Shown piece by piece: positions 1-61,086 of a stretch of 61,086 nt of DNA. Origin of the DNA: an uncultured Alistipes sp. (GTDB lineage Bacteria > Bacteroidota > Bacteroidia > Bacteroidales > Rikenellaceae); NCBI GenBank assembly GCA_944321965.1, contig CALUNH010000013.1, forward strand, positions 1-61,086. Reading direction: 5' to 3'. Under the pieces are notes generated by a model. It was not told where the DNA came from. It did no database searches and worked only from the letters and a program-made list of their open reading frames with translations. Position 1 is the first letter of the stretch. Each line of letters begins with the position of its first letter. A program made the translations under genes and the position numbers.

Positions 1-44
1 TGGCTGCGTTTTGACTGACGCCCGGCTTCGGGAAATGGGTGGAA

Positions 45-73
45 GGGCCCGCGCTTTTGGCGCGGGCCTTTTT
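45..73 (+). terminator. Rho-independent terminator of an upstream gene
   Basis: A perfect 9-bp GC stem (GGCCCGCGC at 46-54 with GCGCGGGCC at 60-68) closes a 5-nt loop and is followed by five T residues on the + strand. It would end a transcript entering from the left edge. The stretch from 74 to 274 holds no gene or motif that I can support. Confidence 0.8.
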
Positions 74-274
74 GTGGTCGGCGGCATGGGCGGAGCTCCC
101 GCCCGGGGGGCGTAGGGTCCGGAGGGAAGGTCCCGCCCGGTGGTTCTGTTTTGTTCGGGCCGGTGGCTGTTTTGTTCGGGCCTGTTGTTTTTCCGTTTTG
201 TCGGAAATCCGGAAATATATAATATTTCCGACGCGGACCGGGGCTGCCGCCGACGGTAAATCCGGCTCCGAAAA

Positions 275-306
275 TTTGTCATCCCGTCTGAAAAATACTA
301 TCTTTA
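275..306 (+). promoter_or_regulatory. Bacteroidetes-type promoter for the ECF sigma gene
   Basis: TTTG at 275-278 and TATCTTTA at 299-306 are separated by 20 nt. This fits the Bacteroidetes primary-sigma consensus (TTTG, 19-21 nt, TAnnTTTG) with one mismatch at the last base. Transcription would begin near 313, giving a leader of about 20 nt before the ATG at 332. Confidence 0.65.
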
Positions 307-331
307 CCTCTGGTTGGAGAGCGGACCGATT

Positions 332-907
332 ATGGAGAAGCAGCCGAAAAACGTCGTTTTGCCCCACGGCTTCGAGGAGATCTACGCGAAATACAAGAGC
401 TATTTCGTGCGGATTGCCCTCTCGTACGTGCGTGACCGGATGGCGGCCGAGGACATCGTGACCGACAGTTTCGTGGTTTTCTGGGAGAACCGCCGGGACC
501 TCGATGCGCGGAATATCCCGGCCTACATCTACACGGTGATCATCCACAAGTGCCGCAACTGGCTCAGGGACCGCCAGCAGCACCTGCGGGCCCACGACAA
601 CCTCCAGCAGGCGGAATTGCGGATTTTGTCGGACTACATACTGCGGCAGACGGCCGATGATCCGGGGACTTTGCTGTTGGACGAGGCGCTGCATATCATC
701 GAGCGGGAGTTGCTGCGGATGTCGCCGGTTCGGCGGCGGGTCTTCATAGCCTACCGTTACGAGGAGATGACCTACCGGGAGATTGCGGCGATCTGTTCGC
801 TGACGGAGAGCCAGGTGGACTACGAGATCCGTGCCGCGAAGAAGATGCTTCGGGTAGCCCTGAAGGATTACCTGCCCCTGGCTGCCTGGCTGGTTCCCTT
901 TCTTTGA
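332..907 (+). CDS. ECF-type RNA polymerase sigma factor (PUL 1)
   Basis: This 191-residue sigma-70-family protein should direct RNA polymerase to the adjacent SusC/SusD locus once its anti-sigma partner is signalled. Region 2 lies at about residues 10-75 (FEEIYAKYKSYFVRIAL, then AEDIVTDSFVVFWENR). Region 4, a helix-turn-helix, lies at about 125-185 (MSPVRRRVFIAYRYEEMTYR onward). No extracytoplasmic domain is present, as expected for the family. I chose the ATG at 332; the in-frame TTG at 314 lies at the predicted transcription start and is unlikely. The FecR-like gene follows 337 bp downstream, past a terminator, so sigma and anti-sigma seem to be transcribed separately. A paralogue lies at 22144-22719. 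Confidence 0.9.
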   Translation: MEKQPKNVVLPHGFEEIYAKYKSYFVRIALSYVRDRMAAEDIVTDSFVVFWENRRDLDARNIPAYIYTVIIHKCRNWLRDRQQHLRAHDNLQQAELRILSDYILRQTADDPGTLLLDEALHIIERELLRMSPVRRRVFIAYRYEEMTYREIAAICSLTESQVDYEIRAAKKMLRVALKDYLPLAAWLVPFL

Positions 908-968
908 GTTTTTGGGATTCCGGCCGCCCTGCCCCCCCCTCCCTCTTCCCTATTGTTTCCGTCCTGCT

Positions 969-991
969 GTCCGGTTGCCCGGACTTTTTTT
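969..991 (+). terminator. Terminator after the ECF sigma gene
   Basis: GTCCGG (969-974) pairs with CCGGAC (979-984) around a 4-nt loop and is followed by seven T residues. It sits 61 nt after the sigma stop codon, so the FecR gene needs its own promoter. Confidence 0.7.
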
Positions 992-1168
992 GTTTCATTG
1001 TCCGCTGTTCCCGCCGTCCCCGCCGGGCTTTTTGCCGTCCCCGCTACCCTTCCCCTTCGGCTCTTCCTCCCGGACCCGCCACTCCGGCCCTCCCTCTCCC
1101 CTCCCGAAAACAGATTGATTCCCAGGTGTTTCCCATTCCTGAAAAATCTGAAAAAATTTATGAAAATA

Positions 1169-1179
1169 TTTATTTGCAC
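1169..1179 (+). promoter_or_regulatory. Block conserved upstream of both fecR genes
   Basis: TTTATTTGCAC begins 76 nt before the FecR start codon. The same 11 bases occur on the other strand at 22011-22021, beginning 75 nt before the second FecR start. Identical sequence at matched distance suggests a promoter element or operator. I see no good TAnnTTTG partner at the normal spacing, so it may be a binding site for an ECF sigma or another regulator. Confidence 0.45.
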
Positions 1180-1244
1180 CGGACGCCCGAATTTTTCACG
1201 ATTTTGCCTCCGTCAAGTGATTATATAATAAACAAGCCGAAAAA

Positions 1245-2204
1245 ATGACCGAAGAATTCTTATATCGCTACGTCTCCTGCCAGACCACCCCGGAGGAGGA
1301 ACGGGAGATCCTCGACTGGCTGAAAGCCGATCCGGAACACGAACGCCTGCTCGCCAGGGTCCATCGCCGCCACGACCTGGCGGCCCTGAGCGCCCCGCTC
1401 ATCAACGAACTCTACGACCGCGACCGCAAAAACAACCTCCGCCACCTGGTGCGCCGCTGGGCCGTGGCGGGACTTTCTGCCGCGGCGGCGGTGTCGTTCC
1501 TCTTCGGGGGCTACTACTACCGCCAGAGCCGGATGCTCGAACGCCTCGGTGCCCGGAACATCACCCTCGACGTCCCGGCGGGTCAGCACCTGCAGATTTC
1601 ACTCCCGGACGGTACGGACGTGTGGCTCAATGCCGGGACTCGGTTCGAATACCCGGCGCTCTTCGCTGCGGCCGAACGCCGCGTGCGGATCGACGGCGAA
1701 GCCCGTTTCGACGTGACGCACGATGCCGACCATCCGTTCGTCGTGGAGACCCACGCCTGCGACGTGCGGGTGCTGGGCACGGAGTTCGACGTGGCGGCCA
1801 GCCGCGAGCGCGGAAGCTTCACGGCGGCCCTGTTCGAAGGGAGCGTCGAGGTCCGCAACCGCCAGACCGACCAGACCGTCCGGATCCGCCCCAACGAGAC
1901 GGTACGCCTCGAAGGTTCGCGCCTGGCCGTCGGGCGGATCGAGAATTCGGACGACTACCTCTGGACCGAGGGCTACATCAACTTCAAGGGCCACACCTTC
2001 GGCGAAATCATCGACCGCTACCGCCAGGTCTACGGCGTGGAGATCCGGCTGGAGGGCGTGACGGTTCCCGAAACGAAGTTCCAGTGGGGCAAGATCCACA
2101 TCCAGGACGGCGTGGACAACGCCATGAAGGTCCTGCAGACGATCTACCCCATCACCTACGAGTTCGACCCCGAAGAGCGGACGATCGTCGTGCGCAACCG
2201 ATAA
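1245..2204 (+). CDS. FecR-family anti-sigma factor (PUL 1)
   Basis: This 319-residue inner-membrane protein should hold the cognate ECF sigma and release it on a signal from the SusC-type receptor. A cytoplasmic helical domain occupies about residues 1-65. One transmembrane segment follows at about 73-92 (AVAGLSAAAAVSFLFGGYYY). The periplasmic FecR domain is at about 105-205 (DVPAGQHLQISLPDGTDVWL, FEYPALF, VLGTEFDV). A C-terminal domain resembling DUF4974 spans about 245-319 (YINFKGHTFGEIIDRYRQVY). The architecture matches PUL anti-sigmas throughout Bacteroidetes. The ATG at 1245 begins with MTEEFLYRYV, typical for the family. A paralogue with the same layout lies at 20984-21946. Confidence 0.9.
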   Translation: MTEEFLYRYVSCQTTPEEEREILDWLKADPEHERLLARVHRRHDLAALSAPLINELYDRDRKNNLRHLVRRWAVAGLSAAAAVSFLFGGYYYRQSRMLERLGARNITLDVPAGQHLQISLPDGTDVWLNAGTRFEYPALFAAAERRVRIDGEARFDVTHDADHPFVVETHACDVRVLGTEFDVAASRERGSFTAALFEGSVEVRNRQTDQTVRIRPNETVRLEGSRLAVGRIENSDDYLWTEGYINFKGHTFGEIIDRYRQVYGVEIRLEGVTVPETKFQWGKIHIQDGVDNAMKVLQTIYPITYEFDPEERTIVVRNR

Positions 2205-2244
2205 GGAGGTTGCGATCCGATATTTTTCCAACCCTGAAAACCGA

Positions 2245-2260
2245 CCTGCCTATGAGATAA
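2245..2260 (+). promoter_or_regulatory. Candidate ECF-dependent promoter block before susC 1
   Basis: CCTGCCTATGA, then ATAA one base later, starts 149 nt before the SusC start. The same pattern occurs on the other strand at 20918-20934, starting 150 nt before the second SusC start. Conservation at this distance in an otherwise diverged leader makes it the best candidate for the promoter used by the PUL sigma factors. The role is inferred. Confidence 0.45.
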
Positions 2261-2311
2261 CCCGATCCTGTAACCACCTGAAACGGTATGTTGGACCCCC
2301 GTATAAAAAAC

Positions 2312-2344
2312 GGTCTGCGGCAGTGGCAGCACACTCCGCAGACC
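2312..2344 (+). promoter_or_regulatory. Leader hairpin upstream of susC 1
   Basis: GGTCTGCGG (2312-2320) pairs perfectly with CCGCAGACC (2336-2344) around a 15-nt loop containing GCAGCAC. No T-run follows, so it is not an ordinary terminator. A weaker hairpin with GCAGCA in its loop lies at the matching place before the second susC. It ends 49 nt before the start codon and could affect mRNA stability or be an antisense-RNA target. Confidence 0.5.
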
Positions 2345-2393
2345 CGGGTTCAAGCTATTCATCGAAGTAACCTAAACCTTAATTCACAAAAGT

Positions 2394-5300
2394 ATGAATA
2401 AATATGCGCAAATCAAAGCGTTTATGGCGTTTGCACTCTTTGTTTTCGTGCTGCAGGCGCCCTTTGCGGGACATGCGCAGACGCGGAGGATCCGCCTCGA
2501 CCTCGAAGCGGCACCGCTGAAGGAGGCCATCCAGGCCATCGAGCGACAATCCGCGTATCGTTTTGTGCCGAGTCCGGAGGTGGATCTCGAACACCGGGTG
2601 AGCCTGCGGGCCGAATCCGCCTCGATCCGGACGCTGCTCGACCGCCTGCTGGCCCCGACGCCCTATACCTATACGGTCATCGAGTCGACGACGACCATCA
2701 CGCTGTCGAAACGTCCCGAGACCCCTTCGGTGCAGGTGTCGGGCGTGGTGCGCGACGTCTCGAACCGCCCGATCATCGGAGCGACGGTGCTGGTTGCGGG
2801 GACGACGAACGGTGTTTCGACCGATGCCGAGGGGCGTTTCGCGCTGACGGTCCCGAATCCCGCGACGGCCCGGCTGGAGTTCAGCTACCTGGGCTGCGAA
2901 TCGCAGACGCTGCCGGTCGGGAGCCGCACGACGTTCGACATCACGCTCCGGGAATCCGCCTCGGAGATCGAATCGGTGGTCGTCACGGCCCTGGGCATCA
3001 AGCGTTCGGAGAAGGCCCTGGCCTATACCGTGGCGCAGGTGGCCCCCGAGGAGCTGACGACGGTCAAGGATGCCAACTTCATCAACGCCCTTTCGGGCAA
3101 GGTGGCCGGTGTGACGGTCAACGCCTCGTCGTCGGGCGTGGGCGGCGTCTCGAAGGTGGTCATGCGCGGTATGAAATCGATCCTGCAGTCGTCGAATACG
3201 CTGTACGTGATCGACGGTATCCCGATGTTCAACAACTCGTCGAAGGGCGGCATGGAGTTCGACTCGAAGGGTGCCACGGAGTCGATCGCCGACCTGAACC
3301 CCGATGACATCGCGTCGATGTCGGTGATGACGGGCGCTGCGGCCGCGGCGCTCTACGGCTCGGAGGCCGCGAACGGTGCGGTGCTGATCACCACCAGGCG
3401 GGGCGAGGCCGGGAAGCTGAAGGTGACCCTCTCGACGAACATCGAGTTTCTGGATCCGCTCTGGCTTCCGGAGTTCCAGAACCGCTACGGCACGGGCCGC
3501 AAGGGCAAAACCACGGGTTCGACGATCCACAGCTGGGGCCCGCGCCTGTCGGAGAGCGCCCGCTACGGCTATACGCCGGAGGATTTCCTTGAAACGGGCC
3601 ATGTCTATACGAATTCCGTGACCGTCTCGGGGGGTACGGACCGCAACCAGACCTACTTTTCGGCAGCGGCGGTCAACTCCGACGGATTGGTTCCCAACAA
3701 CGAGTATAACCGTTACAACTTCACGTTCCGCAATACGTCGCACTTCCTCGATGACCGGCTGACGCTCGATGCCTCGGCGTCGTACATCATTCAGGACGAC
3801 CGCAACATGACCAACCAGGGAGTCTATTCGAACCCGCTGGTTCCGGCTTACCTTTTCCCGCGGGGCGACAATTTCGATCTGGTCCGGACGTTCGAACGGT
3901 GGGATCCGGCGCGGAAGATCTACGCGCAGTTCTGGCCGCAGGGCGCCGGGGACCTGGAGATGCAGAATCCCTACTGGATCGCCTACCGCAACCCGCGTGA
4001 GAACAACCGCCACCGCTACCTGCTGTCGGCTTCGGCGAGCTATTCGATTCTCGACTGGCTGGATGTCTCGGGCCGCATCCGCATCGACAACACCGACCGG
4101 TCGTTCACGCAGAAGCTCTACGCCACGACCAACTCCACGCTGCTCGAAGGGAGCAAGTACGGACACTATACGGAGTTGAGCGAGAAGTCGCGTCAGACGT
4201 ACGGCGACGTGATGGTGAACATCAACAAGACGTTCGGCGAGCGTTTTTCGCTGGCGGCGCATGTCGGTGCCTCGCTCAACGACACGCGCCTGCAGGGCCT
4301 TGACCTGAACGGTCCGCTGCAGAAGCCGTCGAACATCTTCCATCCGGAGGCCATCGACCCGACGAAGCGCAAGGTGACACGTTCGGGATGGCACGAGCAG
4401 ACACAATCACTCTTCGCCTCGCTCGAAGTGGGCTGGGCATCGCAGCTCTTCCTCACGGTGACGGGCCGCAACGACTGGGCTTCGCAGCTGGCGGGATCGC
4501 CGCAGTCGTCGTTCTTCTACCCGTCGGTGGGCGTTTCGTGGCTTCCGTCTGCGACCTTCGATTTTCCGGAGCTCTTCCCCTACCTGAAGATTCGGGCGTC
4601 GTGGGCCTCGGTGGGAACGCCGTTCCCGCGAGAGCTGACCTACGCCACCCACCCCTACGACCATACGGGCCAGACGTGGGACGACAAGACCAACTACCCG
4701 ATCGGCGAGTTGCGCCCCGAGCGGACGAAGACCTGGGAACTGGGCTTCGACGCGCGTTTCCTGAACGGTTTCGACCTCTCGTTCTCGTGGTACCTGGCCG
4801 ACACCTACAACCAGACGTTCAATCCGCAGGTTTCGGCCTCGTCGGGCTACGCCGACATGTACGTGCAGACGGGCCACGTCCGCAATACGGGTATCGAGGC
4901 GAGCCTGGGCTATTCGCACACGTGGCGCGACTTCACGTGGGATTCGAACTTCACCGTGTCGAGCAACCGCAACGAGATCCGCGAACTGATGCGCGACTGG
5001 TACAACCCGCTTTCGGGCGAGGTCATCTCGAAGGACCGGCTGGAGATCAACAAGCTCGGACAGGTGCGCTTCCTCCTGAAGGAGGGCGGATCGATGGGCG
5101 ACATCTATTCGAATTCGGACCTGCGGCGCGACGACAAGGGCCGGATCGAGATCGACGAGGCGGGGAACGTCTACGTGGAGAACAACCTGCCGGACATGAA
5201 GCTGGGGTCGGTCTTCCCGAAGGCGAACCTGGCCTGGCGGAACGAATTCCGCTGGAAGGGCGTGAACCTCGGGTTCCTCATCGCGGCGCGCATCGGCGGC

Positions 5301-5708
5301 GTGGTCTACTCGGCGACGCAGGCCAATCTGGACCTCTACGGGGTTTCGGAGGCTTCGGCCGCGGCGCGGGATGCGGGCGGCGTGCTGGTCAACGGCCGGG
5401 CGATGGTCGACCCGGAGATGTGGTACACGACGATCGGCGCCGGAGCGGGCATTCCGCAGTATTACACCTACGATGCGACGAACGTGCGTCTGCAGGAGCT
5501 GTCGGTGGGCTATACGCTTCCGCGCAAATGGCTCAAGGTGTGCGACATCACGGTGTCGCTCGTGGGCCGCAACCTCTGGATGATGTACTGCAGGGCGCCG
5601 TTTGATCCCGAGAGCGTGGCCTCGACCGAGAATTTCTATACGGGGATGGACTATTTCATGATGCCCTCGACCCGGAACATCGGTTTCAACGTAAACATTA
5701 AATTCTGA
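2394..5708 (+). CDS. SusC/RagA-family TonB-dependent outer-membrane transporter (PUL 1)
   Basis: This 1104-residue protein should import oligosaccharides through the outer membrane, powered by TonB and capped by the SusD protein encoded next to it. After a signal peptide (about residues 1-29, ending near GHAQ) comes an STN domain at about 30-105, the region that contacts an anti-sigma. A carboxypeptidase-regulatory-like domain follows at about 115-195, then the plug (VVTALGIKRSEKALAYTV, YVIDGIPMFN, ALYGSEAANGAVLITT) and a 22-strand-type barrel ending in NIKF with a terminal aromatic residue. The STN domain fits control by the adjacent FecR. The stop is 5 nt before the SusD start. Its product is closely similar to that of 17446-20784, and stretches of DNA are above 90 % identical. 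Confidence 0.93.
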   Translation: MNKYAQIKAFMAFALFVFVLQAPFAGHAQTRRIRLDLEAAPLKEAIQAIERQSAYRFVPSPEVDLEHRVSLRAESASIRTLLDRLLAPTPYTYTVIESTTTITLSKRPETPSVQVSGVVRDVSNRPIIGATVLVAGTTNGVSTDAEGRFALTVPNPATARLEFSYLGCESQTLPVGSRTTFDITLRESASEIESVVVTALGIKRSEKALAYTVAQVAPEELTTVKDANFINALSGKVAGVTVNASSSGVGGVSKVVMRGMKSILQSSNTLYVIDGIPMFNNSSKGGMEFDSKGATESIADLNPDDIASMSVMTGAAAAALYGSEAANGAVLITTRRGEAGKLKVTLSTNIEFLDPLWLPEFQNRYGTGRKGKTTGSTIHSWGPRLSESARYGYTPEDFLETGHVYTNSVTVSGGTDRNQTYFSAAAVNSDGLVPNNEYNRYNFTFRNTSHFLDDRLTLDASASYIIQDDRNMTNQGVYSNPLVPAYLFPRGDNFDLVRTFERWDPARKIYAQFWPQGAGDLEMQNPYWIAYRNPRENNRHRYLLSASASYSILDWLDVSGRIRIDNTDRSFTQKLYATTNSTLLEGSKYGHYTELSEKSRQTYGDVMVNINKTFGERFSLAAHVGASLNDTRLQGLDLNGPLQKPSNIFHPEAIDPTKRKVTRSGWHEQTQSLFASLEVGWASQLFLTVTGRNDWASQLAGSPQSSFFYPSVGVSWLPSATFDFPELFPYLKIRASWASVGTPFPRELTYATHPYDHTGQTWDDKTNYPIGELRPERTKTWELGFDARFLNGFDLSFSWYLADTYNQTFNPQVSASSGYADMYVQTGHVRNTGIEASLGYSHTWRDFTWDSNFTVSSNRNEIRELMRDWYNPLSGEVISKDRLEINKLGQVRFLLKEGGSMGDIYSNSDLRRDDKGRIEIDEAGNVYVENNLPDMKLGSVFPKANLAWRNEFRWKGVNLGFLIAARIGGVVYSATQANLDLYGVSEASAAARDAGGVLVNGRAMVDPEMWYTTIGAGAGIPQYYTYDATNVRLQELSVGYTLPRKWLKVCDITVSLVGRNLWMMYCRAPFDPESVASTENFYTGMDYFMMPSTRNIGFNVNIKF

Positions 5709-5713
5709 CCGCC

Positions 5714-7327
5714 ATGAAGACAGGAAAAGGAATAAACACGCTGCGTCTGCTTGTGGCAGCCGCCCTTGTGACGGTGGCCGGAGCCTGTACGGGCAATTTC
5801 GAGGAGTACAACCACAACCCGAACGAGACGACCGACAGCGAGCTGGAGCGCGACAACTACAACGTGGGCGCGAAACTGCTGCAGCTGCAGAACGAGGTGA
5901 TTCCCTCACAGGAGCACCTGTATCAGTTCACGGAGATTCTGGCCGGGATGGCCTACGGGGGCTATTCGGAGGCCATTCCGACGTGGACGGGCAAATTTTC
6001 GACCTTCAATCCCACGGCAGACTGGCTCAAGGCCCCGTTCGTGACGCTGATGACCGAGACCTATGCCCCCTACCGCGGGATTCTGGCCGCCACGGAGGAT
6101 GAGGTGCCGCTGGCGCTGGCCTCGCTGCTGCGTGTGGCGATCATGCACCGGCTGACGGACCAGTACGGCCCGATCCCCTACTCGAAGGTGATCGAGGACC
6201 GGAAAAACTCGCTGGCCGTGGCCTACGATACGCAGGAGGAGGTCTATGCGACGATGTTCGCGGAGCTGGACGCGGCGATTGCCGTGCTGGAGGCGAACCG
6301 GACGCTGTCGACCGAGGCTTTCGGGGAGTATGACCTGGTCTACGGCGGGGATCTGAAGAAATGGATTCTCTTTGCCAATTCGCTGAAGCTGCGCATGGCG
6401 ATGCGCCTGACGGAGGTCGATGCGGCGACGGCCCGCACGAAGGCTGCCGAGGCCGTTGCGGCGGGTGTGATCACGTCGAATGCGGACAATGCGATGTTCA
6501 AGCCGACGGTCAACCGCACGGCGATCTGCTTCAGTGAGTGGAAGCAGCACCCGATTTCGGCCGATCTGGACAGCTACATGAACGGCTATGCGGATCCGCG
6601 GCGCGGGAAGATGTTCACGACGGTGAAGGTCACCGAGACGGTGACGGACCCCGACACGCAGCAGCCGGTGACGGTAACGAAGGACGGATACCGGGGCCAG
6701 CGCATCGGCACGACGCCTTCGGACAAGGATGCGGCCACGACGCAGTTGTCGCATCCGGACATTGTGGACAGTGATCCGATCATCTGGCTCACGGCCGCGG
6801 AGGTTGCCTTCCTGAAGGCGGAATGGGAGCTTCGCTGGGGTTCGGTCGCCGAAGCGGGGAATCTCTACCGGCAGGGAGTTTCGCTGTCGTTCGAGCAGTG
6901 GGGCGCGGGTTCAGCCGACGAGTACCTGGCGACCGAGGCCAAACCGGCGGACTTTGTGGATCCGCTGGGCACGGGCTACGGTTTTTCGGCGCAGGCGACG
7001 GTCACGCCGGTGTGGAGTGACACGGACGATCCTGCGACGGCGCTCGAACGGATCATCACGCAGAAGTGGATTGCGATCTTCCCGCTGGGCAACGAGGCGT
7101 GGAGCGAGTACCGCCGCACGGGCTATCCGCGCCTGATGCCGGTTCCCGATTCGGGGAACATGTCGGGCGGGACGGTCACGTCGCGCTGGGGTGCCCGGCG
7201 CCTGCAATACCCCACCGAGGAGTACAACGAGAACCGGGCGAACGTCACGGCGGCCGTGGCGGGCGAGCTGAAGGGCACGGACACCTTCGGGAGCCGGGTC
7301 TGGTGGGACAAACGAACCTTGAACTAA
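5714..7327 (+). CDS. SusD/RagB-family outer-membrane lipoprotein (PUL 1)
   Basis: This 537-residue surface lipoprotein should form the lid of the SusC channel and deliver glycans to it. The signal peptide ends in the lipobox VAGAC, placing the lipidated Cys at about residue 25. The mature start (TGNFEEYNHNPNETTDSELE) and later segments (SLKLRMAMRLTEVDAATART, ERIITQKWIAIFPLGNEAWSEYRR) are typical of the SusD-like_2 branch. TPR-like helices fill most of the chain. It is followed 13 nt later by the GH18-like gene, so the whole PUL reads as one operon. The paralogue at 15859-17433 shares the same landmarks. Confidence 0.93.
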   Translation: MKTGKGINTLRLLVAAALVTVAGACTGNFEEYNHNPNETTDSELERDNYNVGAKLLQLQNEVIPSQEHLYQFTEILAGMAYGGYSEAIPTWTGKFSTFNPTADWLKAPFVTLMTETYAPYRGILAATEDEVPLALASLLRVAIMHRLTDQYGPIPYSKVIEDRKNSLAVAYDTQEEVYATMFAELDAAIAVLEANRTLSTEAFGEYDLVYGGDLKKWILFANSLKLRMAMRLTEVDAATARTKAAEAVAAGVITSNADNAMFKPTVNRTAICFSEWKQHPISADLDSYMNGYADPRRGKMFTTVKVTETVTDPDTQQPVTVTKDGYRGQRIGTTPSDKDAATTQLSHPDIVDSDPIIWLTAAEVAFLKAEWELRWGSVAEAGNLYRQGVSLSFEQWGAGSADEYLATEAKPADFVDPLGTGYGFSAQATVTPVWSDTDDPATALERIITQKWIAIFPLGNEAWSEYRRTGYPRLMPVPDSGNMSGGTVTSRWGARRLQYPTEEYNENRANVTAAVAGELKGTDTFGSRVWWDKRTLN

Positions 7328-7340
7328 AAAGCACGAATCT

Positions 7341-8213
7341 ATGAAACTCATACGACTGACAGGAATATTGGGGGTGCTGGTGCTGGCGGCCTGCGATGCG
7401 GGCATCGAGCCGATCGACCAGCAGCTCCGGACGCCCGACACGTGGAATGCGGCCGAATGGGCGGCCTACGCGGAGGGGCTTCGGGCCTACAAGGCGGGCG
7501 ACCACTACGAGACGTACGCCTGCTTCGACAATGCGCCGGAGCGGATCGAGTCGGAGAAGAACTGCCTCCGTTCGCTACCGGACTCGCTGGACGCGGTGCT
7601 TCTGCGCAATCCGCTGTCGGCATTCGACCGGGAGGACCTTCCGGAGCTTCGGAAGCGCTACACGAAGGTGCTGGTCACGGCGGAGTGCTCCGATCCGGCG
7701 ACGGCTCTGCAGCGGCTCGACGCGACGCTGCAGGAGGTTGTGTCGTCCGATCTGGGCGGTGTTGTGATCCGCTATTCTGGGGCCGTTACGGCCGAGGCTT
7801 CGGCCATCGAGGCGGAGGTTGCTCGGCGCCTGGGGGCGTTGACGGACAAGATGCTGGTATTCGAGGGCAACGCCTCGTTCATCGCTGCGGAGAACCGCGG
7901 GCTGTATGATCTTTACCTGCTGGATGCGACCTCGGCCAGCGACATTTTCACCGTGGAGAATGCGGTGGACTACCTGACGGGCTACTACGGCATCGAGGCG
8001 GGCCGGGTTCTGCCGCTGGTTTCGCTGACGGGGACGCTTGCCGACGAGCGGGGCGCTGCGCAACCGGCGCCGGACAAGGTTTCGGAGACGGTTCGGCGTT
8101 ATTCGCTGGCGGGCATGGCCTTCGAGGGGGTTTCGGCCGACTACTATTCGTTGACGGGCAACTATTCGCGCCTGCGTGCGGCGATTGACCTGTTGAATCC
8201 TGCACATCAATAA
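7341..8213 (+). CDS. Short GH18-like surface lipoprotein, catalytic motif degenerate (PUL 1)
   Basis: This 290-residue lipoprotein (lipobox VLAAC) resembles the short GH18-like proteins of Bacteroides N-glycan loci. Its chain alternates beta-strand and helix as in a TIM barrel: KVLVTAE, LGGVVIRYSG, MLVFEGN, VLPLVSL, SLAGMAFEGV. Where active GH18 enzymes have DxxDxDxE, this protein reads LGGVVIRYSG with no acidic cluster, so hydrolysis is unlikely. I infer a surface glycan-binding role beside SusC/SusD. It sits between SusD (13 nt) and the LamG gene (11 nt). The counterpart in PUL 2 is at 14942-15853. Family assignment rests on context and motifs recognised by eye. Confidence 0.7.
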   Translation: MKLIRLTGILGVLVLAACDAGIEPIDQQLRTPDTWNAAEWAAYAEGLRAYKAGDHYETYACFDNAPERIESEKNCLRSLPDSLDAVLLRNPLSAFDREDLPELRKRYTKVLVTAECSDPATALQRLDATLQEVVSSDLGGVVIRYSGAVTAEASAIEAEVARRLGALTDKMLVFEGNASFIAAENRGLYDLYLLDATSASDIFTVENAVDYLTGYYGIEAGRVLPLVSLTGTLADERGAAQPAPDKVSETVRRYSLAGMAFEGVSADYYSLTGNYSRLRAAIDLLNPAHQ

Positions 8214-8224
8214 AAACCGCGATC

Positions 8225-9532
8225 ATGAAAGAGATGAAACATATCCTTTTGGCGCTGCTTGCCGTTTTGGCGGCCGCCACGGGCTGCAAGACCGAGGACT
8301 ACGACGACGGCACGACGCCGGTTTCGAACACGGTCTATATCGGGGCCGCGGAGACCACCCCGGATGCGCCCGTCACGTTCAAGCGCACGGTCCAGACGCT
8401 CGACCGGGAATTTACCGTGAAGCTGGTCTCCCCGCTGTCGGAGGCGGTCGATGTGGAGTTCCGCATCGATGCCGAGGCGGTTTCGGCCTACAACCGGCGT
8501 CACGACACCTCCTACGGGCTGCTGGAATCGATCCACTACAACCTCGCACAGCAATCGGTGGGCATCGAGGCGGGGAAGGTTGAATCCGCCCCGGTAACGA
8601 TCCGCTTCCAGGGTCTCGACCAGCTGGAGATGAACGAGACTTATTTGCTTCCGGTGTCGCTGACCTCGGCGTCGAACGGACTGGGTCTGCTTCGGGGTTC
8701 GGAGACGCTCTACTACCTGGTGAAGCGCTCTTCGGCGATCACCACGGCGGCGGACCTGACGGACTGCTACATGTGGGTTCCGACGTTCGAGACGCAGGCG
8801 GGCCAGGCTCCGATCATGGGGCTGAAAGCCATGACCTACGAGGTTCTGGTCAACGTCCCGGAGTATTTGACCTCGCTGCCGAGCCAGGGTACGGTGAACG
8901 TCACCTCGGTGATGGGCGTCGAGCAGCACTGCCTGCTGCGCATCGGCGATGCCAATTATCCGCGCCAGCAGATCCAGCTGCAGGTGGATGGCACCTACTT
9001 CCCGGCCAGCGGCAGTGACAACGTGATTCCGGCGCTGACGCTCGATCCGGGCGAGTGGTACCACATCGCCTTCACGTGGGACATCGAGGAGGAGATCGGG
9101 CGCATCTACGTCAACGGACGGCTGGCCTACTCCGACCGCCTGCCGTGCAATAGCGATACGTTCGACATCGGACAGGTCTCGAAGGGCGGGACCGAGGATA
9201 CGGCCTACCGCTTCCTGATCGGCTACTCCTACAACCCCTACCGGCCGTTGAACGGCATGGTCTCCGAGGTACGGATCTGGTCCGTGGCGCGGAGCGAGGA
9301 GGAGATCTTCCGCGATATGTACGAGATTGCGGATCCGGCCTCGAAATCCGAACTGCGAGCCTACTGGAAATTCAACGAAGGCACGGGTAATACCGCCAGG
9401 GACTATTCGCAGTACGGCAACGATGCGGTCTGCCTCGACGGCTCCAACAGCATGGAGATCGGCGAGCGCAACGAGGGTACGCTCAAGTGGAACAACGCCA
9501 TCGAAATCCCGATGCTCAACCAGGAAGAATAA
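8225..9532 (+). CDS. DUF1735 + LamG-fold surface lipoprotein (PUL 1)
   Basis: This 435-residue lipoprotein has its lipobox at AATGC. A DUF1735-type beta-sandwich covers about residues 30-155 (NTVYIGAAE, VDVEFRIDAEAVSAYNRRHD, TYLLPVSLTSASN). A concanavalin/LamG-like domain follows at about 190-430 (VMGVEQHCLLRIGD, GEWYHIAFTWDIEE, GRIYVNGRLAYSD, LNGMVSEVRIWSVARSEEEI, AYWKFNEGTGNTARDYSQYG). The LamG domain normally binds glycans; no catalytic motif is evident. It is likely a surface glycan-binding protein, and the PUL 2 counterpart (13564-14934) keeps nearly all these landmarks. The flanking genes are 11 and 12 nt away, consistent with one operon. Confidence 0.85.
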   Translation: MKEMKHILLALLAVLAAATGCKTEDYDDGTTPVSNTVYIGAAETTPDAPVTFKRTVQTLDREFTVKLVSPLSEAVDVEFRIDAEAVSAYNRRHDTSYGLLESIHYNLAQQSVGIEAGKVESAPVTIRFQGLDQLEMNETYLLPVSLTSASNGLGLLRGSETLYYLVKRSSAITTAADLTDCYMWVPTFETQAGQAPIMGLKAMTYEVLVNVPEYLTSLPSQGTVNVTSVMGVEQHCLLRIGDANYPRQQIQLQVDGTYFPASGSDNVIPALTLDPGEWYHIAFTWDIEEEIGRIYVNGRLAYSDRLPCNSDTFDIGQVSKGGTEDTAYRFLIGYSYNPYRPLNGMVSEVRIWSVARSEEEIFRDMYEIADPASKSELRAYWKFNEGTGNTARDYSQYGNDAVCLDGSNSMEIGERNEGTLKWNNAIEIPMLNQEE

Positions 9533-9544
9533 AAAAGAACGACT

Positions 9545-11221
9545 ATGAAACGGAACAATGAATTGAGAATACGGCTTCGCGCGGCAGGCTTCGGCCTGCT
9601 GGGCGCGGCGGCCGTGCTGTTTACCGGCTGCGAGGGCGAGGAGTTCGTGCGCGACGGCGGCGAAATGCCCCTGCCTGCCGGTGATACGCCCACCGGGGCC
9701 CTTTATGCGGAGGGAGGTTACGATCCCGAATTGCAGGACTTTGCGATCTGCCAGGACGAGGTTGTCTCGGTGGTCTACCGGCTCAACTACCCTGCTGCCG
9801 AAGATGTTACGGTCACCCTTTCGGTGGGTACGCAGGAGGATGTCGACGCCTATAACGATGCCAAGGGGCTGAGAGACGTTATGGAAAACCTTGGGGGCTG
9901 CAAACGCTATCGGCTGCTGCCCGAGACCAACTACGTTCTGCCCGAAGCGATGACGCTGACTGTCCCGAAGGGCAAGACCGAATCCGAACCGCTCTTTATC
10001 GGCGTGATTTACGACAAGACGCTGCTTCAGGACCGATCTCAGTTGCGGATGAATTACCCGTGGATGCTGCCGCTGCAGGTGGCGAGCATCCAGGGCAACA
10101 TCCTTCCGCTTATTGCCGACCAGCAGTTCGGGATCGGCATCCGGCCCGGAAATCTGCCGTCGAGTTCAAAAGGGGAATTTCATCCGATTGGCGAGAAGAC
10201 AAAACCGTTTATGAATATCGTTTTTACGGATTGCCGGGTAGTCAACCCCTCCTATGTCATTTACTACGGTTATAAGGAAGCCGAGTATGAGGCTCGTAAG
10301 ATTGGTAGTATGATTTTATATAGAGAGATAAAAGGAACGGCCACCTGCTATCCGCTTTTCGAAATACACTGCCTGCAGCCGCTCTTTATTGCGCAGGATG
10401 CCGCTACGCAAGGGGCTGTTCTGCAGACCGATCCCGACCTGATGTATGTGCTGACCCATCAGGGGCGCTATGTCGATCCGCAGCGCGAATTGGACATGAA
10501 GATTTGCGTATCGATCGAGACGCAGGTGAAATCCCCCGTCGGTCTGTGCAATCTTTCGGAGGAGAACCGGGTTTCGCTGGCGTGGCAGATTGCGGATTTC
10601 GTGAAGAAATACGGCCTCGACGGCGTGGCGCTCAACGACAAGGGGGCGAACTATGCGGCCGAAGGGGCTCCGGCGGTGGACAAATCCTCCTACACGAAGT
10701 TCCTGAAGGCCTTGCGCGAGGCAATGGGCAACGACAAACTGATCCTGCTGAGCTACGATTTCGACGAAAACTCGGCCCTCTACGAAGCACACGACGGCCT
10801 GCAGGCGGGCGAATACCTCGATTTTGCCTGGTGGGGGACCGAGAACGAACTCTGCACGCCCTACGATCCCGAGTCTCCGGTTCCGCCGATTGCCGGACTG
10901 GACAAAAGCAAGTTTGCCCCGATTGCAGGCAATCCGGTCGACACACCGGAATTTAAGGATTTTTGGGATACTCAGGGAGACCAAAACGCCCAAAAATTAA
11001 TGGACTTGTATGACACGGGAGACTGTCCGGGAGCCGTCTGTCTTGCCATTTTGGCCTGGACACAGAATTTTGCGGAGGGTTATCAAACAACGATTCCGTC
11101 TGCTATCGGTTCGATCCCGATGCATGAAAAACCCGGATGGGCAAGTTCCGGATTTGCAACAAATGAGGTGGCGCAGGCGGAGTGGCAAGATGCTTTTGGA
11201 ACTGGTTTGAAGGATTGGTAA
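9545..11221 (+). CDS. DUF1735 + GH18-fold lipoprotein lacking the catalytic Glu (PUL 1)
   Basis: This 558-residue lipoprotein has its lipobox at LFTGC. A DUF1735-type N-terminal domain (about 45-170) precedes a GH18 TIM barrel (about 200-558), the layout of Bacteroides endo-beta-N-acetylglucosaminidases. The barrel signature is YGLDGVALNDKGANYA. In active EndoH/EndoF-type enzymes this strand reads DGxxFDDE, so the general-acid Glu is Lys here and one supporting Asp is Asn. I therefore predict a glycan-binding pseudoenzyme. Two segments (about 10150-10340 and 10960-11220) look much richer in AT than the rest. A terminator follows at 11263. The PUL 2 counterpart (11953-13560) also lacks the Glu. 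Confidence 0.8.
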   Translation: MKRNNELRIRLRAAGFGLLGAAAVLFTGCEGEEFVRDGGEMPLPAGDTPTGALYAEGGYDPELQDFAICQDEVVSVVYRLNYPAAEDVTVTLSVGTQEDVDAYNDAKGLRDVMENLGGCKRYRLLPETNYVLPEAMTLTVPKGKTESEPLFIGVIYDKTLLQDRSQLRMNYPWMLPLQVASIQGNILPLIADQQFGIGIRPGNLPSSSKGEFHPIGEKTKPFMNIVFTDCRVVNPSYVIYYGYKEAEYEARKIGSMILYREIKGTATCYPLFEIHCLQPLFIAQDAATQGAVLQTDPDLMYVLTHQGRYVDPQRELDMKICVSIETQVKSPVGLCNLSEENRVSLAWQIADFVKKYGLDGVALNDKGANYAAEGAPAVDKSSYTKFLKALREAMGNDKLILLSYDFDENSALYEAHDGLQAGEYLDFAWWGTENELCTPYDPESPVPPIAGLDKSKFAPIAGNPVDTPEFKDFWDTQGDQNAQKLMDLYDTGDCPGAVCLAILAWTQNFAEGYQTTIPSAIGSIPMHEKPGWASSGFATNEVAQAEWQDAFGTGLKDW

Positions 11222-11262
11222 GTTTTTTTGCTCCGGTATTTGTTGGCCGGGAATAGCGAGCG

Positions 11263-11306
11263 GTCCGCAACCTTTTTTGGGGGTTGCGGACTGTTTTTTC
11301 TTTTTT
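11263..11306 (+). terminator. Terminator of PUL 1
   Basis: GTCCGCAACC (11263-11272) pairs perfectly with GGTTGCGGAC (11282-11291), with a T-rich loop, followed by a tract of twelve T residues in fifteen positions. It ends the rightward seven-gene PUL. Confidence 0.85.
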
Positions 11307-11320
11307 GCCTTTCGACGGTC

Positions 11321-11391
11321 GGTCGACGCGCGGAACCGGGCCGGAAACCTTTCAACATCCCTCCGCCCCTGAAACCGGTTTCTTAAACCGG
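11321..11391 (+). repeat. Repeat module A, copy 1 (ends in the CCGGTTTCTTAAACCGG hairpin)
   Basis: This 71-nt unit starts GGTCGACGCGCGGAA and ends with a small hairpin, CCGG-TTT-CTT-AAA-CCGG, at 11375-11391. A second unit at 11563-11634 starts identically, and three shorter relatives are tandem at 60436-60627. It immediately precedes the structured element at 11390-11559, as the tandem units do at 60630. Confidence 0.7.
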
Positions 11392-11559
11392 CACCTTTTG
11401 GTGTCAAAAGGTGCCACCAAAACCAGCCGCAAGTTGCTTTTCGCGGGAATCTTCGGAAAACCTCGCTGAACGGGCGCAGTAAGATCAAGCCTTTACAGCC
11501 TCCCGTTCCGGGCGCTCGGTTTTCCGAAGATTCTTTTTCCGCAAAAAACAAAGTGCGGC
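11390..11559. repeat. Structured repeat element, copy 1
   Basis: It has three nested parts. Hairpin 2 is GGCACCTTTTG/CAAAAGGTGCC with a GTGT loop (11390-11415). A long perfect 16-bp stem joins 11447-11462 to 11518-11533. Inside it is a 47-nt conserved segment (11467-11513), closed by GAACGGG (11468-11474) with CCCGTTC (11502-11508). An outer GCCGCA/TGCGGC pair at 11426 and 11554 brackets the whole. Copy 2 (60630-60800) matches the conserved segment at 44 of 47 positions while its long stem has an unrelated sequence. No protein-coding role is supported. Orientation is unknown. Confidence 0.7.
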
Positions 11560-11562
11560 GGC

Positions 11563-11634
11563 GGTCGACGCGCGGAATCGGCCCGGAAACCCTTCACAGA
11601 TACCATCGCCCCTAAAACCCCTTTCTTAAAGGGG
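11563..11634 (+). repeat. Repeat module A, copy 2 (variant hairpin)
   Basis: This unit is closely related to 11321-11391, but its end hairpin reads CCCC-TTT-CTT-AAA-GGGG (11618-11634). The change from CCGG/CCGG to CCCC/GGGG keeps the pairing intact, so the hairpin itself seems to be under selection. Confidence 0.65.
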
Positions 11635-11707
11635 AGGAGGATTGTGCGCGGGGGAATCTCCGGCTTGATGAAAAAAGCGAAAAGAAAGATGCGGACTAAA
11701 AATGCGA

Positions 11708-11754
11708 GCGCCGGGGACGGTTTGCTTGCAAACCCGCGAATAGTCGCCCGGCGC
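11708..11754. repeat. Cruciform / three-way-junction inverted repeat
   Basis: An 8-bp outer stem (GCGCCGGG at 11708-11715 with CCCGGCGC at 11747-11754) encloses two small hairpins: GGTTTGC-TT-GCAAACC (11719-11734) and GCGA-ATAG-TCGC (11736-11747). It lies between the convergent PULs and is in no credible gene. Confidence 0.55.
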
Positions 11755-11806
11755 CAATGTTAGGCCGCGTCTTTCCGGTTTTTTCATTGTGCCGGGCGGT
11801 TTTTGC

Positions 11807-11834
11807 GGCGCTTTTTGCCGATCCAAAAAGCGCC
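11807..11834. repeat. Perfect 11-bp hairpin in the inter-PUL region
   Basis: GGCGCTTTTTG (11807-11817) pairs with CAAAAAGCGCC (11824-11834) around a 6-nt loop. The run of T on one arm and of A on the other resembles hairpin 2 of the structured repeat. It may belong to another intergenic repeat family. Confidence 0.5.
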
Positions 11835-11890
11835 AAAACCCGCAACCGGAACGGTTGCCGGGGATTTGGGGGCCGAGCCCACAAAGGAAC

Positions 11891-11927
11891 AAAAAAACAT
11901 CCGGCCGGGGGTTGCCCCGACCGGATG
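11891..11927 (-). terminator. Terminator of PUL 2
   Basis: Read leftwards, a 13-bp stem with one mismatch (11915-11927 with 11898-11910) closes a 4-nt loop and is followed by seven T residues of the - strand. It lies 26 nt beyond the stop of the last gene of PUL 2. Confidence 0.85.
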
Positions 11928-11952
11928 CGCCACTTTATATAAACTCATTAAA

Positions 11953-13560
11953 CTACCAGTCTTTCAACCATTTGCCATAACCGCTACTGTCTGTTTCCGG
12001 GAACCATGCTATTCTTGAGTTAGCAAAGTTATACATATAACCGTTCATCATGTCATATAACATACTTCCCGGGTCAAGGACTAATAGTGTCATTGCCAGA
12101 TTCATATCCCATAGACCTTCATAATCGTCTTGAAGATTAGTCCTCAAATCATCCAGAACTATCATATTATTCGGGCGATACGAGTTCATAATCCAAGGCA
12201 TGAAATTCATTAATGTATCACCATATTCCATATTATCATTTGCTCCGACCCATGGCAGATTCAAACAGCCAAAACGGGATGGATCGAGCCCGGCAATCGG
12301 TTTTTGGGTATAGGCCGAAACATACGACTCGTCAGGATGCCACGGGTCGACTATTTGAAGTTCTGCTGGATTGTTATTGTAACCCGACCAGGCATAGTCG
12401 AGATACTCTCCGACTTGGATACCTCCGGTTGCTTCGGTATCCCAGAAGGTCGCGGTCGGTTCTTCGTAGACGGTCAGTGTCAGCAACTTGTCCGTACCAA
12501 GAGCTTCGCGCATCGCCTTGATCAGTTTCGGATAGGAGGTCGTGTTCATTTCCGGCATTCCCTCCACCGTTCCGTAACCCGCATTGCGATCCCACAGGTT
12601 GATGCCATCGAGGTCGTAACCGTTAACCACCTCCTTAACCTGTGCCACGAAATCGGCAATCTGTTCATCCGAGAGGTTGCAGAAACCGAGGCCCGTGCCG
12701 CCACCCTCCAGACTGAGGCAGACTTGGCGTCCCTGCTCCTGCAGCGGCCGGATGTATTTCGAAGCATGGCCCAATACATAGGTCATATCTGTCCCCAAAT
12801 CAAGCAGCGCCCGGCCCGTCGGTTCATCATATTTGACAACAACCGTCCGCAGATTGATGATATTACCGATCATGCTCTTCCACAAAATAGACCCCATCAT
12901 ATCCATTTTTTCCAAAATATAATCTTGAGCCAGCAATGGCTGATAATCTTTGGTATTGATATAGAAGACAAAGAAGAGGTCCGAGCCGTCGTGCAGATCG
13001 AATCCATCGGGATCGGTATAGGGTTCGCGGACCGCAACCACATAATAAATGGTCTGGCTGGCATCGCTCTCGCCCGCGGCGGCCGCCGTCACGGGAAGCA
13101 GGTACGTCCCGGCATCGAGGCCGTCGGCGTTGAGCGCAATCCGCAGCGGGGCGCTCTGCTGCTTGCCCGCCGCCACGGAGAGCGTCGTGCCGTCCGGAAA
13201 GTCGTAATTCGCCGCCGGAAGCGCCTCGCACGCGGTTTCATTCGCCGCGTTGAATATCGCAACGAGCTCTTCGTCAACGCGCAGCGTCACGCTCACGGCA
13301 GCAGCAGCGGGTTGCGTCTGTTCGAAATAGAGTTGCTGCACCGCAGGGGATGCCCCGACGGTCAGCGGCACGGGAACCGTATTACCGGCCGATACGGCGC
13401 TGCGCAGGATGCCGTAGGTCCCTTCGACGGTCTCTCCGTCGGGCAGTTTCCCGCCCTCGCGCTCCACGGGATCCGTCTCGCAGGCAGTGAAGCCTGCGAG
13501 AACGGTTGCCGCAAGGAGCATCGTTCCTATTGTTCTGAATAGCATGTGATTCGTTTTCAT
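11953..13560 (-). CDS. DUF1735 + GH18-fold lipoprotein lacking the catalytic Glu (PUL 2)
   Basis: This 535-residue lipoprotein (lipobox LAGFTAC) has a DUF1735-type domain at about 35-175 and a GH18-like barrel at about 190-535. The catalytic strand reads YDLDGINLWDRNAGYG, with Arg where EndoH-type enzymes carry the general-acid Glu, so endoglycosidase activity is improbable. It ends in WLKDW, as its paralogue (9545-11221) ends in GLKDW, so the C-terminus looks intact. The coding sequence is a base-composition mosaic: about 11953-12400 and 12840-12970 look markedly AT-rich and encode ligand-side barrel segments. It starts 3 nt after the LamG gene. I infer a surface glycan-binding role. Confidence 0.8.
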   Translation of the reverse strand: MKTNHMLFRTIGTMLLAATVLAGFTACETDPVEREGGKLPDGETVEGTYGILRSAVSAGNTVPVPLTVGASPAVQQLYFEQTQPAAAAVSVTLRVDEELVAIFNAANETACEALPAANYDFPDGTTLSVAAGKQQSAPLRIALNADGLDAGTYLLPVTAAAAGESDASQTIYYVVAVREPYTDPDGFDLHDGSDLFFVFYINTKDYQPLLAQDYILEKMDMMGSILWKSMIGNIINLRTVVVKYDEPTGRALLDLGTDMTYVLGHASKYIRPLQEQGRQVCLSLEGGGTGLGFCNLSDEQIADFVAQVKEVVNGYDLDGINLWDRNAGYGTVEGMPEMNTTSYPKLIKAMREALGTDKLLTLTVYEEPTATFWDTEATGGIQVGEYLDYAWSGYNNNPAELQIVDPWHPDESYVSAYTQKPIAGLDPSRFGCLNLPWVGANDNMEYGDTLMNFMPWIMNSYRPNNMIVLDDLRTNLQDDYEGLWDMNLAMTLLVLDPGSMLYDMMNGYMYNFANSRIAWFPETDSSGYGKWLKDW

Positions 13561-13563
13561 GGT

Positions 13564-14934
13564 TTACTCCTCCGTTTCGTTGATTTTCGGAATTTCGATG
13601 CCCGAGGGCCAAACGATGTCGGTTTCGGCCACGCCGTCGTTGCCGTACATCGAGTAGTCCTTGACGGTGTTGCCCGCCCCCTCGTTGAATTTCCAATAGC
13701 CCAAGAGGGTCGGATCGCTCTCGGGATCGGTGATTTCGTACATGTTCTCCCAAATCTGCTCGGGCGTGCGGGCCACGGACCAGACGCGCGCCTCGGCAAT
13801 CTTGCCGTTGAGCGGGCGGTAGTCGTCGTAGGATTTACCAATGAAGAACTGGTAGGCGTCGCCCAGCTTGTTGTAGCCCGTCTCGTCGGTCTCGTACTGC
13901 GGCTTATCGGCTTCCGATGCCGAGTTCCACAAGTCATACAAGGCACGCATTGCCAGATTGATCCGGTTCTTCTTGCTCGGAATGGCGATGCCGACGCCGG
14001 TCTCCTCGCTCTGGATCTTGCCGTCGACATAGATGCGCACGGTCTGCGTCGCCTGGTCGTAGGTGCAGGCCACATGGTACCACCGTCCCGCTTCGAGGTT
14101 CTTCGAGGCGTCGCTCGACGGGAATTTCCCGAACTGCGAGCCGCTGCCCGAGCCGTCGAACTGCAGCTGCTGCCGCTCGAAGTTCGTGTCGCCGATGCGC
14201 AGTAGCAAATATTGCTCGACACCCATTACCGAGGAGATATTAACGGTATTGGTGTTACCGCCGGAGGTAACGGTCGAGGTGGCGAACTGGTCAATATAGA
14301 TCAGCGCCTCGTAGGTCATGGCCGTCAGGCCGTTCCACGATTTACTGTTATCGCCGTACTTGTCCAGGGTCGGGAAGTTGATCCAGTTGCCCTCGCCGAG
14401 TTGCGCCGCGACGGTGATCGCCGAAGAGCGCTTCACGACGAAATAGGCCACGTCCGAGCCCCCGAGGATCTCCATCGACGCCCCGCTGATGCGCACCGGC
14501 ACGAGGTAGGTCTCGTCCAGCGGCAAGGCGCCGGTCTGCTCGTCGCCCTCGCCCATCAGCTCGCGGAGCTGCAGGGTGATGACCTCCGAAACGGTGCGCC
14601 CGGCGGGAACCGTCGCGGTTTCAGACGAAAGAGCGTAATATTTTGCATCGAGCATCGGCCACTGCGTGCCGTAACGCGCGTTGTACGCCTCGACCAGCGA
14701 CGGGTCCACCTCCAGCGAAACCTGCACGTCGCCATCCGAAGGATAGGCCAGCGTTACCTGGAACGTGCAGTCGTAGGTTGCGCGGTTGTTGCTGAACGTC
14801 GCCAGCTGCACGGGGTCCGTCTGCGAAACGTCGAGGTAGACCACGTTGTCGAACTTGCGCTCGTCGGCGTCGAACCGCTCGCACGCCGTGAAGGCCGCAA
14901 GCAGCACGAAAAAAGTTATGATGTATCGTTTCAT
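13564..14934 (-). CDS. DUF1735 + LamG-fold surface lipoprotein (PUL 2)
   Basis: This 456-residue lipoprotein has its lipobox at AAFTAC. DUF1735-like segments (VQVSLEVDPSLVEAYNARYG, ETYLVPVRISGAS) lead into a LamG-like jelly roll. The landmarks VMGVEQYLLLRIGDTN, GRWYHVACTYDQATQTVRIY, LNGKIAEARVWSVARTPEQI and GYWKFNEGAGNTVKDYSMYG parallel the PUL 1 protein at 8225-9532. No catalytic residues are evident, and a surface glycan-binding role is inferred. It sits 7 nt after the short GH18-like gene and 3 nt before the DUF1735/GH18 gene, so all are co-transcribed. Confidence 0.85.
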   Translation of the reverse strand: MKRYIITFFVLLAAFTACERFDADERKFDNVVYLDVSQTDPVQLATFSNNRATYDCTFQVTLAYPSDGDVQVSLEVDPSLVEAYNARYGTQWPMLDAKYYALSSETATVPAGRTVSEVITLQLRELMGEGDEQTGALPLDETYLVPVRISGASMEILGGSDVAYFVVKRSSAITVAAQLGEGNWINFPTLDKYGDNSKSWNGLTAMTYEALIYIDQFATSTVTSGGNTNTVNISSVMGVEQYLLLRIGDTNFERQQLQFDGSGSGSQFGKFPSSDASKNLEAGRWYHVACTYDQATQTVRIYVDGKIQSEETGVGIAIPSKKNRINLAMRALYDLWNSASEADKPQYETDETGYNKLGDAYQFFIGKSYDDYRPLNGKIAEARVWSVARTPEQIWENMYEITDPESDPTLLGYWKFNEGAGNTVKDYSMYGNDGVAETDIVWPSGIEIPKINETEE

Positions 14935-14941
14935 GGCTCTC

Positions 14942-15853
14942 TTATTTGGAAGGGTTCAACATCTGGATCGCCTGCCGGATCGTACTGTAGTTCCGGTCGG
15001 CATGGTAGTAGTCCCCGGCAATGTTGTAGGCCGCAAAGCCCGCTACCGGTCCGTACTCCACCACACACCGCGCCATCGCCTCCACGGCCGCGTACTCCGT
15101 GCGGTCGGCGTCCTGCAGCGGCGCATCGATCTCGGCGGCCAGCAGCAGCCGCTCCGCCGGGATGCCCGCATAGCCCGTGGCATTGAGGACCTGCAGCTGC
15201 ACCTCTGTGGTGTTCTCGGCCGTCTCCGTGTCGAGGACCACGTAGTCGAGCTTTGCGCGGTCGGCGGCAGCCACCGACAGGGGGTTGCCCTCGAAAACGA
15301 GCAACTGGCCGTCCGCCTTCGCGGCCGAGAGCGTCGCAACGATCGAGGCCGTGGCCGCGGCGTCGAGCGGATCCGCCGTGAACGAATAGCCGTCCAGACC
15401 GTGCGTGCGGACCGCGGCAATCACCCTTTCGAGGTGCGATGCGAGCGCCGCGGCATCGGCGAAGTCGGACTTCCGCGCCGCGTAGTCCACCTGATAGAGC
15501 ACCCGCGTGCCCTTCTCGCGCATCGTGGCCATATCCTCGGCGTCATAGGCCGAGAAATTGTCGGCGTTGGTCAGCGTCACGATGTCCAGCGAATCGGGCA
15601 GGCAGCGCATGAAGTCCTGCTCGCTCGACGCTGGCGAGGGCGAATTGTAAAGCCGGGCATACGAAAGGTAGTGCGCAGAAGCCTTGTATTCGCGCAGCGC
15701 CGCCGTGTAGTCGGCCCACAGCGCCGGGTACTGCTCCCACGGTTTGAGGACCGTGTTGTCTATGCTCTCCGTCTCGGTCCAGTCGCTGCACGAAGCCCCG
15801 AGCAGCAGCGCCATGACCGGAAGGATCAGTCGGTATATGCTTGTCTGTTTCAT
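14942..15853 (-). CDS. Short GH18-like surface lipoprotein, catalytic motif degenerate (PUL 2)
   Basis: This 303-residue lipoprotein (lipobox LGASC) is the counterpart of 7341-8213. TIM-barrel-type strands include RVLYQVDYA, GLDGYSFTADP, QLLVFEGNPL, LDYVVLDTE and RLLLAAEID. GLDGYSFTADP occupies the GH18 signature position (DGxDxDxE) but lacks the terminal Glu, so it is probably non-catalytic. The C-terminal segment DYYHADRNYSTIRQAIQMLN matches the PUL 1 protein (DYYSLTGNYSRLRAAIDLLN). It lies 5 nt after SusD and is likely a glycan-binding accessory on the cell surface. Confidence 0.72.
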   Translation of the reverse strand: MKQTSIYRLILPVMALLLGASCSDWTETESIDNTVLKPWEQYPALWADYTAALREYKASAHYLSYARLYNSPSPASSEQDFMRCLPDSLDIVTLTNADNFSAYDAEDMATMREKGTRVLYQVDYAARKSDFADAAALASHLERVIAAVRTHGLDGYSFTADPLDAAATASIVATLSAAKADGQLLVFEGNPLSVAAADRAKLDYVVLDTETAENTTEVQLQVLNATGYAGIPAERLLLAAEIDAPLQDADRTEYAAVEAMARCVVEYGPVAGFAAYNIAGDYYHADRNYSTIRQAIQMLNPSK

Positions 15854-15858
15854 ATCGG

Positions 15859-17433
15859 TCAGTTGTTATAGGGTTTGCAGTCCCACCATACGCGCGTACC
15901 CATCTGGTCGCCCGTGCGGTTGCCGTTCTTCTGCTCGGCGTTGAGCTGTTGGATCGCCGCCTGCAGGTTCGTGTTGTTCTGCTGGTATTCCTCCACCGGG
16001 TAGGGAAGCCTTCGCGCTCCGTGCGCCACGTCAACCCCGCCGCCCGACTTGTCCGCCACCACCGGCAACAGCCGCGGGTAGCCCGTGCGGCGGTACTCCG
16101 ACCACGCTTCCACGCCCAGCGGGAAGATCGCAATCCACTTCTGGGTGATGATCCGTTCGAGATTTTCCTCGAAATGCTCGGCACCCGAAGCCCACGCGAT
16201 CGTGATCGTGCTCTGCGCCGCGGCGCTGTACGAGCCCAACGGGTCGGTATAGGCGGCCGGGCGGCTCGTGGCATCGGCCACATAGGCGTCGGCGCCGCTC
16301 GCGCCCCGCTCCTCGAACGAGAGACGGATGGCATCCTCGTAGAGCTCCTGCGCCGTCTCCTCCGATCCCCAGCGCAGTTCGTACTCCGCGCGCAGGAACG
16401 CAGCCTCCGCGGCATTGAACCACAGATAGGGAGTCGTCGACTCGACGATCAGGTTCGAATACTTCGTCATGGCCGTCGATTTGCCCGCCACGTCGATGCC
16501 GATGCGGATGCCGACGTAGTCGCCCGCGTCGTTCGGAAGGAACATCTTCTCTGTGCGCGGGTCGTTGTAGCCGGTCATGAAGCAGAGGATGTCGGCCCCG
16601 ACGCGGTGGTCGCCCCAGTCGTTGTAGATCAGCGTCGTGCGGTTCTCCGCGGCGTGCATCTGGGCGTTGTCGGCATTCGACGTGATGACGCCCCCGGCAA
16701 TAGCCTCCGAAGCCTTTGCCTTCGCCAGCTCGGGCTTCACCTCCGAGAGGCGCATCGCCATGCGGAGCTTCAGCGAGTTGGCATACCGCAGCCACTGCGC
16801 GATGTTGCCGTAATAGACCCCGTCGTAGCGGCTCCACGCCTCGGACGAGAGGGTCGTGTTGCGGCCCAGGATCTCGATCGCCTCGTCCACCTCCTCGAAC
16901 ATCTTCGTGTAGACCGCCTCCTGGGAGTCGTACTCGACGTAGAGCGATTCGTTGCTTTCGAGTTTCGAGTACGGGATCGGGCCGTAGGAGTCCGTCACGC
17001 GCTGCATGATCGCCACGCGCAGCAGCCGTGCGAAGGCAATGGCCACCTCGTCGTCCGTGCCGCCGATGATGCCCTTATAGGGCGTGTAGGTCTCGGTGAT
17101 GACGTTGGCAAAGGGCCACTTGCGCCAGTCGGCCGAGGGGTTGTAGGTCTCGAATTTCGTCTGCCAGGTGTCCACCGTGGCGCCAATGTAGCCCGCAAAG
17201 GGACCTCCGGTCAGCGACTCGTTGAACTGGTACATGTGCTCCTCGACGGGAATCACCAGACCCTGCAGGGTGCGGACCTTCGTGCCCGTCTTGTAGTTCA
17301 GAGCCTCCATCTGCTCCTCGGTCACCTGGTTGGGGTTGCGGTTGTAATCCTCGAAATCCCCCGTACAGGCCGCCAGGACCAGCACTGCGGCCGCCACGAA
17401 CGGACGGCTCATCGTTGTCATTATCTTTTTCAT
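15859..17433 (-). CDS. SusD/RagB-family outer-membrane lipoprotein (PUL 2)
   Basis: This 524-residue surface lipoprotein (lipobox VLAAC) should cap the SusC channel of PUL 2. It shares the SusD-like_2 landmarks with its paralogue: CTGDFEDYNRNPNQVTEEQM near the mature N-terminus, NSLKLRMAMRLSEVKPELAK, and ERIITQKWIAIFPLGVEAWS near the C-terminus. The middle and the far C-terminus (AAIQQLNAEQKNGN) are more divergent, where glycan contacts are expected. It follows SusC by 12 nt and precedes the GH18-like gene by 5 nt. Confidence 0.93.
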   Translation of the reverse strand: MKKIMTTMSRPFVAAAVLVLAACTGDFEDYNRNPNQVTEEQMEALNYKTGTKVRTLQGLVIPVEEHMYQFNESLTGGPFAGYIGATVDTWQTKFETYNPSADWRKWPFANVITETYTPYKGIIGGTDDEVAIAFARLLRVAIMQRVTDSYGPIPYSKLESNESLYVEYDSQEAVYTKMFEEVDEAIEILGRNTTLSSEAWSRYDGVYYGNIAQWLRYANSLKLRMAMRLSEVKPELAKAKASEAIAGGVITSNADNAQMHAAENRTTLIYNDWGDHRVGADILCFMTGYNDPRTEKMFLPNDAGDYVGIRIGIDVAGKSTAMTKYSNLIVESTTPYLWFNAAEAAFLRAEYELRWGSEETAQELYEDAIRLSFEERGASGADAYVADATSRPAAYTDPLGSYSAAAQSTITIAWASGAEHFEENLERIITQKWIAIFPLGVEAWSEYRRTGYPRLLPVVADKSGGGVDVAHGARRLPYPVEEYQQNNTNLQAAIQQLNAEQKNGNRTGDQMGTRVWWDCKPYNN

Positions 17434-17445
17434 GGCCGTAGTCGT

Positions 17446-20400
17446 TTAGAATTGGAATTTGACACTGAAACCGAGGCTCCGGAGCGACGGCATCATGAAG
17501 TAGTCGATGCCCTGGTAGTTCAGCCCGGTTGAAGCGACGGATTCGGGGTCGAAGGGTGCCTTGCAGTAGATCATCCAGAGGTTGCGGCCGACGAACGAGA
17601 CGGTCATGCGCATCTTGTCGCGGAACCACTTCGTGGGGAGCGTGTAGCCTAACGAGAGCTCCTGCAGGCGGAAGTTCGTAGCCGAATAGGTGTAATACTG
17701 CGGCAACCCCGACTGCGAGCCGATGGCCTGATACCACTTCTGGGCGTCGACCAGTTCGCGGCCGTTGATCCATACGCCCCCGGCATCGCGCGCCGCGGCC
17801 GAGGCCTCCGAAACGCCGTAGAGGTCCAGATTGGCCTGCGTGGCCGAGTAGCAGATGCCGCCGATGCGGCCCGTGAAGAGCACGCCGAGATTCACGCCCT
17901 TCCACGAAAAGTCATTGCGCCACGCCAGGTTGTGGTTCGGGAAGACCGACCCGAGGTAGATATCCTCCCCTTCGTCGGTCAGCAGCAGATTCCCGCTCCG
18001 GTCCACCTCGACGTAGCCGTTTTCGTTGAAGCGCAGGTCCGACGTCGTGTAGAGGTCGCCCAGCGTGCCGCCCTCCTTCAAGATGTATTTCGCCTTTCCG
18101 AGGCCCTTGATGTCGAGTTTTTCGAGGTTCAGCGGTTCGCCCGTCACGGGATTCACGGCATTGGCCGCCAGTTCGATGATCTCGTTGCGGTTCCACGAGT
18201 AGGTGAAGTTCGTCCCCCAGCGGAAGTCGCCCCAGCGGTTGTCATACCCGGCCGAAGCCTCGACACCCGTATTGCGGACATGTCCCGTCTGGAGGTAGAT
18301 CGTCGTGTAGGAGGACGAAGGCGGCAGCGAAGGGTCGAAGGTCTGGTTCTTCGTGTCGGCCTGATACCACGATACCGAGAGGTTCACGTGTTTCCACAGC
18401 CGCGCGTCGAGACCCACTTCGTAGGTGGTCGTGCGTTCGGGTTTCAGGTCGCCGATCGGATAGTGGGTCTTGTCCTTCCAGACGCGGTTAGTGGCGTCGT
18501 ATTCGTAGGTCGGGATCGTCAGGTAGCGCGGGAACGGTGTACCCACCGAGGCGATCGAGCCGCGGAGTTTCAGGTAGTTCACCGCATCGCCCATCTTCCA
18601 CAGCGAGGTGGGGACCCACGAAAGGCCAACCGAAGGATAGAAGAACGACGAGGAGGACGATCCGGCGATCTGCGAGGCCCAGTCGTTGCGGCCCGTGACG
18701 GTCAGGTAGAGCATCTGCCGCCACCCCACCTCCACCGAGGCGAAGATCGACTGGGTCTGCTCCTGCCAGCCCGTCTTCTCGGCCCGTTTCTTCGTGTCGT
18801 CGAGGTCGAAGACGTTGAAGACGTTCGGGAGGCCGTTTTCCTGAATCGGACCGCGATAGGAGAGTTCGTCGCTCTTCACGTTGTTGACCGAGGCGCCGAC
18901 GTTGGCCGTCAGCGACCAGTCGTCACCGAACGTCTTGTTGATGTTCACCATCACGTCGCCGTAGGTCTGCGAGTCGTAGGCGCGGGCTTCGGTATAGTGG
19001 CCGTTCTTGCCGCCGTCGGTGATCGTGGTGTTCGACGAAGCGTAGAGTTTCTGCGTGTAGAGCGAATTGGCGTTGTCGATCCTGACGCGCCCCGTAACGT
19101 TCAGCCACGGCAGGATGTCATACGAGGCCGAGAACGAGAGCATATAACGCTTCTTGTCCGTGTTGCGGAGGTTGCGGTAGGCGATCCAGTAGGGATTCTG
19201 CATCCTGAGGTCGCCGCCCTCCATGTCCGAGGACCAGAACTGCTCCATGAGTTTCGTCCCCTCGTTGTAACGCTCGAAATGCCGGTAAAGATCGAAGTTC
19301 TCACCCCGCGGGAAGAGGTAGGCAGGAACCAAAGGGTTTGAATAGACACCCTGATTGGTCATGTTCTGGTCCTGCTGGTAGATGTAGCTCGCCGAAGCAT
19401 CCAGACGAAGGCGGTCTTTCAGAAAATAACTCGTATTGCGAAACGTGAAGTTGTAACGGTCGTATTCGTTGTTGGGGATGATGCCGTCCGAATTGACCGA
19501 AGCAGCCGAAAAGTAGGTCTGGTTGCGGTCCGTACCGCCCGAAACCGTCACGGCATTCGTATAGACATGGCCCGTCTCGAAGAAGTCGTTCGGGGTATAG
19601 CCATAGTTTGAGGCGGGATTCAGCCGCTCACCCCAACTGTAGATATTCGACCCGCTCCGCTGGCCGTTGAGCCCCGTGCCGTAGCGGTTCTGGAACTCCG
19701 GCAGAACGAAGGGGTTCAGAAATTCCGTATTGCTCGAAAGCGTCACCTTCAGGGCCCCGGACTGTCCTTTCTTCGTGGTGATCATCACGGCGCCGTTCGC
19801 AGCCTCCGAACCGTAGAGGGCCGCGGCCGCAGCGCCCGTCAGCACCGAGATCGACTCGATGTCCTCGGGGTTCAGGTCCGCGATCGACTCCGTGGCGCCG
19901 CGCGAGTCGAACTCCGTGCCGCCACCACCCCCGAAGTTGTACATCGGGATGCCGTCGATCACATAGAGCGCATTCGAAGACTGCGAAATCGACTTGTTAC
20001 CGCGCAGGGTGACCTTCGTGGCGCCGCCCACGCCCGACGACGAGGCGTTGATCGTCACACCGGCGACCTTGCCCGCGAGCGAATTCATGAAGTTGGCATC
20101 CTTGACCATCGTAATGTCCGCGGCATCGACCTGCTGGACGTTGTACGACAGGGCTTTTTCCTGACGGCGGATGCCGAGGGCCGTGACGACCACCTGCTCG
20201 ATCTCGGAGGTCGATTCCCGGAGCGTAATCGAGAAGTTCGTGCGCGTCCCGACGGTTACGATGGCGGATTCGTAGCCGAGGTAGCTGATCTCCAGTTCGC
20301 GGGAGGCCGCCGGAGCCGGGACCTCCAGCGTAAAGCGTCCCTCGGCATCGGTCGAGACGCCGACGGTCGTGCCGCGGACAATGACCGAGGCGCCGATGAC

Positions 20401-20784
20401 CGGCAGCCCCTTTTCGTCGAGCACCCGGCCCGAAACGGAGACGGCCCGGTCCGGCGAGGCGGCCGGACGCCGGAAGAGCAGGATGTTCGTCCCTTCGACG
20501 GAATAGGCGATGTCCGTACCGCGCAGCATCTCGTCGAGAGCCTTTTTCAAGGGTTCGTTCTCCACGTGGACCGAGACGGGACGGTCGGTATCGATATCGT
20601 CGGCAATCCCGAAAAGATATTTCGTCTGCTTTTCGATGGAGCGGATAACCAGTTCCATTTTCGTTCGGTTTTCCCGGATGGTCACCCGGACGTTTTGGGC
20701 ATAACTGCCCGCTGCGGGGAACAACAGGGCCGGAACGAACAAAAGAATATGCAGACGGATTTGCTGAATAATCTTTTTATTCAT
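17446..20784 (-). CDS. SusC/RagA-family TonB-dependent outer-membrane transporter (PUL 2)
   Basis: This 1112-residue receptor has a signal peptide (about 1-29), an STN signalling domain (about 31-105), a carboxypeptidase-regulatory-like domain (about 115-200), the plug (VVTALGIRRQEKALSYNV, YVIDGIPMYN, ALYGSEAANGAVMITT) and a barrel ending in VKFQF. It is closely similar to SusC 1 along its whole length. At the DNA level, 52 nt at 20023-20074 match 3095-3146 at 50 positions, in inverted orientation. A variable loop (YNFGGGGGTEF versus FNNSSKGGMEF) and several barrel stretches differ. A leader of about 200 nt with conserved blocks separates it from the FecR gene. Confidence 0.93.
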   Translation of the reverse strand: MNKKIIQQIRLHILLFVPALLFPAAGSYAQNVRVTIRENRTKMELVIRSIEKQTKYLFGIADDIDTDRPVSVHVENEPLKKALDEMLRGTDIAYSVEGTNILLFRRPAASPDRAVSVSGRVLDEKGLPVIGASVIVRGTTVGVSTDAEGRFTLEVPAPAASRELEISYLGYESAIVTVGTRTNFSITLRESTSEIEQVVVTALGIRRQEKALSYNVQQVDAADITMVKDANFMNSLAGKVAGVTINASSSGVGGATKVTLRGNKSISQSSNALYVIDGIPMYNFGGGGGTEFDSRGATESIADLNPEDIESISVLTGAAAAALYGSEAANGAVMITTKKGQSGALKVTLSSNTEFLNPFVLPEFQNRYGTGLNGQRSGSNIYSWGERLNPASNYGYTPNDFFETGHVYTNAVTVSGGTDRNQTYFSAASVNSDGIIPNNEYDRYNFTFRNTSYFLKDRLRLDASASYIYQQDQNMTNQGVYSNPLVPAYLFPRGENFDLYRHFERYNEGTKLMEQFWSSDMEGGDLRMQNPYWIAYRNLRNTDKKRYMLSFSASYDILPWLNVTGRVRIDNANSLYTQKLYASSNTTITDGGKNGHYTEARAYDSQTYGDVMVNINKTFGDDWSLTANVGASVNNVKSDELSYRGPIQENGLPNVFNVFDLDDTKKRAEKTGWQEQTQSIFASVEVGWRQMLYLTVTGRNDWASQIAGSSSSSFFYPSVGLSWVPTSLWKMGDAVNYLKLRGSIASVGTPFPRYLTIPTYEYDATNRVWKDKTHYPIGDLKPERTTTYEVGLDARLWKHVNLSVSWYQADTKNQTFDPSLPPSSSYTTIYLQTGHVRNTGVEASAGYDNRWGDFRWGTNFTYSWNRNEIIELAANAVNPVTGEPLNLEKLDIKGLGKAKYILKEGGTLGDLYTTSDLRFNENGYVEVDRSGNLLLTDEGEDIYLGSVFPNHNLAWRNDFSWKGVNLGVLFTGRIGGICYSATQANLDLYGVSEASAAARDAGGVWINGRELVDAQKWYQAIGSQSGLPQYYTYSATNFRLQELSLGYTLPTKWFRDKMRMTVSFVGRNLWMIYCKAPFDPESVASTGLNYQGIDYFMMPSLRSLGFSVKFQF

Positions 20785-20844
20785 ACATTTGTGAGTTAAG
20801 GTTCAAGTAAAAATCGATTGGTATTTTTGGCTGAACTGCGGTCT

Positions 20845-20864
20845 GCGGGTGCTGCAACGCCCGC
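20845..20864 (-). promoter_or_regulatory. Leader hairpin upstream of susC 2
   Basis: Read on the - strand, GCGGG and CCCGC pair around a loop containing GCAGCA. It lies 60 nt before the SusC start, close to where the stronger hairpin 2312-2344 lies before susC 1. Only the loop core and a nearby CCGCAGACC block are conserved. The short stem makes this tentative. Confidence 0.35.
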
Positions 20865-20917
20865 GGGCCTTTTTTTGTACGCAGGCCAAAAAAGAGAGGT
20901 TTGCAGGTTTGCGGGTT

Positions 20918-20934
20918 CTTATATCATAGGCAGG
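20918..20934 (-). promoter_or_regulatory. Candidate ECF-dependent promoter block before susC 2
   Basis: CCTGCCTATGATATAA on the - strand starts 150 nt before the SusC start and matches the block at 2245-2260 before susC 1 except for one base. It is a candidate promoter or operator for the PUL sigma system. Confidence 0.45.
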
Positions 20935-20983
20935 CAGTTTTTTTGAATTCCGACAATAAGGGTTCCCGATTCGGACGCCCGGG

Positions 20984-21946
20984 TCAGCGTATGAAGATGC
21001 GGTTCGAGGCGTTGTCGTATTCGAAGGTGAAGTCCGAAGCGCGCTGCAGAACCCGCGGGGCATGATCCACCCCTTCTGCTGTTCTGACCTTCAGGTGTTT
21101 GTAACGGATGGCCGGAGCCTCCCGGCGTTCGACGACGACCTCCACGCCGTAGTATTTCTCCAGTTTGGCGACGATCTGTTCGAAACTGTTTCCGCCGAAG
21201 GAGACGATGCCTTCGGTCCAGAGATAGTCGTCGCGGTTTGCGAGTTCATCGAGATAGAGGTGCCCGTTGCGCAGGTCGACGACCGTATTGGGTTCCATCA
21301 GGATCTGTTCGTCGTTCAGCTTGTTGCGCACGGCGACGCATCCCTGGAAGAGGGCTGTCGAGAATTCGAGCGTCTGCTCGTCGGCCAGCACGTTGAACTG
21401 CGTGCCGCGGACCTCGACGTCGCAGGCGAAAGTCTCCACGACAAAGGGGTGTTCCGCATCGTGTTTGACGTCGAACATCGCCTCGCCCTCCAACCGCACG
21501 CGGCGTTCGGGGCCGTTGAAGAGCGCCGGATAGGTGATCCGGCTCTTCGAATTGAGGCGGACGAGCGTTCCGTCCGCGAGTGCGAGCCGGATGTGCTGTC
21601 CGGCCGGCGCCTCGATCGACGTGGTTTGGCGGACCATCCGCTCCAGGCGCTGGGTGAAGAGGAGATAACTGAGCCCGAATGCGAGGAGCAGCGCCGCGGC
21701 GATTCCGCAGGCCTGTCGGAAGATCTTGGCGTGCCGGATCCTGTATAGGAGGTTTCTGTCGGCTTCGGGCATCAGTTCCGGTTCGTTCATGATGCTGAGC
21801 AGGAACAGGTCGTGGGTTTCGTTCAGGTGTTTCTGGTGTTCCTCGGGATTTTCGTTCAGCCAGGCCGCGATCCGGTCCGTCTCCTCGTTGGAGGCTTGAC
21901 CTGCGAAGAATCGGAAGAGGAGCGTATCCGGGATTTCGTGTTTCAT
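20984..21946 (-). CDS. FecR-family anti-sigma factor (PUL 2)
   Basis: This 320-residue inner-membrane protein pairs with the ECF sigma encoded divergently at 22144. It has a cytoplasmic N-terminal domain (about 1-75), a transmembrane segment (about 80-97, CGIAAALLLAFGLSYLLFTQ), a periplasmic FecR domain (about 108-210, with EAPAGQHIRLALADGTLVRL and VRGTQFNV) and a C-terminal DUF4974-like domain (about 250-320, FGGNSFEQIVAKLEKYYGVE). Unlike PUL 1, where sigma and anti-sigma run in the same direction, here the two genes diverge from a 197-bp spacer. It carries the conserved TTTATTTGCAC block 75 nt upstream. Confidence 0.9.
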   Translation of the reverse strand: MKHEIPDTLLFRFFAGQASNEETDRIAAWLNENPEEHQKHLNETHDLFLLSIMNEPELMPEADRNLLYRIRHAKIFRQACGIAAALLLAFGLSYLLFTQRLERMVRQTTSIEAPAGQHIRLALADGTLVRLNSKSRITYPALFNGPERRVRLEGEAMFDVKHDAEHPFVVETFACDVEVRGTQFNVLADEQTLEFSTALFQGCVAVRNKLNDEQILMEPNTVVDLRNGHLYLDELANRDDYLWTEGIVSFGGNSFEQIVAKLEKYYGVEVVVERREAPAIRYKHLKVRTAEGVDHAPRVLQRASDFTFEYDNASNRIFIR

Positions 21947-22010
21947 CGTATCGTTTTTTGGGTCTCTTCTGTAATATTAATGCACGGGAGCGGGAGATAC
22001 CCCCCCCGGC

Positions 22011-22021
22011 GTGCAAATAAA
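22011..22021 (-). promoter_or_regulatory. Block conserved upstream of both fecR genes (copy 2)
   Basis: TTTATTTGCAC on the - strand, beginning 75 nt before the FecR start. It is identical to 1169-1179, which begins 76 nt before the other FecR. An AT-rich flank and a following GC-rich stretch are also shared. Confidence 0.45.
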
Positions 22022-22117
22022 TTTATTTATTAAATCGCACCGTCCCGTCCCGGGGCCCGGAACCGGGATCGGGATTTGAAAACGCGCCCGGCCGTGGTGT
22101 TTGCAATAAATTTTTTA

Positions 22118-22125
22118 TACCTTTG
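22118..22125 (+). promoter_or_regulatory. -7 element for ECF sigma gene 2
   Basis: TACCTTTG matches the Bacteroidetes TAnnTTTG element exactly. Transcription would start near 22132, 12 nt before the ATG at 22144. No TTTG lies at the ideal distance upstream; the nearest, at 22100-22103, is too close. Confidence 0.5.
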
Positions 22126-22143
22126 TCGGAACAGCACGGAACC

Positions 22144-22719
22144 ATGCAGGAAACGCAGACAAACGGTTTGACCCAGGAGTTGTTCGAGCAGCTTTTTCAC
22201 CGCTGCGAGCGGAAGCTGTGTGCCGTTGCATATGCCTTCGTGCGCGACCGGGACACGGCCAGGGATATCGTGAACGACAGTTTCACCACGGTATGGAACC
22301 GGCGGGCGAGTCTCGAACCGGTGAATCTGGAGGCCTATCTGTTCCAGGTTGTGAGAAACCGGAGCCTGGAATATCGCCGCAGCCGGCGTCTCGAACGGGC
22401 CGTTTATGAGAAGATCCTGATGAAGGAGCGCGGGGTGATGGATTACTATACGCGGACCATTGAGTGCTGCGATCCCAATGAACTGTTCCGTTCGGAGATC
22501 ATGGATATCTGCCGCAGACAGTTGGCGCAGATGCCGGAGCTTCGCCGACAGATATTCACGGCGCACAAGTTCGGCGGCCAGAGCTACAAGGAGATCGCCG
22601 ACAGCAAGGGGATCACCTTGAAGAAGGTGGATCGGGAGTTGCAGACGGCGATGAGCAAACTGCGGCTTTCGCTGAAGGACTATCTGTTGATTTTCGTGAT
22701 GCTGTTTTTTCGGATCTGA
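22144..22719 (+). CDS. ECF-type RNA polymerase sigma factor (PUL 2)
   Basis: This 191-residue sigma factor has region 2 at about residues 15-85 (ELFEQLFHRCERKLCAVAYA, ARDIVNDSFTTVWNRR) and region 4 at about 125-185 (QMPELRRQIFTAHKFGGQSY, then EIADSKGITLKKVDRELQTA). It diverges from its anti-sigma gene and should activate PUL 2. I chose the ATG at 22144; the in-frame TTG at 22123 overlaps the -7 element. The 192 bp up to the recombinase gene at 22912 show no further feature. Confidence 0.9.
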   Translation: MQETQTNGLTQELFEQLFHRCERKLCAVAYAFVRDRDTARDIVNDSFTTVWNRRASLEPVNLEAYLFQVVRNRSLEYRRSRRLERAVYEKILMKERGVMDYYTRTIECCDPNELFRSEIMDICRRQLAQMPELRRQIFTAHKFGGQSYKEIADSKGITLKKVDRELQTAMSKLRLSLKDYLLIFVMLFFRI

Positions 22720-22911
22720 GTACCTTTTCGGTATTGTTCTGTTGTAGACCTTTTCCCGGGATTTGTTCGGAATGTCGGGGAATGGCCTGTATATTGTGCG
22801 ATTTTACGGGATCGGAGGTCATTTTGGCGTATTGTTCCGCCCGTGTGGAGTGGATTTAGCCGCATGTTGCTTAAACTTACGGGATTTGAGGCAACTTATT
22901 CCAACACGATT

Positions 22912-24117
22912 ATGGCAACAGTAAAGGTAAAATTCCGGAAATCGACCGTTCCGGGGAGAACGGGCTCCATCTACTACCAGGTGTCGCATCGCGGCAAAAT
23001 GCTTCGGATTCCGACTTCGCTCCGCCTGCATCCCGAGGAGTGGGAGACGAGTCGTCGGCAGCTTTCCGTTGCGGGTTCTGATTCGTTCGTGCAGTTCCGC
23101 ATTGAGAGCGACCTTGCGGCGTTGAACCGGATCATCCAGCGATTTGAGCTTGCGGACCGGGACTACGACGTCGGGGAGATCGAACATCAGTTTCGGGTTC
23201 CGCAGCATCAGACGACGATCCTGGCCTTCATGCGGCAGCAGATCGACCAGCTCGAAGCGAGCCGTCGTTTCGGCACGGCGCGCAACTACCACCGGGCGCT
23301 GAACAGCCTCTCGGCCTACTTCAACGGCGAGGACCTTCCCTTCCAGGCGCTGACCGAGCAGGTGGTCGAGCACTACGGTGCGACGCTGGAGCAGCGCGGT
23401 GTGGTCCGGAATTCCGTATCGTTCTACATGCGGATTCTGCGCTCGGACTACAACAAGGCCGTGCGTCTTCACCTTGTGGAGCAGTCCTACCCTTTCCGAC
23501 ACGTCTACACCGGGGTCGACACCACGCGCAAGCGGGCTGTCGACGAACGGATCATCGCCCGGCTGTTCCAGCTCGACCTGCGCCATTCGGTACCGCTGAC
23601 CCGGGCGCGGGACCTCTTCATCTTCAGCTACTGCACCCGTGGCATGGTCTTCGTGGACATGGCCTACCTGCGGAAGACGAACATCCGCAACGGTACGATC
23701 TGCTATACGCGGCACAAGACGCATCAGCAGCTGTGCGTGCGGATCGAGCCGGTCGTACAGCGCATCATCGACAAGTATGTATGTTCCTTTCCGGTCTATG
23801 TGCTTCCGGTGCTTCGGGCGGAGGGTGCCGCCGAGGCCTTTGCGCAGTACCAGACGGCGCTGAACTACTACAACCGGCAGTTGAAGGTTCTTTCCGGGCT
23901 TCTGGAGCTCGATTACGGGCTCTCCTCCTACACGGCCCGTCACAGTTGGGCGACGGCGGCCCGGAACCACAACATCCCGATTTCGGTGATCAGTGCCGGG
24001 ATGGGACACACTTCGGAGCGCACGACGCAAATCTACCTTTCGCTGCTGGAGAACTCGGTCATCGACACGGCCAACCGACAGCTTACGTCGCTGTTCGACG
24101 GGGCCGCGGAACCGTAG
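22912..24117 (+). CDS. Tyrosine recombinase / integrase
   Basis: This 401-residue site-specific recombinase cuts and rejoins DNA at paired sites. An N-terminal arm-binding segment (about 1-95) and a SAM-like core-binding domain (about 100-200, FMRQQIDQLEASRRFGTARN) precede the catalytic domain. The catalytic set appears complete: Arg243 (CTRGM), Lys269 (RHKTH), Arg343 (TARHSW), His366 (GHTSE) and nucleophile Tyr375 (TTQIYL). The length fits Bacteroidetes chromosomal invertases and transposon integrases alike. I chose the ATG at 22912 (MATVKVKFRKS), the usual family start. No att site, IS or conjugative genes are visible nearby. Its position beside two inverted paralogous PULs raises the possibility of DNA inversion. 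The 292 bp after it hold nothing but the promoter at 24397. Confidence 0.9.
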   Translation: MATVKVKFRKSTVPGRTGSIYYQVSHRGKMLRIPTSLRLHPEEWETSRRQLSVAGSDSFVQFRIESDLAALNRIIQRFELADRDYDVGEIEHQFRVPQHQTTILAFMRQQIDQLEASRRFGTARNYHRALNSLSAYFNGEDLPFQALTEQVVEHYGATLEQRGVVRNSVSFYMRILRSDYNKAVRLHLVEQSYPFRHVYTGVDTTRKRAVDERIIARLFQLDLRHSVPLTRARDLFIFSYCTRGMVFVDMAYLRKTNIRNGTICYTRHKTHQQLCVRIEPVVQRIIDKYVCSFPVYVLPVLRAEGAAEAFAQYQTALNYYNRQLKVLSGLLELDYGLSSYTARHSWATAARNHNIPISVISAGMGHTSERTTQIYLSLLENSVIDTANRQLTSLFDGAAEP

Positions 24118-24396
24118 TTGTATACGGTTCCGCGCCGTTTTTCCAGTGTCGGCCGGTTTGCCGGTCGACGCTCTTTTTGAGCCGCTTCTGCGAAGCGCCC
24201 GGAAAAACGGCGCTGTTTTTCGCGGCCCCCGCCCCGCCGACCCTACCGTGCTCCGGAGCTTTCAGCCCGGCCCCGCCTCACCTCGCCCGGCGTTCCACTC
24301 TGCCCGGTCCTCCTGCACTCCGGGGCTTTCCGCGGCCGGACCTCCCCCCCCCTCGAAAATCCCGGCGGATTCTCCGAAATATTCCGCACGAAATCG

Positions 24397-24404
24397 TATC
24401 TTTG
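24397..24404 (+). promoter_or_regulatory. -7 element before the LuxC-like gene
   Basis: TATCTTTG is an exact TAnnTTTG match ending 5 nt before the ATG at 24410. If the usual 7-nt spacing to the start site holds, the mRNA is leaderless or nearly so. No clear TTTG lies 20 nt upstream. Confidence 0.5.
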
Positions 24405-24409
24405 CGACG

Positions 24410-25402
24410 ATGAAAAATGCAGTTACCCTCTTTTCCGAATTGGGCGAGCGCCTGGGCGCGTTCGGTGAAGACGCCGCCTCGCGGGCGGTTGTCGGGGCGG
24501 CTCACGCCGCGAACGGCTGGTTCCAGCCGGAGGAGATCGTGCGTGCGGTGCGGACGCTGGCCGACGGGATGCTGCGCCGCGAGCGGCTCGCAGCGTGGGT
24601 GGCGGCCTACCCGTGGTTGCAACAGCCGCACAGGTTGCGCAACGTGCTGGTTGTCATGGCGGGGAATATCCCGTTGGTGGGTTTTTTCGACCTGCTGTGC
24701 GTGTTGGTCGGCGGCCACCGCTGCCTGGTCAAACCCTCGGCCAAGGACCGCGTGCTGATGGAGTATGTGGTGGCGCAGCTCCGGGCGATCGATCCTTCTG
24801 TGGCGGTTGCCTTCTACGAGGAGGGCATGGCGGTCGATGCCGTGATCGCCACGGGCAGCGACAATGCCAACCGCTATTTCCGGTCGCACTATGCCGGAAT
24901 CCCCTCGCTGCTGCGGGGGGGCCGCCAGTCGGTTGCGGTGCTTTCGGGTTCCGAGACGCCGGAGCAATGGGCAGCCCTGTCGGACGACATCTGGGCCTAT
25001 TCCGGACTGGGCTGCCGCAGCGTGTCGCTGCTGTTCCTTCCGAAAGGTCTTGAACCGGCGCTTGAGATGCCGCGTGTAAATGCCAAATATCGAAATAATT
25101 ACCTCCAGCAAAAGGCGCTGCTGGAGATGCAGGGCACGCCCTTTGTTGACCTGGGGTCGGCGGTGCTGGTCGAGCAGCGCGCCTTCCCGAATGCCCTGAG
25201 CCGGATCGCCTGCACGCATTACGACTCGTTGGAGGAGGTTGCGGCGTGGTTGTCGGAGCATGACGACGAGCTGCAGTGCGTCGTCACGGAGTGCCTGCCC
25301 CACAGCCGCCGGGCCGCCTTCGGACAGGCCCAGTCCCCGTCGCTGACCGACTATCCCGACGACCGCGACGTGATTGCCTGGCTGGCGACCCTGGCTGGCT
25401 GA
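24410..25402 (+). CDS. LuxC-like acyl-CoA reductase family protein
   Basis: This 330-residue protein belongs by appearance to the acyl-CoA reductase (LuxC) family, an aldehyde-dehydrogenase-like fold that reduces an acyl thioester to an aldehyde. Recognisable pieces are VMAGNIPLVGFFDLLCVLVG, HRCLVKPSAKDRVLMEYVVA, ATGSDNANRYFRSHYAGIPS and WAYSGLGCRSVSLLFLP, where the Cys is the likely nucleophile. It is shorter than full LuxC and is a common lone gene in Bacteroidales. I chose the ATG at 24410 because a promoter lies directly upstream; an upstream in-frame extension overlaps the integrase gene and looks non-coding. The substrate is unknown. It may be co-transcribed with the next gene, 40 nt away. 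Confidence 0.8.
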   Translation: MKNAVTLFSELGERLGAFGEDAASRAVVGAAHAANGWFQPEEIVRAVRTLADGMLRRERLAAWVAAYPWLQQPHRLRNVLVVMAGNIPLVGFFDLLCVLVGGHRCLVKPSAKDRVLMEYVVAQLRAIDPSVAVAFYEEGMAVDAVIATGSDNANRYFRSHYAGIPSLLRGGRQSVAVLSGSETPEQWAALSDDIWAYSGLGCRSVSLLFLPKGLEPALEMPRVNAKYRNNYLQQKALLEMQGTPFVDLGSAVLVEQRAFPNALSRIACTHYDSLEEVAAWLSEHDDELQCVVTECLPHSRRAAFGQAQSPSLTDYPDDRDVIAWLATLAG

Positions 25403-25408
25403 AAAATG

Positions 25409-25416
25409 TTATCTTT
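25409..25416 (+). promoter_or_regulatory. -7 element before the pRiA4b ORF-3-like gene
   Basis: TATCTTTG matches TAnnTTTG and ends 26 nt before the ATG at 25443. It would serve the small ORF-3-like gene and probably miaA. Confidence 0.5.
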
Positions 25417-25442
25417 GTAAAAGGATTGAAAAAATTACTGCG

Positions 25443-25958
25443 ATGTCGATGGTTTTCCGTTTCCGGATGTTGAGCGACGAGAACGACAGTTTCTTGCGCG
25501 ATTACGAGGTGATGTACGACAGCACTTTGCTTGATTTTCACCGTTTTATCCTGCAGTCGCTCGAATACGAGGATTGCATGGCTTCGTTTTTCACGGCGGA
25601 CGAGCGCTGGGAGAAACTGCGTGAGTTTACGTTGATGGATATGGGCGACGGTTCGGGGTACGCTCCCGAGACGATGGATCGGGTGACGCTCGGACAGTTG
25701 ATCCATCGCCACCGCGACCGGTTGATCTACCTGTTCGACCTCTTCGGCGACCGGGCCTATTACCTGGAGCTGACGGGTGTCTGCGAGGCGGACCCCGGGG
25801 CTACTTATCCGCGTGAGATCTTCGCGCGGGCCGAGGCTCCGGACCAGTACGATCCCCGGAAGAACCGCTACGACGAGGAGGAGGAATCGGCCTTCGACGA
25901 GGTGATGGGCGAGTTCAAGGATTTCGAGGGGGACGACAGCTACGACGATGAATACTAA
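25443..25958 (+). CDS. Plasmid pRiA4b ORF-3-like protein
   Basis: This 171-residue, very acidic cytoplasmic protein has no signal peptide or membrane segment. The pattern VFRFRMLSDENDSFLRDYEV, then LDFHRFILQSLEYEDCMASF and LIYLFDLFGDRAYYLELTGV, is typical of the pRiA4b ORF-3 family, found next to miaA in many Bacteroidetes; its function is unknown. The C-terminal 30 residues are Asp/Glu-rich (DEEEESAFDEVMGEFKDFEG). I chose the ATG at 25443 just downstream of a promoter. The stop overlaps the miaA start by 11 nt, so the two are translationally linked. Confidence 0.8.
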   Translation: MSMVFRFRMLSDENDSFLRDYEVMYDSTLLDFHRFILQSLEYEDCMASFFTADERWEKLREFTLMDMGDGSGYAPETMDRVTLGQLIHRHRDRLIYLFDLFGDRAYYLELTGVCEADPGATYPREIFARAEAPDQYDPRKNRYDEEEESAFDEVMGEFKDFEGDDSYDDEY

Positions 25959-26853
25959 GCGGCTGTTGGTGATTGTCGGGCCGACGGGTTCGGGCAAGAC
26001 GGATCTGAGTATCCGTCTGGCGCAGCATTACGGGGCTCCGATCCTTTCGACCGATTCGCGTCAGTTCTACCGGGGGATGCCGATCGGTACGGCCCAGCCC
26101 GATGCGGAACAGTTGCAAGCCGCAGAGCATCATTTCATTGCTTCGCATGATATCAAGGATAACTTGAGCTGCGGGGCGTATGCCGTCCAGGCGTTGTCGT
26201 GCCTGGAACGACTGTTTGCCACACATGACTGGGTTGTGGCGGTCGGAGGTTCGGGCCTCTACGTGAAGGCCCTGTGCGAGGGGATGGATGATCTTCCGCA
26301 GGCGGATCCGGCGTTGCGTGCCGAACTGAGTCGGCGTCTCAAAACCGAGGGGGTCGATGCCTTGGCCGCGGAGCTTCAGAGGCTCGATCCGTTTTATTAC
26401 GAGGCGGTTGACCGCAAGAATCCGGCCCGGGTTGTGCGGGCGCTGGAGGTGTGCCTGCAGACCGGACGCCCCTACTCCGAACAGCGTTCCGGGAAGCGCA
26501 CTCCCCGACCGTTCGGGTTCGTGAAGGTGGGGATCGACCTTCCGCGCGAGGAGCTTTACGAGCGGATCGACCGCCGGGTGGACCGCATGTTGGCCGACGG
26601 ATTGGAGGCTGAAGCGCGAGCGCTCTACCCCTACCGGTCGCTGAATGCCCTGCAGACGGTGGGTTACCGGGAGTTTTTTGATTATTTTGAGGGCCGGACG
26701 AGTTACGAGGAGGCGGTAGCGTTGATCAAGCGGAATTCGCGGCGTTATGCCAAGCGGCAGCTCACGTGGTTCCGGCGGGATGGTGAGATCCGGTGGTTTT
26801 CGCCGTGGGACGACGCGGCGATCATTGCCAGTGTGGATTCGGCGGTTGTTTGA
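25948..26853 (+). CDS. miaA: tRNA dimethylallyltransferase
   Basis: This 301-residue enzyme transfers a dimethylallyl group from dimethylallyl diphosphate to N6 of A37 in tRNAs that read codons starting with U. The P-loop GPTGSGKT is at residues 11-18. The diagnostic STDSRQFYRGMPIGTAQP motif, VVAVGGSGLYVKALCEG and the C-terminal FKRR-like segment (ALIKRNSRRYAKRQLTWFRR) are all present. The length is normal. A substrate-type tRNA, tRNA-Leu(UAA), is encoded 155 nt downstream. Confidence 0.97.
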   Translation: MNTKRLLVIVGPTGSGKTDLSIRLAQHYGAPILSTDSRQFYRGMPIGTAQPDAEQLQAAEHHFIASHDIKDNLSCGAYAVQALSCLERLFATHDWVVAVGGSGLYVKALCEGMDDLPQADPALRAELSRRLKTEGVDALAAELQRLDPFYYEAVDRKNPARVVRALEVCLQTGRPYSEQRSGKRTPRPFGFVKVGIDLPREELYERIDRRVDRMLADGLEAEARALYPYRSLNALQTVGYREFFDYFEGRTSYEEAVALIKRNSRRYAKRQLTWFRRDGEIRWFSPWDDAAIIASVDSAVV

Positions 26854-26869
26854 GTGCCGGGATTCGGGT

Positions 26870-26913
26870 GGGATCTTGGCGGGATCCGGATGGGATCTTG
26901 GCGGGATCCGGAT
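26870..26913 (+). repeat. Two exact 22-bp tandem units
   Basis: Two identical units starting GGGATCTTGGCGGGATCC lie head to tail at 26870-26891 and 26892-26913, between miaA and the tRNA promoter. The repeat is short and could expand or contract by slippage. No function is evident. Confidence 0.85.
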
Positions 26914-26949
26914 GGTTTTGGTCTGCACTTCGATGAAAAGGGACTGGAT

Positions 26950-26981
26950 TTTGGCAAATCCGGAATAATTTTCTAATTTTG
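26950..26981 (+). promoter_or_regulatory. Promoter of tRNA-Leu
   Basis: TTTG at 26950-26953 and TAATTTTG at 26974-26981 are spaced by exactly 20 nt, a full match to the Bacteroidetes primary-sigma consensus. Transcription should start near 26988, about 20 nt before the mature tRNA. Confidence 0.75.
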
Positions 26982-27007
26982 CGGATGTCTTTTGCGAAAA
27001 GGGCTGC

Positions 27008-27093
27008 GCCCGGATGGTGGAATCGGTAGACACGCCGGACTTAAAATCCTGTGGCCAGTAATGGCCGTGCCGGTTCGATCCCGGCTCCGGGTA
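27008..27093 (+). tRNA. tRNA-Leu (anticodon UAA)
   Basis: The sequence folds as a class II tRNA. The acceptor stem GCCCGGA pairs with TCCGGGT (27086-27092). The D-loop region carries the TGGAATCGGTAGAC signature. The anticodon loop CTTAAAA has UAA at 27042-27044. A long variable arm (GGCCAGTAATGGCC) follows, then the T arm GCCGG-TTCGATC-CCGGC. The 3' CCA is not encoded. It reads UUA and probably UUG codons and is a likely target of the MiaA encoded just upstream. Confidence 0.95.
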
Positions 27094-27098
27094 CCGGT

Positions 27099-27141
27099 AA
27101 AATCGCTTAATTTGTTGATACAGACAGATTAAGCGATTTTT
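27099..27141 (+). terminator. Terminator of tRNA-Leu
   Basis: A 13-bp perfect stem (AAAATCGCTTAAT at 27099-27111 with ATTAAGCGATTTT at 27128-27140) is followed by a short T-run. It begins 6 nt after the tRNA. Confidence 0.85.
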
Positions 27142-27290
27142 ATTTACACCTTTCCTGTTTCCTTTTGGTGTAGGAACAGATATTCTGCCGATTCGTCCCG
27201 GAAGGGGTGATGATTTCCGGACAACATACCCTTTTCGGCAGACTGGAGGCGAATCTGACCTCCGGATGAAGCAAATCTCCGGATTTTTCG

Positions 27291-27298
27291 TATCTTTA
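27291..27298 (+). promoter_or_regulatory. -7-like element before the BACON lipoprotein gene
   Basis: TATCTTTA differs from TAnnTTTG only at the last base. It would give a leader of about 200 nt before the ATG at 27508. Apart from this I see nothing functional between 27142 and 27507. Confidence 0.35.
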
Positions 27299-27507
27299 CA
27301 AAAATTATAAAAGGTTGAATTATCGTCATAACTGGTGAAAGTGTTCCGTTATTCTTGAAAAAGCAGGATCCTGGCGATTCCCGCCGAGCGTTCATTTGAC
27401 GGGGAATGCCATATTCCGAAACTTTTGTTTGGATCAATGGACGGCTCCGCACTTTCCTTTCTTTTACAACCGCATCCGGGGAGCGGGATGCCGAACGAAT
27501 CAGAATT

Positions 27508-28653
27508 ATGAAGCGATTTTACGCATGGCTGCTTGTCCTGACGACAGTAGCTTTCGCCGCCTGTGACAGTGGCAGCGATAAGGAGGCCGGATCCGACATC
27601 CAGTTGGCTCCGGGGGTCTCGAAAAACCTCACGCTTTACGCCGATCAGACCTCTGCAGCCGACGGGGATATCTCGTTCACCACGACGGGACCGTGGCGGG
27701 CCACGATTGCCGAGACACGTTCCGAAGTCGACTGGATCACACTTTCGTCCGACCATGGCGATGCGGCGGGTGATTATACGATCCGGATCACGCTTGGCGT
27801 GAATACTTCGGGTGCCGACCGCAAAGCGATCATTACCATCGAGTGCGGAGCAACGAAGATCACGATTACCGTCGAGCAGAAGGCGACGACTGCCGAAGGA
27901 GAAATTCCCGGTGAAGGCGGAGGCGTGGTTCCCGATACTCCGGAGAAACTCGTTGCGCAGATTCTCTACAGCTATGAAGATTCTTCCTATCAGGAGCGTG
28001 AGACGATCGATTTCACCTACGATGCTCTGAACCGGCTTGTGGAGGTCGAAGACGTCTGTACGGAAAACGGGAGCAAGAGCGATTCGCGGAAGTTCCTGTA
28101 CGAATACGGCGACGGGGTCATCAACGTTACGACGGTTTACTCTTCGAAAGACAACTCTTTCAAGGATGAGTCGGAGAGCTATACGGCCTATTTGAACGAG
28201 GCCGGTTATGTTATCCGTGCCGTGTGGAGTGACGGATCGACGAATACTTATACCTACGACAAGGCCAATCGGCTGATTCGCGTCGATTCAGACGGCGAGC
28301 GGGAGGAGTATGTGTGGGAAAACGGCAATCTGGTGGAGTCGCGCTACTATTATGATAAGAATGGGAGTCAGCCCTATAGCACCAACACATATGCCTATTG
28401 CGAGGATGAACTTCGGGAGAATCTCGACTTTTACTACGACTTCTTCTCCTGGGATGAAGAGTTGGGACTGCTGGGGCGTCTCGGGGTCCTGAACCGCAAC
28501 CGGCTGAAATCGGTTCGCAGCCAGGACGGCAAGGACGATCTCGACGTTACCTACACGCTCGATTCCGAGGGGTACGTGACGAAGTATTCGCAACAGTACT
28601 CGCCTACTTCGACCCCGCGTGTTTACACCGTCACCTACACGGCGGCGAAGTAA
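27508..28653 (+). CDS. Lipoprotein with BACON-like and YD/DUF4595-like repeats
   Basis: This 381-residue lipoprotein (lipobox VAFAAC) is probably on the cell surface. Residues about 45-135 resemble a BACON beta-sandwich (SFTTTGPWRATIAE, VDWITLSSDHGDAAGDYTIR, RKAIITIECGATKITITVEQ), a domain common at the base of Bacteroidetes surface proteins. Residues about 155-380 contain YD-type strand repeats (DFTYDALNRLVEVE, NTYTYDKANRLIRVDSDGER, VTYTLDSEGYVTKYSQQY), as in DUF4595-like barrels. No enzyme motif is seen, and the function is unknown. It is a single-gene unit with its own terminator at 28691. Confidence 0.75.
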   Translation: MKRFYAWLLVLTTVAFAACDSGSDKEAGSDIQLAPGVSKNLTLYADQTSAADGDISFTTTGPWRATIAETRSEVDWITLSSDHGDAAGDYTIRITLGVNTSGADRKAIITIECGATKITITVEQKATTAEGEIPGEGGGVVPDTPEKLVAQILYSYEDSSYQERETIDFTYDALNRLVEVEDVCTENGSKSDSRKFLYEYGDGVINVTTVYSSKDNSFKDESESYTAYLNEAGYVIRAVWSDGSTNTYTYDKANRLIRVDSDGEREEYVWENGNLVESRYYYDKNGSQPYSTNTYAYCEDELRENLDFYYDFFSWDEELGLLGRLGVLNRNRLKSVRSQDGKDDLDVTYTLDSEGYVTKYSQQYSPTSTPRVYTVTYTAAK

Positions 28654-28690
28654 TTCCCGCGAGTGAGCGGGCATCAGCCATATCCGTTGA

Positions 28691-28723
28691 AAACCGGGAG
28701 AGTCGCAACGCTCCCGGTTTTTT
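28691..28723 (+). terminator. Terminator between convergent genes
   Basis: AAACCGGGAG (28691-28700) pairs with CTCCCGGTTT (28711-28720) around a 10-nt loop, followed by T residues. It may also act on the - strand for the convergent gene ending at 28780, although the T-run is shorter there. Confidence 0.85.
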
Positions 28724-28779
28724 CTTTCCGATACGATGCCATCGGACGGAACAGCCTTCCCGGCCGTTCTGCCGGTCGA

Positions 28780-29286
28780 TTACTCGCCGCGGATGAACAT
28801 CCGCCCGGAATTGATCGTCAGCCGATGGAAGGCCCGGACAAAGTCGGCGCCCAGCGATCCGACGGTGAGCAGCGTGGCGGGCCGTATGCCCGAAACCGGG
28901 ATGGAGTCGGCCACGATCGTCAGCCCGACCTCCGCGGCATAATGCTCCGAGACGAAGCAGCCGAACGGGCAGCCCGTGTCGAAGATGACGTCGCGTTCAG
29001 GTCCGTTCACCTCGACGGGGATGTAGAGATGGTGGCCGCGGCCGACCGCTTCGCATTTCATCGGCACGGTTACGGTGTGGCCGGGCCGATCGAGACGCGG
29101 TGCGGGCACGTCGGCCAATGCGTTGCCGATGCGCTCGATGAAGACCAGCCCGAAATAGGATTCGAACGGGAGGGACTTTTCAAGCACCCGCACCAGATCA
29201 CCGGCGGCGGCTCCGGCGGGGGCATACAGCCCCAGATTCAGCAGGTTCATGGCCCGCAGCGCCCTCCGGAGTTTCGAAAGTTTCAT
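28780..29286 (-). CDS. Retropepsin-like aspartyl protease domain protein
   Basis: This 168-residue protein has a D-T-G catalytic motif (VIFDTGCPFGCFVSEHYAAE, about residues 100-119) preceded by YIPVEVNG and followed by LLTVGSLGADFVRAFHRLTI. These are the hallmarks of single-domain pepsin/retropepsin-type folds, which act as dimers. The N-terminal 60 residues look helical and TPR-like, with no obvious signal peptide. Relatives are often longer, with more TPR repeats, so this may be a truncated version. It starts 14 nt after the outer-membrane barrel gene and is probably co-transcribed with it. The substrate is unknown. Confidence 0.7.
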   Translation of the reverse strand: MKLSKLRRALRAMNLLNLGLYAPAGAAAGDLVRVLEKSLPFESYFGLVFIERIGNALADVPAPRLDRPGHTVTVPMKCEAVGRGHHLYIPVEVNGPERDVIFDTGCPFGCFVSEHYAAEVGLTIVADSIPVSGIRPATLLTVGSLGADFVRAFHRLTINSGRMFIRGE

Positions 29287-29300
29287 GGTATCCTGTGGGT

Positions 29301-31622
29301 TTAGTGTCCGAATCGTGAGGTGTCGACCTCCTTATGCTTGCGCTCCTTGTAGCCGCCGAAGCGGTAGGAGAAGTGGACGGTCGCGGTGCGCGTGTAGCGC
29401 TGTGCGCCCATGTCGAGCCACTGCCCGCGGTAGCGGACCTTTGTATTGGGCATTCCGCTGTCGAAGAGGTCGTTGCAGCGCACGGAAAGGGTTGCGCGGC
29501 CCCGGTCGAAAGTCCACTTCACGGCGGCATCGGCCGACCCGAGCGGTTCGATGTCGAAGGTGCCCTGAATGGCTCCCGACTGGAAGAAACCGTTTACTTC
29601 GAGGTCGAGGGCGGGCTTGCGGCTCAGGTGTAAGGTGTTCACGAGCCGGGCGATGCCGACCCACTTCGAGCGGTCGAACGACATGTCGTGGAACGGGTCA
29701 CACCGCTGCCGCATCCGCATTCCCGTGAGGGTCAGCCGCGAGTCGAGCCATTTGCCGATCCGGAACGGGACGACGGCGTTGGCGCCCCACTGCCGGTTGA
29801 AGTTCCAGTTGAGCGACTGGTAGATAAGTGCGAGACGGTCAGAGGATTGCCAGGCGGCCTGCACGAAGTGGTCGGGCCGTTCGTTCCAGAAGAGGACGAA
29901 GATATACTTCTGGCGGTAGATGTAGACGGCCTGCGCCTCGTAGCTGCGCGAAGGGCGGAGTCCCGACGTGCCGTGGATCTCCGAATAGCCGTCGATGTAG
30001 GAGACGGCGCCCTGCATCTCCCAATAGGCGGGATACTCCTTGTCTGACGAAAAATTGAGCTGGAGGATATGCCGCTCGGAGGGCATCCAGTTCAGCGACG
30101 CCTGCGGATAGAGCGACCGGTTTTCGTAGTCGCCCAGCCGGTAATACTCCCCGGCGAGCGAGGCCGTGAAACCCACCTTCCCGAACTGGCGGCCGAATCC
30201 CGCATAGAGGCTCGCGGTGTATTCGTCGAGCCGTGCGTCGGTGTCGGATGTTGCGGGTGTGCCTTCGAGTACGGTGTAGTGCTGCCAGTCGTGCGAACGG
30301 GCGAAGGCAAAGGCGCCGCCGGCTGTCAGTTCCCAGCCCGAGTCGAAGGCGTGGCGTTCGTCGATGGTGGCATTCAGCCGGTCGATGCGCTGCCCCGAGC
30401 CGATGTCGAAGGCCGTCGACGAACCGTCGGCGTAGTTGTTCGTCAGGTTCGAACGCTCGGGGCTGTCGTAATGGGTGTAGTCGAGACCGAGGTCGAGACC
30501 GAATGCCGAGGTGTAGCGCAGCGCGAGGTTGTGCAGTGATTGGTCGCTCAATTTCTTCGAAAGCGAGCTGACGTAGGTTCCCGTCGAGCGGGAGAGTCCG
30601 TCGGTATTGGGCGAAAACGAGGCGGTGTAGGCGGCGCTTACCCTGCCCCGCTGCTTTGGGGCATACTCGACGGCGGCGCGCAGCCGGTGGCTCCACCCTT
30701 CGCCCGTCATCCATTCGTCCTGCCGGATGTCGTACTGTTGTCCTTCGAAGGTGTGTAGCGAACGGAGGTCGAAACTCGACAGCTCCTTGCTCCGGGCTGC
30801 CGAACAGGTAACGTCGGCCGACCATTTCGGGGATGTGAGGACGAAGTTGCCGCCCGCATCGTAGGTGTCGTACCAGCGGTTCGTGTAGTTGGCATGGACT
30901 TCGCCCGAGAAGGCCGTCTCGTGGCTGCGGCGCAGCACGACGTTGATCGCCGCCCCGCGGACGTGGTACTGCGGCGGGGCGCTGAACATCACCTCGGCCT
31001 TCTCGACCCGCTCGACGGGGGTCGAACGCAGCAGCGCGGCCAGCTGTTCTGCGGTCATCGTCGAGGGGCGGCCGTTCAGGATTACCGTGACGGACGACGC
31101 CCCGGCCAGCGTCAGTGCGCCGTCCTGCTCCGCAACGCCCGGCAGCCGCGTCAGGGCTTCGTAGGCGTTGTTCACGGCCTGCCCCTCGACCAGTCGGCCG
31201 AGGTCGTAGTCGAGCCTCCCCTGTTCGACCTTCACGACGGGACGTTCGCCCTCGACCATCACGGCATCAACGGCCGTGGCTGCTTCCGTCAGGCGGATGT
31301 CCCCCAGGTCGGGACGGTCGGACTCCAAGACGCGGATTTCATAGGCCAGATGCTGGATCTGCAGCCGGTAGGGACGTACGGCGGATCGGATTTCGAAGCG
31401 TCCGTCCGCCCCCGAGGCGACGGCGTCGAGATAGACCGAGTCGCGGTCGAACAGCACGACGGCAGCACCCGCGACGGGTGCGTCCGACGGGTCGAGGATC
31501 CGCCCGCGGATGACGGCATCGGAAGGCGTGTTTGTTTGAGTGGGAGTTTGGGCTTTGGCGGTGGCGAAGGTCAGCAGGATCACCACCGGGATCAGAAGTG
31601 TGGACAGCCAGTTATTCTTCAT
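29301..31622 (-). CDS. TonB-receptor-like outer-membrane beta-barrel protein
   Basis: This 773-residue protein has a signal peptide ending near ATAKA, a carboxypeptidase-regulatory-like domain (about 38-115, IRGRILDPSDAPVAGAAVVL), a plug-like segment (about 135-215, AYEALTRLPGVAEQDGALTL, VERVEKAEVMFSAPPQYHVR) and a C-terminal barrel of the OMP_b-brl_3 type (about 380-773). It differs from SusC proteins by its shorter length, the lack of an STN domain and the absence of a SusD partner. It probably transports or binds a small ligand or peptide. The adjacent retropepsin-like gene is in the same operon. Confidence 0.82.
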   Translation of the reverse strand: MKNNWLSTLLIPVVILLTFATAKAQTPTQTNTPSDAVIRGRILDPSDAPVAGAAVVLFDRDSVYLDAVASGADGRFEIRSAVRPYRLQIQHLAYEIRVLESDRPDLGDIRLTEAATAVDAVMVEGERPVVKVEQGRLDYDLGRLVEGQAVNNAYEALTRLPGVAEQDGALTLAGASSVTVILNGRPSTMTAEQLAALLRSTPVERVEKAEVMFSAPPQYHVRGAAINVVLRRSHETAFSGEVHANYTNRWYDTYDAGGNFVLTSPKWSADVTCSAARSKELSSFDLRSLHTFEGQQYDIRQDEWMTGEGWSHRLRAAVEYAPKQRGRVSAAYTASFSPNTDGLSRSTGTYVSSLSKKLSDQSLHNLALRYTSAFGLDLGLDYTHYDSPERSNLTNNYADGSSTAFDIGSGQRIDRLNATIDERHAFDSGWELTAGGAFAFARSHDWQHYTVLEGTPATSDTDARLDEYTASLYAGFGRQFGKVGFTASLAGEYYRLGDYENRSLYPQASLNWMPSERHILQLNFSSDKEYPAYWEMQGAVSYIDGYSEIHGTSGLRPSRSYEAQAVYIYRQKYIFVLFWNERPDHFVQAAWQSSDRLALIYQSLNWNFNRQWGANAVVPFRIGKWLDSRLTLTGMRMRQRCDPFHDMSFDRSKWVGIARLVNTLHLSRKPALDLEVNGFFQSGAIQGTFDIEPLGSADAAVKWTFDRGRATLSVRCNDLFDSGMPNTKVRYRGQWLDMGAQRYTRTATVHFSYRFGGYKERKHKEVDTSRFGH

Positions 31623-31657
31623 GGTTTTGCGATTTTCGAAGGAGTTGCTTCGTATCG

Positions 31658-31665
31658 CAAAGTTA
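31658..31665 (-). promoter_or_regulatory. -7 element for the outer-membrane barrel gene
   Basis: TAACTTTG on the - strand matches TAnnTTTG. Transcription would start near 31651, giving a leader of about 29 nt before the ATG at 31622. The -33 match is weak. Confidence 0.5.
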
Positions 31666-31812
31666 CCACCGAACAGGCCTTACCGGTGCAATCCGGATCT
31701 TACCCGATAAACCGTATCAAGCTGATTCCCAATGAGCATGTTCAAGAAAAATCTTACTTTGCCCCCGAAATACCTTACCCGGCTTCGCGCACCCACCCCC
31801 GCCGGCATTCAT

Positions 31813-33528
31813 CTACGAAAACAATCCGAGCAGGAGTTCCCTGTCCACCGCATTGGATTCGGCGATGCGCCGCTTGAGTTTTGATTTGAGCGAATAGACG
31901 CTGTTGAGCGACATGCCCAGCATGACGCAGATCTCCTGCGGCGAGAATCCGGCAATGACCAGCGCTGCAAAGTCGTAGTTGCGCGCGGTCCATCCGGGTA
32001 ACTGCTCGCGGAGCCGCGTAACGGCCCGGTCGCTGTAGAGGTCGGCCATCCCCACGACGTCGGCCAGCACCGCGGGGCTCAACGCCAGGTCGCGCATCTT
32101 GGCCGTCAGCCGCTCACCCTCGCCGTAAGTATAGTACGTCGCGGCAATGTCGCGCACGGCGGCCACACGCCCTTCGAGCAGGCGTTTCAAGGCCGCCTCG
32201 CGGGCATCCGACGCATCGAGCCGCGACGTGAGGCTGTCGTGCGACTCGCGGTAGGAGTCCACGAGGGCCAGCAACTCGCTCAACTGCCCGTCGCGGCGGC
32301 GCAGTTTGCGGCGGTAGCTGACCACGGCCCACCCTGCCGCCATGACGACCAGTACGGCCGCCAGCGCCGCGATCCATGCCCGATAGCGGAGCGACGCCTC
32401 GCGCAGCGCCACTTCGTTGGCCGTGCGGTAGCGGCGTTCAAGTTCGGCAACCTGCGCCCCGCGCTGCACCTCGAAAAGCGAATCCTTCACCGAGACATAC
32501 TGCCGCATGTAGTCGTAGGCCCGGGCATCGTCGCCCCGGTCGTGGTAGATTCCCGCCGCCAGGTCGAACAGCCCGACGCTCCCCTGATGGTACGTATCCC
32601 GGCAGTCGAGCGACATTTCTATGTAGTAGCGGGCCGAATCGAGCTGCCCGTCCTGCTGGAAGATGATCGCCGAGGCAACGTCGTAGAACGACCGCCCGGT
32701 ATCTTCCGAGGCGGCTGTTCCGTAGGAGAGGGGCGCCCGGCGGATCACGTCGAGATCGATGCTGTCGCGTGCGGCCAGCAGTTGTGCGGGCGTCCAGTCT
32801 CCGAGGTAGGTGTGGAACACGAGGTTTTGCAGCCGGATCTGCTGGGCGAAATAACGGAACGGGATCGTATCGGCCGCCTCGACCAGCGGCTCCAGCGTCT
32901 TTACGGCCTGTTCGTAATCCCCGTTGGCACAATACGATGAGGCCAGCATGAAACGGCTGTAACCCTCCTGTTCCGTGTTGCCGTTGGCACGGGCCGCTTC
33001 GACCGCCTTCGCAAAGGGCTCCACGGCGTCGTATCCCTGCTCGAAATAGAGCAGTCCCAACGTATGGTAAACGGCGACGAGCAGCGTCTCGGTTCTCCTC
33101 CGTAGCGAATTGTCAAGCCGTTTTGCGGCAAGGGCCTTTTCGGCCAGGATCGCCGACTGGGTGTAGCCCCGGATTCCCTCCTCCAGATTGCCCGTCTTGA
33201 CGTGTGCCTGGGCGTAGGTGTACCACGCTGCGGCCCGCTCGCTGTCCGAACCGTGGCGGTCGTAGTAGCGCATACCCCGGTCGAGAGCCTGTTTGCCGGA
33301 GAGCGTATCTCCCGAGGAGACCTCGGCCAGCCCCAGCAGCAGCGACCACCGGGCCCGGTCGTTGCGGCTCATCCGTTCCGTATCCATTGCCCGCAACAGA
33401 CGCCGGGCGCTGTCGGGATGCTCCACGGCCAGGAAGCCGTCGACTGCGGTGCGGGGCTCTCCGGGTTCCGCACACCCCGCCGCGACCAGAGCGCAAACGC
33501 CTGAAAATATGATTGCCAGCCGTTTCAT
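31813..33528 (-). CDS. Membrane TPR protein with C-terminal helix-turn-helix (one-component regulator)
   Basis: This 571-residue protein starts with a signal or lipobox-like segment (LVAAGC, about residue 19). TPR-like helices run over about 30-350 (AERAAAWYTYAQAHVKTGNL, LLVAVYHTLGLLYFEQGYDA). One transmembrane segment lies at about 382-405, then a coiled coil and a LuxR/GerE-like helix-turn-helix at about 520-552 (GFSPQEICVMLGMSLNSVYS). The likely topology is an external TPR sensor and a cytoplasmic DNA-binding domain, a common Bacteroidetes type. I chose the ATG at 33528, which overlaps the DUF2284 stop by 4 nt (ATGA); the longer frame reads through that gene. The ligand is unknown. A similar protein is at 35843-37537. 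Confidence 0.82.
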   Translation of the reverse strand: MKRLAIIFSGVCALVAAGCAEPGEPRTAVDGFLAVEHPDSARRLLRAMDTERMSRNDRARWSLLLGLAEVSSGDTLSGKQALDRGMRYYDRHGSDSERAAAWYTYAQAHVKTGNLEEGIRGYTQSAILAEKALAAKRLDNSLRRRTETLLVAVYHTLGLLYFEQGYDAVEPFAKAVEAARANGNTEQEGYSRFMLASSYCANGDYEQAVKTLEPLVEAADTIPFRYFAQQIRLQNLVFHTYLGDWTPAQLLAARDSIDLDVIRRAPLSYGTAASEDTGRSFYDVASAIIFQQDGQLDSARYYIEMSLDCRDTYHQGSVGLFDLAAGIYHDRGDDARAYDYMRQYVSVKDSLFEVQRGAQVAELERRYRTANEVALREASLRYRAWIAALAAVLVVMAAGWAVVSYRRKLRRRDGQLSELLALVDSYRESHDSLTSRLDASDAREAALKRLLEGRVAAVRDIAATYYTYGEGERLTAKMRDLALSPAVLADVVGMADLYSDRAVTRLREQLPGWTARNYDFAALVIAGFSPQEICVMLGMSLNSVYSLKSKLKRRIAESNAVDRELLLGLFS

Positions 33529-34097
33529 TCTTCCCAGTCGATGTATTCGGTGTTGTGGAAAAAGCCGCTTACGAGCATCAGGTATTCGGGGATCCGTCCG
33601 TCGCGGCTCCACAGCAGCGGGATTCCGAACAGCTCCCCGGTCGTGCGGCAGAGGTCGAAACCGCAGGCTTCGAGCGAGGGTCTCACCCACTCCGGATGTC
33701 GGCACGGAGTCCCTGCGGGCCTGGAGCAACTCCCCTCCGGACAGTAGAGACACGTTCCGGCATAGGCGAAGGCCCGGCCTCCGTAGCGGCGTTCCAACTC
33801 CAGCAGGCGGCGTTCATGCCGCACCCGTTCGGGTCGGAAGAGCCGTCCGGCTTCGGTAAAGGGGATTCCGGTTTGTGAGGGTGTTATTTTCGTAGCGATG
33901 ATCAAAGCCGTTCGGTAGCCTGCGAGGTAGTCGTCCATGTCGAATCCGAAGGGCGGGCAGGCCCAGCTTTTTCCGTAATTCGGGCAGGCCCGGCAGCAGG
34001 CGGCAAAGCGCTCCGCATCGCGGAAACGGGCGATGTAGTCGGCAGCGGGCAGTGAAACGGTAAAATCCCGGGCCGTATGGTCGGACGGGCGGTTCAT
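33525..34097 (-). CDS. DUF2284 predicted metal-binding protein
   Basis: This 190-residue cytoplasmic protein carries the Cys-rich DUF2284 signature: CCRACPNYGKSWACPPFGFD near residues 35-53 and CLYCPEGSCSRPAGTPCRHP near 116-135. The Cys sets suggest metal or iron-sulfur binding; no reaction is known to me. It is translationally coupled (4-nt overlap) to the membrane regulator downstream, an association worth noting. The ATG at 34097 is almost at the predicted transcription start, so the mRNA may be leaderless. Confidence 0.85.
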   Translation of the reverse strand: MNRPSDHTARDFTVSLPAADYIARFRDAERFAACCRACPNYGKSWACPPFGFDMDDYLAGYRTALIIATKITPSQTGIPFTEAGRLFRPERVRHERRLLELERRYGGRAFAYAGTCLYCPEGSCSRPAGTPCRHPEWVRPSLEACGFDLCRTTGELFGIPLLWSRDGRIPEYLMLVSGFFHNTEYIDWEE

Positions 34098-34101
34098 GCG
34101 G

Positions 34102-34109
34102 TAAAGATA
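34102..34109 (-). promoter_or_regulatory. -7 element for the DUF2284 gene
   Basis: TATCTTTA on the - strand ends 5 nt before the start codon at 34097. It matches TAnnTTTG except at its last base. Normal spacing would place the first transcribed base at or within the ATG. Confidence 0.4.
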
Positions 34110-34607
34110 CGAAAAGGTGTGGGTAAAACGGCATGTCCGCCTGCGATTTTTCCGCGCCTCTTCCGAGTCGTGGCCTTTTCGAACCGGCCGTTTCTCCTCT
34201 TCGGAATATCTTGCGCGGGGGCCGGAGGCCCTTCGGGCCGCATTGTGGCGGCATTATCGTGCCGATCTCGGGAATCCCGTCCTGGCGATCACGCGCAGCA
34301 GGGCGAGCAGCAGCAGGAAAAGCATGTGTCGACGGTGATTTTCGGGTTTTCCGGTCCGGAACGCGGATTGCGGCCCGGGAAACGGGCCTTGGCGCACTGT
34401 GCCGAAGAGGGGTCCGTGAGACAAGCACTGCCGGGGATGAAACCGGATCGTAGAAAAAAATACCTTCGGGTTTTGAGGTCGCACGTCGGCCTTTGTCGGC
34501 AAAGTCCCACACGTTTTACCGCCGACTGGCGGCTCTCTCTCTCTTCGATTTTGACAAATCGGCCCGAGCGACCTCACCTGAAGGTATTGAACAGTTTCCG
34601 TTACGGC
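34110..34607. other. Gene-poor intergenic stretch of about 500 bp
   Basis: No gene is supported. Short leftward frames (for example 34289-34510, ending in a Cys-rich tail CFSCCCSPCCA) lack a recognisable family, promoter or composition signal. No clear terminator or repeat was seen either. Confidence 0.5.
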
Positions 34608-35663
34608 TTACTCCGAGATTCTGATTTTCACCTCGGTATAGCGGGCTCCGGAACGGATGGTGAAACGATACTCTTTTCCGGCCGCCGCTGCGGGATCCGT
34701 GATTCCAGCCGTCACGTGGTCTGCGGCGTAACTGAAGCGCAGGACGGCATCCTCCTGGGCGGCGCATTCTGTATCCGTGAACTTTGCCGGGAGCGGGATC
34801 GTCACGGTGCGCTCACCTGCGAGTTTCACGTCGAAGACCTTACCCCACTCCGGGAGTCCGTCCCCCGCGAGTTTCTGCACCGCATAGCGGATTTTGGCCC
34901 CGACGATCTTTTCGTCCCGGGCGATCCACTCCGTCACATGGATCGTTGCATATTCGGACGCCACGGCCATTGCCCATTTCTCCGAGGGGAATTCCATCAG
35001 CGAGATATCCTTGCAGACGAAGTAACCATGCTGGAGCTGAGCGGGGATTTTGTCCCTGAAAGCGTCGAGTTTCAGCACATCCAGGGCCTCCAGCCCGGCA
35101 ACGGCGCCTGCGTCGACGAACGAATAACGGTCGGCACCGACGAAATTGTGTTCGGCATCGAGATAGACGGCATTACCGAAGAGCGTGTGACCGTTATTCT
35201 CGTCGAACAGGTCGAGGAGCGTTCCGACGGCTCCTTCCGGCGCTGCGGGGGTACGGTCCAGGGTGAATTCGATCCGTACCTGTTCACCGGCCCGGACCGT
35301 GCGTCCGACGGTCCAGATGCGGTAGTTGTCGGGATCGGTCTCTTCGCGGATGACGAAGGTCACCTGGCGGTTCCCGGCCGAGAACCACTCCTGGTAAGGG
35401 AGTCGGAAGCTGACCGTACCGTCCGGGAGGGTGAGTGTAAATCCTTTCGGTTCGGTATTGCGGTCCTTCTGGAATTTTTCGTATCCGGCTTCGTCGTATA
35501 TGAGGATGGGGACGCCGCCCTGGGGGTTTCCTTTTTCGTCGACCACGCTGATGCGGGCTACGGCATCCTTTTCATTGGGTTCGGATCCTTTTTTGTCGCA
35601 GGCCGTGAAAAGCAGTATGCCGGCTAAAAGAGTGATCAGGATGGTGATGATGTTTTTGCGCAT
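34608..35663 (-). CDS. Uncharacterised lipoprotein
   Basis: This 351-residue lipoprotein (lipobox LLFTAC) is anchored to the outer membrane. A first beta-rich domain (about 30-140) starts ARISVVDEKGNPQGGVPILI, like a carboxypeptidase-regulatory or Ig-type fold. The rest (about 150-351) has segments such as GHTLFGNAVYLDAEHNFVGA, TIHVTEWIARDEKIVGAKIR and a final beta domain EYRFTIRSGARYTEVKIRIS. I do not recognise a characterised family. It is a single-gene unit with its own promoter. The real start is the ATG at 35663; the upstream in-frame extension crosses the promoter. Confidence 0.7.
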   Translation of the reverse strand: MRKNIITILITLLAGILLFTACDKKGSEPNEKDAVARISVVDEKGNPQGGVPILIYDEAGYEKFQKDRNTEPKGFTLTLPDGTVSFRLPYQEWFSAGNRQVTFVIREETDPDNYRIWTVGRTVRAGEQVRIEFTLDRTPAAPEGAVGTLLDLFDENNGHTLFGNAVYLDAEHNFVGADRYSFVDAGAVAGLEALDVLKLDAFRDKIPAQLQHGYFVCKDISLMEFPSEKWAMAVASEYATIHVTEWIARDEKIVGAKIRYAVQKLAGDGLPEWGKVFDVKLAGERTVTIPLPAKFTDTECAAQEDAVLRFSYAADHVTAGITDPAAAAGKEYRFTIRSGARYTEVKIRISE

Positions 35664-35727
35664 GTCTTTTCGGTTTTGGTGTTGTGATTCCTGAAACCCG
35701 GGGATCGAACCCTCGGGTTTTCGGATG

Positions 35728-35735
35728 CAAAAGTA
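35728..35735 (-). promoter_or_regulatory. -7 element for the uncharacterised lipoprotein gene
   Basis: TACTTTTG on the - strand is a full TAnnTTTG match. The start site would be near 35721, a leader of about 58 nt. Confidence 0.5.
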
Positions 35736-35842
35736 GCGGATCCGCTGCGTTTCCGAGTTGCGCAACGGATCCTGCAATCTAACACCTTTCAAAAAACGGC
35801 GCTGAGAATCAATAATTTGGTATTGTGCCTCCGGTCGAGAAT

Positions 35843-37537
35843 CTAACACCCCTCTGACACGGGTCCGAGCAGGGCCAGAAACAGCTCCCGATCGGGGGCA
35901 TCGGAGGCTTTGATGCGCGATTTCAACCTCGATTTGCGGGCGTAGACATTGGCGACGCTCTCCTCCATGAAGAGGCTGATGACCTGCGGCGAGAACCCTC
36001 CGAAGATGTAGCACAGCAGGCGCACGTCGGCCTCCTTCATTTTGGGGAAGTTGCGGCGGAGTTTCTGCATCACCTCGTCGTGAGCCATGTCGACGATCTG
36101 CTCCAGTTCCCGGAGCATCTCTCCGTTTTCGGCAAAACCCTCGATCAGCCGTTTCACCTCGCGGGTCATGGCCGCCTGTCCGGCCACGGTGTTTTCGCGT
36201 TCGTAGAGTGTCTTGCCGAGGCGGTCCACGATGTCGAAGCGCGAGGCGATGAGTCCTTTCATCCGGGCTTCGGCGAGATCTCTCTGTGCGAGGTTGCGGG
36301 AGAGGTTCCGGTACTCGGCCTCGGCTTCGCGGATGAGCAGCAGGTAGCGTTCGTTGCGTTCCTTGTGAATCCTCATGCGCTGCCGGACGAGGAGCCCGGC
36401 GATTCCGAGCAGCAGCAGCAATGTTCCCGCGACGACACGTTCCCAGGTCCTGCGGATCTGCATCCGGAAGTCGGCAAAGGCCGTACGTTCGCGGAAATAC
36501 TCCTTTTCGATCATTCCGGCGGAGATTTGCAGGGCCGACCGTGTGAGCGAATCGTTCAGGAAGATGAATCGGTCGATTTTGCGTGCCGCCTCCCGGTAGT
36601 TTCCCGCACGGGCTTCGACCCGGTATGCGGTGTATTCGAGCATGGGCCGCATGTCGTCATCGGCTCCGGCCTTTTCTGCGAGCCGGAGGTAATATCGGGC
36701 GCTGTCGGGTCTGTTGCGGAAGAGTTGCGTCTGGGCCAGTGTACAGTGTCCTGCGGCGGTGGTGTCGTTGCGGACGGCGTGTTCGATGCGTTGCCGCAGG
36801 TCGTCCGGGATCCGTTCGTTTTCCGTGACGGTGTAGAGGGTGGCCAGGAGTCCGAGGCTCCGCCGCACGAGGGTATCGTCATGGAGGTCGTCGGCCAGTT
36901 CGAGGGCCATCGAGCCGTCGCGGCGAGCGCGTCCCAGATCGCGCATCCGCAGTGCCGAGACGCTCATGCCGAGCAGGGCTTCGGCGGTCTGGCGGGGGTT
37001 CTCCGAGCGCATGAAGAGGTCGCGGGCCTCCCTGTAATAGCGGTATGCGGTCACGAAATTCAGTTCGGCGCGGTATACGCCTCCGATTCGGAGATAGAGC
37101 AGCCCGAGGTAATAGGGTTCGTCGATCGTGCGGAGCTGCTCCTCGACTTCGAGGAACATGCGCAGGGCCCCGGGTTTGTCTCCCTGCCGCAGACGGCTCC
37201 GCCCCTGGTAGTAGCGGGTTTTGCAGATGCCGCGGATTTCGTTGGGGTGTTTGCTGTAATACTCCCAGGCGATGCGGAGGAGCGAGTCGTTGTTTTCGGC
37301 AATCTCGGCGCGTTCGGCGGCTTCGGCGTGGAGCAGGGCGTAACGGGCGTGCTGTGCCCGGTTTCGGAACGAGGTGTTCTCCAGGCTTTGGAGCAGGAGC
37401 AGCGCGCTGTCGGGTTTTTCAGCGACGAGGGCTTCGGCCTGGGCGAGAGTTTCTTCCGGCTGCGAGCCTGCGGAACAGGCGGCAAGCAGCCATCCGAGGA
37501 GAAGCAAAATTCCGTATATCCGTTTTTTTTTCATCAT
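35843..37537 (-). CDS. Membrane TPR lipoprotein with C-terminal helix-turn-helix
   Basis: This 564-residue protein has a signal peptide with lipobox LLAAC, TPR-like repeats over about 25-350 (LLYLRIGGVYRAELNFVTAY, EALLGMSVSALRMRDLGRAR), one transmembrane segment (about 368-386, VVAGTLLLLLGIAGLLV), a coiled coil, and a C-terminal helix-turn-helix-like region (about 500-545, CYIFGGFSPQVISLFMEESV, VYARKSRLKSRIK). It is the same architecture as 31813-33528. Such proteins are common in Bacteroides and Alistipes as orphan one-component regulators with external sensing. Its target is not apparent. I chose the first of two consecutive ATGs (37537). Confidence 0.8.
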   Translation of the reverse strand: MMKKKRIYGILLLLGWLLAACSAGSQPEETLAQAEALVAEKPDSALLLLQSLENTSFRNRAQHARYALLHAEAAERAEIAENNDSLLRIAWEYYSKHPNEIRGICKTRYYQGRSRLRQGDKPGALRMFLEVEEQLRTIDEPYYLGLLYLRIGGVYRAELNFVTAYRYYREARDLFMRSENPRQTAEALLGMSVSALRMRDLGRARRDGSMALELADDLHDDTLVRRSLGLLATLYTVTENERIPDDLRQRIEHAVRNDTTAAGHCTLAQTQLFRNRPDSARYYLRLAEKAGADDDMRPMLEYTAYRVEARAGNYREAARKIDRFIFLNDSLTRSALQISAGMIEKEYFRERTAFADFRMQIRRTWERVVAGTLLLLLGIAGLLVRQRMRIHKERNERYLLLIREAEAEYRNLSRNLAQRDLAEARMKGLIASRFDIVDRLGKTLYERENTVAGQAAMTREVKRLIEGFAENGEMLRELEQIVDMAHDEVMQKLRRNFPKMKEADVRLLCYIFGGFSPQVISLFMEESVANVYARKSRLKSRIKASDAPDRELFLALLGPVSEGC

Positions 37538-37672
37538 CTTGTCGGGGGCAATCGTGTGTCCGAAGATACGAAATTGCCGTGAAGTGTGCAAATCGGGCTT
37601 TTCGGGCGGGCCTGTCAAACGGCCTCTCAGGGTGCTGGGAGGCCGATCGGGTGATATTTTCCGACTTTGGGG

Positions 37673-37703
37673 TTTGTTTTTCGGGTATTAAGCGTTATCT
37701 TTG
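37673..37703 (+). promoter_or_regulatory. Promoter for the cobalamin-riboswitch transcript
   Basis: TTTG at 37673-37676 and TATCTTTG at 37696-37703 are 19 nt apart, a full match to the Bacteroidetes consensus. The start site would be near 37710, exactly where the riboswitch begins. Confidence 0.75.
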
Positions 37704-37710
37704 CCCCGGA

Positions 37711-37877
37711 TTTGGTTTCCAACTCCCCGTGCGGGGAGGGAATGAAAAGGGAATCGGGTGCAAGTCCCGAACAGTCCCGCTGCTGTGAAACTCCGCAGAC
37801 GTTCCGAGTATCTCGGCCACTGATCCTCCGGGATCGGGAAGGCTTCGGAACGGGAGCCAGTCAGAAGACCTGCCAAG
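37711..37877 (+). promoter_or_regulatory. Cobalamin (B12) riboswitch
   Basis: The hallmarks of an adenosylcobalamin-class aptamer appear in order. They are GGTTTCC at the 5' end, GGGAATCGGGTGCAAGTCCC, the core GTCCCGCTGCTGTGAAACTC, and GAGCCAGTCAGAAGACCTGC at the 3' end, closing the P1 region. It lies in the leader of the gene at 38136 and would turn expression down when B12 is plentiful. The 258 nt between the aptamer and the start codon contain no clear terminator, so the switch may act on translation or through a less obvious structure. Confidence 0.93.
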
Positions 37878-38135
37878 TCGATTCGATACCGTTGTGCCCC
37901 GGGGGATGGGCATCCGGTTTCGGGCCTGAACGAACCTTTGGAAATGAGAGACGATGCCGGTTTTCGGGGTCGCAGGGTGCCGATTATGGATTTTTCGGGA
38001 CTTTCGTGCGAAGCCGGGCCGGTGAATGGATAACCCGGAAAGATTGGGTGGAGGAGTGGTGCCGCAGCCGCTGCACGGACCTCGATTCGCCGTCTGAGGA
38101 GCCCCTGCCCGCCTTTCCACAAAAAACAGAAAACG

Positions 38136-38504
38136 ATGAATATTCTTTTATACGGAGTTCCGGCCGAAATTGCCGACCGCATTGCGGGGCGTTATTCCCT
38201 GAAACTGACTTCGACGCTGGTTGCACCCGGGGAGCAGGCGGGTCTGCAGTTGATTCCGCCGATGAGTTCGCCGCGTCAGTTGCTGGCCTTCTACAATGCG
38301 ATGCTGGCCCGCGAATCGGAGATCGACGCGGTGATTGTCTGTGATACCGTGTCGTGCGACGCGGTCAGCACGGTGCAGTACTGTTCGCCGCAGGGGAAGT
38401 TCTTCACTGTGAGCGGTGCGGACGGCGACGAGGCGTTGGAGTACGCCATTTCCCGGATCGTGGAGACCAAACTGGGCCGGGTCTGCGCCCATGAGGGCAT
38501 CTGA
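38136..38504 (+). CDS. Unknown 122-residue protein under B12 riboswitch control
   Basis: This small soluble protein (MNILLYGVPAEIADRIAGRY at its N-terminus) has no signal peptide or membrane segment. Segments such as DAVIVCDTVSCDAVSTVQYC and GKFFTVSGADGDEALEYAIS suggest an alternating alpha/beta fold. Four Cys residues lie between about residues 68 and 118. I recognise no family. It is the only gene between the riboswitch and a hairpin at 38553, so it seems to be the switch's sole target. Plausible roles are cobalamin or cobalt handling, or a B12-independent substitute function, but nothing in the sequence decides this. Confidence 0.6.
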   Translation: MNILLYGVPAEIADRIAGRYSLKLTSTLVAPGEQAGLQLIPPMSSPRQLLAFYNAMLARESEIDAVIVCDTVSCDAVSTVQYCSPQGKFFTVSGADGDEALEYAISRIVETKLGRVCAHEGI

Positions 38505-38552
38505 CTCCGGTGCACGGTTCTTTTTCCGAAGACTTCGGACTTTCACTCATGC

Positions 38553-38588
38553 AGAAAGCGCTGCGGGATCACTTCCGCAGCGCTTTCT
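38553..38588 (+). terminator. Terminator between convergent genes
   Basis: AGAAAGCGCTGCGG (38553-38566) pairs perfectly with CCGCAGCGCTTTCT (38575-38588) around an 8-nt loop. T and A runs are inside the stem, so it could serve both the B12-regulated gene and the opposing gene. Confidence 0.7.
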
Positions 38589-38642
38589 ATTCGGTTGCCG
38601 CCCTAAGTGCCGCCCTAAGCAAGGCGATTCTGCCGAACCTGG

Positions 38643-39149
38643 TTATTTGAGGTGTTTGATGAGGAGATATCCCCCGACGATTTGCAGGAGCATTCCGGGG
38701 ATTCCGATGCGGAAATCCTGCAGGGCGACGGCGAGGCTTCCGGAGAGAGCCCATTCGACGGCCGATCCGAGGAGCTGGTAGAAGAGCACCACGCCGAGGA
38801 GGAGCATCAGCGAGACGTTGCGGAAGCGGCGGGCGGTGAATCCTGCGGCAGCGGCCAGCAGGATGGATTTTGTAAGGATGGCCGGGAGCGCAGCGGCTGC
38901 GGGCATGGCGAAGAGTGCCGAGTTGATGAGGGGCGATGCCACGGCCGTCAGCAGCCCGACTTTCCAACCGTACTTGTAGGCGGCGACGAGCGTGAAGAAG
39001 TAGATCGGCAGAAGCATCGGGCCGCCGGCCGGCACGAGGTGGCACAATTGCGGCAGGGCGATGTTCCCGGCGATGAAGAGGGCTGCGACCCCATAGGTTC
39101 TGGCCTGCTTGTATTCCAGCGAATAGAGTGAAACGGACTTGGTTGCCAT
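38643..39149 (-). CDS. ECF-transporter S-component-like membrane protein
   Basis: This 168-residue protein has about six hydrophobic helices (YGVAALFIAGNIALPQLCHL, PMLLPIYFFTLVAAYKYGWK, LLTAVASPLINSALFAM, AILTKSILLAAAAGFTARRF, VSLMLLLGVVLFYQLLGSAV, GIPGMLLQIVGGYLLI). Size and helix count fit the substrate-binding S component of energy-coupling-factor vitamin transporters. The substrate is unknown, and no ATPase or T-component genes are in the window. I chose the ATG at 39149 (MATKSVSLYS). It follows the DUF1893 gene by 11 nt in one operon. Confidence 0.6.
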   Translation of the reverse strand: MATKSVSLYSLEYKQARTYGVAALFIAGNIALPQLCHLVPAGGPMLLPIYFFTLVAAYKYGWKVGLLTAVASPLINSALFAMPAAAALPAILTKSILLAAAAGFTARRFRNVSLMLLLGVVLFYQLLGSAVEWALSGSLAVALQDFRIGIPGMLLQIVGGYLLIKHLK

Positions 39150-39160
39150 ATTTATATCAA

Positions 39161-39682
39161 TTAAAGATTCAAGTCGATTCCGTTGTGTGGAGCCTCTTTT
39201 CCGGCTCCTTGCCGTCCTGTTGTTTTTTCGTGTTGTCGTTCCGGTTGCCGGGCCTTCATCCGGCGGACGAACTCCCCGATGCGGGGCAGGCACTCCTCCG
39301 GAGTCCGGGCATCGGCGCAGAGACTCTCCACGGGGCAGATCCCGTCACCGGCACGGTTGATGATGTTCCGGACGAGGCGTTCGTACTCCACGGGGATTCC
39401 GGCCCCATCGAGCAGTTCGAGGGCCGGGCGGCTCAGCACCCGGGCATAGACGCCCCGCACGCCTCCGGCCGCCATCAGCGCCGCGGCACCCTTCCCGACG
39501 ACCTTGTCGGCGATGAAGCCTCCGCGCAACAGCGCGGGCTCCTCGTGCAGCAGCTGCCAAAGGTCGCTCACACCCCGCTGGTGGAACGACCGCATCGTCT
39601 CACCGTTGCGGATGACGCACGAACACCCCTCGGCGAGGAGGCATTCGACGGCCTGTCGATCGGGATTTGTCTCTGCAGTCAT
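39161..39682 (-). CDS. DUF1893 domain protein
   Basis: This 173-residue cytoplasmic protein matches the DUF1893 pattern: LLAEGCSCVIRNGETMRSFH, GGFIADKVVGKGAAALMAAG, GVYARVLSRPALELLDGAGI and GICPVESLCADARTPEECLP. The fold is related to deaminases, but the function of the family is unknown to me. The C-terminal 30 residues are charged and probably disordered. It is followed at 11 nt by the S-component-like gene, a pairing that suggests a shared small-molecule role. Confidence 0.75.
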   Translation of the reverse strand: MTAETNPDRQAVECLLAEGCSCVIRNGETMRSFHQRGVSDLWQLLHEEPALLRGGFIADKVVGKGAAALMAAGGVRGVYARVLSRPALELLDGAGIPVEYERLVRNIINRAGDGICPVESLCADARTPEECLPRIGEFVRRMKARQPERQHEKTTGRQGAGKEAPHNGIDLNL

Positions 39683-39726
39683 CGCTATTCCGTTTGTGTG
39701 GCTGGACTTTGTCCGGGTTGCGGATA

Positions 39727-39734
39727 CAAAGATA
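39727..39734 (-). promoter_or_regulatory. -7 element for the DUF1893 operon
   Basis: TATCTTTG on the - strand is an exact TAnnTTTG match. The start site would be near 39720, a leader of about 38 nt before the ATG at 39682. Confidence 0.6.
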
Positions 39735-39799
39735 ATCCGAAAACGGGAATTTCCGTACAGCCGGATTCCGGATTTTGTTACCGATTTTCCGGTTGGATG

Positions 39800-39840
39800 A
39801 AAAAATCCCCGCCGGATTCTCGGATCGGCGGGGATTTTTT
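39800..39840 (-). terminator. Terminator after the repeat array
   Basis: Fifteen bases (39800-39814) pair with 39826-39840 around an 11-nt loop. A runs flank one side and T runs the other, so it can work on both strands. It would end leftward transcripts from the S1/P1 nuclease gene after they cross the 39883-40065 array. Confidence 0.85.
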
Positions 39841-39845
39841 GTTTC

Positions 39846-40065
39846 GGGTGTGTCCCGGGGCTGTTTTGGACTGTTCCGGGGGGCTTCAGGCGTTCCGGGG
39901 TGCTTCAGACTGTCCCGGGGGTGCTTCAGATTGTTCCGGGGTGCTTCAAGTTGTCCCGGGGGTGCTTCAGGCGTTCCGGGGTGCTTCAGACTGTCCCGGG
40001 GGTGCTTCAGATTGTTCCGGGGTGCTTCAAGTTGTCCCGGGGGTGCTTCAGACTGTTCCGGGGGA
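39846..40065. repeat. Higher-order tandem repeat rich in CCGGGG
   Basis: Nine units of about 20 nt, each starting GCTTCA and ending in TTCCGGGG or TCCCGGGGG, fill 39883-40065, preceded by degenerate units from 39846. Four distinct units form an 81-bp super-unit that occurs twice (starts at 39883 and 39964), followed by a partial third. It lies just past the stop of the S1/P1 nuclease gene and before a terminator, so it should be transcribed as a 3' untranslated region. Open frames through it are low-complexity artefacts. Confidence 0.85.
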
Positions 40066-40074
40066 CCGGGGCGT

Positions 40075-40854
40075 TTATCGGTAGATTTCGTTCAGCAGAT
40101 GTGCCAGCCGAAGCCCGGCCCGCAGCAGCTGCCCTTCGACAACCGGTGTAAATTGCGCCACATAGTCGTAGGAGATTGCTGTTCCCTCGGGTGTGGCATC
40201 GTAAACCTCGGTGCAGATTGCATGGGTTTCCCGGGCCCAGTCGGCGGGTGTTCCGGCCGTGATCTTCTGCTGTTCGGCCTTCGACGCCCGGTCGATCTGT
40301 TGCTGCCACTCCGTGTATCCCCACTTGTGTCCCGCTTCCGGGAGGTCCGTATCCCAGACCGAATGGAGGTTCGTTTTGCGGCCGAAGAAGCGCACCTCAC
40401 GTCGGTTGCCGCCCAGATCGCTCAACCGCCCCAGGTGCATCGGACAGTGCATGTCGCCGACCAGGTGGATCAGCATCCTGAGGTTCACGGCCTCCTCTTC
40501 GGGGGTCAGCCCGCCAGCGCGGAGCCGGTCGGCAATCTCCGTGACGGCCTTCAGCACATCTCCTTCCGGGATGCGCCGCGCCTCGTCGAAGGTTTGCCCT
40601 TCGTCGACATTTAGGTAGTGCCACGTCTTTGTCGAGGCGTATTCGGGCGTGTGGCTGGCGTTGTCCATCCAGTTCGACCAGTAGACCGGCGACTGTCCGT
40701 CCAGAATCCGATGGACGGCCTTCGCCGCTTTTTTGGTGAGGTGGTTTTCGGCAATGGCGGCCGTGACGTCGTGGCCCTTCTGTCCCCAGCCGAAAGCAAC
40801 GCTGGAGATAACCAGCCCCAAACTCAACAGAATCAGTCTCTTCATGCGACGCAT
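40075..40854 (-). CDS. S1/P1-type zinc-dependent nuclease
   Basis: This 259-residue exported protein belongs to the S1/P1 nuclease/phospholipase-C-like fold, which cleaves single-stranded DNA and RNA using three zinc ions. After a signal peptide the mature chain begins WGQKGHDVTAAIAENHL, where the N-terminal Trp and His are zinc ligands. Further ligands are apparent in WSNWMDNASHTPEY, TKTWHYLNVD, LIHLVGDMHCPMHLG and NLHSVWDTDL. The length is normal. It starts 22 nt after the rho stop, so it is probably co-transcribed with rho. The periplasmic location suits nutrient scavenging. Confidence 0.9.
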   Translation of the reverse strand: MRRMKRLILLSLGLVISSVAFGWGQKGHDVTAAIAENHLTKKAAKAVHRILDGQSPVYWSNWMDNASHTPEYASTKTWHYLNVDEGQTFDEARRIPEGDVLKAVTEIADRLRAGGLTPEEEAVNLRMLIHLVGDMHCPMHLGRLSDLGGNRREVRFFGRKTNLHSVWDTDLPEAGHKWGYTEWQQQIDRASKAEQQKITAGTPADWARETHAICTEVYDATPEGTAISYDYVAQFTPVVEGQLLRAGLRLAHLLNEIYR

Positions 40855-40876
40855 TTCTCTCCTTCCGGTATTCGGA

Positions 40877-42613
40877 TCAGTGGTTCATCGTGGCGAGGAA
40901 CTCCTCGTTCGTTTCCGTAAGCCCCATCTGCTTCTGGAGGAACTCCATGGCCTCGACGGGGGTCATGTCCGAGAGGTATTTGCGCAGCACCCACGTGCGG
41001 TTCATCACGTCGCGGGGCAGCAGCAGGTCTTCGCGGCGCGTGCCCGAGGCGATGACGTCGACGGCCGGGTAGACGCGCTTGTTGGCCAGTTTGCGGTCCA
41101 GCTGCAGCTCCATGTTGCCCGTACCCTTGAACTCCTCGAAGATCACCTCGTCCATCTTCGAACCGGTGTCGATGAGGGCCGTGGCGATGATCGTCAGCGA
41201 ACCCTTCTCCTCGGTGTTGCGTGCGGCGCCGAAGAAGCGCTTGGGCTTGTGCAGGGCGTTGGCGTCGACACCTCCCGAGAGGACCTTTCCCGACGCCGGC
41301 TGCACGGAGTTGTAGGCGCGGGCCAGGCGGGTGATCGAATCGAGGAAGATCACGACGTCGTGGCCGCATTCGACCATGCGCTTGGCCTTTTCGAGGACCA
41401 TTTCTGCGACCTTCACGTGGCGCGAGGCCTGCTCGTCGAAGGTCGAGGCGACGACTTCGGCCTTGACGTTGCGGGCCATTTCGGTCACCTCCTCGGGTCG
41501 TTCGTCGATCAGCAGCACGATCATGTAGACTTCGGGGTGGTTGTCCGCGATGGCGTTGGCGATCGACTGCAGCAGCATCGTCTTACCCGTCTTGGGCTGT
41601 GCGACGATCAGGGCGCGCTGACCCTTTCCGATCGGCGAGAAGAGGTCGACGATGCGTGTCGACATGTTGTTGTGGCCGTTTCCCGTGAGGCAGAACTTCT
41701 CGCTCGGGAAGAGCGGCGTCATGTATTCGAACTGCACGCGGTCGCGGATGTATTCGGGTTTCAGGCCGTTGATCTCGTTCACGCGCACCAGCGGGAAGTA
41801 TTTTTCACCCTCCTTCGGGGGTCGGATGGCGCCGTTGACCGTATCGCCGGGTTTCAGACCGAAGAGTTTGATCTGCGAGGGCGAGACGTAGACGTCGTCC
41901 GGGGAATTGAGGTAGTTGTAGTCTGCCGAGCGCAGGAATCCGTAGCCGTCGGGCATGATCTCCAGGACGCCTTCGCCCTCGATCTCCCCGGCGAAATCAT
42001 CCTTCGTGATGACCTCCTCCTCGACGGGACGGGTGTTTTGCTCGTTCTGCGGGGCCGCCTCGCCGGAACCCGTCTGCGGGGCCTTGTCGGTCTGCGGCTG
42101 ATTCTGTTGCGATTTGGGTTTGCGGCCCCGGCGCTTGGGTTCGGCTTTCACCTCCTCCGCGGCGGGGGCGTGGTCGGCAGTCCCGGTGGAATCCGAGGCC
42201 TGTTCCGGAAGCGTTGCAGGCTCCATCGGGAGTTCGGGCTCGACGGCTGCGGCTTTCCGGCCTCTCGGGCCCTTTTCCTGCTGCCGGGGGGCTTTCCCGG
42301 TCTCCGGGGCCTCTTCCGCGCGATCTTCGGGGGCTCGCTTGTCTGCGGCATTCTCGGCTTTCGCCAGACGGGGGCGCCGTCCGCGTTTGCCTTTCGGCGC
42401 CTCTTCGGCGGCCGGAGTTTCCGCCGGTGCCGGTGCCTCCGTCGATGCCGTTTCGGCTGCTGCAGCCGTTCCCGCCGGGGTTTCCGCAGCCGTACCTGCG
42501 ATTTTTTCTATCAGTTCGCGCTTTTTCACCATCACGTTCCCGATGCCGATAGCCTTCGCTATTTCGCGCAATTCGGCAAGAGTTTTACCTTCGAGCGCTT
42601 TCAGATCTTGCAT
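40877..42613 (-). CDS. rho: Transcription termination factor Rho with a long disordered insert
   Basis: This 578-residue RNA-dependent ATPase/helicase ends transcription of untranslated RNA. Rho_N is at residues 1-40, and the cold-shock-like RNA-binding domain at about 207-285 ([20 protein letters not shown]). The ATPase core has Walker A AQPKTGKT (about 365), [11 protein letters not shown] and [11 protein letters not shown], with the Q and R loops after it. Residues 41-206 are low-complexity, rich in Ala, Pro, Glu, Lys and Arg, with two AT-hook-like patches ([16 protein letters not shown]). Such inserts are known in Bacteroides Rho and have been linked to condensate formation and gut fitness. 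I chose the ATG at 42613; the longer frame crosses the promoter. Confidence 0.97.
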
Positions 42614-42676
42614 ATATGTTCCGTTCAATGAGATTTTCTGAAACCGAACGGTCGTCCGGTCGTTGGAATTCGCTTG

Positions 42677-42706
42677 CAAAGATAGTGCATTATTTTGAAT
42701 TACAAA
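42677..42706 (-). promoter_or_regulatory. rho promoter
   Basis: On the - strand, TTTG (42706-42703) and TATCTTTG (42684-42677) are separated by 18 nt. The start site would be near 42670, giving a leader of about 57 nt. Confidence 0.65.
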
Positions 42707-42877
42707 ATAAAATGGCCGGGACGATGCCCTCCCGGACGATAAATTGTCCGGATCAATCAACAAAATACCTAAATGTGGTGATTGTACGATTGCCGTTTTT
42801 CCCCGACCTTTGTCTCAGCAACAATGAACCGGGAATTCAGCCATCGCATTGTTTGTATTGTTAATGTTTGTGTGTGG

Positions 42878-42908
42878 AAAACCCTTCCGTTCGCCGGAAG
42901 GGTTTTTT
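42878..42908. terminator. Bidirectional terminator between the AraC-type gene and rho
   Basis: AAAACCCTTCCG (42878-42889) pairs perfectly with CGGAAGGGTTTT (42895-42906) around a 5-nt loop, with extra T residues on the + side. Read leftwards it would end the AraC-family transcript. Confidence 0.8.
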
Positions 42909-42987
42909 GTGTCCGGGGGCGCTTTGCCGGGCTGGACAGGCTGTGGCGGGTCGGGCGGCTGGCCCCCTCCCACCGCCCCCCCCGCGG

Positions 42988-43884
42988 TCAGTGGACAGAA
43001 CGGTATTCGTTGGGCGAGCACCCCACCACCTTCTTGAACAGACGGGTGAAGTGCTGCGGATAGCGGAATCCGAGTCCGTAGGCGACCTCGCTGATCGAAC
43101 GCCCGGGTTCGAAAATGCGCTCCTTGGCGATCTCGATCACCTTCAACTGGATGTACTCCTGGGCCGATTTCCCGGTCTCCTTCTTGACCAGATCCCCGAA
43201 GTAGTTGGCCGAGAGGTGGAGCTGTTCGGCGCACCAGCGGACCGTCGGAACCCCGTCGCGCTGGGGCCTGTCGCCTGTGAAGTAGTCGTTGAGCAGGCGT
43301 TCGAATCCCGTCAGGACGTCGCGGTTGACATGTCCGCGGGTGATGAACTGCCGCTCGTAGAAGCGCGTGCAGTAGTTGAGCAGCAGCTCGATGTTCGAAA
43401 CGATGAGCGTGCGGCTGTGCTTGTCGATGGCGTGCTGCAGCTCCGCGCGGATGTTGCGCAGGCAGTCGAGCACCACGCCGCGCTCCTGTTCGGAGAGGTG
43501 CAGGGCCTCGTTGACCTCGTAGGAGAAGAACGTATAGGCGGACATGTTGCGTCCGAGCGAGGTGCCGCGCAGCAGGTCGGGATGGAAGAGCAGCGCCCAG
43601 CCTTTGGGCTGGTAGGTCTGGCCGTTGTTCTCGTATCCGATGACCTGCCCCGGAGCGAGGAAGACGAGCGTCCCCTCCTGATAGTCGTAGTAGTTGCGGC
43701 CGTAGCGGAGGTCGCCGCACTTCACCTCCTTGAGATAGATCGTGTAGAATCCGTAGACTTCGCGCTGGTAGCGGGCGGCCCCGCACGTCGAGAAGTCGAT
43801 GACGCTCACCAACGGGTGCAGGGTTTCGACGCCCCGTGATTCGTTGTACTGGTAGATGTGGTCGAATTTGACGATCTGTTCCAT
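42988..43884 (-). CDS. AraC-family transcriptional regulator
   Basis: This 298-residue one-component regulator has an N-terminal cupin-like sensing domain at about 30-130 (FYTIYLKEVKCGDLRYGRNY, EGTLVFLAPGQVIGYENNGQ). Two helix-turn-helix units follow at about 195-298 (TVRWCAEQLHLSANYFGDLV, SISEVAYGLGFRYPQHFTRL, KVVGCSPNEYR). The second helix-turn-helix is canonical. It lies just downstream of the GH92 operon but is separated from it by a terminator, so a regulatory link is only possible, not shown. I chose the ATG at 43884 next to the promoter. Confidence 0.9.
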   Translation of the reverse strand: MEQIVKFDHIYQYNESRGVETLHPLVSVIDFSTCGAARYQREVYGFYTIYLKEVKCGDLRYGRNYYDYQEGTLVFLAPGQVIGYENNGQTYQPKGWALLFHPDLLRGTSLGRNMSAYTFFSYEVNEALHLSEQERGVVLDCLRNIRAELQHAIDKHSRTLIVSNIELLLNYCTRFYERQFITRGHVNRDVLTGFERLLNDYFTGDRPQRDGVPTVRWCAEQLHLSANYFGDLVKKETGKSAQEYIQLKVIEIAKERIFEPGRSISEVAYGLGFRYPQHFTRLFKKVVGCSPNEYRSVH

Positions 43885-43905
43885 GGCCGGATCTTTTGGT
43901 CGGTT

Positions 43906-43913
43906 CAAATATA
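43906..43913 (-). promoter_or_regulatory. -7 element for the AraC-family gene
   Basis: TATATTTG on the - strand is an exact TAnnTTTG match; the start would be near 43899, about 15 nt before the ATG. No convincing TTTG is seen upstream. Confidence 0.5.
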
Positions 43914-44001
43914 CGTAAAAAATCCCGTGTTCGGATGGTGCGGAGCCCCGAACGGTGATCATGGTACGGGAAACCGGAATCCGGGTAGTGCCTGCGGGCT
44001 G

Positions 44002-44048
44002 AAAAAGCAGATCCCGACCCCCTGTTCGGAAGGTCGGGACCTGCTTTT
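44002..44048 (-). terminator. Terminator of the GH130-GH92 operon
   Basis: A long stem (AAAAGCAG, TCCCGACC and their complements, with one A:C mismatch) spans 44002-44048, with T residues at both ends. It closes the leftward mannoside operon 17 nt after the last stop. Confidence 0.85.
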
Positions 44049-44064
44049 GTCGGAAAATCCGTTG

Positions 44065-46332
44065 CTATTTCGCGGCCGGTTCTGCCTGCATGTCGAAACG
44101 CACCGTGGCACCGTCCTTCAGCACCGAGTAGCGGAGGAAGGGTTCGGCCTGGGCCTTGCCGTCGACCGACATCTTTCCGACGTAGCGGTTCGCGGGGCTG
44201 TTCGCCGGGGCCTCGATCTCGATCTTTTGGCCGTTTTCGAGGTGGATCGTCGCACGGCGGAACAGCGGGGCGCCGACGGCATACTCGTCGGCTCCCGGGC
44301 AGACGGGATAGAACCCCAGCGCCGAGAAGACATACCAGGCCGAGGTCTGGCCGTTGTCCTCGTCGCCGCAGTAGCCGTCGGGCTGCGCCTTGTAGAGGCG
44401 GTTCATCACCTCACGCACCCAATACTGCGCCTTGGCGGGCTCTCCGGCATAGTCGTAGAGGTAGATCATGTGCTGTGCGGGCTGGTTGCCGTGGGCATAG
44501 TTGCCCATGTTGGCCACCTGCATCTCCGTAATCTCGTGGATGCGCGCCCCGTAGTAGCTGTCGTCGTAGATCGGCGGCACGACAAAGACCGAATCCAGCA
44601 TTTTCGAGAATTCGGCTTTGCCGCCCATCAGGTCGGCCAGTCCCTCGACGTCGTGGAATACCGACCAGGTGTAGTGCCAGGCGTTGCCTTCGGTGTAGGC
44701 GTCGCCCCACTTGTAGGCGCTGAACGGCGTCTGGAACGAGCCGTCTTTGTTGCGGCCGCGCATGAGGTTCGTCTCCGCGTCGAAGACGTTGCGGTAGTTC
44801 TGCGCCGCCTTTTCGAGCATTGCGGCATCCTCCGTGCGGCCCAGTTTCGCGGCCACCCGGGCGATGCACCAGTCGTCGTAGGCGTACTCCAGCGTGCGGG
44901 CGACGTTCTCGTTGATCCCCACGTTGTAGGGAACATATCCGAGCGTATTGTAGTATTCGTGCCCGAGGCGGCCCGTCGACGATACGGTCGGGTGAACCTT
45001 CGTGCGGCCGCTCAGCATCGCCTCGTAAAGCGCCTCGACATCTTCGGCCGGGGTCACGCCCTTGAGGATGGCATCCGAGACGACCGAAGCCGAGTTGTTG
45101 CCCACCATGCAGCCGCGGTGTCCGGGCGAGGCCCATTCGGGCAGGAAGCCGCTCTCGCGCCAGGTGTTGGCCAGCCCGGCCTGGATCTCGGCGTTGACCG
45201 ACGGGTAGACCAGGTTCAGCAGCGGGAACAGGCAGCGGAACGTATCCCAGAAGCCCGTGTCGGTGTACATGTATCCGGGCAGCACCTCGCCGTTGTAGGG
45301 ACTGTAGTGGACCGGGTTGCCTTCGGCATCTATCTCATAAAACTTGCGCGGGAAGAGCGTCGAGCGGTAGAGGCACGAGTAGAAGGTGCGCAGCTGGTCG
45401 ACGCTGCCGCCCGAGACCTCGATGCGCCCCAGCACCTCGTCCCAGCGGGCCTGCGCCTTCGACTTCACCGTCTCGAAATCATCCGTTCCGAGCTCCGTTT
45501 CGAGGTTGCGCACGGCCTGCTCCGCGGAGATGAACGACGAGGCGATGCGGGCCGTCACCTGCTCGCCGCGCCGGGTCGTGAAGTGCACCTTCGCCACGGC
45601 GTGGTTGCCCTCTGCCGATTTCCCGCCCTCGGGCTTGAGCAGTTGGCTGCCTGCCTTGTAGGACGAGGGCTTGTCCGTCAGCTCGACGGCCGAGAAGGGT
45701 TTGTCGAAGCGGATGACGAACCAGTTGCGGAAGTTGTCGGGCACGCCGCCGCTGTTGCGCGTCGTGTAACCGGCCACGGTGCGGTCGTCGAGGATCTCCA
45801 CGCGCGAACCGCGGTCGAAGGCGTCGATGACCACCCCGCTCTCGCGGCTTTCGGGGAAGGTGAAGCGCATCATGGCGGCCCGCTCCGTGGGGGTTACCTC
45901 GGCCACGATGTCGTGGTCGGCCAGGTAGACCGAATAGTAATAGGGCTTTGCCATCTCGGCCTGGTGCGAGAACCAGCTCTGGCGCGACTCCTCGTCGAGT
46001 TTGTCCGTGCCGCGCACGGGCATTACGGCGAACTGTCCGTAGTCGTTGATCCACGGCGAGGGCTGGTGGGTCTGCTTCAGCCCGCGGAGGGTGTGGGCGT
46101 TGTAGGTGTAGGCCCAGCCGTCACCCATCCGCCCCGTCTGGGGCGTCCAGAAGTTCATGCCCCACGGCAGCGCCACGGCCGGGTAGGTGTTGCCCGTCGA
46201 GAGGGCGAATTCCGACTGCGTGCCCATCAGCGTCGTGACATACTCCGAGGGGCGGGTCTGTGCACCCTCCTGCGGTGCTTCGCAGCAGGCCGCAGCCGCG
46301 AGCGCGCAGGCCAGGATCCAAATCTTTTTCAT
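44065..46332 (-). CDS. GH92 alpha-mannosidase (lipoprotein), probable alpha-1,2 type
   Basis: This 755-residue enzyme removes terminal alpha-mannose by a calcium-dependent inverting mechanism. A lipobox-like signal (LAAAAC) suggests surface or outer-membrane attachment. The N-terminal beta-sandwich includes TLMGTQSEFALSTGNTYPAV, and the barrel carries FWDTFRCLFPLLNLVYPSVN and GFLPEWASPGHRGCMVGNNS. The catalytic-base motif GDEDNGQTSAW is at about 656. About 60 residues before its last Asp lies HE in IHEITEM, where, as I recall, the alpha-1,2-specific BT_3990 has its specificity-determining His-Glu pair. That assignment is an inference. It is the last gene of the operon. Confidence 0.9.
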   Translation of the reverse strand: MKKIWILACALAAAACCEAPQEGAQTRPSEYVTTLMGTQSEFALSTGNTYPAVALPWGMNFWTPQTGRMGDGWAYTYNAHTLRGLKQTHQPSPWINDYGQFAVMPVRGTDKLDEESRQSWFSHQAEMAKPYYYSVYLADHDIVAEVTPTERAAMMRFTFPESRESGVVIDAFDRGSRVEILDDRTVAGYTTRNSGGVPDNFRNWFVIRFDKPFSAVELTDKPSSYKAGSQLLKPEGGKSAEGNHAVAKVHFTTRRGEQVTARIASSFISAEQAVRNLETELGTDDFETVKSKAQARWDEVLGRIEVSGGSVDQLRTFYSCLYRSTLFPRKFYEIDAEGNPVHYSPYNGEVLPGYMYTDTGFWDTFRCLFPLLNLVYPSVNAEIQAGLANTWRESGFLPEWASPGHRGCMVGNNSASVVSDAILKGVTPAEDVEALYEAMLSGRTKVHPTVSSTGRLGHEYYNTLGYVPYNVGINENVARTLEYAYDDWCIARVAAKLGRTEDAAMLEKAAQNYRNVFDAETNLMRGRNKDGSFQTPFSAYKWGDAYTEGNAWHYTWSVFHDVEGLADLMGGKAEFSKMLDSVFVVPPIYDDSYYGARIHEITEMQVANMGNYAHGNQPAQHMIYLYDYAGEPAKAQYWVREVMNRLYKAQPDGYCGDEDNGQTSAWYVFSALGFYPVCPGADEYAVGAPLFRRATIHLENGQKIEIEAPANSPANRYVGKMSVDGKAQAEPFLRYSVLKDGATVRFDMQAEPAAK

Positions 46333-46436
46333 GCGATTGTGTTATCAGTTAATGAAGTGAAACAAGAAGGCCGAGGGCGCGAGAAACCCAAAGGTCATGG
46401 TGTCGGCCGTGGGGCTGAAGGACGATACCCCCCCCC

Positions 46437-48728
46437 TCACGGTCTGCAGTTCGCACTCGATGCGATCTCCTCCACTGCTTCCGACTTAAAAAGCCGCTCC
46501 TCTGCGGCGGGCCGCCGGTCGGCATAGACCTCCGGCTCGTCGGGACAGTACCACACCTTCGGTTCGGCGCCCATCTCGAAGACGAGTTCGCCGCCCTGCA
46601 TGATGTCGGCATGGGCGATCCAACCCTTCGTCCAGGGCTGGCCGTTGAGCCATACGCGCTGGATATAGCGGTTTTCGGGGGTGAGGTTTCGCGCTTCGAT
46701 TGCAAAGGTACCGTTCGGGACCTCGATCTCCACCCGGTCGAAGAGCGGCACGCCGAACCAGTAGCGTCCGCTCGCGGGCTCGACTTCGTACATGCCCAGG
46801 GCCGACAACACGTACCACGCCGACATCTGCCCCACGTCCTCGTTGCCCGACAGCCCGTCGGGCTGGTCGTGGTAGAGCGTCGTGAGCACCTCGCGGACCT
46901 TGTCGGCCGTCTTCCAGGGCTGGCCCAGCATCGTGTAGAGATAGAGTATATGGTGGCTGGGCTCGTTGCCGTGGGCATACTGGCCGATCAGTCCCGAGAT
47001 GTCGGGCGAGGTCTCGGCGCCCGCAACGACGGAGCTTACCGTGAAGAGCGAATCCAGCTTTTCGAGCATCCGGTCCCGGCTTCCGAAGCAGCCTTCGAGC
47101 CCCCTGACGTCGTGCGGCACGAGCCATGTGTACTGCCAGGCGTTGCCTTCGCAATAGTCGTCGGCGCGGTGCGTCGAGGCGAACGGATTGAAGGGCGTGC
47201 GCCATCCGCCGCGGCTGTCGCGTCCGCGCATGAAGCCCGTCGCCGGGTCGAAATAGCGGCGGTACGAGTGGCTGCGCTCTGTGAAGTAGCAGGCATCGTC
47301 GCCCTTGCCCAATGCCTCGGCGGCACGGGCGGCGGCGCCGTCGGCCAGGGCATACTCCATGTCGTAGGCCACGGCCTCGTTGAAGAGGTCGCACGGGATG
47401 TAGCCGTGCTTCATGCGCAGGCCGTTGCCGCGGTCGGGGTTCATCGCCGTGCGGCGGATCGCCTCGAAGGCGCGCTCGCGGTCGAACCCTTCGATCCCCT
47501 TCACGATGGCGTCGGCCACCACGGGAATGCCCGGGTTGCCCACCATGCAGTCGGTTTCGTTGCCCCAGAGGTGCCAGACCGGCAGGCGTCCCTGCTCGTC
47601 GGCGATGGCCAGCATCGTATTGACGATATCGGGCATCCGCTCCGGGTGGAGGATCGTCATCAGCGGCATCGCCGCGCGGTAGGTGTCCCACAGCGAGAAG
47701 GTCGTATGGGTCTTGTAGCCGGGATTTTCATGTACCTGGCCGTCGGCTCCGCGATACGTGCCGTCGACGTCGCAGAACTCCGACGGGGCAACCATCGTGT
47801 GATGCAATGCCGTGTAGAAGATCCGCCGGGCGGTCTCATCCGTCGTCGTGACCTTCACACGGGCCAGCTCCCTGTTCCACGCCGCATCGGCCGCAGCAGC
47901 CACGGCCTCGAAATCCCAGCCCGGGAGTTCGGCCGCGAGGTTGGCCTTGGCACCTTCGATGCTCACGGGCGAGAGGGCCACCTTGACGAGCACCTGCTCG
48001 CCCTCTGACGTCGTGAACGAGGCGCGTCCGTAATGCTCGCCGATCGTTTCAAACGATGCGAAGGGCTTCGAGAACTCGGCCACGAAGTAGACCTTCTGAT
48101 CCCGGGCCCACCCCGTTGAGTAGCGCCAGCCGGTGATCGTCCGCTCGTCGATCCGTTCGAGATGGGTCTCGGTGGCTTTGTCCCAGCATCCGCCGTTTTC
48201 GAGGTCGAAGACCACGGCAGCCTCCTCCGATGCCGGGAAGGTGTAGCGGTGCAGTCCGACGCGCGACGTGGCGGTCATCTCGGCCGTCACGCCGTAGCGC
48301 ACGAGCGGCACCGAATAGTAGCCGGGCCGCACGACCTCCTTCGTGCGGTCGGCATAGGACCAGAGGCCCGATGCCGGGTCCTCCTCCGTACCGCGGGCAC
48401 AGACGACCTCCCCTACTACGGGCATGACCGTGACATCGAACAGGTCGCCGATGCCCGTACCCGAGAGGTGCGTGTTCGAGAATCCGATCACCGTGGAGTC
48501 CGAGGCGTGGTAGCCCGAGCACCAGTCCCACTCCTGGGGGATGCTCGTGGGCCCCACCTGCACGAGCCCGAACGGGACATTGGCCCCGACGAAGACGTGT
48601 CCGTGACCGCCCGTCCCGATCTTCGGATCGACCCAGCGGGTCAGGTTCTCCGCCTCGGGGGCAGGCTGTGCGCAGGCGCCGGCAAGGGCTGCGAAACCCG
48701 CGCATAAAACGATGTTTGCAAGTTTCAT
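46437..48728 (-). CDS. GH92 alpha-mannosidase
   Basis: This 763-residue exported enzyme has its lipobox at LAGAC. GH92 landmarks are DPKIGTGGHGHVFVGANVPF, FSNTHLSGTGIGDLFDVTVM, SLWDTYRAAMPLMTILHPER, LPVWHLWGNETDCMVGNPGI, GNEPSHHILYLY and the base motif GNEDVGQMSAW at about 628. The HLSGTG loop is the common GH92 form, unlike in the two neighbours, so specificity should differ. I cannot assign the linkage. I chose the ATG at 48728, 8 nt after the previous stop; an in-frame TTG at 48740 overlaps that stop. The C-terminus runs about 30 residues past the usual end near VWYC. Confidence 0.92.
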   Translation of the reverse strand: MKLANIVLCAGFAALAGACAQPAPEAENLTRWVDPKIGTGGHGHVFVGANVPFGLVQVGPTSIPQEWDWCSGYHASDSTVIGFSNTHLSGTGIGDLFDVTVMPVVGEVVCARGTEEDPASGLWSYADRTKEVVRPGYYSVPLVRYGVTAEMTATSRVGLHRYTFPASEEAAVVFDLENGGCWDKATETHLERIDERTITGWRYSTGWARDQKVYFVAEFSKPFASFETIGEHYGRASFTTSEGEQVLVKVALSPVSIEGAKANLAAELPGWDFEAVAAAADAAWNRELARVKVTTTDETARRIFYTALHHTMVAPSEFCDVDGTYRGADGQVHENPGYKTHTTFSLWDTYRAAMPLMTILHPERMPDIVNTMLAIADEQGRLPVWHLWGNETDCMVGNPGIPVVADAIVKGIEGFDRERAFEAIRRTAMNPDRGNGLRMKHGYIPCDLFNEAVAYDMEYALADGAAARAAEALGKGDDACYFTERSHSYRRYFDPATGFMRGRDSRGGWRTPFNPFASTHRADDYCEGNAWQYTWLVPHDVRGLEGCFGSRDRMLEKLDSLFTVSSVVAGAETSPDISGLIGQYAHGNEPSHHILYLYTMLGQPWKTADKVREVLTTLYHDQPDGLSGNEDVGQMSAWYVLSALGMYEVEPASGRYWFGVPLFDRVEIEVPNGTFAIEARNLTPENRYIQRVWLNGQPWTKGWIAHADIMQGGELVFEMGAEPKVWYCPDEPEVYADRRPAAEERLFKSEAVEEIASSANCRP

Positions 48729-48736
48729 GATATGGT

Positions 48737-51001
48737 TCAATGTTGATTATCCAGTTCGAATTTCAGGTGTCCGCCGCCGAGCAGCTCGTCGTGCGAGATG
48801 CGGTAGCTGGTGAGCGGCTTGCCGCCGAGGGTCATGCGGCGGATGTATCCCGCATCGGGAGCCGAGCGCTCGGCCTCGATGCCCAGCTCGCCGCGGGCGG
48901 TGTCGATCTCCACCCGGTCGAAAACCGGGGCGGTCAGCGTGTAGGCCGGTTCGCCCGGGCAGTCGGGATAGAAGCCCAGCATCGTGAAGACCGCCCAGGC
49001 CGACATCGTGCCCGTATCGTCGTTGCCGGGGATGCCGTCGGCCTGCACCGTGAAGTATTTGTCGAGCAGGCGCCGCGTCTCGCGCTGCGTGCGCCACGCC
49101 TCGCCCGGGAAGCGGCTGAAAAGGTACGCATAGGCGATGTCGGGTTCGTTCGCCGGGTCATACAGCCCCTCGTCGAAGACCATCTGCAGCTTTTCCACAA
49201 AACGCTTGCGGCCGCCCATCAACTTCACGAGCCCCTCGACATCGTGCGGGACGTAAAAGGTGTAGTTCCAGGCCGAACCCTCGTGGAATCCGGGTGCTGC
49301 CGAGAAGTTCTCGCCCGCCCGCGGGTCGAAGGGCGTGAGGAACGTGCCGTCCATGTTGATGGGCCGCAGCGTCCCGTACTCCTTGTCGTAGTAGTGGCGG
49401 TAGCCCAACGACCGCTCGCGGAACAGCCGCGCATCCTCCTTCTTCCCGAGTGAGTCGGCCAGACGGGCCAGCGCGGCGTCGGCCACGTAGTACTCCAGGG
49501 CGTGCGAGACGGAGAGGTCTCCGGCCAGATCCTGCGCATAGAGTCCCAGCGGGATGTAACCCCGTTCGATGTAGGGGTCGATGTCGGGCCGCAGGACGTT
49601 CTGCGCCCCGGGCGTGGTGGCCGAGCGTCGGAAAGCCGCATAGGCCGCCTCGATGTCGAAGTCGCGCAGCCCCTTCATCCACGTGTCGACGATCACCGGA
49701 ATGGCCGGGTCGCCCTCCATCGTGAAGGTCTCGCGGCCATAGAGCTCCCAGCGGGGCATCCAGCCCCACTCGCGCGCGATGTCGATCATCGAGCGCACCA
49801 TCTCCACCTGCCGCTCGGGATAGACCAGCGTCAGCAGCTGGTGGACGTTGCGGTAGGTGTCCCACAGCGAGAAGACCGTGTAACGCTCGCCCTCCGTCAC
49901 GCCCACCTCGCCCGAACGCTCCATCAGCGGGTATTCGCCGTTGACGTCGTTCAGCAGGTTCGGGTGGATCAGTGCGTGGTAGAGCGCCGTGTAGAAGACC
50001 TTCCGCTGGTCATCCGTGCCGCCCTCGACGCGGATGCGCCCCAGATCGGCGTTCCAGCGTGCGCGGGCCTCCGCGCGGATCGTGTCGAAGGTCGCGTCGG
50101 CCGCCTGTTCGGCATCGAGGTTCTGCCGGGCGTTCTCCGTCGAGACGTATGAGATGCCCATCCGCACCTCCACCTGTTCGCCCTCCGCAAGGTCGTCGTA
50201 CGTGAACCAGTAGCCGATGTCGTCCCCGGCCAGCTCGCGGCCGTATTCGTTGTAGAACTTGTATTTGCCGTTGTCGGGCGTCCATTCGGCCTCGACGCCC
50301 GTCATCGGACGCTGTTTCTTCCAGTAGCCCGCGGCGCTCGGCGCCTTCGAGACCCGCAGCACGAAGTAGACCGGGAAGACCTTCTGCGGGTTGTAGCAGA
50401 AGGTCCCGAGGAGCTTCATGCCCTCGATCTCCGTCTCGTTCACGCGGCGCACCATCGCCCCCGATTCGTTCGTCAGCCCCTCGCCCAGATTTAACAGGAT
50501 ATGGCCCTTGCCGCCCGGAAACGTATAGCGCTCCACCGACGTGCGGGCCGTGGCCGTGGCTTCGGCCCGGATGCCATACTTCGCGAGCGTCACGGCGTAG
50601 TAGCCCGGCGAGGCCTGCTCGTCGCGGTACGGCGAGCCGTACTGGCGGTAGTCGGGGCATAGCTCACCCGTCGTGGCCATCGTCAGCAGCGATCCCATGT
50701 CGGGACACCCCACACCGCTCAACGCCCCGTGGGCGAAACCCGTGAAGAACTTGTTGTGATACTCATAAGGTGTCGACCACCAGCGCGCATCCTTGTCGTA
50801 GCGGTTCTCGTCGGAGCCCATGACGTTGAACGGGACCACGGCCATCATGCCGTTCGGAAGGACCGCCCCGGGATTTGTCGTTCCGAAGTTCGTGGTCCCG
50901 ATGAAGGGGTCGACCCACGCCGCGGGTTCGGAGGCGCGGAGCGATCCTCCGAAAACGGCTGCGGCGAGCGCAGCCAGGGTGAGCGTTCGTCGCAGCAGCA
51001 T
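48737..51001 (-). CDS. GH92-family alpha-mannosidase, divergent
   Basis: This 754-residue exported protein has a signal peptide (about 1-23, no clear lipobox). GH92 landmarks are WVDPFIGTTNFGTTNPGAVL, FAHGALSGVGCPDMGSLLTM, SLWDTYRNVHQLLTLVYPER, MPRWELYGRETFTMEGDPAI and the base motif GNDDTGTMSAW at about 659. Compared with the common form, Glu-Asp-x-Gly-Gln becomes Asp-Asp-Thr-Gly-Thr and CMxG becomes TMEG, so it may cleave another linkage or a phosphorylated or branched mannoside. Its start overlaps the GH130 stop by one base (TGATG), a sign of coupled translation; the long upstream frame lies within the GH130 gene. Confidence 0.88.
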   Translation of the reverse strand: MLLRRTLTLAALAAAVFGGSLRASEPAAWVDPFIGTTNFGTTNPGAVLPNGMMAVVPFNVMGSDENRYDKDARWWSTPYEYHNKFFTGFAHGALSGVGCPDMGSLLTMATTGELCPDYRQYGSPYRDEQASPGYYAVTLAKYGIRAEATATARTSVERYTFPGGKGHILLNLGEGLTNESGAMVRRVNETEIEGMKLLGTFCYNPQKVFPVYFVLRVSKAPSAAGYWKKQRPMTGVEAEWTPDNGKYKFYNEYGRELAGDDIGYWFTYDDLAEGEQVEVRMGISYVSTENARQNLDAEQAADATFDTIRAEARARWNADLGRIRVEGGTDDQRKVFYTALYHALIHPNLLNDVNGEYPLMERSGEVGVTEGERYTVFSLWDTYRNVHQLLTLVYPERQVEMVRSMIDIAREWGWMPRWELYGRETFTMEGDPAIPVIVDTWMKGLRDFDIEAAYAAFRRSATTPGAQNVLRPDIDPYIERGYIPLGLYAQDLAGDLSVSHALEYYVADAALARLADSLGKKEDARLFRERSLGYRHYYDKEYGTLRPINMDGTFLTPFDPRAGENFSAAPGFHEGSAWNYTFYVPHDVEGLVKLMGGRKRFVEKLQMVFDEGLYDPANEPDIAYAYLFSRFPGEAWRTQRETRRLLDKYFTVQADGIPGNDDTGTMSAWAVFTMLGFYPDCPGEPAYTLTAPVFDRVEIDTARGELGIEAERSAPDAGYIRRMTLGGKPLTSYRISHDELLGGGHLKFELDNQH

Positions 51002-52008
51002 CAGAGAATCGAGTTTTTCTTCGTGAATTTGATGATCTCGGGGATGTATCCGAAGGCGAGTCCGGTGACCGTATCGGCGCATCCGTAGTAGACGGCCACA
51101 CGCCCGGTCGCGGGGTCGTGCAACGCCGCGCAGGGGAACGTGACGTTCGGAACGTCGCCCATGCACTCGTACTGTTCGCGCGGTGAGATCAGATACGGAC
51201 CGCTGCGGGCCAGCACCTTCCACGGCTCGTCGAGGTCGAGCAGCGCCGAACCGAAGGCATAGACATAGCCGTTGCACGAACGCAGCACCCCGTGGTAGAA
51301 CAGCAGCCACCCCTCCGAGGTCTCGATCGGAATCGGGCCCGCGCCGATCTTCATGCACTGCCAGGCCGACTGTTCGAACGCCGCGGGCGACATCACGTGG
51401 CGGTGGCGGCCCCAGAAGCAGAGGTCGGGCGACTCCGAATAGAAGATGTCGCCGAAGGGCGTATGTCCCGTGTCGCTCGGGCGCGAGAGCATGGCGTAGC
51501 GTCCGCCAATCTTGCGCGGGAACATCACGCCGTTGCGGTTATACGGAAGGAAGGCATTTTCGAGCTGATGGAAGGTCTCAAAGTCCTCGGTCCACGCCAC
51601 GCCGATCGTCGGGCCGTGGTAGCCGTTGCACCACGTGACATAGTATTTGTCATCGATCTTCGCCACGCGCGGGTCGTAGCCGTAGACCCACTCGCCCACT
51701 TCCGGATCGGTCCCTTCCAGATGGAAATCCTCCTCGCGGATCTCCCACTTGAGGCCGTCTACCGAGAAGCCCACGTGGATGCGCATCCGGCGGTTGGTGT
51801 CGTCGCAGCGGAAGACCCCGGCGTAGTTGTACTCCCCTTTCTTAAAAGGTACGACCGCCGAGTTGAAGATCGAGTTGGAGGTCGACAGCGCATGGCGCCC
51901 GATGATCGGGTTGGCCGAGTAGCGCCACATCACCTCGTTCGAGCCCGCGGGACGATCCTCCCACGGCATGTCCGGAAGCGCCGGACCCACGATGTTCAGC
52001 TGATTCAT
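51001..52008 (-). CDS. GH130 beta-1,4-mannoside phosphorylase
   Basis: This 335-residue protein without a signal peptide should act in the cytoplasm, splitting beta-1,4-linked mannosides with phosphate into mannose 1-phosphate. GH130 landmarks are [55 protein letters not shown] (with the catalytic Asp), [20 protein letters not shown] and [20 protein letters not shown]. Size and pattern fit the GH130_2 group, which includes the mannosyl-GlcNAc phosphorylase of B. thetaiotaomicron acting on the N-glycan core. It leads an operon of three GH92 genes, consistent with complete N-glycan mannose use. Exact specificity cannot be read from sequence. Confidence 0.9.
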
Positions 52009-52100
52009 TATTTGCGGTATTTTGGTTCTTGTTTCTGTTGCGGTATGCCGGGATTCCGGACCTGTGGGGCTTTCCGGGTCTTCGGACCTGAAAATCTGCC

Positions 52101-52108
52101 CAAAAGTA
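52101..52108 (-). promoter_or_regulatory. -7 element for the GH130-GH92 operon
   Basis: TACTTTTG on the - strand matches TAnnTTTG. The start would be near 52094, giving an 86-nt leader before the ATG at 52008. The -33 region is weak, as expected if an activator is needed. Confidence 0.45.
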
Positions 52109-52137
52109 GGCAAAATCTCGAAGATTTACAATGCCTT

Positions 52138-52175
52138 GAGGCCGGAAGTGTTAAAAAATTCACACTTCTGGCCTC
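52138..52175. promoter_or_regulatory. Strong inverted repeat between divergent operons
   Basis: GAGGCCGGAAGTGT (52138-52151) pairs with ACACTTCTGGCCTC (52162-52175) with one wobble, around a 10-nt AT-rich loop. It lies just upstream of the predicted GH130 promoter and far upstream of the glp promoter, so it is not an ordinary terminator of either. It may be an operator or a small RNA hairpin. Confidence 0.5.
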
Positions 52176-52368
52176 GGGAAACCCTCCGGATTCGGACCCG
52201 GTCGGGGGGGGAGCCTCGGGCGAAGAGTCGGCGTGCTGCCGCCGGGCCTTTCCGCGAACGGGAGCGGCGTATCGTGTTCCGAATTTCGGCCGGATGTTTC
52301 GTATGGCGGGTATTTTTCTTGTGATTCGCAACTGTTGTGCCATGTTTTTGGAGATTTTCGGAGGTCTG

Positions 52369-52390
52369 TATTTTGTTTCGAAACAAAATA
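52369..52390. promoter_or_regulatory. Perfect 22-bp palindrome upstream of glpA (candidate operator)
   Basis: The palindrome has the core TTTTGTTTCGAAACAAAA and is perfect over 22 bp. Its right edge is 23 nt upstream of the -33 element of the glp promoter, where activators or repressors often bind. The DNA between is AT-rich and holds related half-sites (TTTCGTTTTATTTTG). Confidence 0.6.
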
Positions 52391-52413
52391 AATTATTTTT
52401 TATTTCGTTTTAT

Positions 52414-52445
52414 TTTGTTTTTATCGAAAAGTATCTCTATCTTTG
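52414..52445 (+). promoter_or_regulatory. Promoter of the glp operon
   Basis: TTTG at 52414-52417 and TATCTTTG at 52438-52445 are exactly 20 nt apart, a full consensus match. Transcription should start near 52452, a leader of about 15 nt before the ATG at 52467. Confidence 0.8.
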
Positions 52446-52466
52446 TAGTACCTAATTCACCGACCT

Positions 52467-54086
52467 ATGAACAATACGTATGATGTCATCATCATCGGCG
52501 GCGGAGCAACCGGAGCCGGTATCGCCCGGGACTGCTCGTTGCGTGGAATCCGGGCGCTGCTGCTCGAACGCTCCGATATCTCGACCGGAGCGACGGGCCG
52601 CAACCACGGCCTGCTCCACAGCGGAGCCCGCTACGCCGTGACGGACCACGAATCGGCCGAAGAGTGCATCCGCGAGAACATGATTCTGCGAAAAATTGCG
52701 GCGCATTGCGTCGAAGAGACCGACGGACTGTTTATTTCACTCCCCGAAGACGGGCTGGAATATCAGTCCGTTTTCGTGGATGCCTGCCGCCGGGCCGGAA
52801 TCCGTGCCGATATTATCGATCCCAAGGAGGCCCTGCGGCTCGAACCGTCGGCCAATCCGGCGCTGATCGGTGCCGTGCGGGTTCCCGACGGTGCCGTGGA
52901 TCCCTTCCGGCTTACGGCCTCGAACATCCTCGATGCCCGGACCCACGGCGCCGAGATCCGCACCTATACCGAGGTGATGGAACTGCTCCGCGAACAGGAC
53001 CGCATCGTCGGCGTAAGAGCCTACGACCACCGGAACCACTGCGAACTGAAATTCTATGCCCAGGTGGTCGTCAATGCGGGCGGCATCTGGGGCCACGGCA
53101 TCGCCGCAAAGGCCGGCATCACGGTCAACATGCTCCCGGCCAAGGGTGCGCTGCTGATCTTCGGCCACCGGGTGAACAACCTCGTGCTGAACCGCTGCCG
53201 CAAGCCGGCCGATGCCGACATTCTGGTCCCGGGCGACACGATCTCGCTGATCGGCACCACGTCGAGCAAGGTCCCCTACGACGAGATCGACCGCATGATC
53301 ATCACGCCCGACGAAGTGGACCTGCTGCTGCGCGAGGGCGAGAAGCTGGCGCCGTCGCTGGCCACGACGCGCATCCTGCGGGCCTATGCCGGGGTGCGGC
53401 CGCTGGTGGCTTCGGACGACGACCCGAGCGGCCGGACGGTGAGCCGCGGCATCGTGCTGCTGGACCACACCACGCGCGACGGCATGGAGGGATTCATCAC
53501 CATCACGGGCGGCAAGCTGATGACCTATCGCCTGATGGCCGAGTGGGCCACGGACCTCGTCTGCAAGAAGATCGGAAACGCCGGGAAGTGCCGCACGGCG
53601 GAGATTCCCCTGCCGGGTTCGACCGAGGACCGCAGGGAGGTCGAGAAGAAGATCCGCAACAAACCCATCGCCCAGCGCCGCTCGTCGATCTCGCGGCACG
53701 GCGACCAGGCGGTGAAGATCGACAGCCGGACGTCGATTCAGAACAGTCTGGTGTGCGAATGCGAGGAGGTCTCGATCGGCGAGGTGGAGTACGCGCTGGA
53801 GAACCTTGCGGTGAACAACCTCGTGGACCTGCGGCGCCGGACGCGCGTCGGCATGGGCACCTGCCAGGGCGAGTTGTGCGCCTGCCGGGCTGCGGGGCTT
53901 ATGGGCCGCAGGGACCCGGTCTGCGCCCGGAAGGCGAAGGCTGATCTGGTGTCGTTCCTGAACGAGCGCTGGAAAGGTATGGCCCCGATCGCATGGGGCG
54001 ACACGCTGCGTGAAAGCGAGTACATGACATGGGTTTACGAGAGCGTGTGCGGATTGTCGGACGAAGCAAAAACAGCATCAAAATGA
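52467..54086 (+). CDS. glpA: Anaerobic glycerol-3-phosphate dehydrogenase subunit A
   Basis: This 539-residue flavoprotein oxidises sn-glycerol 3-phosphate to dihydroxyacetone phosphate and passes electrons through GlpB and GlpC to menaquinone. The FAD-binding motif IIGGGATGAGIARDCSLRG is at residues 9-27. The DAO-type core has LLHSGARYAV and GITVNMLPAKGALLIFGHRV. A C-terminal BFD-like [2Fe-2S] domain shows CECEEVSIGEVEYALENL and GTCQGELCACRAAG. The length matches E. coli GlpA (about 542). It overlaps glpB by 4 nt (ATGA). Confidence 0.96.
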   Translation: MNNTYDVIIIGGGATGAGIARDCSLRGIRALLLERSDISTGATGRNHGLLHSGARYAVTDHESAEECIRENMILRKIAAHCVEETDGLFISLPEDGLEYQSVFVDACRRAGIRADIIDPKEALRLEPSANPALIGAVRVPDGAVDPFRLTASNILDARTHGAEIRTYTEVMELLREQDRIVGVRAYDHRNHCELKFYAQVVVNAGGIWGHGIAAKAGITVNMLPAKGALLIFGHRVNNLVLNRCRKPADADILVPGDTISLIGTTSSKVPYDEIDRMIITPDEVDLLLREGEKLAPSLATTRILRAYAGVRPLVASDDDPSGRTVSRGIVLLDHTTRDGMEGFITITGGKLMTYRLMAEWATDLVCKKIGNAGKCRTAEIPLPGSTEDRREVEKKIRNKPIAQRRSSISRHGDQAVKIDSRTSIQNSLVCECEEVSIGEVEYALENLAVNNLVDLRRRTRVGMGTCQGELCACRAAGLMGRRDPVCARKAKADLVSFLNERWKGMAPIAWGDTLRESEYMTWVYESVCGLSDEAKTASK

Positions 54087-55339
54087 AATTCGATACAGTC
54101 ATCATCGGAGGCGGACTGGCCGGCATGACGTGCGGCATCCGCCTGGCGGAAGCGGGACAGCGCTGTGCGATCGTCTCGCAGGGTCAGAGTGCGATCCACT
54201 TTTCGTCGGGGTCGTTCGATCTGCTGGGGAGCCTGCCCGACGGCACTCCCGTCGCGGACCCGGTGGCGGGGATCGCCGAACTGGAGAAGATCGCCCCGTC
54301 GCACCCCTACTCCAGAATCGGAGCGGAATGCTGCGCGCGTTATGCGCAGGAGGTTCCGGAGTTGCTGCGCGGGGCCGGGATCCGGGTTGCGGGCGACAGC
54401 CGCCGCAACCACTTCCGGATCACGCCCATGGGCAAGGCAAAGCGCACGTGGCTGACCATCGACGGTTACCTCACGGCCGAAGAAGCGGACCGCCTGCCCT
54501 TCAAGAAGGTGTGCATCGTCAACGTGGAGGGATTTCTGGATTTCTACCCGGAGTTTATCGCCGAGGAGTTCCGCAAACTCGGCATCGAGTGCCGTTTCGG
54601 GAGTTTCAACCACCCGGATCTGGAGCAGATCCGCAAGAACCCGAGCGAGATGCGTTCGGCGAACATCGCCCGGGTCTTCGACCGGGAGGCCAATCTGGAG
54701 GCGCTGGCCGAGGAGTTGCGGCGACTGGCTCCGGAGAGCGATGCGCTGATTCTTCCGGCGTTGATCGGCCTTGTGCGCAACGATTCGCTGGAGTTCCTGC
54801 GCTCGCGGGTCGGGCATCCGATCTACCTGCTGCCGACCCTTCCGCCGTCGATTCCGGGCATCCGGGCACAACAGGCCCTGCAGCACCGTTTCCGGGCTTT
54901 GGGCGGCGAATATTTCCTGGGCGACAGCGTCGTGTCGGCCGAGACGGAGGGCTCCCGCGTGGCGCGGATCTTCACGGCCAACCACGGCAACATTCCCTTT
55001 GAGGCGAAGCACTTCGTGCTGGCGACGGGCAGTTTCTTCAGCAAGGGGCTGCAGGCGACTCCGGACCGGATTGTGGAGCCGGTCTTCGGGGCGGATACGG
55101 AGTTTGCCCCGACCCGTTCGGAGTGGTACACGCTGCGTTTCTTCGACCGGCAGGCCTATCAGGCCTTCGGCGTGAAGACCGACTCTTCGCTGCGCGTTTT
55201 GAAGGAGGGGCAAGTGCTCGAAAACCTGTATTGTGCGGGAGCGGGGCTTGCAGGCTTCCATCCGGTGCAGGAGGGTTGCGGTGCGGGCGTCTCGCTGTTT
55301 TCGGCCCTCCATGTGGCGGAAAACATTTCGGGAAATTGA
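54083..55339 (+). CDS. glpB: Anaerobic glycerol-3-phosphate dehydrogenase subunit B
   Basis: This 418-residue flavoprotein partners GlpA at the membrane. The N-terminal nucleotide-binding motif IIGGGLAGMTCGIRLAEAG is at residues 7-25. The C-terminal FAD segment is CAGAGLAGFHPVQEGCGAGV. The length equals that of E. coli GlpB. I chose the ATG at 54083 because of the overlap with glpA. The stop TGA (55337-55339) is already part of an AAAATTG-type heptad repeat that fills the start of the following spacer, so the last residues (ISGN) may be repeat-derived. Confidence 0.94.
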   Translation: MKFDTVIIGGGLAGMTCGIRLAEAGQRCAIVSQGQSAIHFSSGSFDLLGSLPDGTPVADPVAGIAELEKIAPSHPYSRIGAECCARYAQEVPELLRGAGIRVAGDSRRNHFRITPMGKAKRTWLTIDGYLTAEEADRLPFKKVCIVNVEGFLDFYPEFIAEEFRKLGIECRFGSFNHPDLEQIRKNPSEMRSANIARVFDREANLEALAEELRRLAPESDALILPALIGLVRNDSLEFLRSRVGHPIYLLPTLPPSIPGIRAQQALQHRFRALGGEYFLGDSVVSAETEGSRVARIFTANHGNIPFEAKHFVLATGSFFSKGLQATPDRIVEPVFGADTEFAPTRSEWYTLRFFDRQAYQAFGVKTDSSLRVLKEGQVLENLYCAGAGLAGFHPVQEGCGAGVSLFSALHVAENISGN

Positions 55340-55366
55340 AAATTGGAAATGGAAAATTGAAAATTA
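55333..55366. repeat. AAAATTG-type heptad repeat at the glpB 3' end
   Basis: About five imperfect 7-nt units (AAAATTG, GAAATGG and similar) run from within the last codons of glpB into the spacer. The complementary motif (TTTTCAA, TCAATTC) recurs at 60211-60285 and 60866-60900. Confidence 0.7.
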
Positions 55367-55688
55367 GGGGATAACGGCGATCTGATAGTTTCGACCTTCC
55401 ATTTCCCGGAAAAGGTTTCCCCATAAAGTCCCCTCCGCGGAGGGGATTTATTGGGGAGGGTAGATTTGAATACGCGGCCGTGGGTCGCGAACAACGGCGG
55501 TCGGTGCTTTCCTTACCGGTGAGACGCCGCAGTTCAGGTCGGAATCGCACCTTCGGCCTTTTCCCTGCCTGAGGCGGGGGGTTGTGGGTGGGTCAGATTT
55601 GGATACGCGGCCTGTGGCCGCGAGCAACGGCGGTCGGAAAGCGACAGGAACCGATTTGAAAAATAAGGTACAAAATAAAACGAATACC
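55340..55688. repeat. Repeat block splitting glpB from glpC
   Basis: This 349-bp spacer holds no gene. It contains the end of the heptad run, an 18-bp palindrome (TCCCCTCCGCGGAGGGGA, 55429-55446), and two direct copies of a 43-nt unit (55462-55504 and 55595-55637) that match at about 37 of 43 positions. Each starts AGATTTG and carries a GCGGCC-type hairpin followed by CAACGGCGGTCGG. In the second copy the hairpin GCGGCC-TGT-GGCCGC is perfect. It looks like an insertion of mobile intergenic repeats into a working operon. Confidence 0.75.
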
Positions 55689-56912
55689 ATGAACATTCAG
55701 CAGAACAGCGTCAGCGAGAATAATTTCGAGCAGTGCATCAAATGTACGATCTGCACGGTGTACTGCCCGGTGGCTGCGGCGAATCCGGACTACCCGGGTC
55801 CGAAACAGGCGGGTCCGGACGGTGAGCGTCTGCGGCTCAAACAGCCCGATTTCTTCGACAACGCCCTGAAATACTGCATGAACTGCAAGCGTTGCGAGGT
55901 GGCGTGTCCGTCGAACGTGCGCATCGGCGACATCATCCAGGCGGCGCGCATCAAGTACGGGCCGCAGCACAACACGTCGCTGCGGAACTTCGTGCTGGCC
56001 AATACGGACCTCGTGGGGACGCTGGCCACGCCCTTTGCGCCGATCGTCAATACGACCGTGAAGTTGAAACCCGTCCGCTTCATGATGGACAAGGTGATGG
56101 CGATCGACCACCGTCGCGTGTTCCCGAAGTATTCGCACGGGACCTTCACGTCGTGGTACCGCAAGCACGCCGCGGCGGCACAGGAGGCCTTCCCGAAACA
56201 GGTGGCCTACTTCCACGGCTGCTACGTGAACTACAACAACCCGCAGCTGGGCAAGGACCTGCTGCGGATCATGAATGCCCTGGGTTACGGCGTACAGCTG
56301 CTCGACAAGGAGAAGTGCTGCGGCGTGGCGCTGATCTCGAACGGGCTCTACAAGCAGGCGCGGCGTCAGGCCGCGACGAACCTGCAGTCGATCCGCACGT
56401 CGGTGAAGGGCCGCGATCTGGATGTGATCACCACGTCGTCGACCTGCACCTTCACGCTGCGCGACGAGTACCCCCACCTGCTCGGACTGGAAAACGACGA
56501 CGTGCGCGACCGCATCGAGCTGGCCACGCGCTACCTCTACCGGCTGCTCCAGTCGGGCAAGTCGCAGTTGAAATTCAAGGATACCACCCCGCTGCGGGTA
56601 GCCTACCACACGCCGTGCCACATGGAGAAGATGGGCTGGAGCTACTATTCGATCGAATTGCTGCGGATGATTCCGGGCGTGGAGGTCACGGTGCTCGACT
56701 CGCAGTGCTGCGGCATCGGCGGGACCTACGGTTTCAAGAAGGAGAATTACGAGGTTTCGCAGGCTATCGGCGCTCCGCTGTTCCGCCAGATCGAGGAGTC
56801 GGGGGCCGATATCGTGGCCACGGACTGCGAGACCTGCAAGTGGCAGATCGAGATGTCGACCTCGAAACCCTGCGAACATCCGCTGCACATCCTGGCCTCG
56901 CGCCTGGCTTGA
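55689..56912 (+). CDS. glpC: Anaerobic glycerol-3-phosphate dehydrogenase subunit C
   Basis: This 407-residue iron-sulfur subunit links GlpAB to the membrane quinone pool. Two [4Fe-4S] motifs lie near the N-terminus: CIKCTICTVYCP (about 16-27) and CMNCKRCEVACP (about 62-73). Two CCG-type domains follow (KCCGVALISNG and QCCGIGGTYGFKKEN), ligating a further cluster as in GlpC and heterodisulfide-reductase-like proteins. The length is near E. coli GlpC (396). I chose the ATG at 55689 (MNIQQNSVSEN); the in-frame extension upstream is inside the repeat block. Confidence 0.95.
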   Translation: MNIQQNSVSENNFEQCIKCTICTVYCPVAAANPDYPGPKQAGPDGERLRLKQPDFFDNALKYCMNCKRCEVACPSNVRIGDIIQAARIKYGPQHNTSLRNFVLANTDLVGTLATPFAPIVNTTVKLKPVRFMMDKVMAIDHRRVFPKYSHGTFTSWYRKHAAAAQEAFPKQVAYFHGCYVNYNNPQLGKDLLRIMNALGYGVQLLDKEKCCGVALISNGLYKQARRQAATNLQSIRTSVKGRDLDVITTSSTCTFTLRDEYPHLLGLENDDVRDRIELATRYLYRLLQSGKSQLKFKDTTPLRVAYHTPCHMEKMGWSYYSIELLRMIPGVEVTVLDSQCCGIGGTYGFKKENYEVSQAIGAPLFRQIEESGADIVATDCETCKWQIEMSTSKPCEHPLHILASRLA

Positions 56913-56966
56913 CCCCGAGCGGCGACAAAGACTACTATTTACCAAAAAACCAACCACTAAACGACT

Positions 56967-58463
56967 ATGAAACAGTACATTCTTGCACTCGACCAGGGGA
57001 CGAGCAGCTCCCGGGCGATTGTTTTCGACGAGCGGGGAACGACGTGCGCCGTAGCACAGCGGGAGTTCCGTCAGATCTTCCCGAAATCGGGCTGGGTGGA
57101 GCACGATCCGCACGAGATCTGGTCGTCGCAGGCTTCGGTGATAGCCGAGGCGATCACGATGATGGACATCACGGGATTGAACATCGCCGGCATCGGTATC
57201 ACGAACCAGCGAGAGACGACGATCGTGTGGGATTCGGAGACCGAGGAGCCGGTCTACAATGCGATCGTGTGGCAGGACCGCCGCACGTCGGACTACTGCG
57301 ACGAGTTGAAGAACCAGGGCCTCACGGATATGATCCGCCAGAAGACGGGCCTGATCATCGACGCCTATTTCAGCGCCACGAAGATCAAGTGGATCCTGGA
57401 CAACGTGCCCGGGGCCCGCGAGCGTGCCGAGAAGGGCAAGCTGATGTTCGGAACGGTCGACACGTGGCTGATCTGGCGTCTGACGCGCGGTGAGGTGCAC
57501 GTGACGGACGTGAGCAACGCTTCGCGGACGATGCTCTTCAACATCAACACGCTGGAGTGGGACCAGGAGTTGCTGGACCTGTTCCGGATTCCGCGTTCGA
57601 TGATGCCGGAGGTGAAGTCGTCGAGCGAGGTCTACGGCCACACCAAGACGACGATCTTCGCGCACAAGGTACCCATCGCGGGAATTGCGGGCGACCAGCA
57701 GGCCGCCCTGTTCGGACAGATGTGCACCGAGCCGGGGATGGTCAAGAATACCTACGGTACGGGCTGCTTCCTGCTGATGAACAGCGGCGAGAAACCGATA
57801 CTTTCGCAGAACAACCTGCTGACGACCGTGGCATGGAAGATCGGCGACAAGGTGAACTATGCCCTGGAGGGGAGTATTTTCGTGGGCGGTTCGGTCGTGC
57901 AGTGGCTGCGTGACGGGCTGGGCGTGATCAACTCTTCGTCGGAGGTCGAGGAGCTTGCGTCGCGTGTTCCGGATACGAACGGAGTCTACTTCGTTCCGGC
58001 ACTGACGGGCCTCGGGGCTCCGTGGTGGGACCAGTATGCGCGCGGTACGATTATCGGGATCAGCCGCGGCACCACGACGGCCCATATCGCGCGTGCGGCC
58101 CTCGAAGGCATCGCCTTCCAGACGATGGACATCACGGCGGCCATGTCGCGGGACGCGGGCATTCCGCTCAAGGAGCTGAAGGTCGACGGCGGGGCTTCGC
58201 GCAACAACCTGCTGATGCAGTTCCAGGCCGACATTCTCGGCACGAAGGTGATCCGTCCGCAGGTTGTGGAGACCACGGCCATGGGTGCGGCCTATCTGGC
58301 GGGTTTGGCCGTGGGCTACTGGTCGAGCATCGACGAGATCCGCAAGCAGTGGCAGATCGACCGTGTATTCGAGCCCTCGATGGAGGATTCGAAGGCGGCC
58401 GAGGCGAAGGCCGGCTGGACCGATGCCGTGAAACGCACGCTGAGCGACTATACCAGACGTTAG
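56967..58463 (+). CDS. glpK: Glycerol kinase
   Basis: This 498-residue FGGY-family kinase phosphorylates glycerol to sn-glycerol 3-phosphate with ATP. Diagnostic motifs are [18 protein letters not shown] at the N-terminus, [52 protein letters not shown] and the C-terminal [20 protein letters not shown]. The length is standard. It starts 54 nt after glpC and supplies the substrate of GlpABC. Confidence 0.97.
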
Positions 58464-58516
58464 CCGCCGGATGCCGATTCAAAAACCCATAAAAACCTGA
58501 AAAACAACGGATAAAT

Positions 58517-58583
58517 CCGGAGGCCCCGGAGAATCCCGGAATTTTTCCGGGACCCCGGAACCTTCCGGGAAATCCCCGGAAAA
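58517..58583 (+). promoter_or_regulatory. Cluster of CCCCGGAA repeats and hairpins before glpF
   Basis: The 137-bp spacer between glpK and glpF carries five or so CCGGAA/CCCCGG words. A perfect hairpin TCCCGGAA-TTT-TTCCGGGA lies at 58534-58552, followed by further CCCCGG/CCGGGG pairing. Several mutually exclusive hairpins could form, with no T-run long enough for a standard terminator. It may tune glpF expression within the operon. Confidence 0.45.
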
Positions 58584-58600
58584 CCTTAAAACCTTATGCT

Positions 58601-59338
58601 ATGAGTGAAGTTATGGTAAAGTGCCTGTTCGAGTTCATCGGCACGGCAATTCTGGTACTGTTCGGCGACGGCGTCGTCGCCTGTACGACGCTGAAGAAAT
58701 CCAAGGGTGAGAATGCCGGCTGGGTAGTCATTACGCTGGCGTGGGGTCTTGCCGTCATGCTGGGCGTCTTCATCTCGGGCCCCTACTCGGGCGCGCATCT
58801 GAATCCGGCCGTAACGCTGGGACTGGCGGCTGCCGGGACCTTTGCGTGGTCGATGGTCATTCCGTATATCGTTGCGCAGATGCTGGGCGGTTTCGTGGGT
58901 GCGATCCTCGTCTACGCCTTCTACAAGGACCACTACGACGCCACGTCGGACCCCGCGACCAAACTCGGGACCTTCTGCACGATTCCGGCCATCCGCAACT
59001 ACGGCCGCAACCTCTTCAGTGAGATCGTCGGCACGTTCGTGCTGGTGTTCGTGATCCTCGCTCTCTCGATCGACGGCAACACCTCGGAAGTCGGCATGGG
59101 CGCCCTGGGGGCCTTCCCCGTTGCGATGCTGATCGTTGCGCTGGGCATGTCGCTCGGCGGTACGACGGGTTACGCCATCAATCCGGCCCGCGACCTGGCA
59201 CCGCGTCTGGCGCACGCCATTCTGCCGATCAAGGGCAAGGGCTCGAACGACTGGGGTTACTCGTGGGTGCCGGTCGTCGGTCCGATCATCGGCGGATTCA
59301 TCGCCGCGGCACTCTATTGCGTGATCTATTGCTATTGA
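58601..59338 (+). CDS. glpF: Glycerol uptake facilitator (aquaglyceroporin)
   Basis: This 245-residue inner-membrane channel of the MIP family lets glycerol diffuse into the cell. Six membrane helices and both NPA half-helices are present: SGAHLNPAVTLGLAAAG (about residue 65) and GYAINPARDLAPRLAHA (about 190). The Asp after the second NPAR favours a glycerol channel over a strict water channel. It follows glpK and is 13 nt before the outer-membrane barrel gene. Confidence 0.95.
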   Translation: MSEVMVKCLFEFIGTAILVLFGDGVVACTTLKKSKGENAGWVVITLAWGLAVMLGVFISGPYSGAHLNPAVTLGLAAAGTFAWSMVIPYIVAQMLGGFVGAILVYAFYKDHYDATSDPATKLGTFCTIPAIRNYGRNLFSEIVGTFVLVFVILALSIDGNTSEVGMGALGAFPVAMLIVALGMSLGGTTGYAINPARDLAPRLAHAILPIKGKGSNDWGYSWVPVVGPIIGGFIAAALYCVIYCY

Positions 59339-59351
59339 AAACCCTGCAGCC

Positions 59352-60101
59352 ATGAAGAACCTGAAACATCTTGCAGTGCTCATCGGTGCATTGCTGTTTT
59401 CGGCGTCGGCCTTCGGGCAAACCGCACGCCTGCATCTGAACGGAACCTTGCAGAACATGCACCTGTGGCGGGGTCTGCAGGTTGCGGACGGCGGCGTCCT
59501 GGCCGCGGATCTGAATGTCGGCTTCCTCAACGACGGCCTGAAAGTGGGTCTGTGGGGCGGTACGGATTTCACGGGCGACTACAAGGAGTTCGACTACTAT
59601 GTCTCGTATTCGGTAGCGGGCTTCACGGTGGCCGTGTGGGACATCTTCAACTACTCGCCGGAGCTGCCCTTCAGCAAGGACATCTTCAACTACAACAAAT
59701 TCTCGACGACGCACTTCCTCGACCTGAGCGTGGCCTACAACTTCGACACGAAATTCGACGTTCCGCTGCGTCTGTACTGGGCTACGATCTTCGCGGGCCG
59801 CGACCTGAACACGGCGGGCGACAACCGCTATTCGACCTTCGTGAGCGCCGAGTACAGCGTCTACCGCAATGAGTACTGGATCGTGGACGTAGGTTTGGGC
59901 GGCACCTTTGCCTTCAACCGGGACGGTCTCGACGGCGATGCGAACTTCTACGGCAATGACGGCATCAACCAGATCTCGCTGCGTACGACCTACAAGTTGA
60001 GACTGGGGCGTTTCGACATGCCGGTCTTCGCCCATGCGATGTGGAATCCCGATCTGAAGGACGGTTACCTGCAGGTGGGTATCAACCTGTTTGCCTTCTG
60101 A
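59352..60101 (+). CDS. Outer-membrane beta-barrel protein of the glp operon
   Basis: This 249-residue exported protein has a signal peptide ending at FGQ. The mature chain is a series of amphipathic beta-strands (LHLNGTLQNMHLWRGLQVAD, GLKVGLWGGTDFTGDYKEFD, YYVSYSVAGFTVAVWDIFNY, LRLYWATIFAGRDLN) ending in QVGINLFAF with a terminal Phe, as outer-membrane porins do. I do not recognise a named family. Being 13 nt behind glpF, it may be the outer-membrane channel that admits glycerol or glycerol phosphates. A terminator follows at 60127. Confidence 0.75.
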   Translation: MKNLKHLAVLIGALLFSASAFGQTARLHLNGTLQNMHLWRGLQVADGGVLAADLNVGFLNDGLKVGLWGGTDFTGDYKEFDYYVSYSVAGFTVAVWDIFNYSPELPFSKDIFNYNKFSTTHFLDLSVAYNFDTKFDVPLRLYWATIFAGRDLNTAGDNRYSTFVSAEYSVYRNEYWIVDVGLGGTFAFNRDGLDGDANFYGNDGINQISLRTTYKLRLGRFDMPVFAHAMWNPDLKDGYLQVGINLFAF

Positions 60102-60126
60102 TCCGTGCGGAGGGTGTGAAAAACGG

Positions 60127-60159
60127 AAAACCGGGAGATCTGGAACCTTCCGGTTTTTT
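60127..60159 (+). terminator. Terminator of the glp operon
   Basis: AAAACCGG (60127-60134) pairs with CCGGTTTT (60150-60157), continuing into T residues. It lies 25 nt after the barrel-gene stop. Confidence 0.75.
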
Positions 60160-60210
60160 CGTGGGGTGTGATTTTTTGGTGGCGAGTGAAATGGGGAATG
60201 GCGGATCGGA

Positions 60211-60285
60211 AATTTCCCATTTCCCATTTTCCATTCTCCATTTTCAATTCTCAATTCTCAATTCTCAATTCTCAATTCTCAATTC
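60211..60285. repeat. Heptanucleotide tandem array
   Basis: Six exact TCAATTC units occupy 60244-60285, preceded by about four diverged CCATTTT/CCATTCT units. It is a short-tandem-repeat array in non-coding DNA, related to the repeats at 55333 and 60866. Confidence 0.9.
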
Positions 60286-60295
60286 TCCCTCTCCG

Positions 60296-60422
60296 GTCAT
60301 TCCCGCGAAAGCGGGAATCCGCCCGGCTAAGATGCGGATCTTATGGGTGGAGGGAAGCCGAAAGGATCGGATTCGGTTTCGCGCTATGATGATCCTGGAT
60401 TTCCGCTCAAGGCGGAAATGAC
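60296..60422. mobile_element. MITE/REP-like inverted pair
   Basis: Two palindromic ends face each other across 76 bp. The left (60296-60320) reads GTCATTCCCGC-GAAA-GCGGGAATCC. The right (60397-60422) is its inverted relative, GTCATTTCCGC-CTTGA-GCGGAAATCC on the - strand. Changes in one arm of each palindrome are matched in the other. No transposase is present, so if mobile it needs help in trans. Confidence 0.6.
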
Positions 60423-60435
60423 GGGAGCGGACGAC

Positions 60436-60627
60436 GCGGATTCAAGGGTTGGAAACCTCCGAAGGGTTCAGCAGCCCTTAAAACCGGTTTCTTAAACCGG
60501 GCGGATTCACGCTGCGGAAACCGTTAAAGGTTCAGCAGCCCCTAAAACCGGTTTCTTAAACCGGGCGGATTCAAGGGTTGGAAATCTCCGAAGGTTCAGC
60601 AGCCCTTAAAACCGGTTTCTTAAACCG
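60436..60627 (+). repeat. Three tandem units of repeat module A (64-65 bp)
   Basis: Units start GCGGATTCA at 60436, 60501 and 60565, and each ends with the hairpin CCGGTTTCTTAAACCGG after a CAGCAGCCC(T)TAAAA segment. They are related to the 71-nt modules at 11321 and 11563. Confidence 0.85.
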
Positions 60628-60629
60628 GC

Positions 60630-60800
60630 GGCACCTTTTGGTGTCAAAAGGTGCCACCAAAACCATCCGCACGTCGCCTGCTGCGGGAGATGACGGACGG
60701 GTGAGTTGAGCGGGCGCAGTAAGATCAGGCCTTTACAGCCTCCCGCTCCGGGCACTCACCCGCCCGTCATCTCTTGAACCGCTTCCGGCGAGAGTGCGGA
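60630..60800. repeat. Structured repeat element, copy 2
   Basis: The layout matches copy 1 (11390-11559). Hairpin 2 is at 60630-60655. A 20-bp stem joins 60687-60706 to 60754-60773 with one mismatch. The 47-nt conserved segment (60707-60753) is closed by GAGCGGG/CCCGCTC (60708 and 60742), and an outer TCCGCAC/GTGCGGA pair lies at 60666 and 60794. The long stem has no sequence similarity to that of copy 1, yet pairing is kept. It ends about 80 bp from the flavodoxin gene. Confidence 0.7.
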
Positions 60801-60865
60801 ATCGGGCTTCTCACCGTCCCCGCCAGCCGGGCAGGTGAAGGCTTCGGATCGCCAGTTTTGCTTAA

Positions 60866-60900
60866 TTTTCCATTTTCAATTTTCAATTTTCCATTTTCAA
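60866..60900. repeat. TTTTCAA/TTTTCCA heptad run at the flavodoxin 3' end
   Basis: Five 7-nt units overlap the last codons and stop of the leftward flavodoxin gene: the stop TGA at 60883-60885 and the Met-Glu-Asn before it come from the repeat. The same situation holds at the end of glpB. Confidence 0.75.
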
Positions 60901-61086
60901 AGCCTGTTCGACCCAGGCGCGGATCTCGGCATCGCCTGCCCGGTTCAGAAGCCGCCCAGGCCGCCACGCAGCCTGAGGATAGGCCTTTTTCAGGACTGCG
61001 GCGCTGTTTGAGATTCCGCTGCCGCCCGACGTGGCAAAGGGAATGACGCTCTTCCCGCGCAGGTCGTAACGGTCGAGGAAGGTCTC
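60883..61086 (-). CDS. Flavodoxin-family protein, partial (3' end only)
   Basis: Read leftwards from the window edge, 67 codons give [40 protein letters not shown] and [19 protein letters not shown] before the stop. [12 protein letters not shown] is the third FMN-binding loop of flavodoxins of the Flavodoxin_4 type, small FMN electron carriers. The start and the first two loops lie beyond position 61086. The final KMEN residues derive from the heptad repeat, implying that the original stop was replaced or moved by repeat growth. Confidence 0.8.

Follow-up and report, generated by a model that had tools for sequence, protein, structure and literature searches.

The 61,086-nucleotide window analyzed here, by which we mean the whole stretch of DNA examined (positions 1–61,086 of contig CALUNH010000013.1, assembly GCA_944321965.1), originates from an uncultured Alistipes sp. 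Between positions 8225 and 14931 it encodes four proteins with a BT_3987-like N-terminal domain, two per strand, which converge around two of the repeated elements described below (copy 1 and a type III element); the inner two proteins have GH18/endo-H-like similarity that falls under the curated cut-offs. Elsewhere, an ordinary cobalamin riboswitch lies at 37696–37891. The structured features are listed below, with bit scores from two covariance models, R1 and R2.

11375–11391, no strand assigned: module-A palindromic hairpin CCGGTTTCTTAAACCGG, directly upstream of copy 1 and overlapping its start
11389–11559, minus (inferred folding strand): copy 1, type I, 171 nt (R1 193.5 bits, R2 156.1 bits)
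11390–11415, no strand assigned: hairpin 1 of copy 1, 11 bp, CTTTTG-loop-CAAAAG core (alignment columns 2–27)
11416–11425, no strand assigned: conserved linker ACCAAAACCA of copy 1 (conserved alignment columns)
11426–11559, minus: long hairpin of copy 1 (from fold and alignment)
11447–11465 and 11513–11533: variable stem arms of that hairpin, with its conserved apical part at 11467–11512
11534–11538: 5-nt bulge of copy 1, TTTTT on the plus strand and AAAAA on the minus strand
11659–11835, plus (inferred folding strand): third element, type III, 177 nt (R1 51 bits, E 9e-9)
60612–60628, no strand assigned: module-A hairpin CCGGTTTCTTAAACCGG, directly upstream of copy 2
60629–60800, minus: copy 2, type I, 172 nt (R1 176 bits, R2 135.1 bits)
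60630–60655, 60656–60665 and 60666–60800: hairpin 1, linker and long hairpin of copy 2
60687–60705 and 60753–60773: variable stem arms of copy 2, with its bulge at 60774–60778

Read on the plus strand, copy 1 presents hairpin 1 and then the long hairpin, and the family as a whole is laid out as hairpin 1, a CAAAACC linker, and a hairpin of about 50 bp with an A-rich bulge of about 5 nt; sequence otherwise turns over widely across the family, with the core of hairpin 1 and the linker retained. The first-pass annotation had described the two type-I copies as one structured repeat with a shared loop and with stems that are unrelated in sequence yet self-complementary, and this description holds. 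The copies belong to a single family of about 170 nt, agree at 42 of 43 positions in hairpin 1 and linker, and share an apical segment identical at 43 of 46 positions in our pairwise alignment (44 of 47 in the original count), yet their stem arms match at only 7 of 19 and 9 of 21 positions while forming 18 of 19 and 17 of 19 Watson-Crick mid-stem pairs. The change from GAACGGG/CCCGTTC to GAGCGGG/CCCGCTC in the inner helix, reported as a double compensatory change, is real but concerns a single base pair (A-T to G-C) altered on both sides. The fold of the long hairpin reaches beyond the stem originally outlined, adding an outer helix, CCGCA/TGCGG. Against dinucleotide shuffles the folds score z = -7.95 (copy 1) and -9.34 (copy 2), with 0 of 200 shuffles as good in either case, and a 25-base core motif that matches twice in the window is absent from 100 shuffled versions.

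Following copy 1 at a distance of 100 bases is the type III element, which has the opposite orientation. It shares 72% identity with copy 1 over hairpin 1 and linker, and its long hairpin is alike only at the level of shuffled sequence (identity 0.60; shuffled mean 0.57, maximum 0.61). With R2, of which it is itself one of the 92 building rows, it scores 107 bits (E 3.7e-23). Both window copies follow a module-A hairpin, as had been noted, but family-wide this is true of only 22 of the 38 type-I copies with enough left flank to be scored by a loop-motif rule. The module-A stems at 60470–60628 and 11600–11640 vary but pair (CCGG/CCGG, CCCC/GGGG and, in related loci, others) around a loop that by eye is a near-constant TCTTA, and these hairpins are perhaps a second fold-conserving repeat.

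The exact core motif occurs in 43 distinct copies, every one of them in Alistipes-titled records or genomes of the same genus, and has no match in a viral collection; a phage origin was rejected on this result together with the 1 and 0 matches of the hairpin-1/linker pattern in that collection. Forty full-length type-I copies, which remain of the 43 after two half copies and one inverted copy are set aside, were used to build R1, and this model matches 43 of 180 genus genomes (18 of 70 among the better genomes). The wider model R2, built from 92 matches, finds the element in 9 of the 393 order genomes, counting the source genome. Besides the latter, the matches fall in two further genera of the same family, three genomes from family f82 (best E 1.6e-11), and three further genomes near E 1e-4, one of which (G360) has a 66-base match only; the E-values are rough, given a shortened model calibration. 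Individual genomes carry many copies: counting fragments, R2 at E 1e-5 finds 19, 13, 15, 11 and 13 matches in G000, G087, G101, G128 and G054, respectively. The hairpin-1/linker pattern was encountered in 198 of the 393 genomes, a count that is not a prevalence, as chance matches in most genomes are about as frequent as in a reversed control. In one genome (G438) R2 hits the hairpin-1 end only, and the shared shape of the long hairpin was read by eye. Separately, two loci (L231 and L234) of a genome from another family of the order (G644, family f38) hold long R2 matches (E 4e-9 and 4e-8), and beside each lies a weaker match in the opposite orientation with the hairpin-1/linker pattern, the same arrangement as in Alistipes. 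The family is real, beyond chance and large, and appears to be an undescribed family of mobile repeats of about 170 nt in gut bacteria, namely Alistipes and its relatives.

Rather than decaying into stems that no longer pair, the outcome that the first-pass annotation had set against its own proposal, the 40 full-length type-I copies keep 86.3% of the mid-stem paired. Two-sided changes occur at 33 of 63 pairs, and the covariation score over these copies is 0.287, compared with 0.102 for shuffled and at most 0.097 for slid versions of the structure. For four of the five measures (pairing, the covariation score and the two counts of two-sided changes) the observed values lie above those of all 500 shuffles and of each slid control; the fifth, the count of further pair types, was equalled by 20 of 500 shuffles. 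Similarly, hairpin 1 is paired in 98.6% of cells over the 40 copies, with 4 of its 11 pairs changed on both sides. We also wrote and applied an R-scape-like null model that takes the tree into account. With type I by itself, a single pair among the 63 is significant because the stems come in a few inherited blocks, and the comparison of two copies on its own is therefore weak evidence. Over a diverse set of 87 distinct rows, 22 of 14,878 pairs tested are significant, and all 22 fall inside the 56-pair structure, with none in its slid versions. Here the rows had been aligned by fitting them to the model; when 86 rows were aligned with MAFFT, blind to structure, 5 pairs were significant, 4 of them within the structure. 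Covariation is therefore significant over many diverse copies, with the caveat of the model-fitted alignment, and very little within type I.

To examine which strand folds, we assembled 128 distinct elements in 29 clusters from the 40 type-I copies and 94 of 109 matches; the 15 matches left out were same-genome duplicates, fragments, truncated copies, an insert-bearing element in two loci and an antisense self-match. Folds were restricted to Watson-Crick pairs and single mismatches counted as distinct events. If neither strand were special, the transitions by which a Watson-Crick pair is lost, to G.T or to A.C, would be equally open. Read on the plus strand, the elements have 83 distinct A.C events and 19 G.T events, with 23 clusters biased toward A.C, 3 in the opposite direction and the rest tied; A.C mismatches on the plus strand are G.T (G.U) wobbles on its complement. 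Moreover, the minus strand is the more stable in 27 of 29 clusters and, outside the genus, in 9 of 11 matches (the exceptions being L182 and L184). The search model was built on the plus strand and would favor the opposite outcome, so the mismatch excess and the stability together indicate that the folding single strand is probably the complement of the plus strand, on which the first-pass annotation had read the repeat. The asymmetry would suit RNA and single-stranded DNA alike; a mutational bias between the strands could also produce it, though less simply. A replication-strand preference would be expected of an element acting as single-stranded DNA; in G087 and G101, 16 of 24 full-length copies point one way, a reading that depends on a noisy GC skew with origin and terminus placed by eye.

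The same orientation brings out a fixed kink. In 121 of the 126 elements that could be parsed for it (of 128), and in 23 of 27 clusters, the 5' arm of the minus strand has an excess of at least 4 nt at positions 18–27. This bulge is usually 5 nt long and lies at a distance of about 20 nt from the 5' end; its letters are 77% A overall, and in 71 elements it is followed 23–27 nt further on by a second asymmetric loop. The excess of unpaired bases lies on the 5' arm in 24 clusters and on the 3' arm in 2, with 1 tied (27 of 29 clusters parsed for arm asymmetry). A bulge of five A residues bends a helix. Collectively, the covariation over the diverse set, the conserved asymmetric bulge and the strand-asymmetric mismatches support selection for a folded single strand, RNA or DNA, as had been proposed from the two copies, which on their own were weak grounds for it.

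These observations are most readily accommodated, in our judgment with somewhat better than even plausibility, by non-autonomous interspersed elements of about 170 nt that reside between genes in some Alistipes and a few other Bacteroidales and whose folded strand is recognized by its shape. As judged from sequence, this would be a fold-defined mobile repeat of the ERIC/BIME/MITE kind, in a form that is new to us in being fold-defined, apparently strand-specific and spread beyond one genus. The complement strand would act as a folded single strand, either single-stranded DNA or RNA, that a trans-acting factor may recognize by shape, and copies that keep the shape would be those amplified and retained. 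The sequence of the mid-stem would meanwhile drift, with template switching between the arms and recombination among repeats re-homogenizing and swapping stems; these processes could supply the block-like turnover of stems, and selection on the fold would act as the filter. Resident copies lie in intergenic DNA and occasionally turn coding.

Presence and absence of the element can be compared at one orthologous site. It lies between a small ORF (L029:986–1516), found in 10 of 20 genomes searched and without a match in Pfam or NCBIfam, and the convergent gene of a class II fructose-bisphosphate aldolase (PF01116 in L248). A full element (R2 E about 1e-29) occupies the site in four genomes (G000, G256, G087 and G154), and in six relatives the same two neighbors flank an empty site with the aldolase-end anchor close by; loss of the element in the six genomes is possible but less likely than gain. 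In all four occupied genomes the upstream ORF acquires a new C-terminal tail from the element (counterparts L246–L249). With respect to the terminal inverted repeats and target-site duplication of MITEs that depend on a DDE transposase, the ends of the element are not mutual inverted repeats (consensus, by eye), and no clear target-site duplication was seen at this one insertion, where the flanks of the empty sites have diverged and leave the exact ends unfixed. Compared by eye, the four orthologous copies differ at one stem pair, which is A-T in G000, a C x T mismatch in G256 and C-G in G087 and G154, and their other differences form G.U pairs on the minus strand, as would follow from drift that has to preserve pairing.

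The compensated pair among these resident copies, together with a mismatch asymmetry that suits the G.U pairs of RNA, could also be explained by a functional structured RNA, a small RNA or mRNA-end element transcribed from the minus strand and kept for the host, with mobility being secondary. Yersinia ERIC repeats are said to act on neighboring genes through RNA hairpins (PMC2267715). We regard this explanation as unlikely. Under stricter filters 137 of the 180 genus genomes have no match, the flanks past the element ends differ among copies (by eye), and orientation relative to genes shows no strong preference: among 98 sites, drawn from 112 located elements and annotated with a crude ORF caller, the upstream gene is in sense at 57 and antisense at 41. 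By gene arrangement, these sites are 50 tandem, 30 convergent and 18 divergent.

Quite improbable as a sufficient cause is template switching (quasipalindrome correction), which could keep the arms complementary with no selection on the fold. Homogenization of arms and inversion of the spacer are reported outcomes at inverted repeats (PMC8604942), and among the 41 type-I core matches other than half copies there is one with an inverted inner part. In this element (L069, at about 6952–6976 of the stretch from CALUMM010000002.1) the inner hairpin runs opposite to hairpin 1 and to the element's outer ends, likely a template-switch spacer inversion. The main argument against arms merely copied onto each other is the conserved asymmetry of the bulge, since such copying should erase asymmetric loops, yet the A-rich bulge stays on the same arm. 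Nor does template switching predict an asymmetry between G.T and A.C, and hairpin 1 and the apical helix covary as well.

Between two closely related genomes (L126 and L176), the same flanking genes enclose quite different elements. At another locus (L040 and L041) a swapped stem is suggested, but nearby modules differ too, so that independent insertion may account for the difference. By eye, L026, L038, L009 and L098 show module-A hairpins joined to half elements, as well as a chimera with a type III-like hairpin 1 half, which on that reading represent modular recombination between repeats.

The mover suggested earlier, a RAYT (Y1) transposase acting on REP/BIME-like elements, is largely refuted for Alistipes, and we give it very little credence. 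The elements are multi-copy and do often form arrays in which neighbors about 30–220 bases apart alternate in orientation (for example L130, L171, L139 and L140, and in the window copy 1 with the type III element), in keeping with a REP/BIME-like arrangement, and Bacteroidetes subclass 2.6 TnpA-REP genes are described as flanked by atypical GTAG-less repeats (PMC6006769). Nevertheless, the Y1 domain (PF01797) was found in 0 of 23 genus genomes, 18 of them carriers, nor was it found in the source genome, whose assembly is 85% complete. Elsewhere in the order PF01797 has 68 matches in 14 of 20 genomes, and some carriers outside the genus have Y1 genes; 30 of these loci, fetched with up to 1.5 kb on each side, contained no hairpin-1/linker pattern and no credible R2 match (best E 0.35). 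The element itself, at about 170 nt with a stem of about 50 bp, has no GTAG/CGTC end tag (40-copy consensus, by eye). Equally remote is SINE-like copying through an RNA intermediate by a reverse transcriptase of the host, an idea that the folded minus strand and the many copies might suggest, as RVT_1 is missing from 9 of 24 present-day carrier genomes (with G438 included among the carriers on its pattern and by eye), and 8 of 16 non-carriers have it. No linked gene was found, and no neighboring gene recurs widely among element loci. The largest cluster of neighbors (32 loci) was discarded, as the sequences proved to be spurious ORFs over repeats. The mobilizer may have been lost, or may belong to a family other than Y1 and RVT_1.

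Going further, the elements could represent an unrecognized shape-defined class of Bacteroidales mobile DNA, in which a strand-specific folded single strand with hairpin 1, a U-rich linker and a twice-kinked rod would be recognized and copied by a machinery other than Y1/RAYT or RVT_1, and sequences that are unrelated but of the same shape would coexist and replace one another at the same intergenic sites. We offer this extension tentatively and consider it doubtful.

The first-pass annotation knew of no described family with this layout, and our searches agree. No Rfam model matched the elements in the window at gathering level; at E up to 10 copy 2 recovered only miRNA models far under their gathering scores, and at E up to 0.5 sixteen relative loci had no match on an element. 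Open-licence literature on intergenic structured repeats of Alistipes and Bacteroidales likewise did not include it. Integron attC sites are used as a folded single strand, conserve structure over sequence and carry extrahelical bases on one arm, and the Alistipes element resembles them in the latter two respects and probably in the first. The attC core boxes R''/R' (RYYYAAC/GTTRRRY) were not found at the element ends (40-copy consensus, by eye).

By description, the nearest likeness in size and setting is to the enterobacterial ERIC and RU-1/RU-2 (YPAL-like) intergenic repeats. These measure 127–169 bp (one class 168 bp); ERIC folds as a single long stem-loop and has many intergenic copies, and some ERIC/RU copies lie in genes, where intragenic RU copies carry open reading frames (PMC2759123, PMC2267715). 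Similarly, the Alistipes element is about 170 bp long, intergenic and multi-copy, has a shared fold and is sometimes coding. Unlike ERIC/RU, it consists of two hairpins and a conserved linker with a fixed A-rich bulge, ranges through Bacteroidales, and has subfamilies that within one genome share the layout but not the sequence of the long hairpin. REPs have stems of 5–13 bp and a GTAG or CGTC end tag, the GTAG families being accompanied by RAYTs (PMC3733652, PMC6006769). Like REP, BIME and REPIN sequences as described there, the Alistipes elements are interspersed palindromes with sub-families of alternative complementary stem residues, in clusters and dimers; in contrast, they have a long tagless hairpin and the Alistipes carriers searched have no Y1.

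Porphyromonas gingivalis BrickBuilt, a MITE holding a minisatellite (PMC4596501, PMC5771137), is likewise an intergenic, non-coding repeated element of a Bacteroidales species; set side by side by description, the two differ in that the aligned Alistipes copies contain no tandem array. Candidate structured RNAs from the HMP2 human microbiome include palindromic motifs of 80–132 bp in Bacteroidetes, which are shorter and described near particular genes (PMC8040213); they are set apart here by description, with partial overlap being possible.

The family is a natural example of a layout that persists although most of the sequence turns over, and its strand signature tells which strand folds. The long-standing question of whether palindromic repeats in bacteria work as DNA or as RNA, and of what moves them, thereby becomes directly testable in gut bacteria, including named isolates. 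The repeat has also created a new protein tail in four species. Moreover, it is an assembly hazard: one contig (G148:C2) ends within a copy at both ends.

Other small repeats accompany the elements in the window. At 60299–60318 and 60397–60423 lie ATTCCCGCGAAAGCGGGAAT and a similar hairpin, which resemble the dRS3-type repeats of Neisseria; a like hairpin precedes hairpin 1 in three other loci (L066–L068). Short tandem runs of CAATTCT at 60236–60288 adjoin the repeat cluster.
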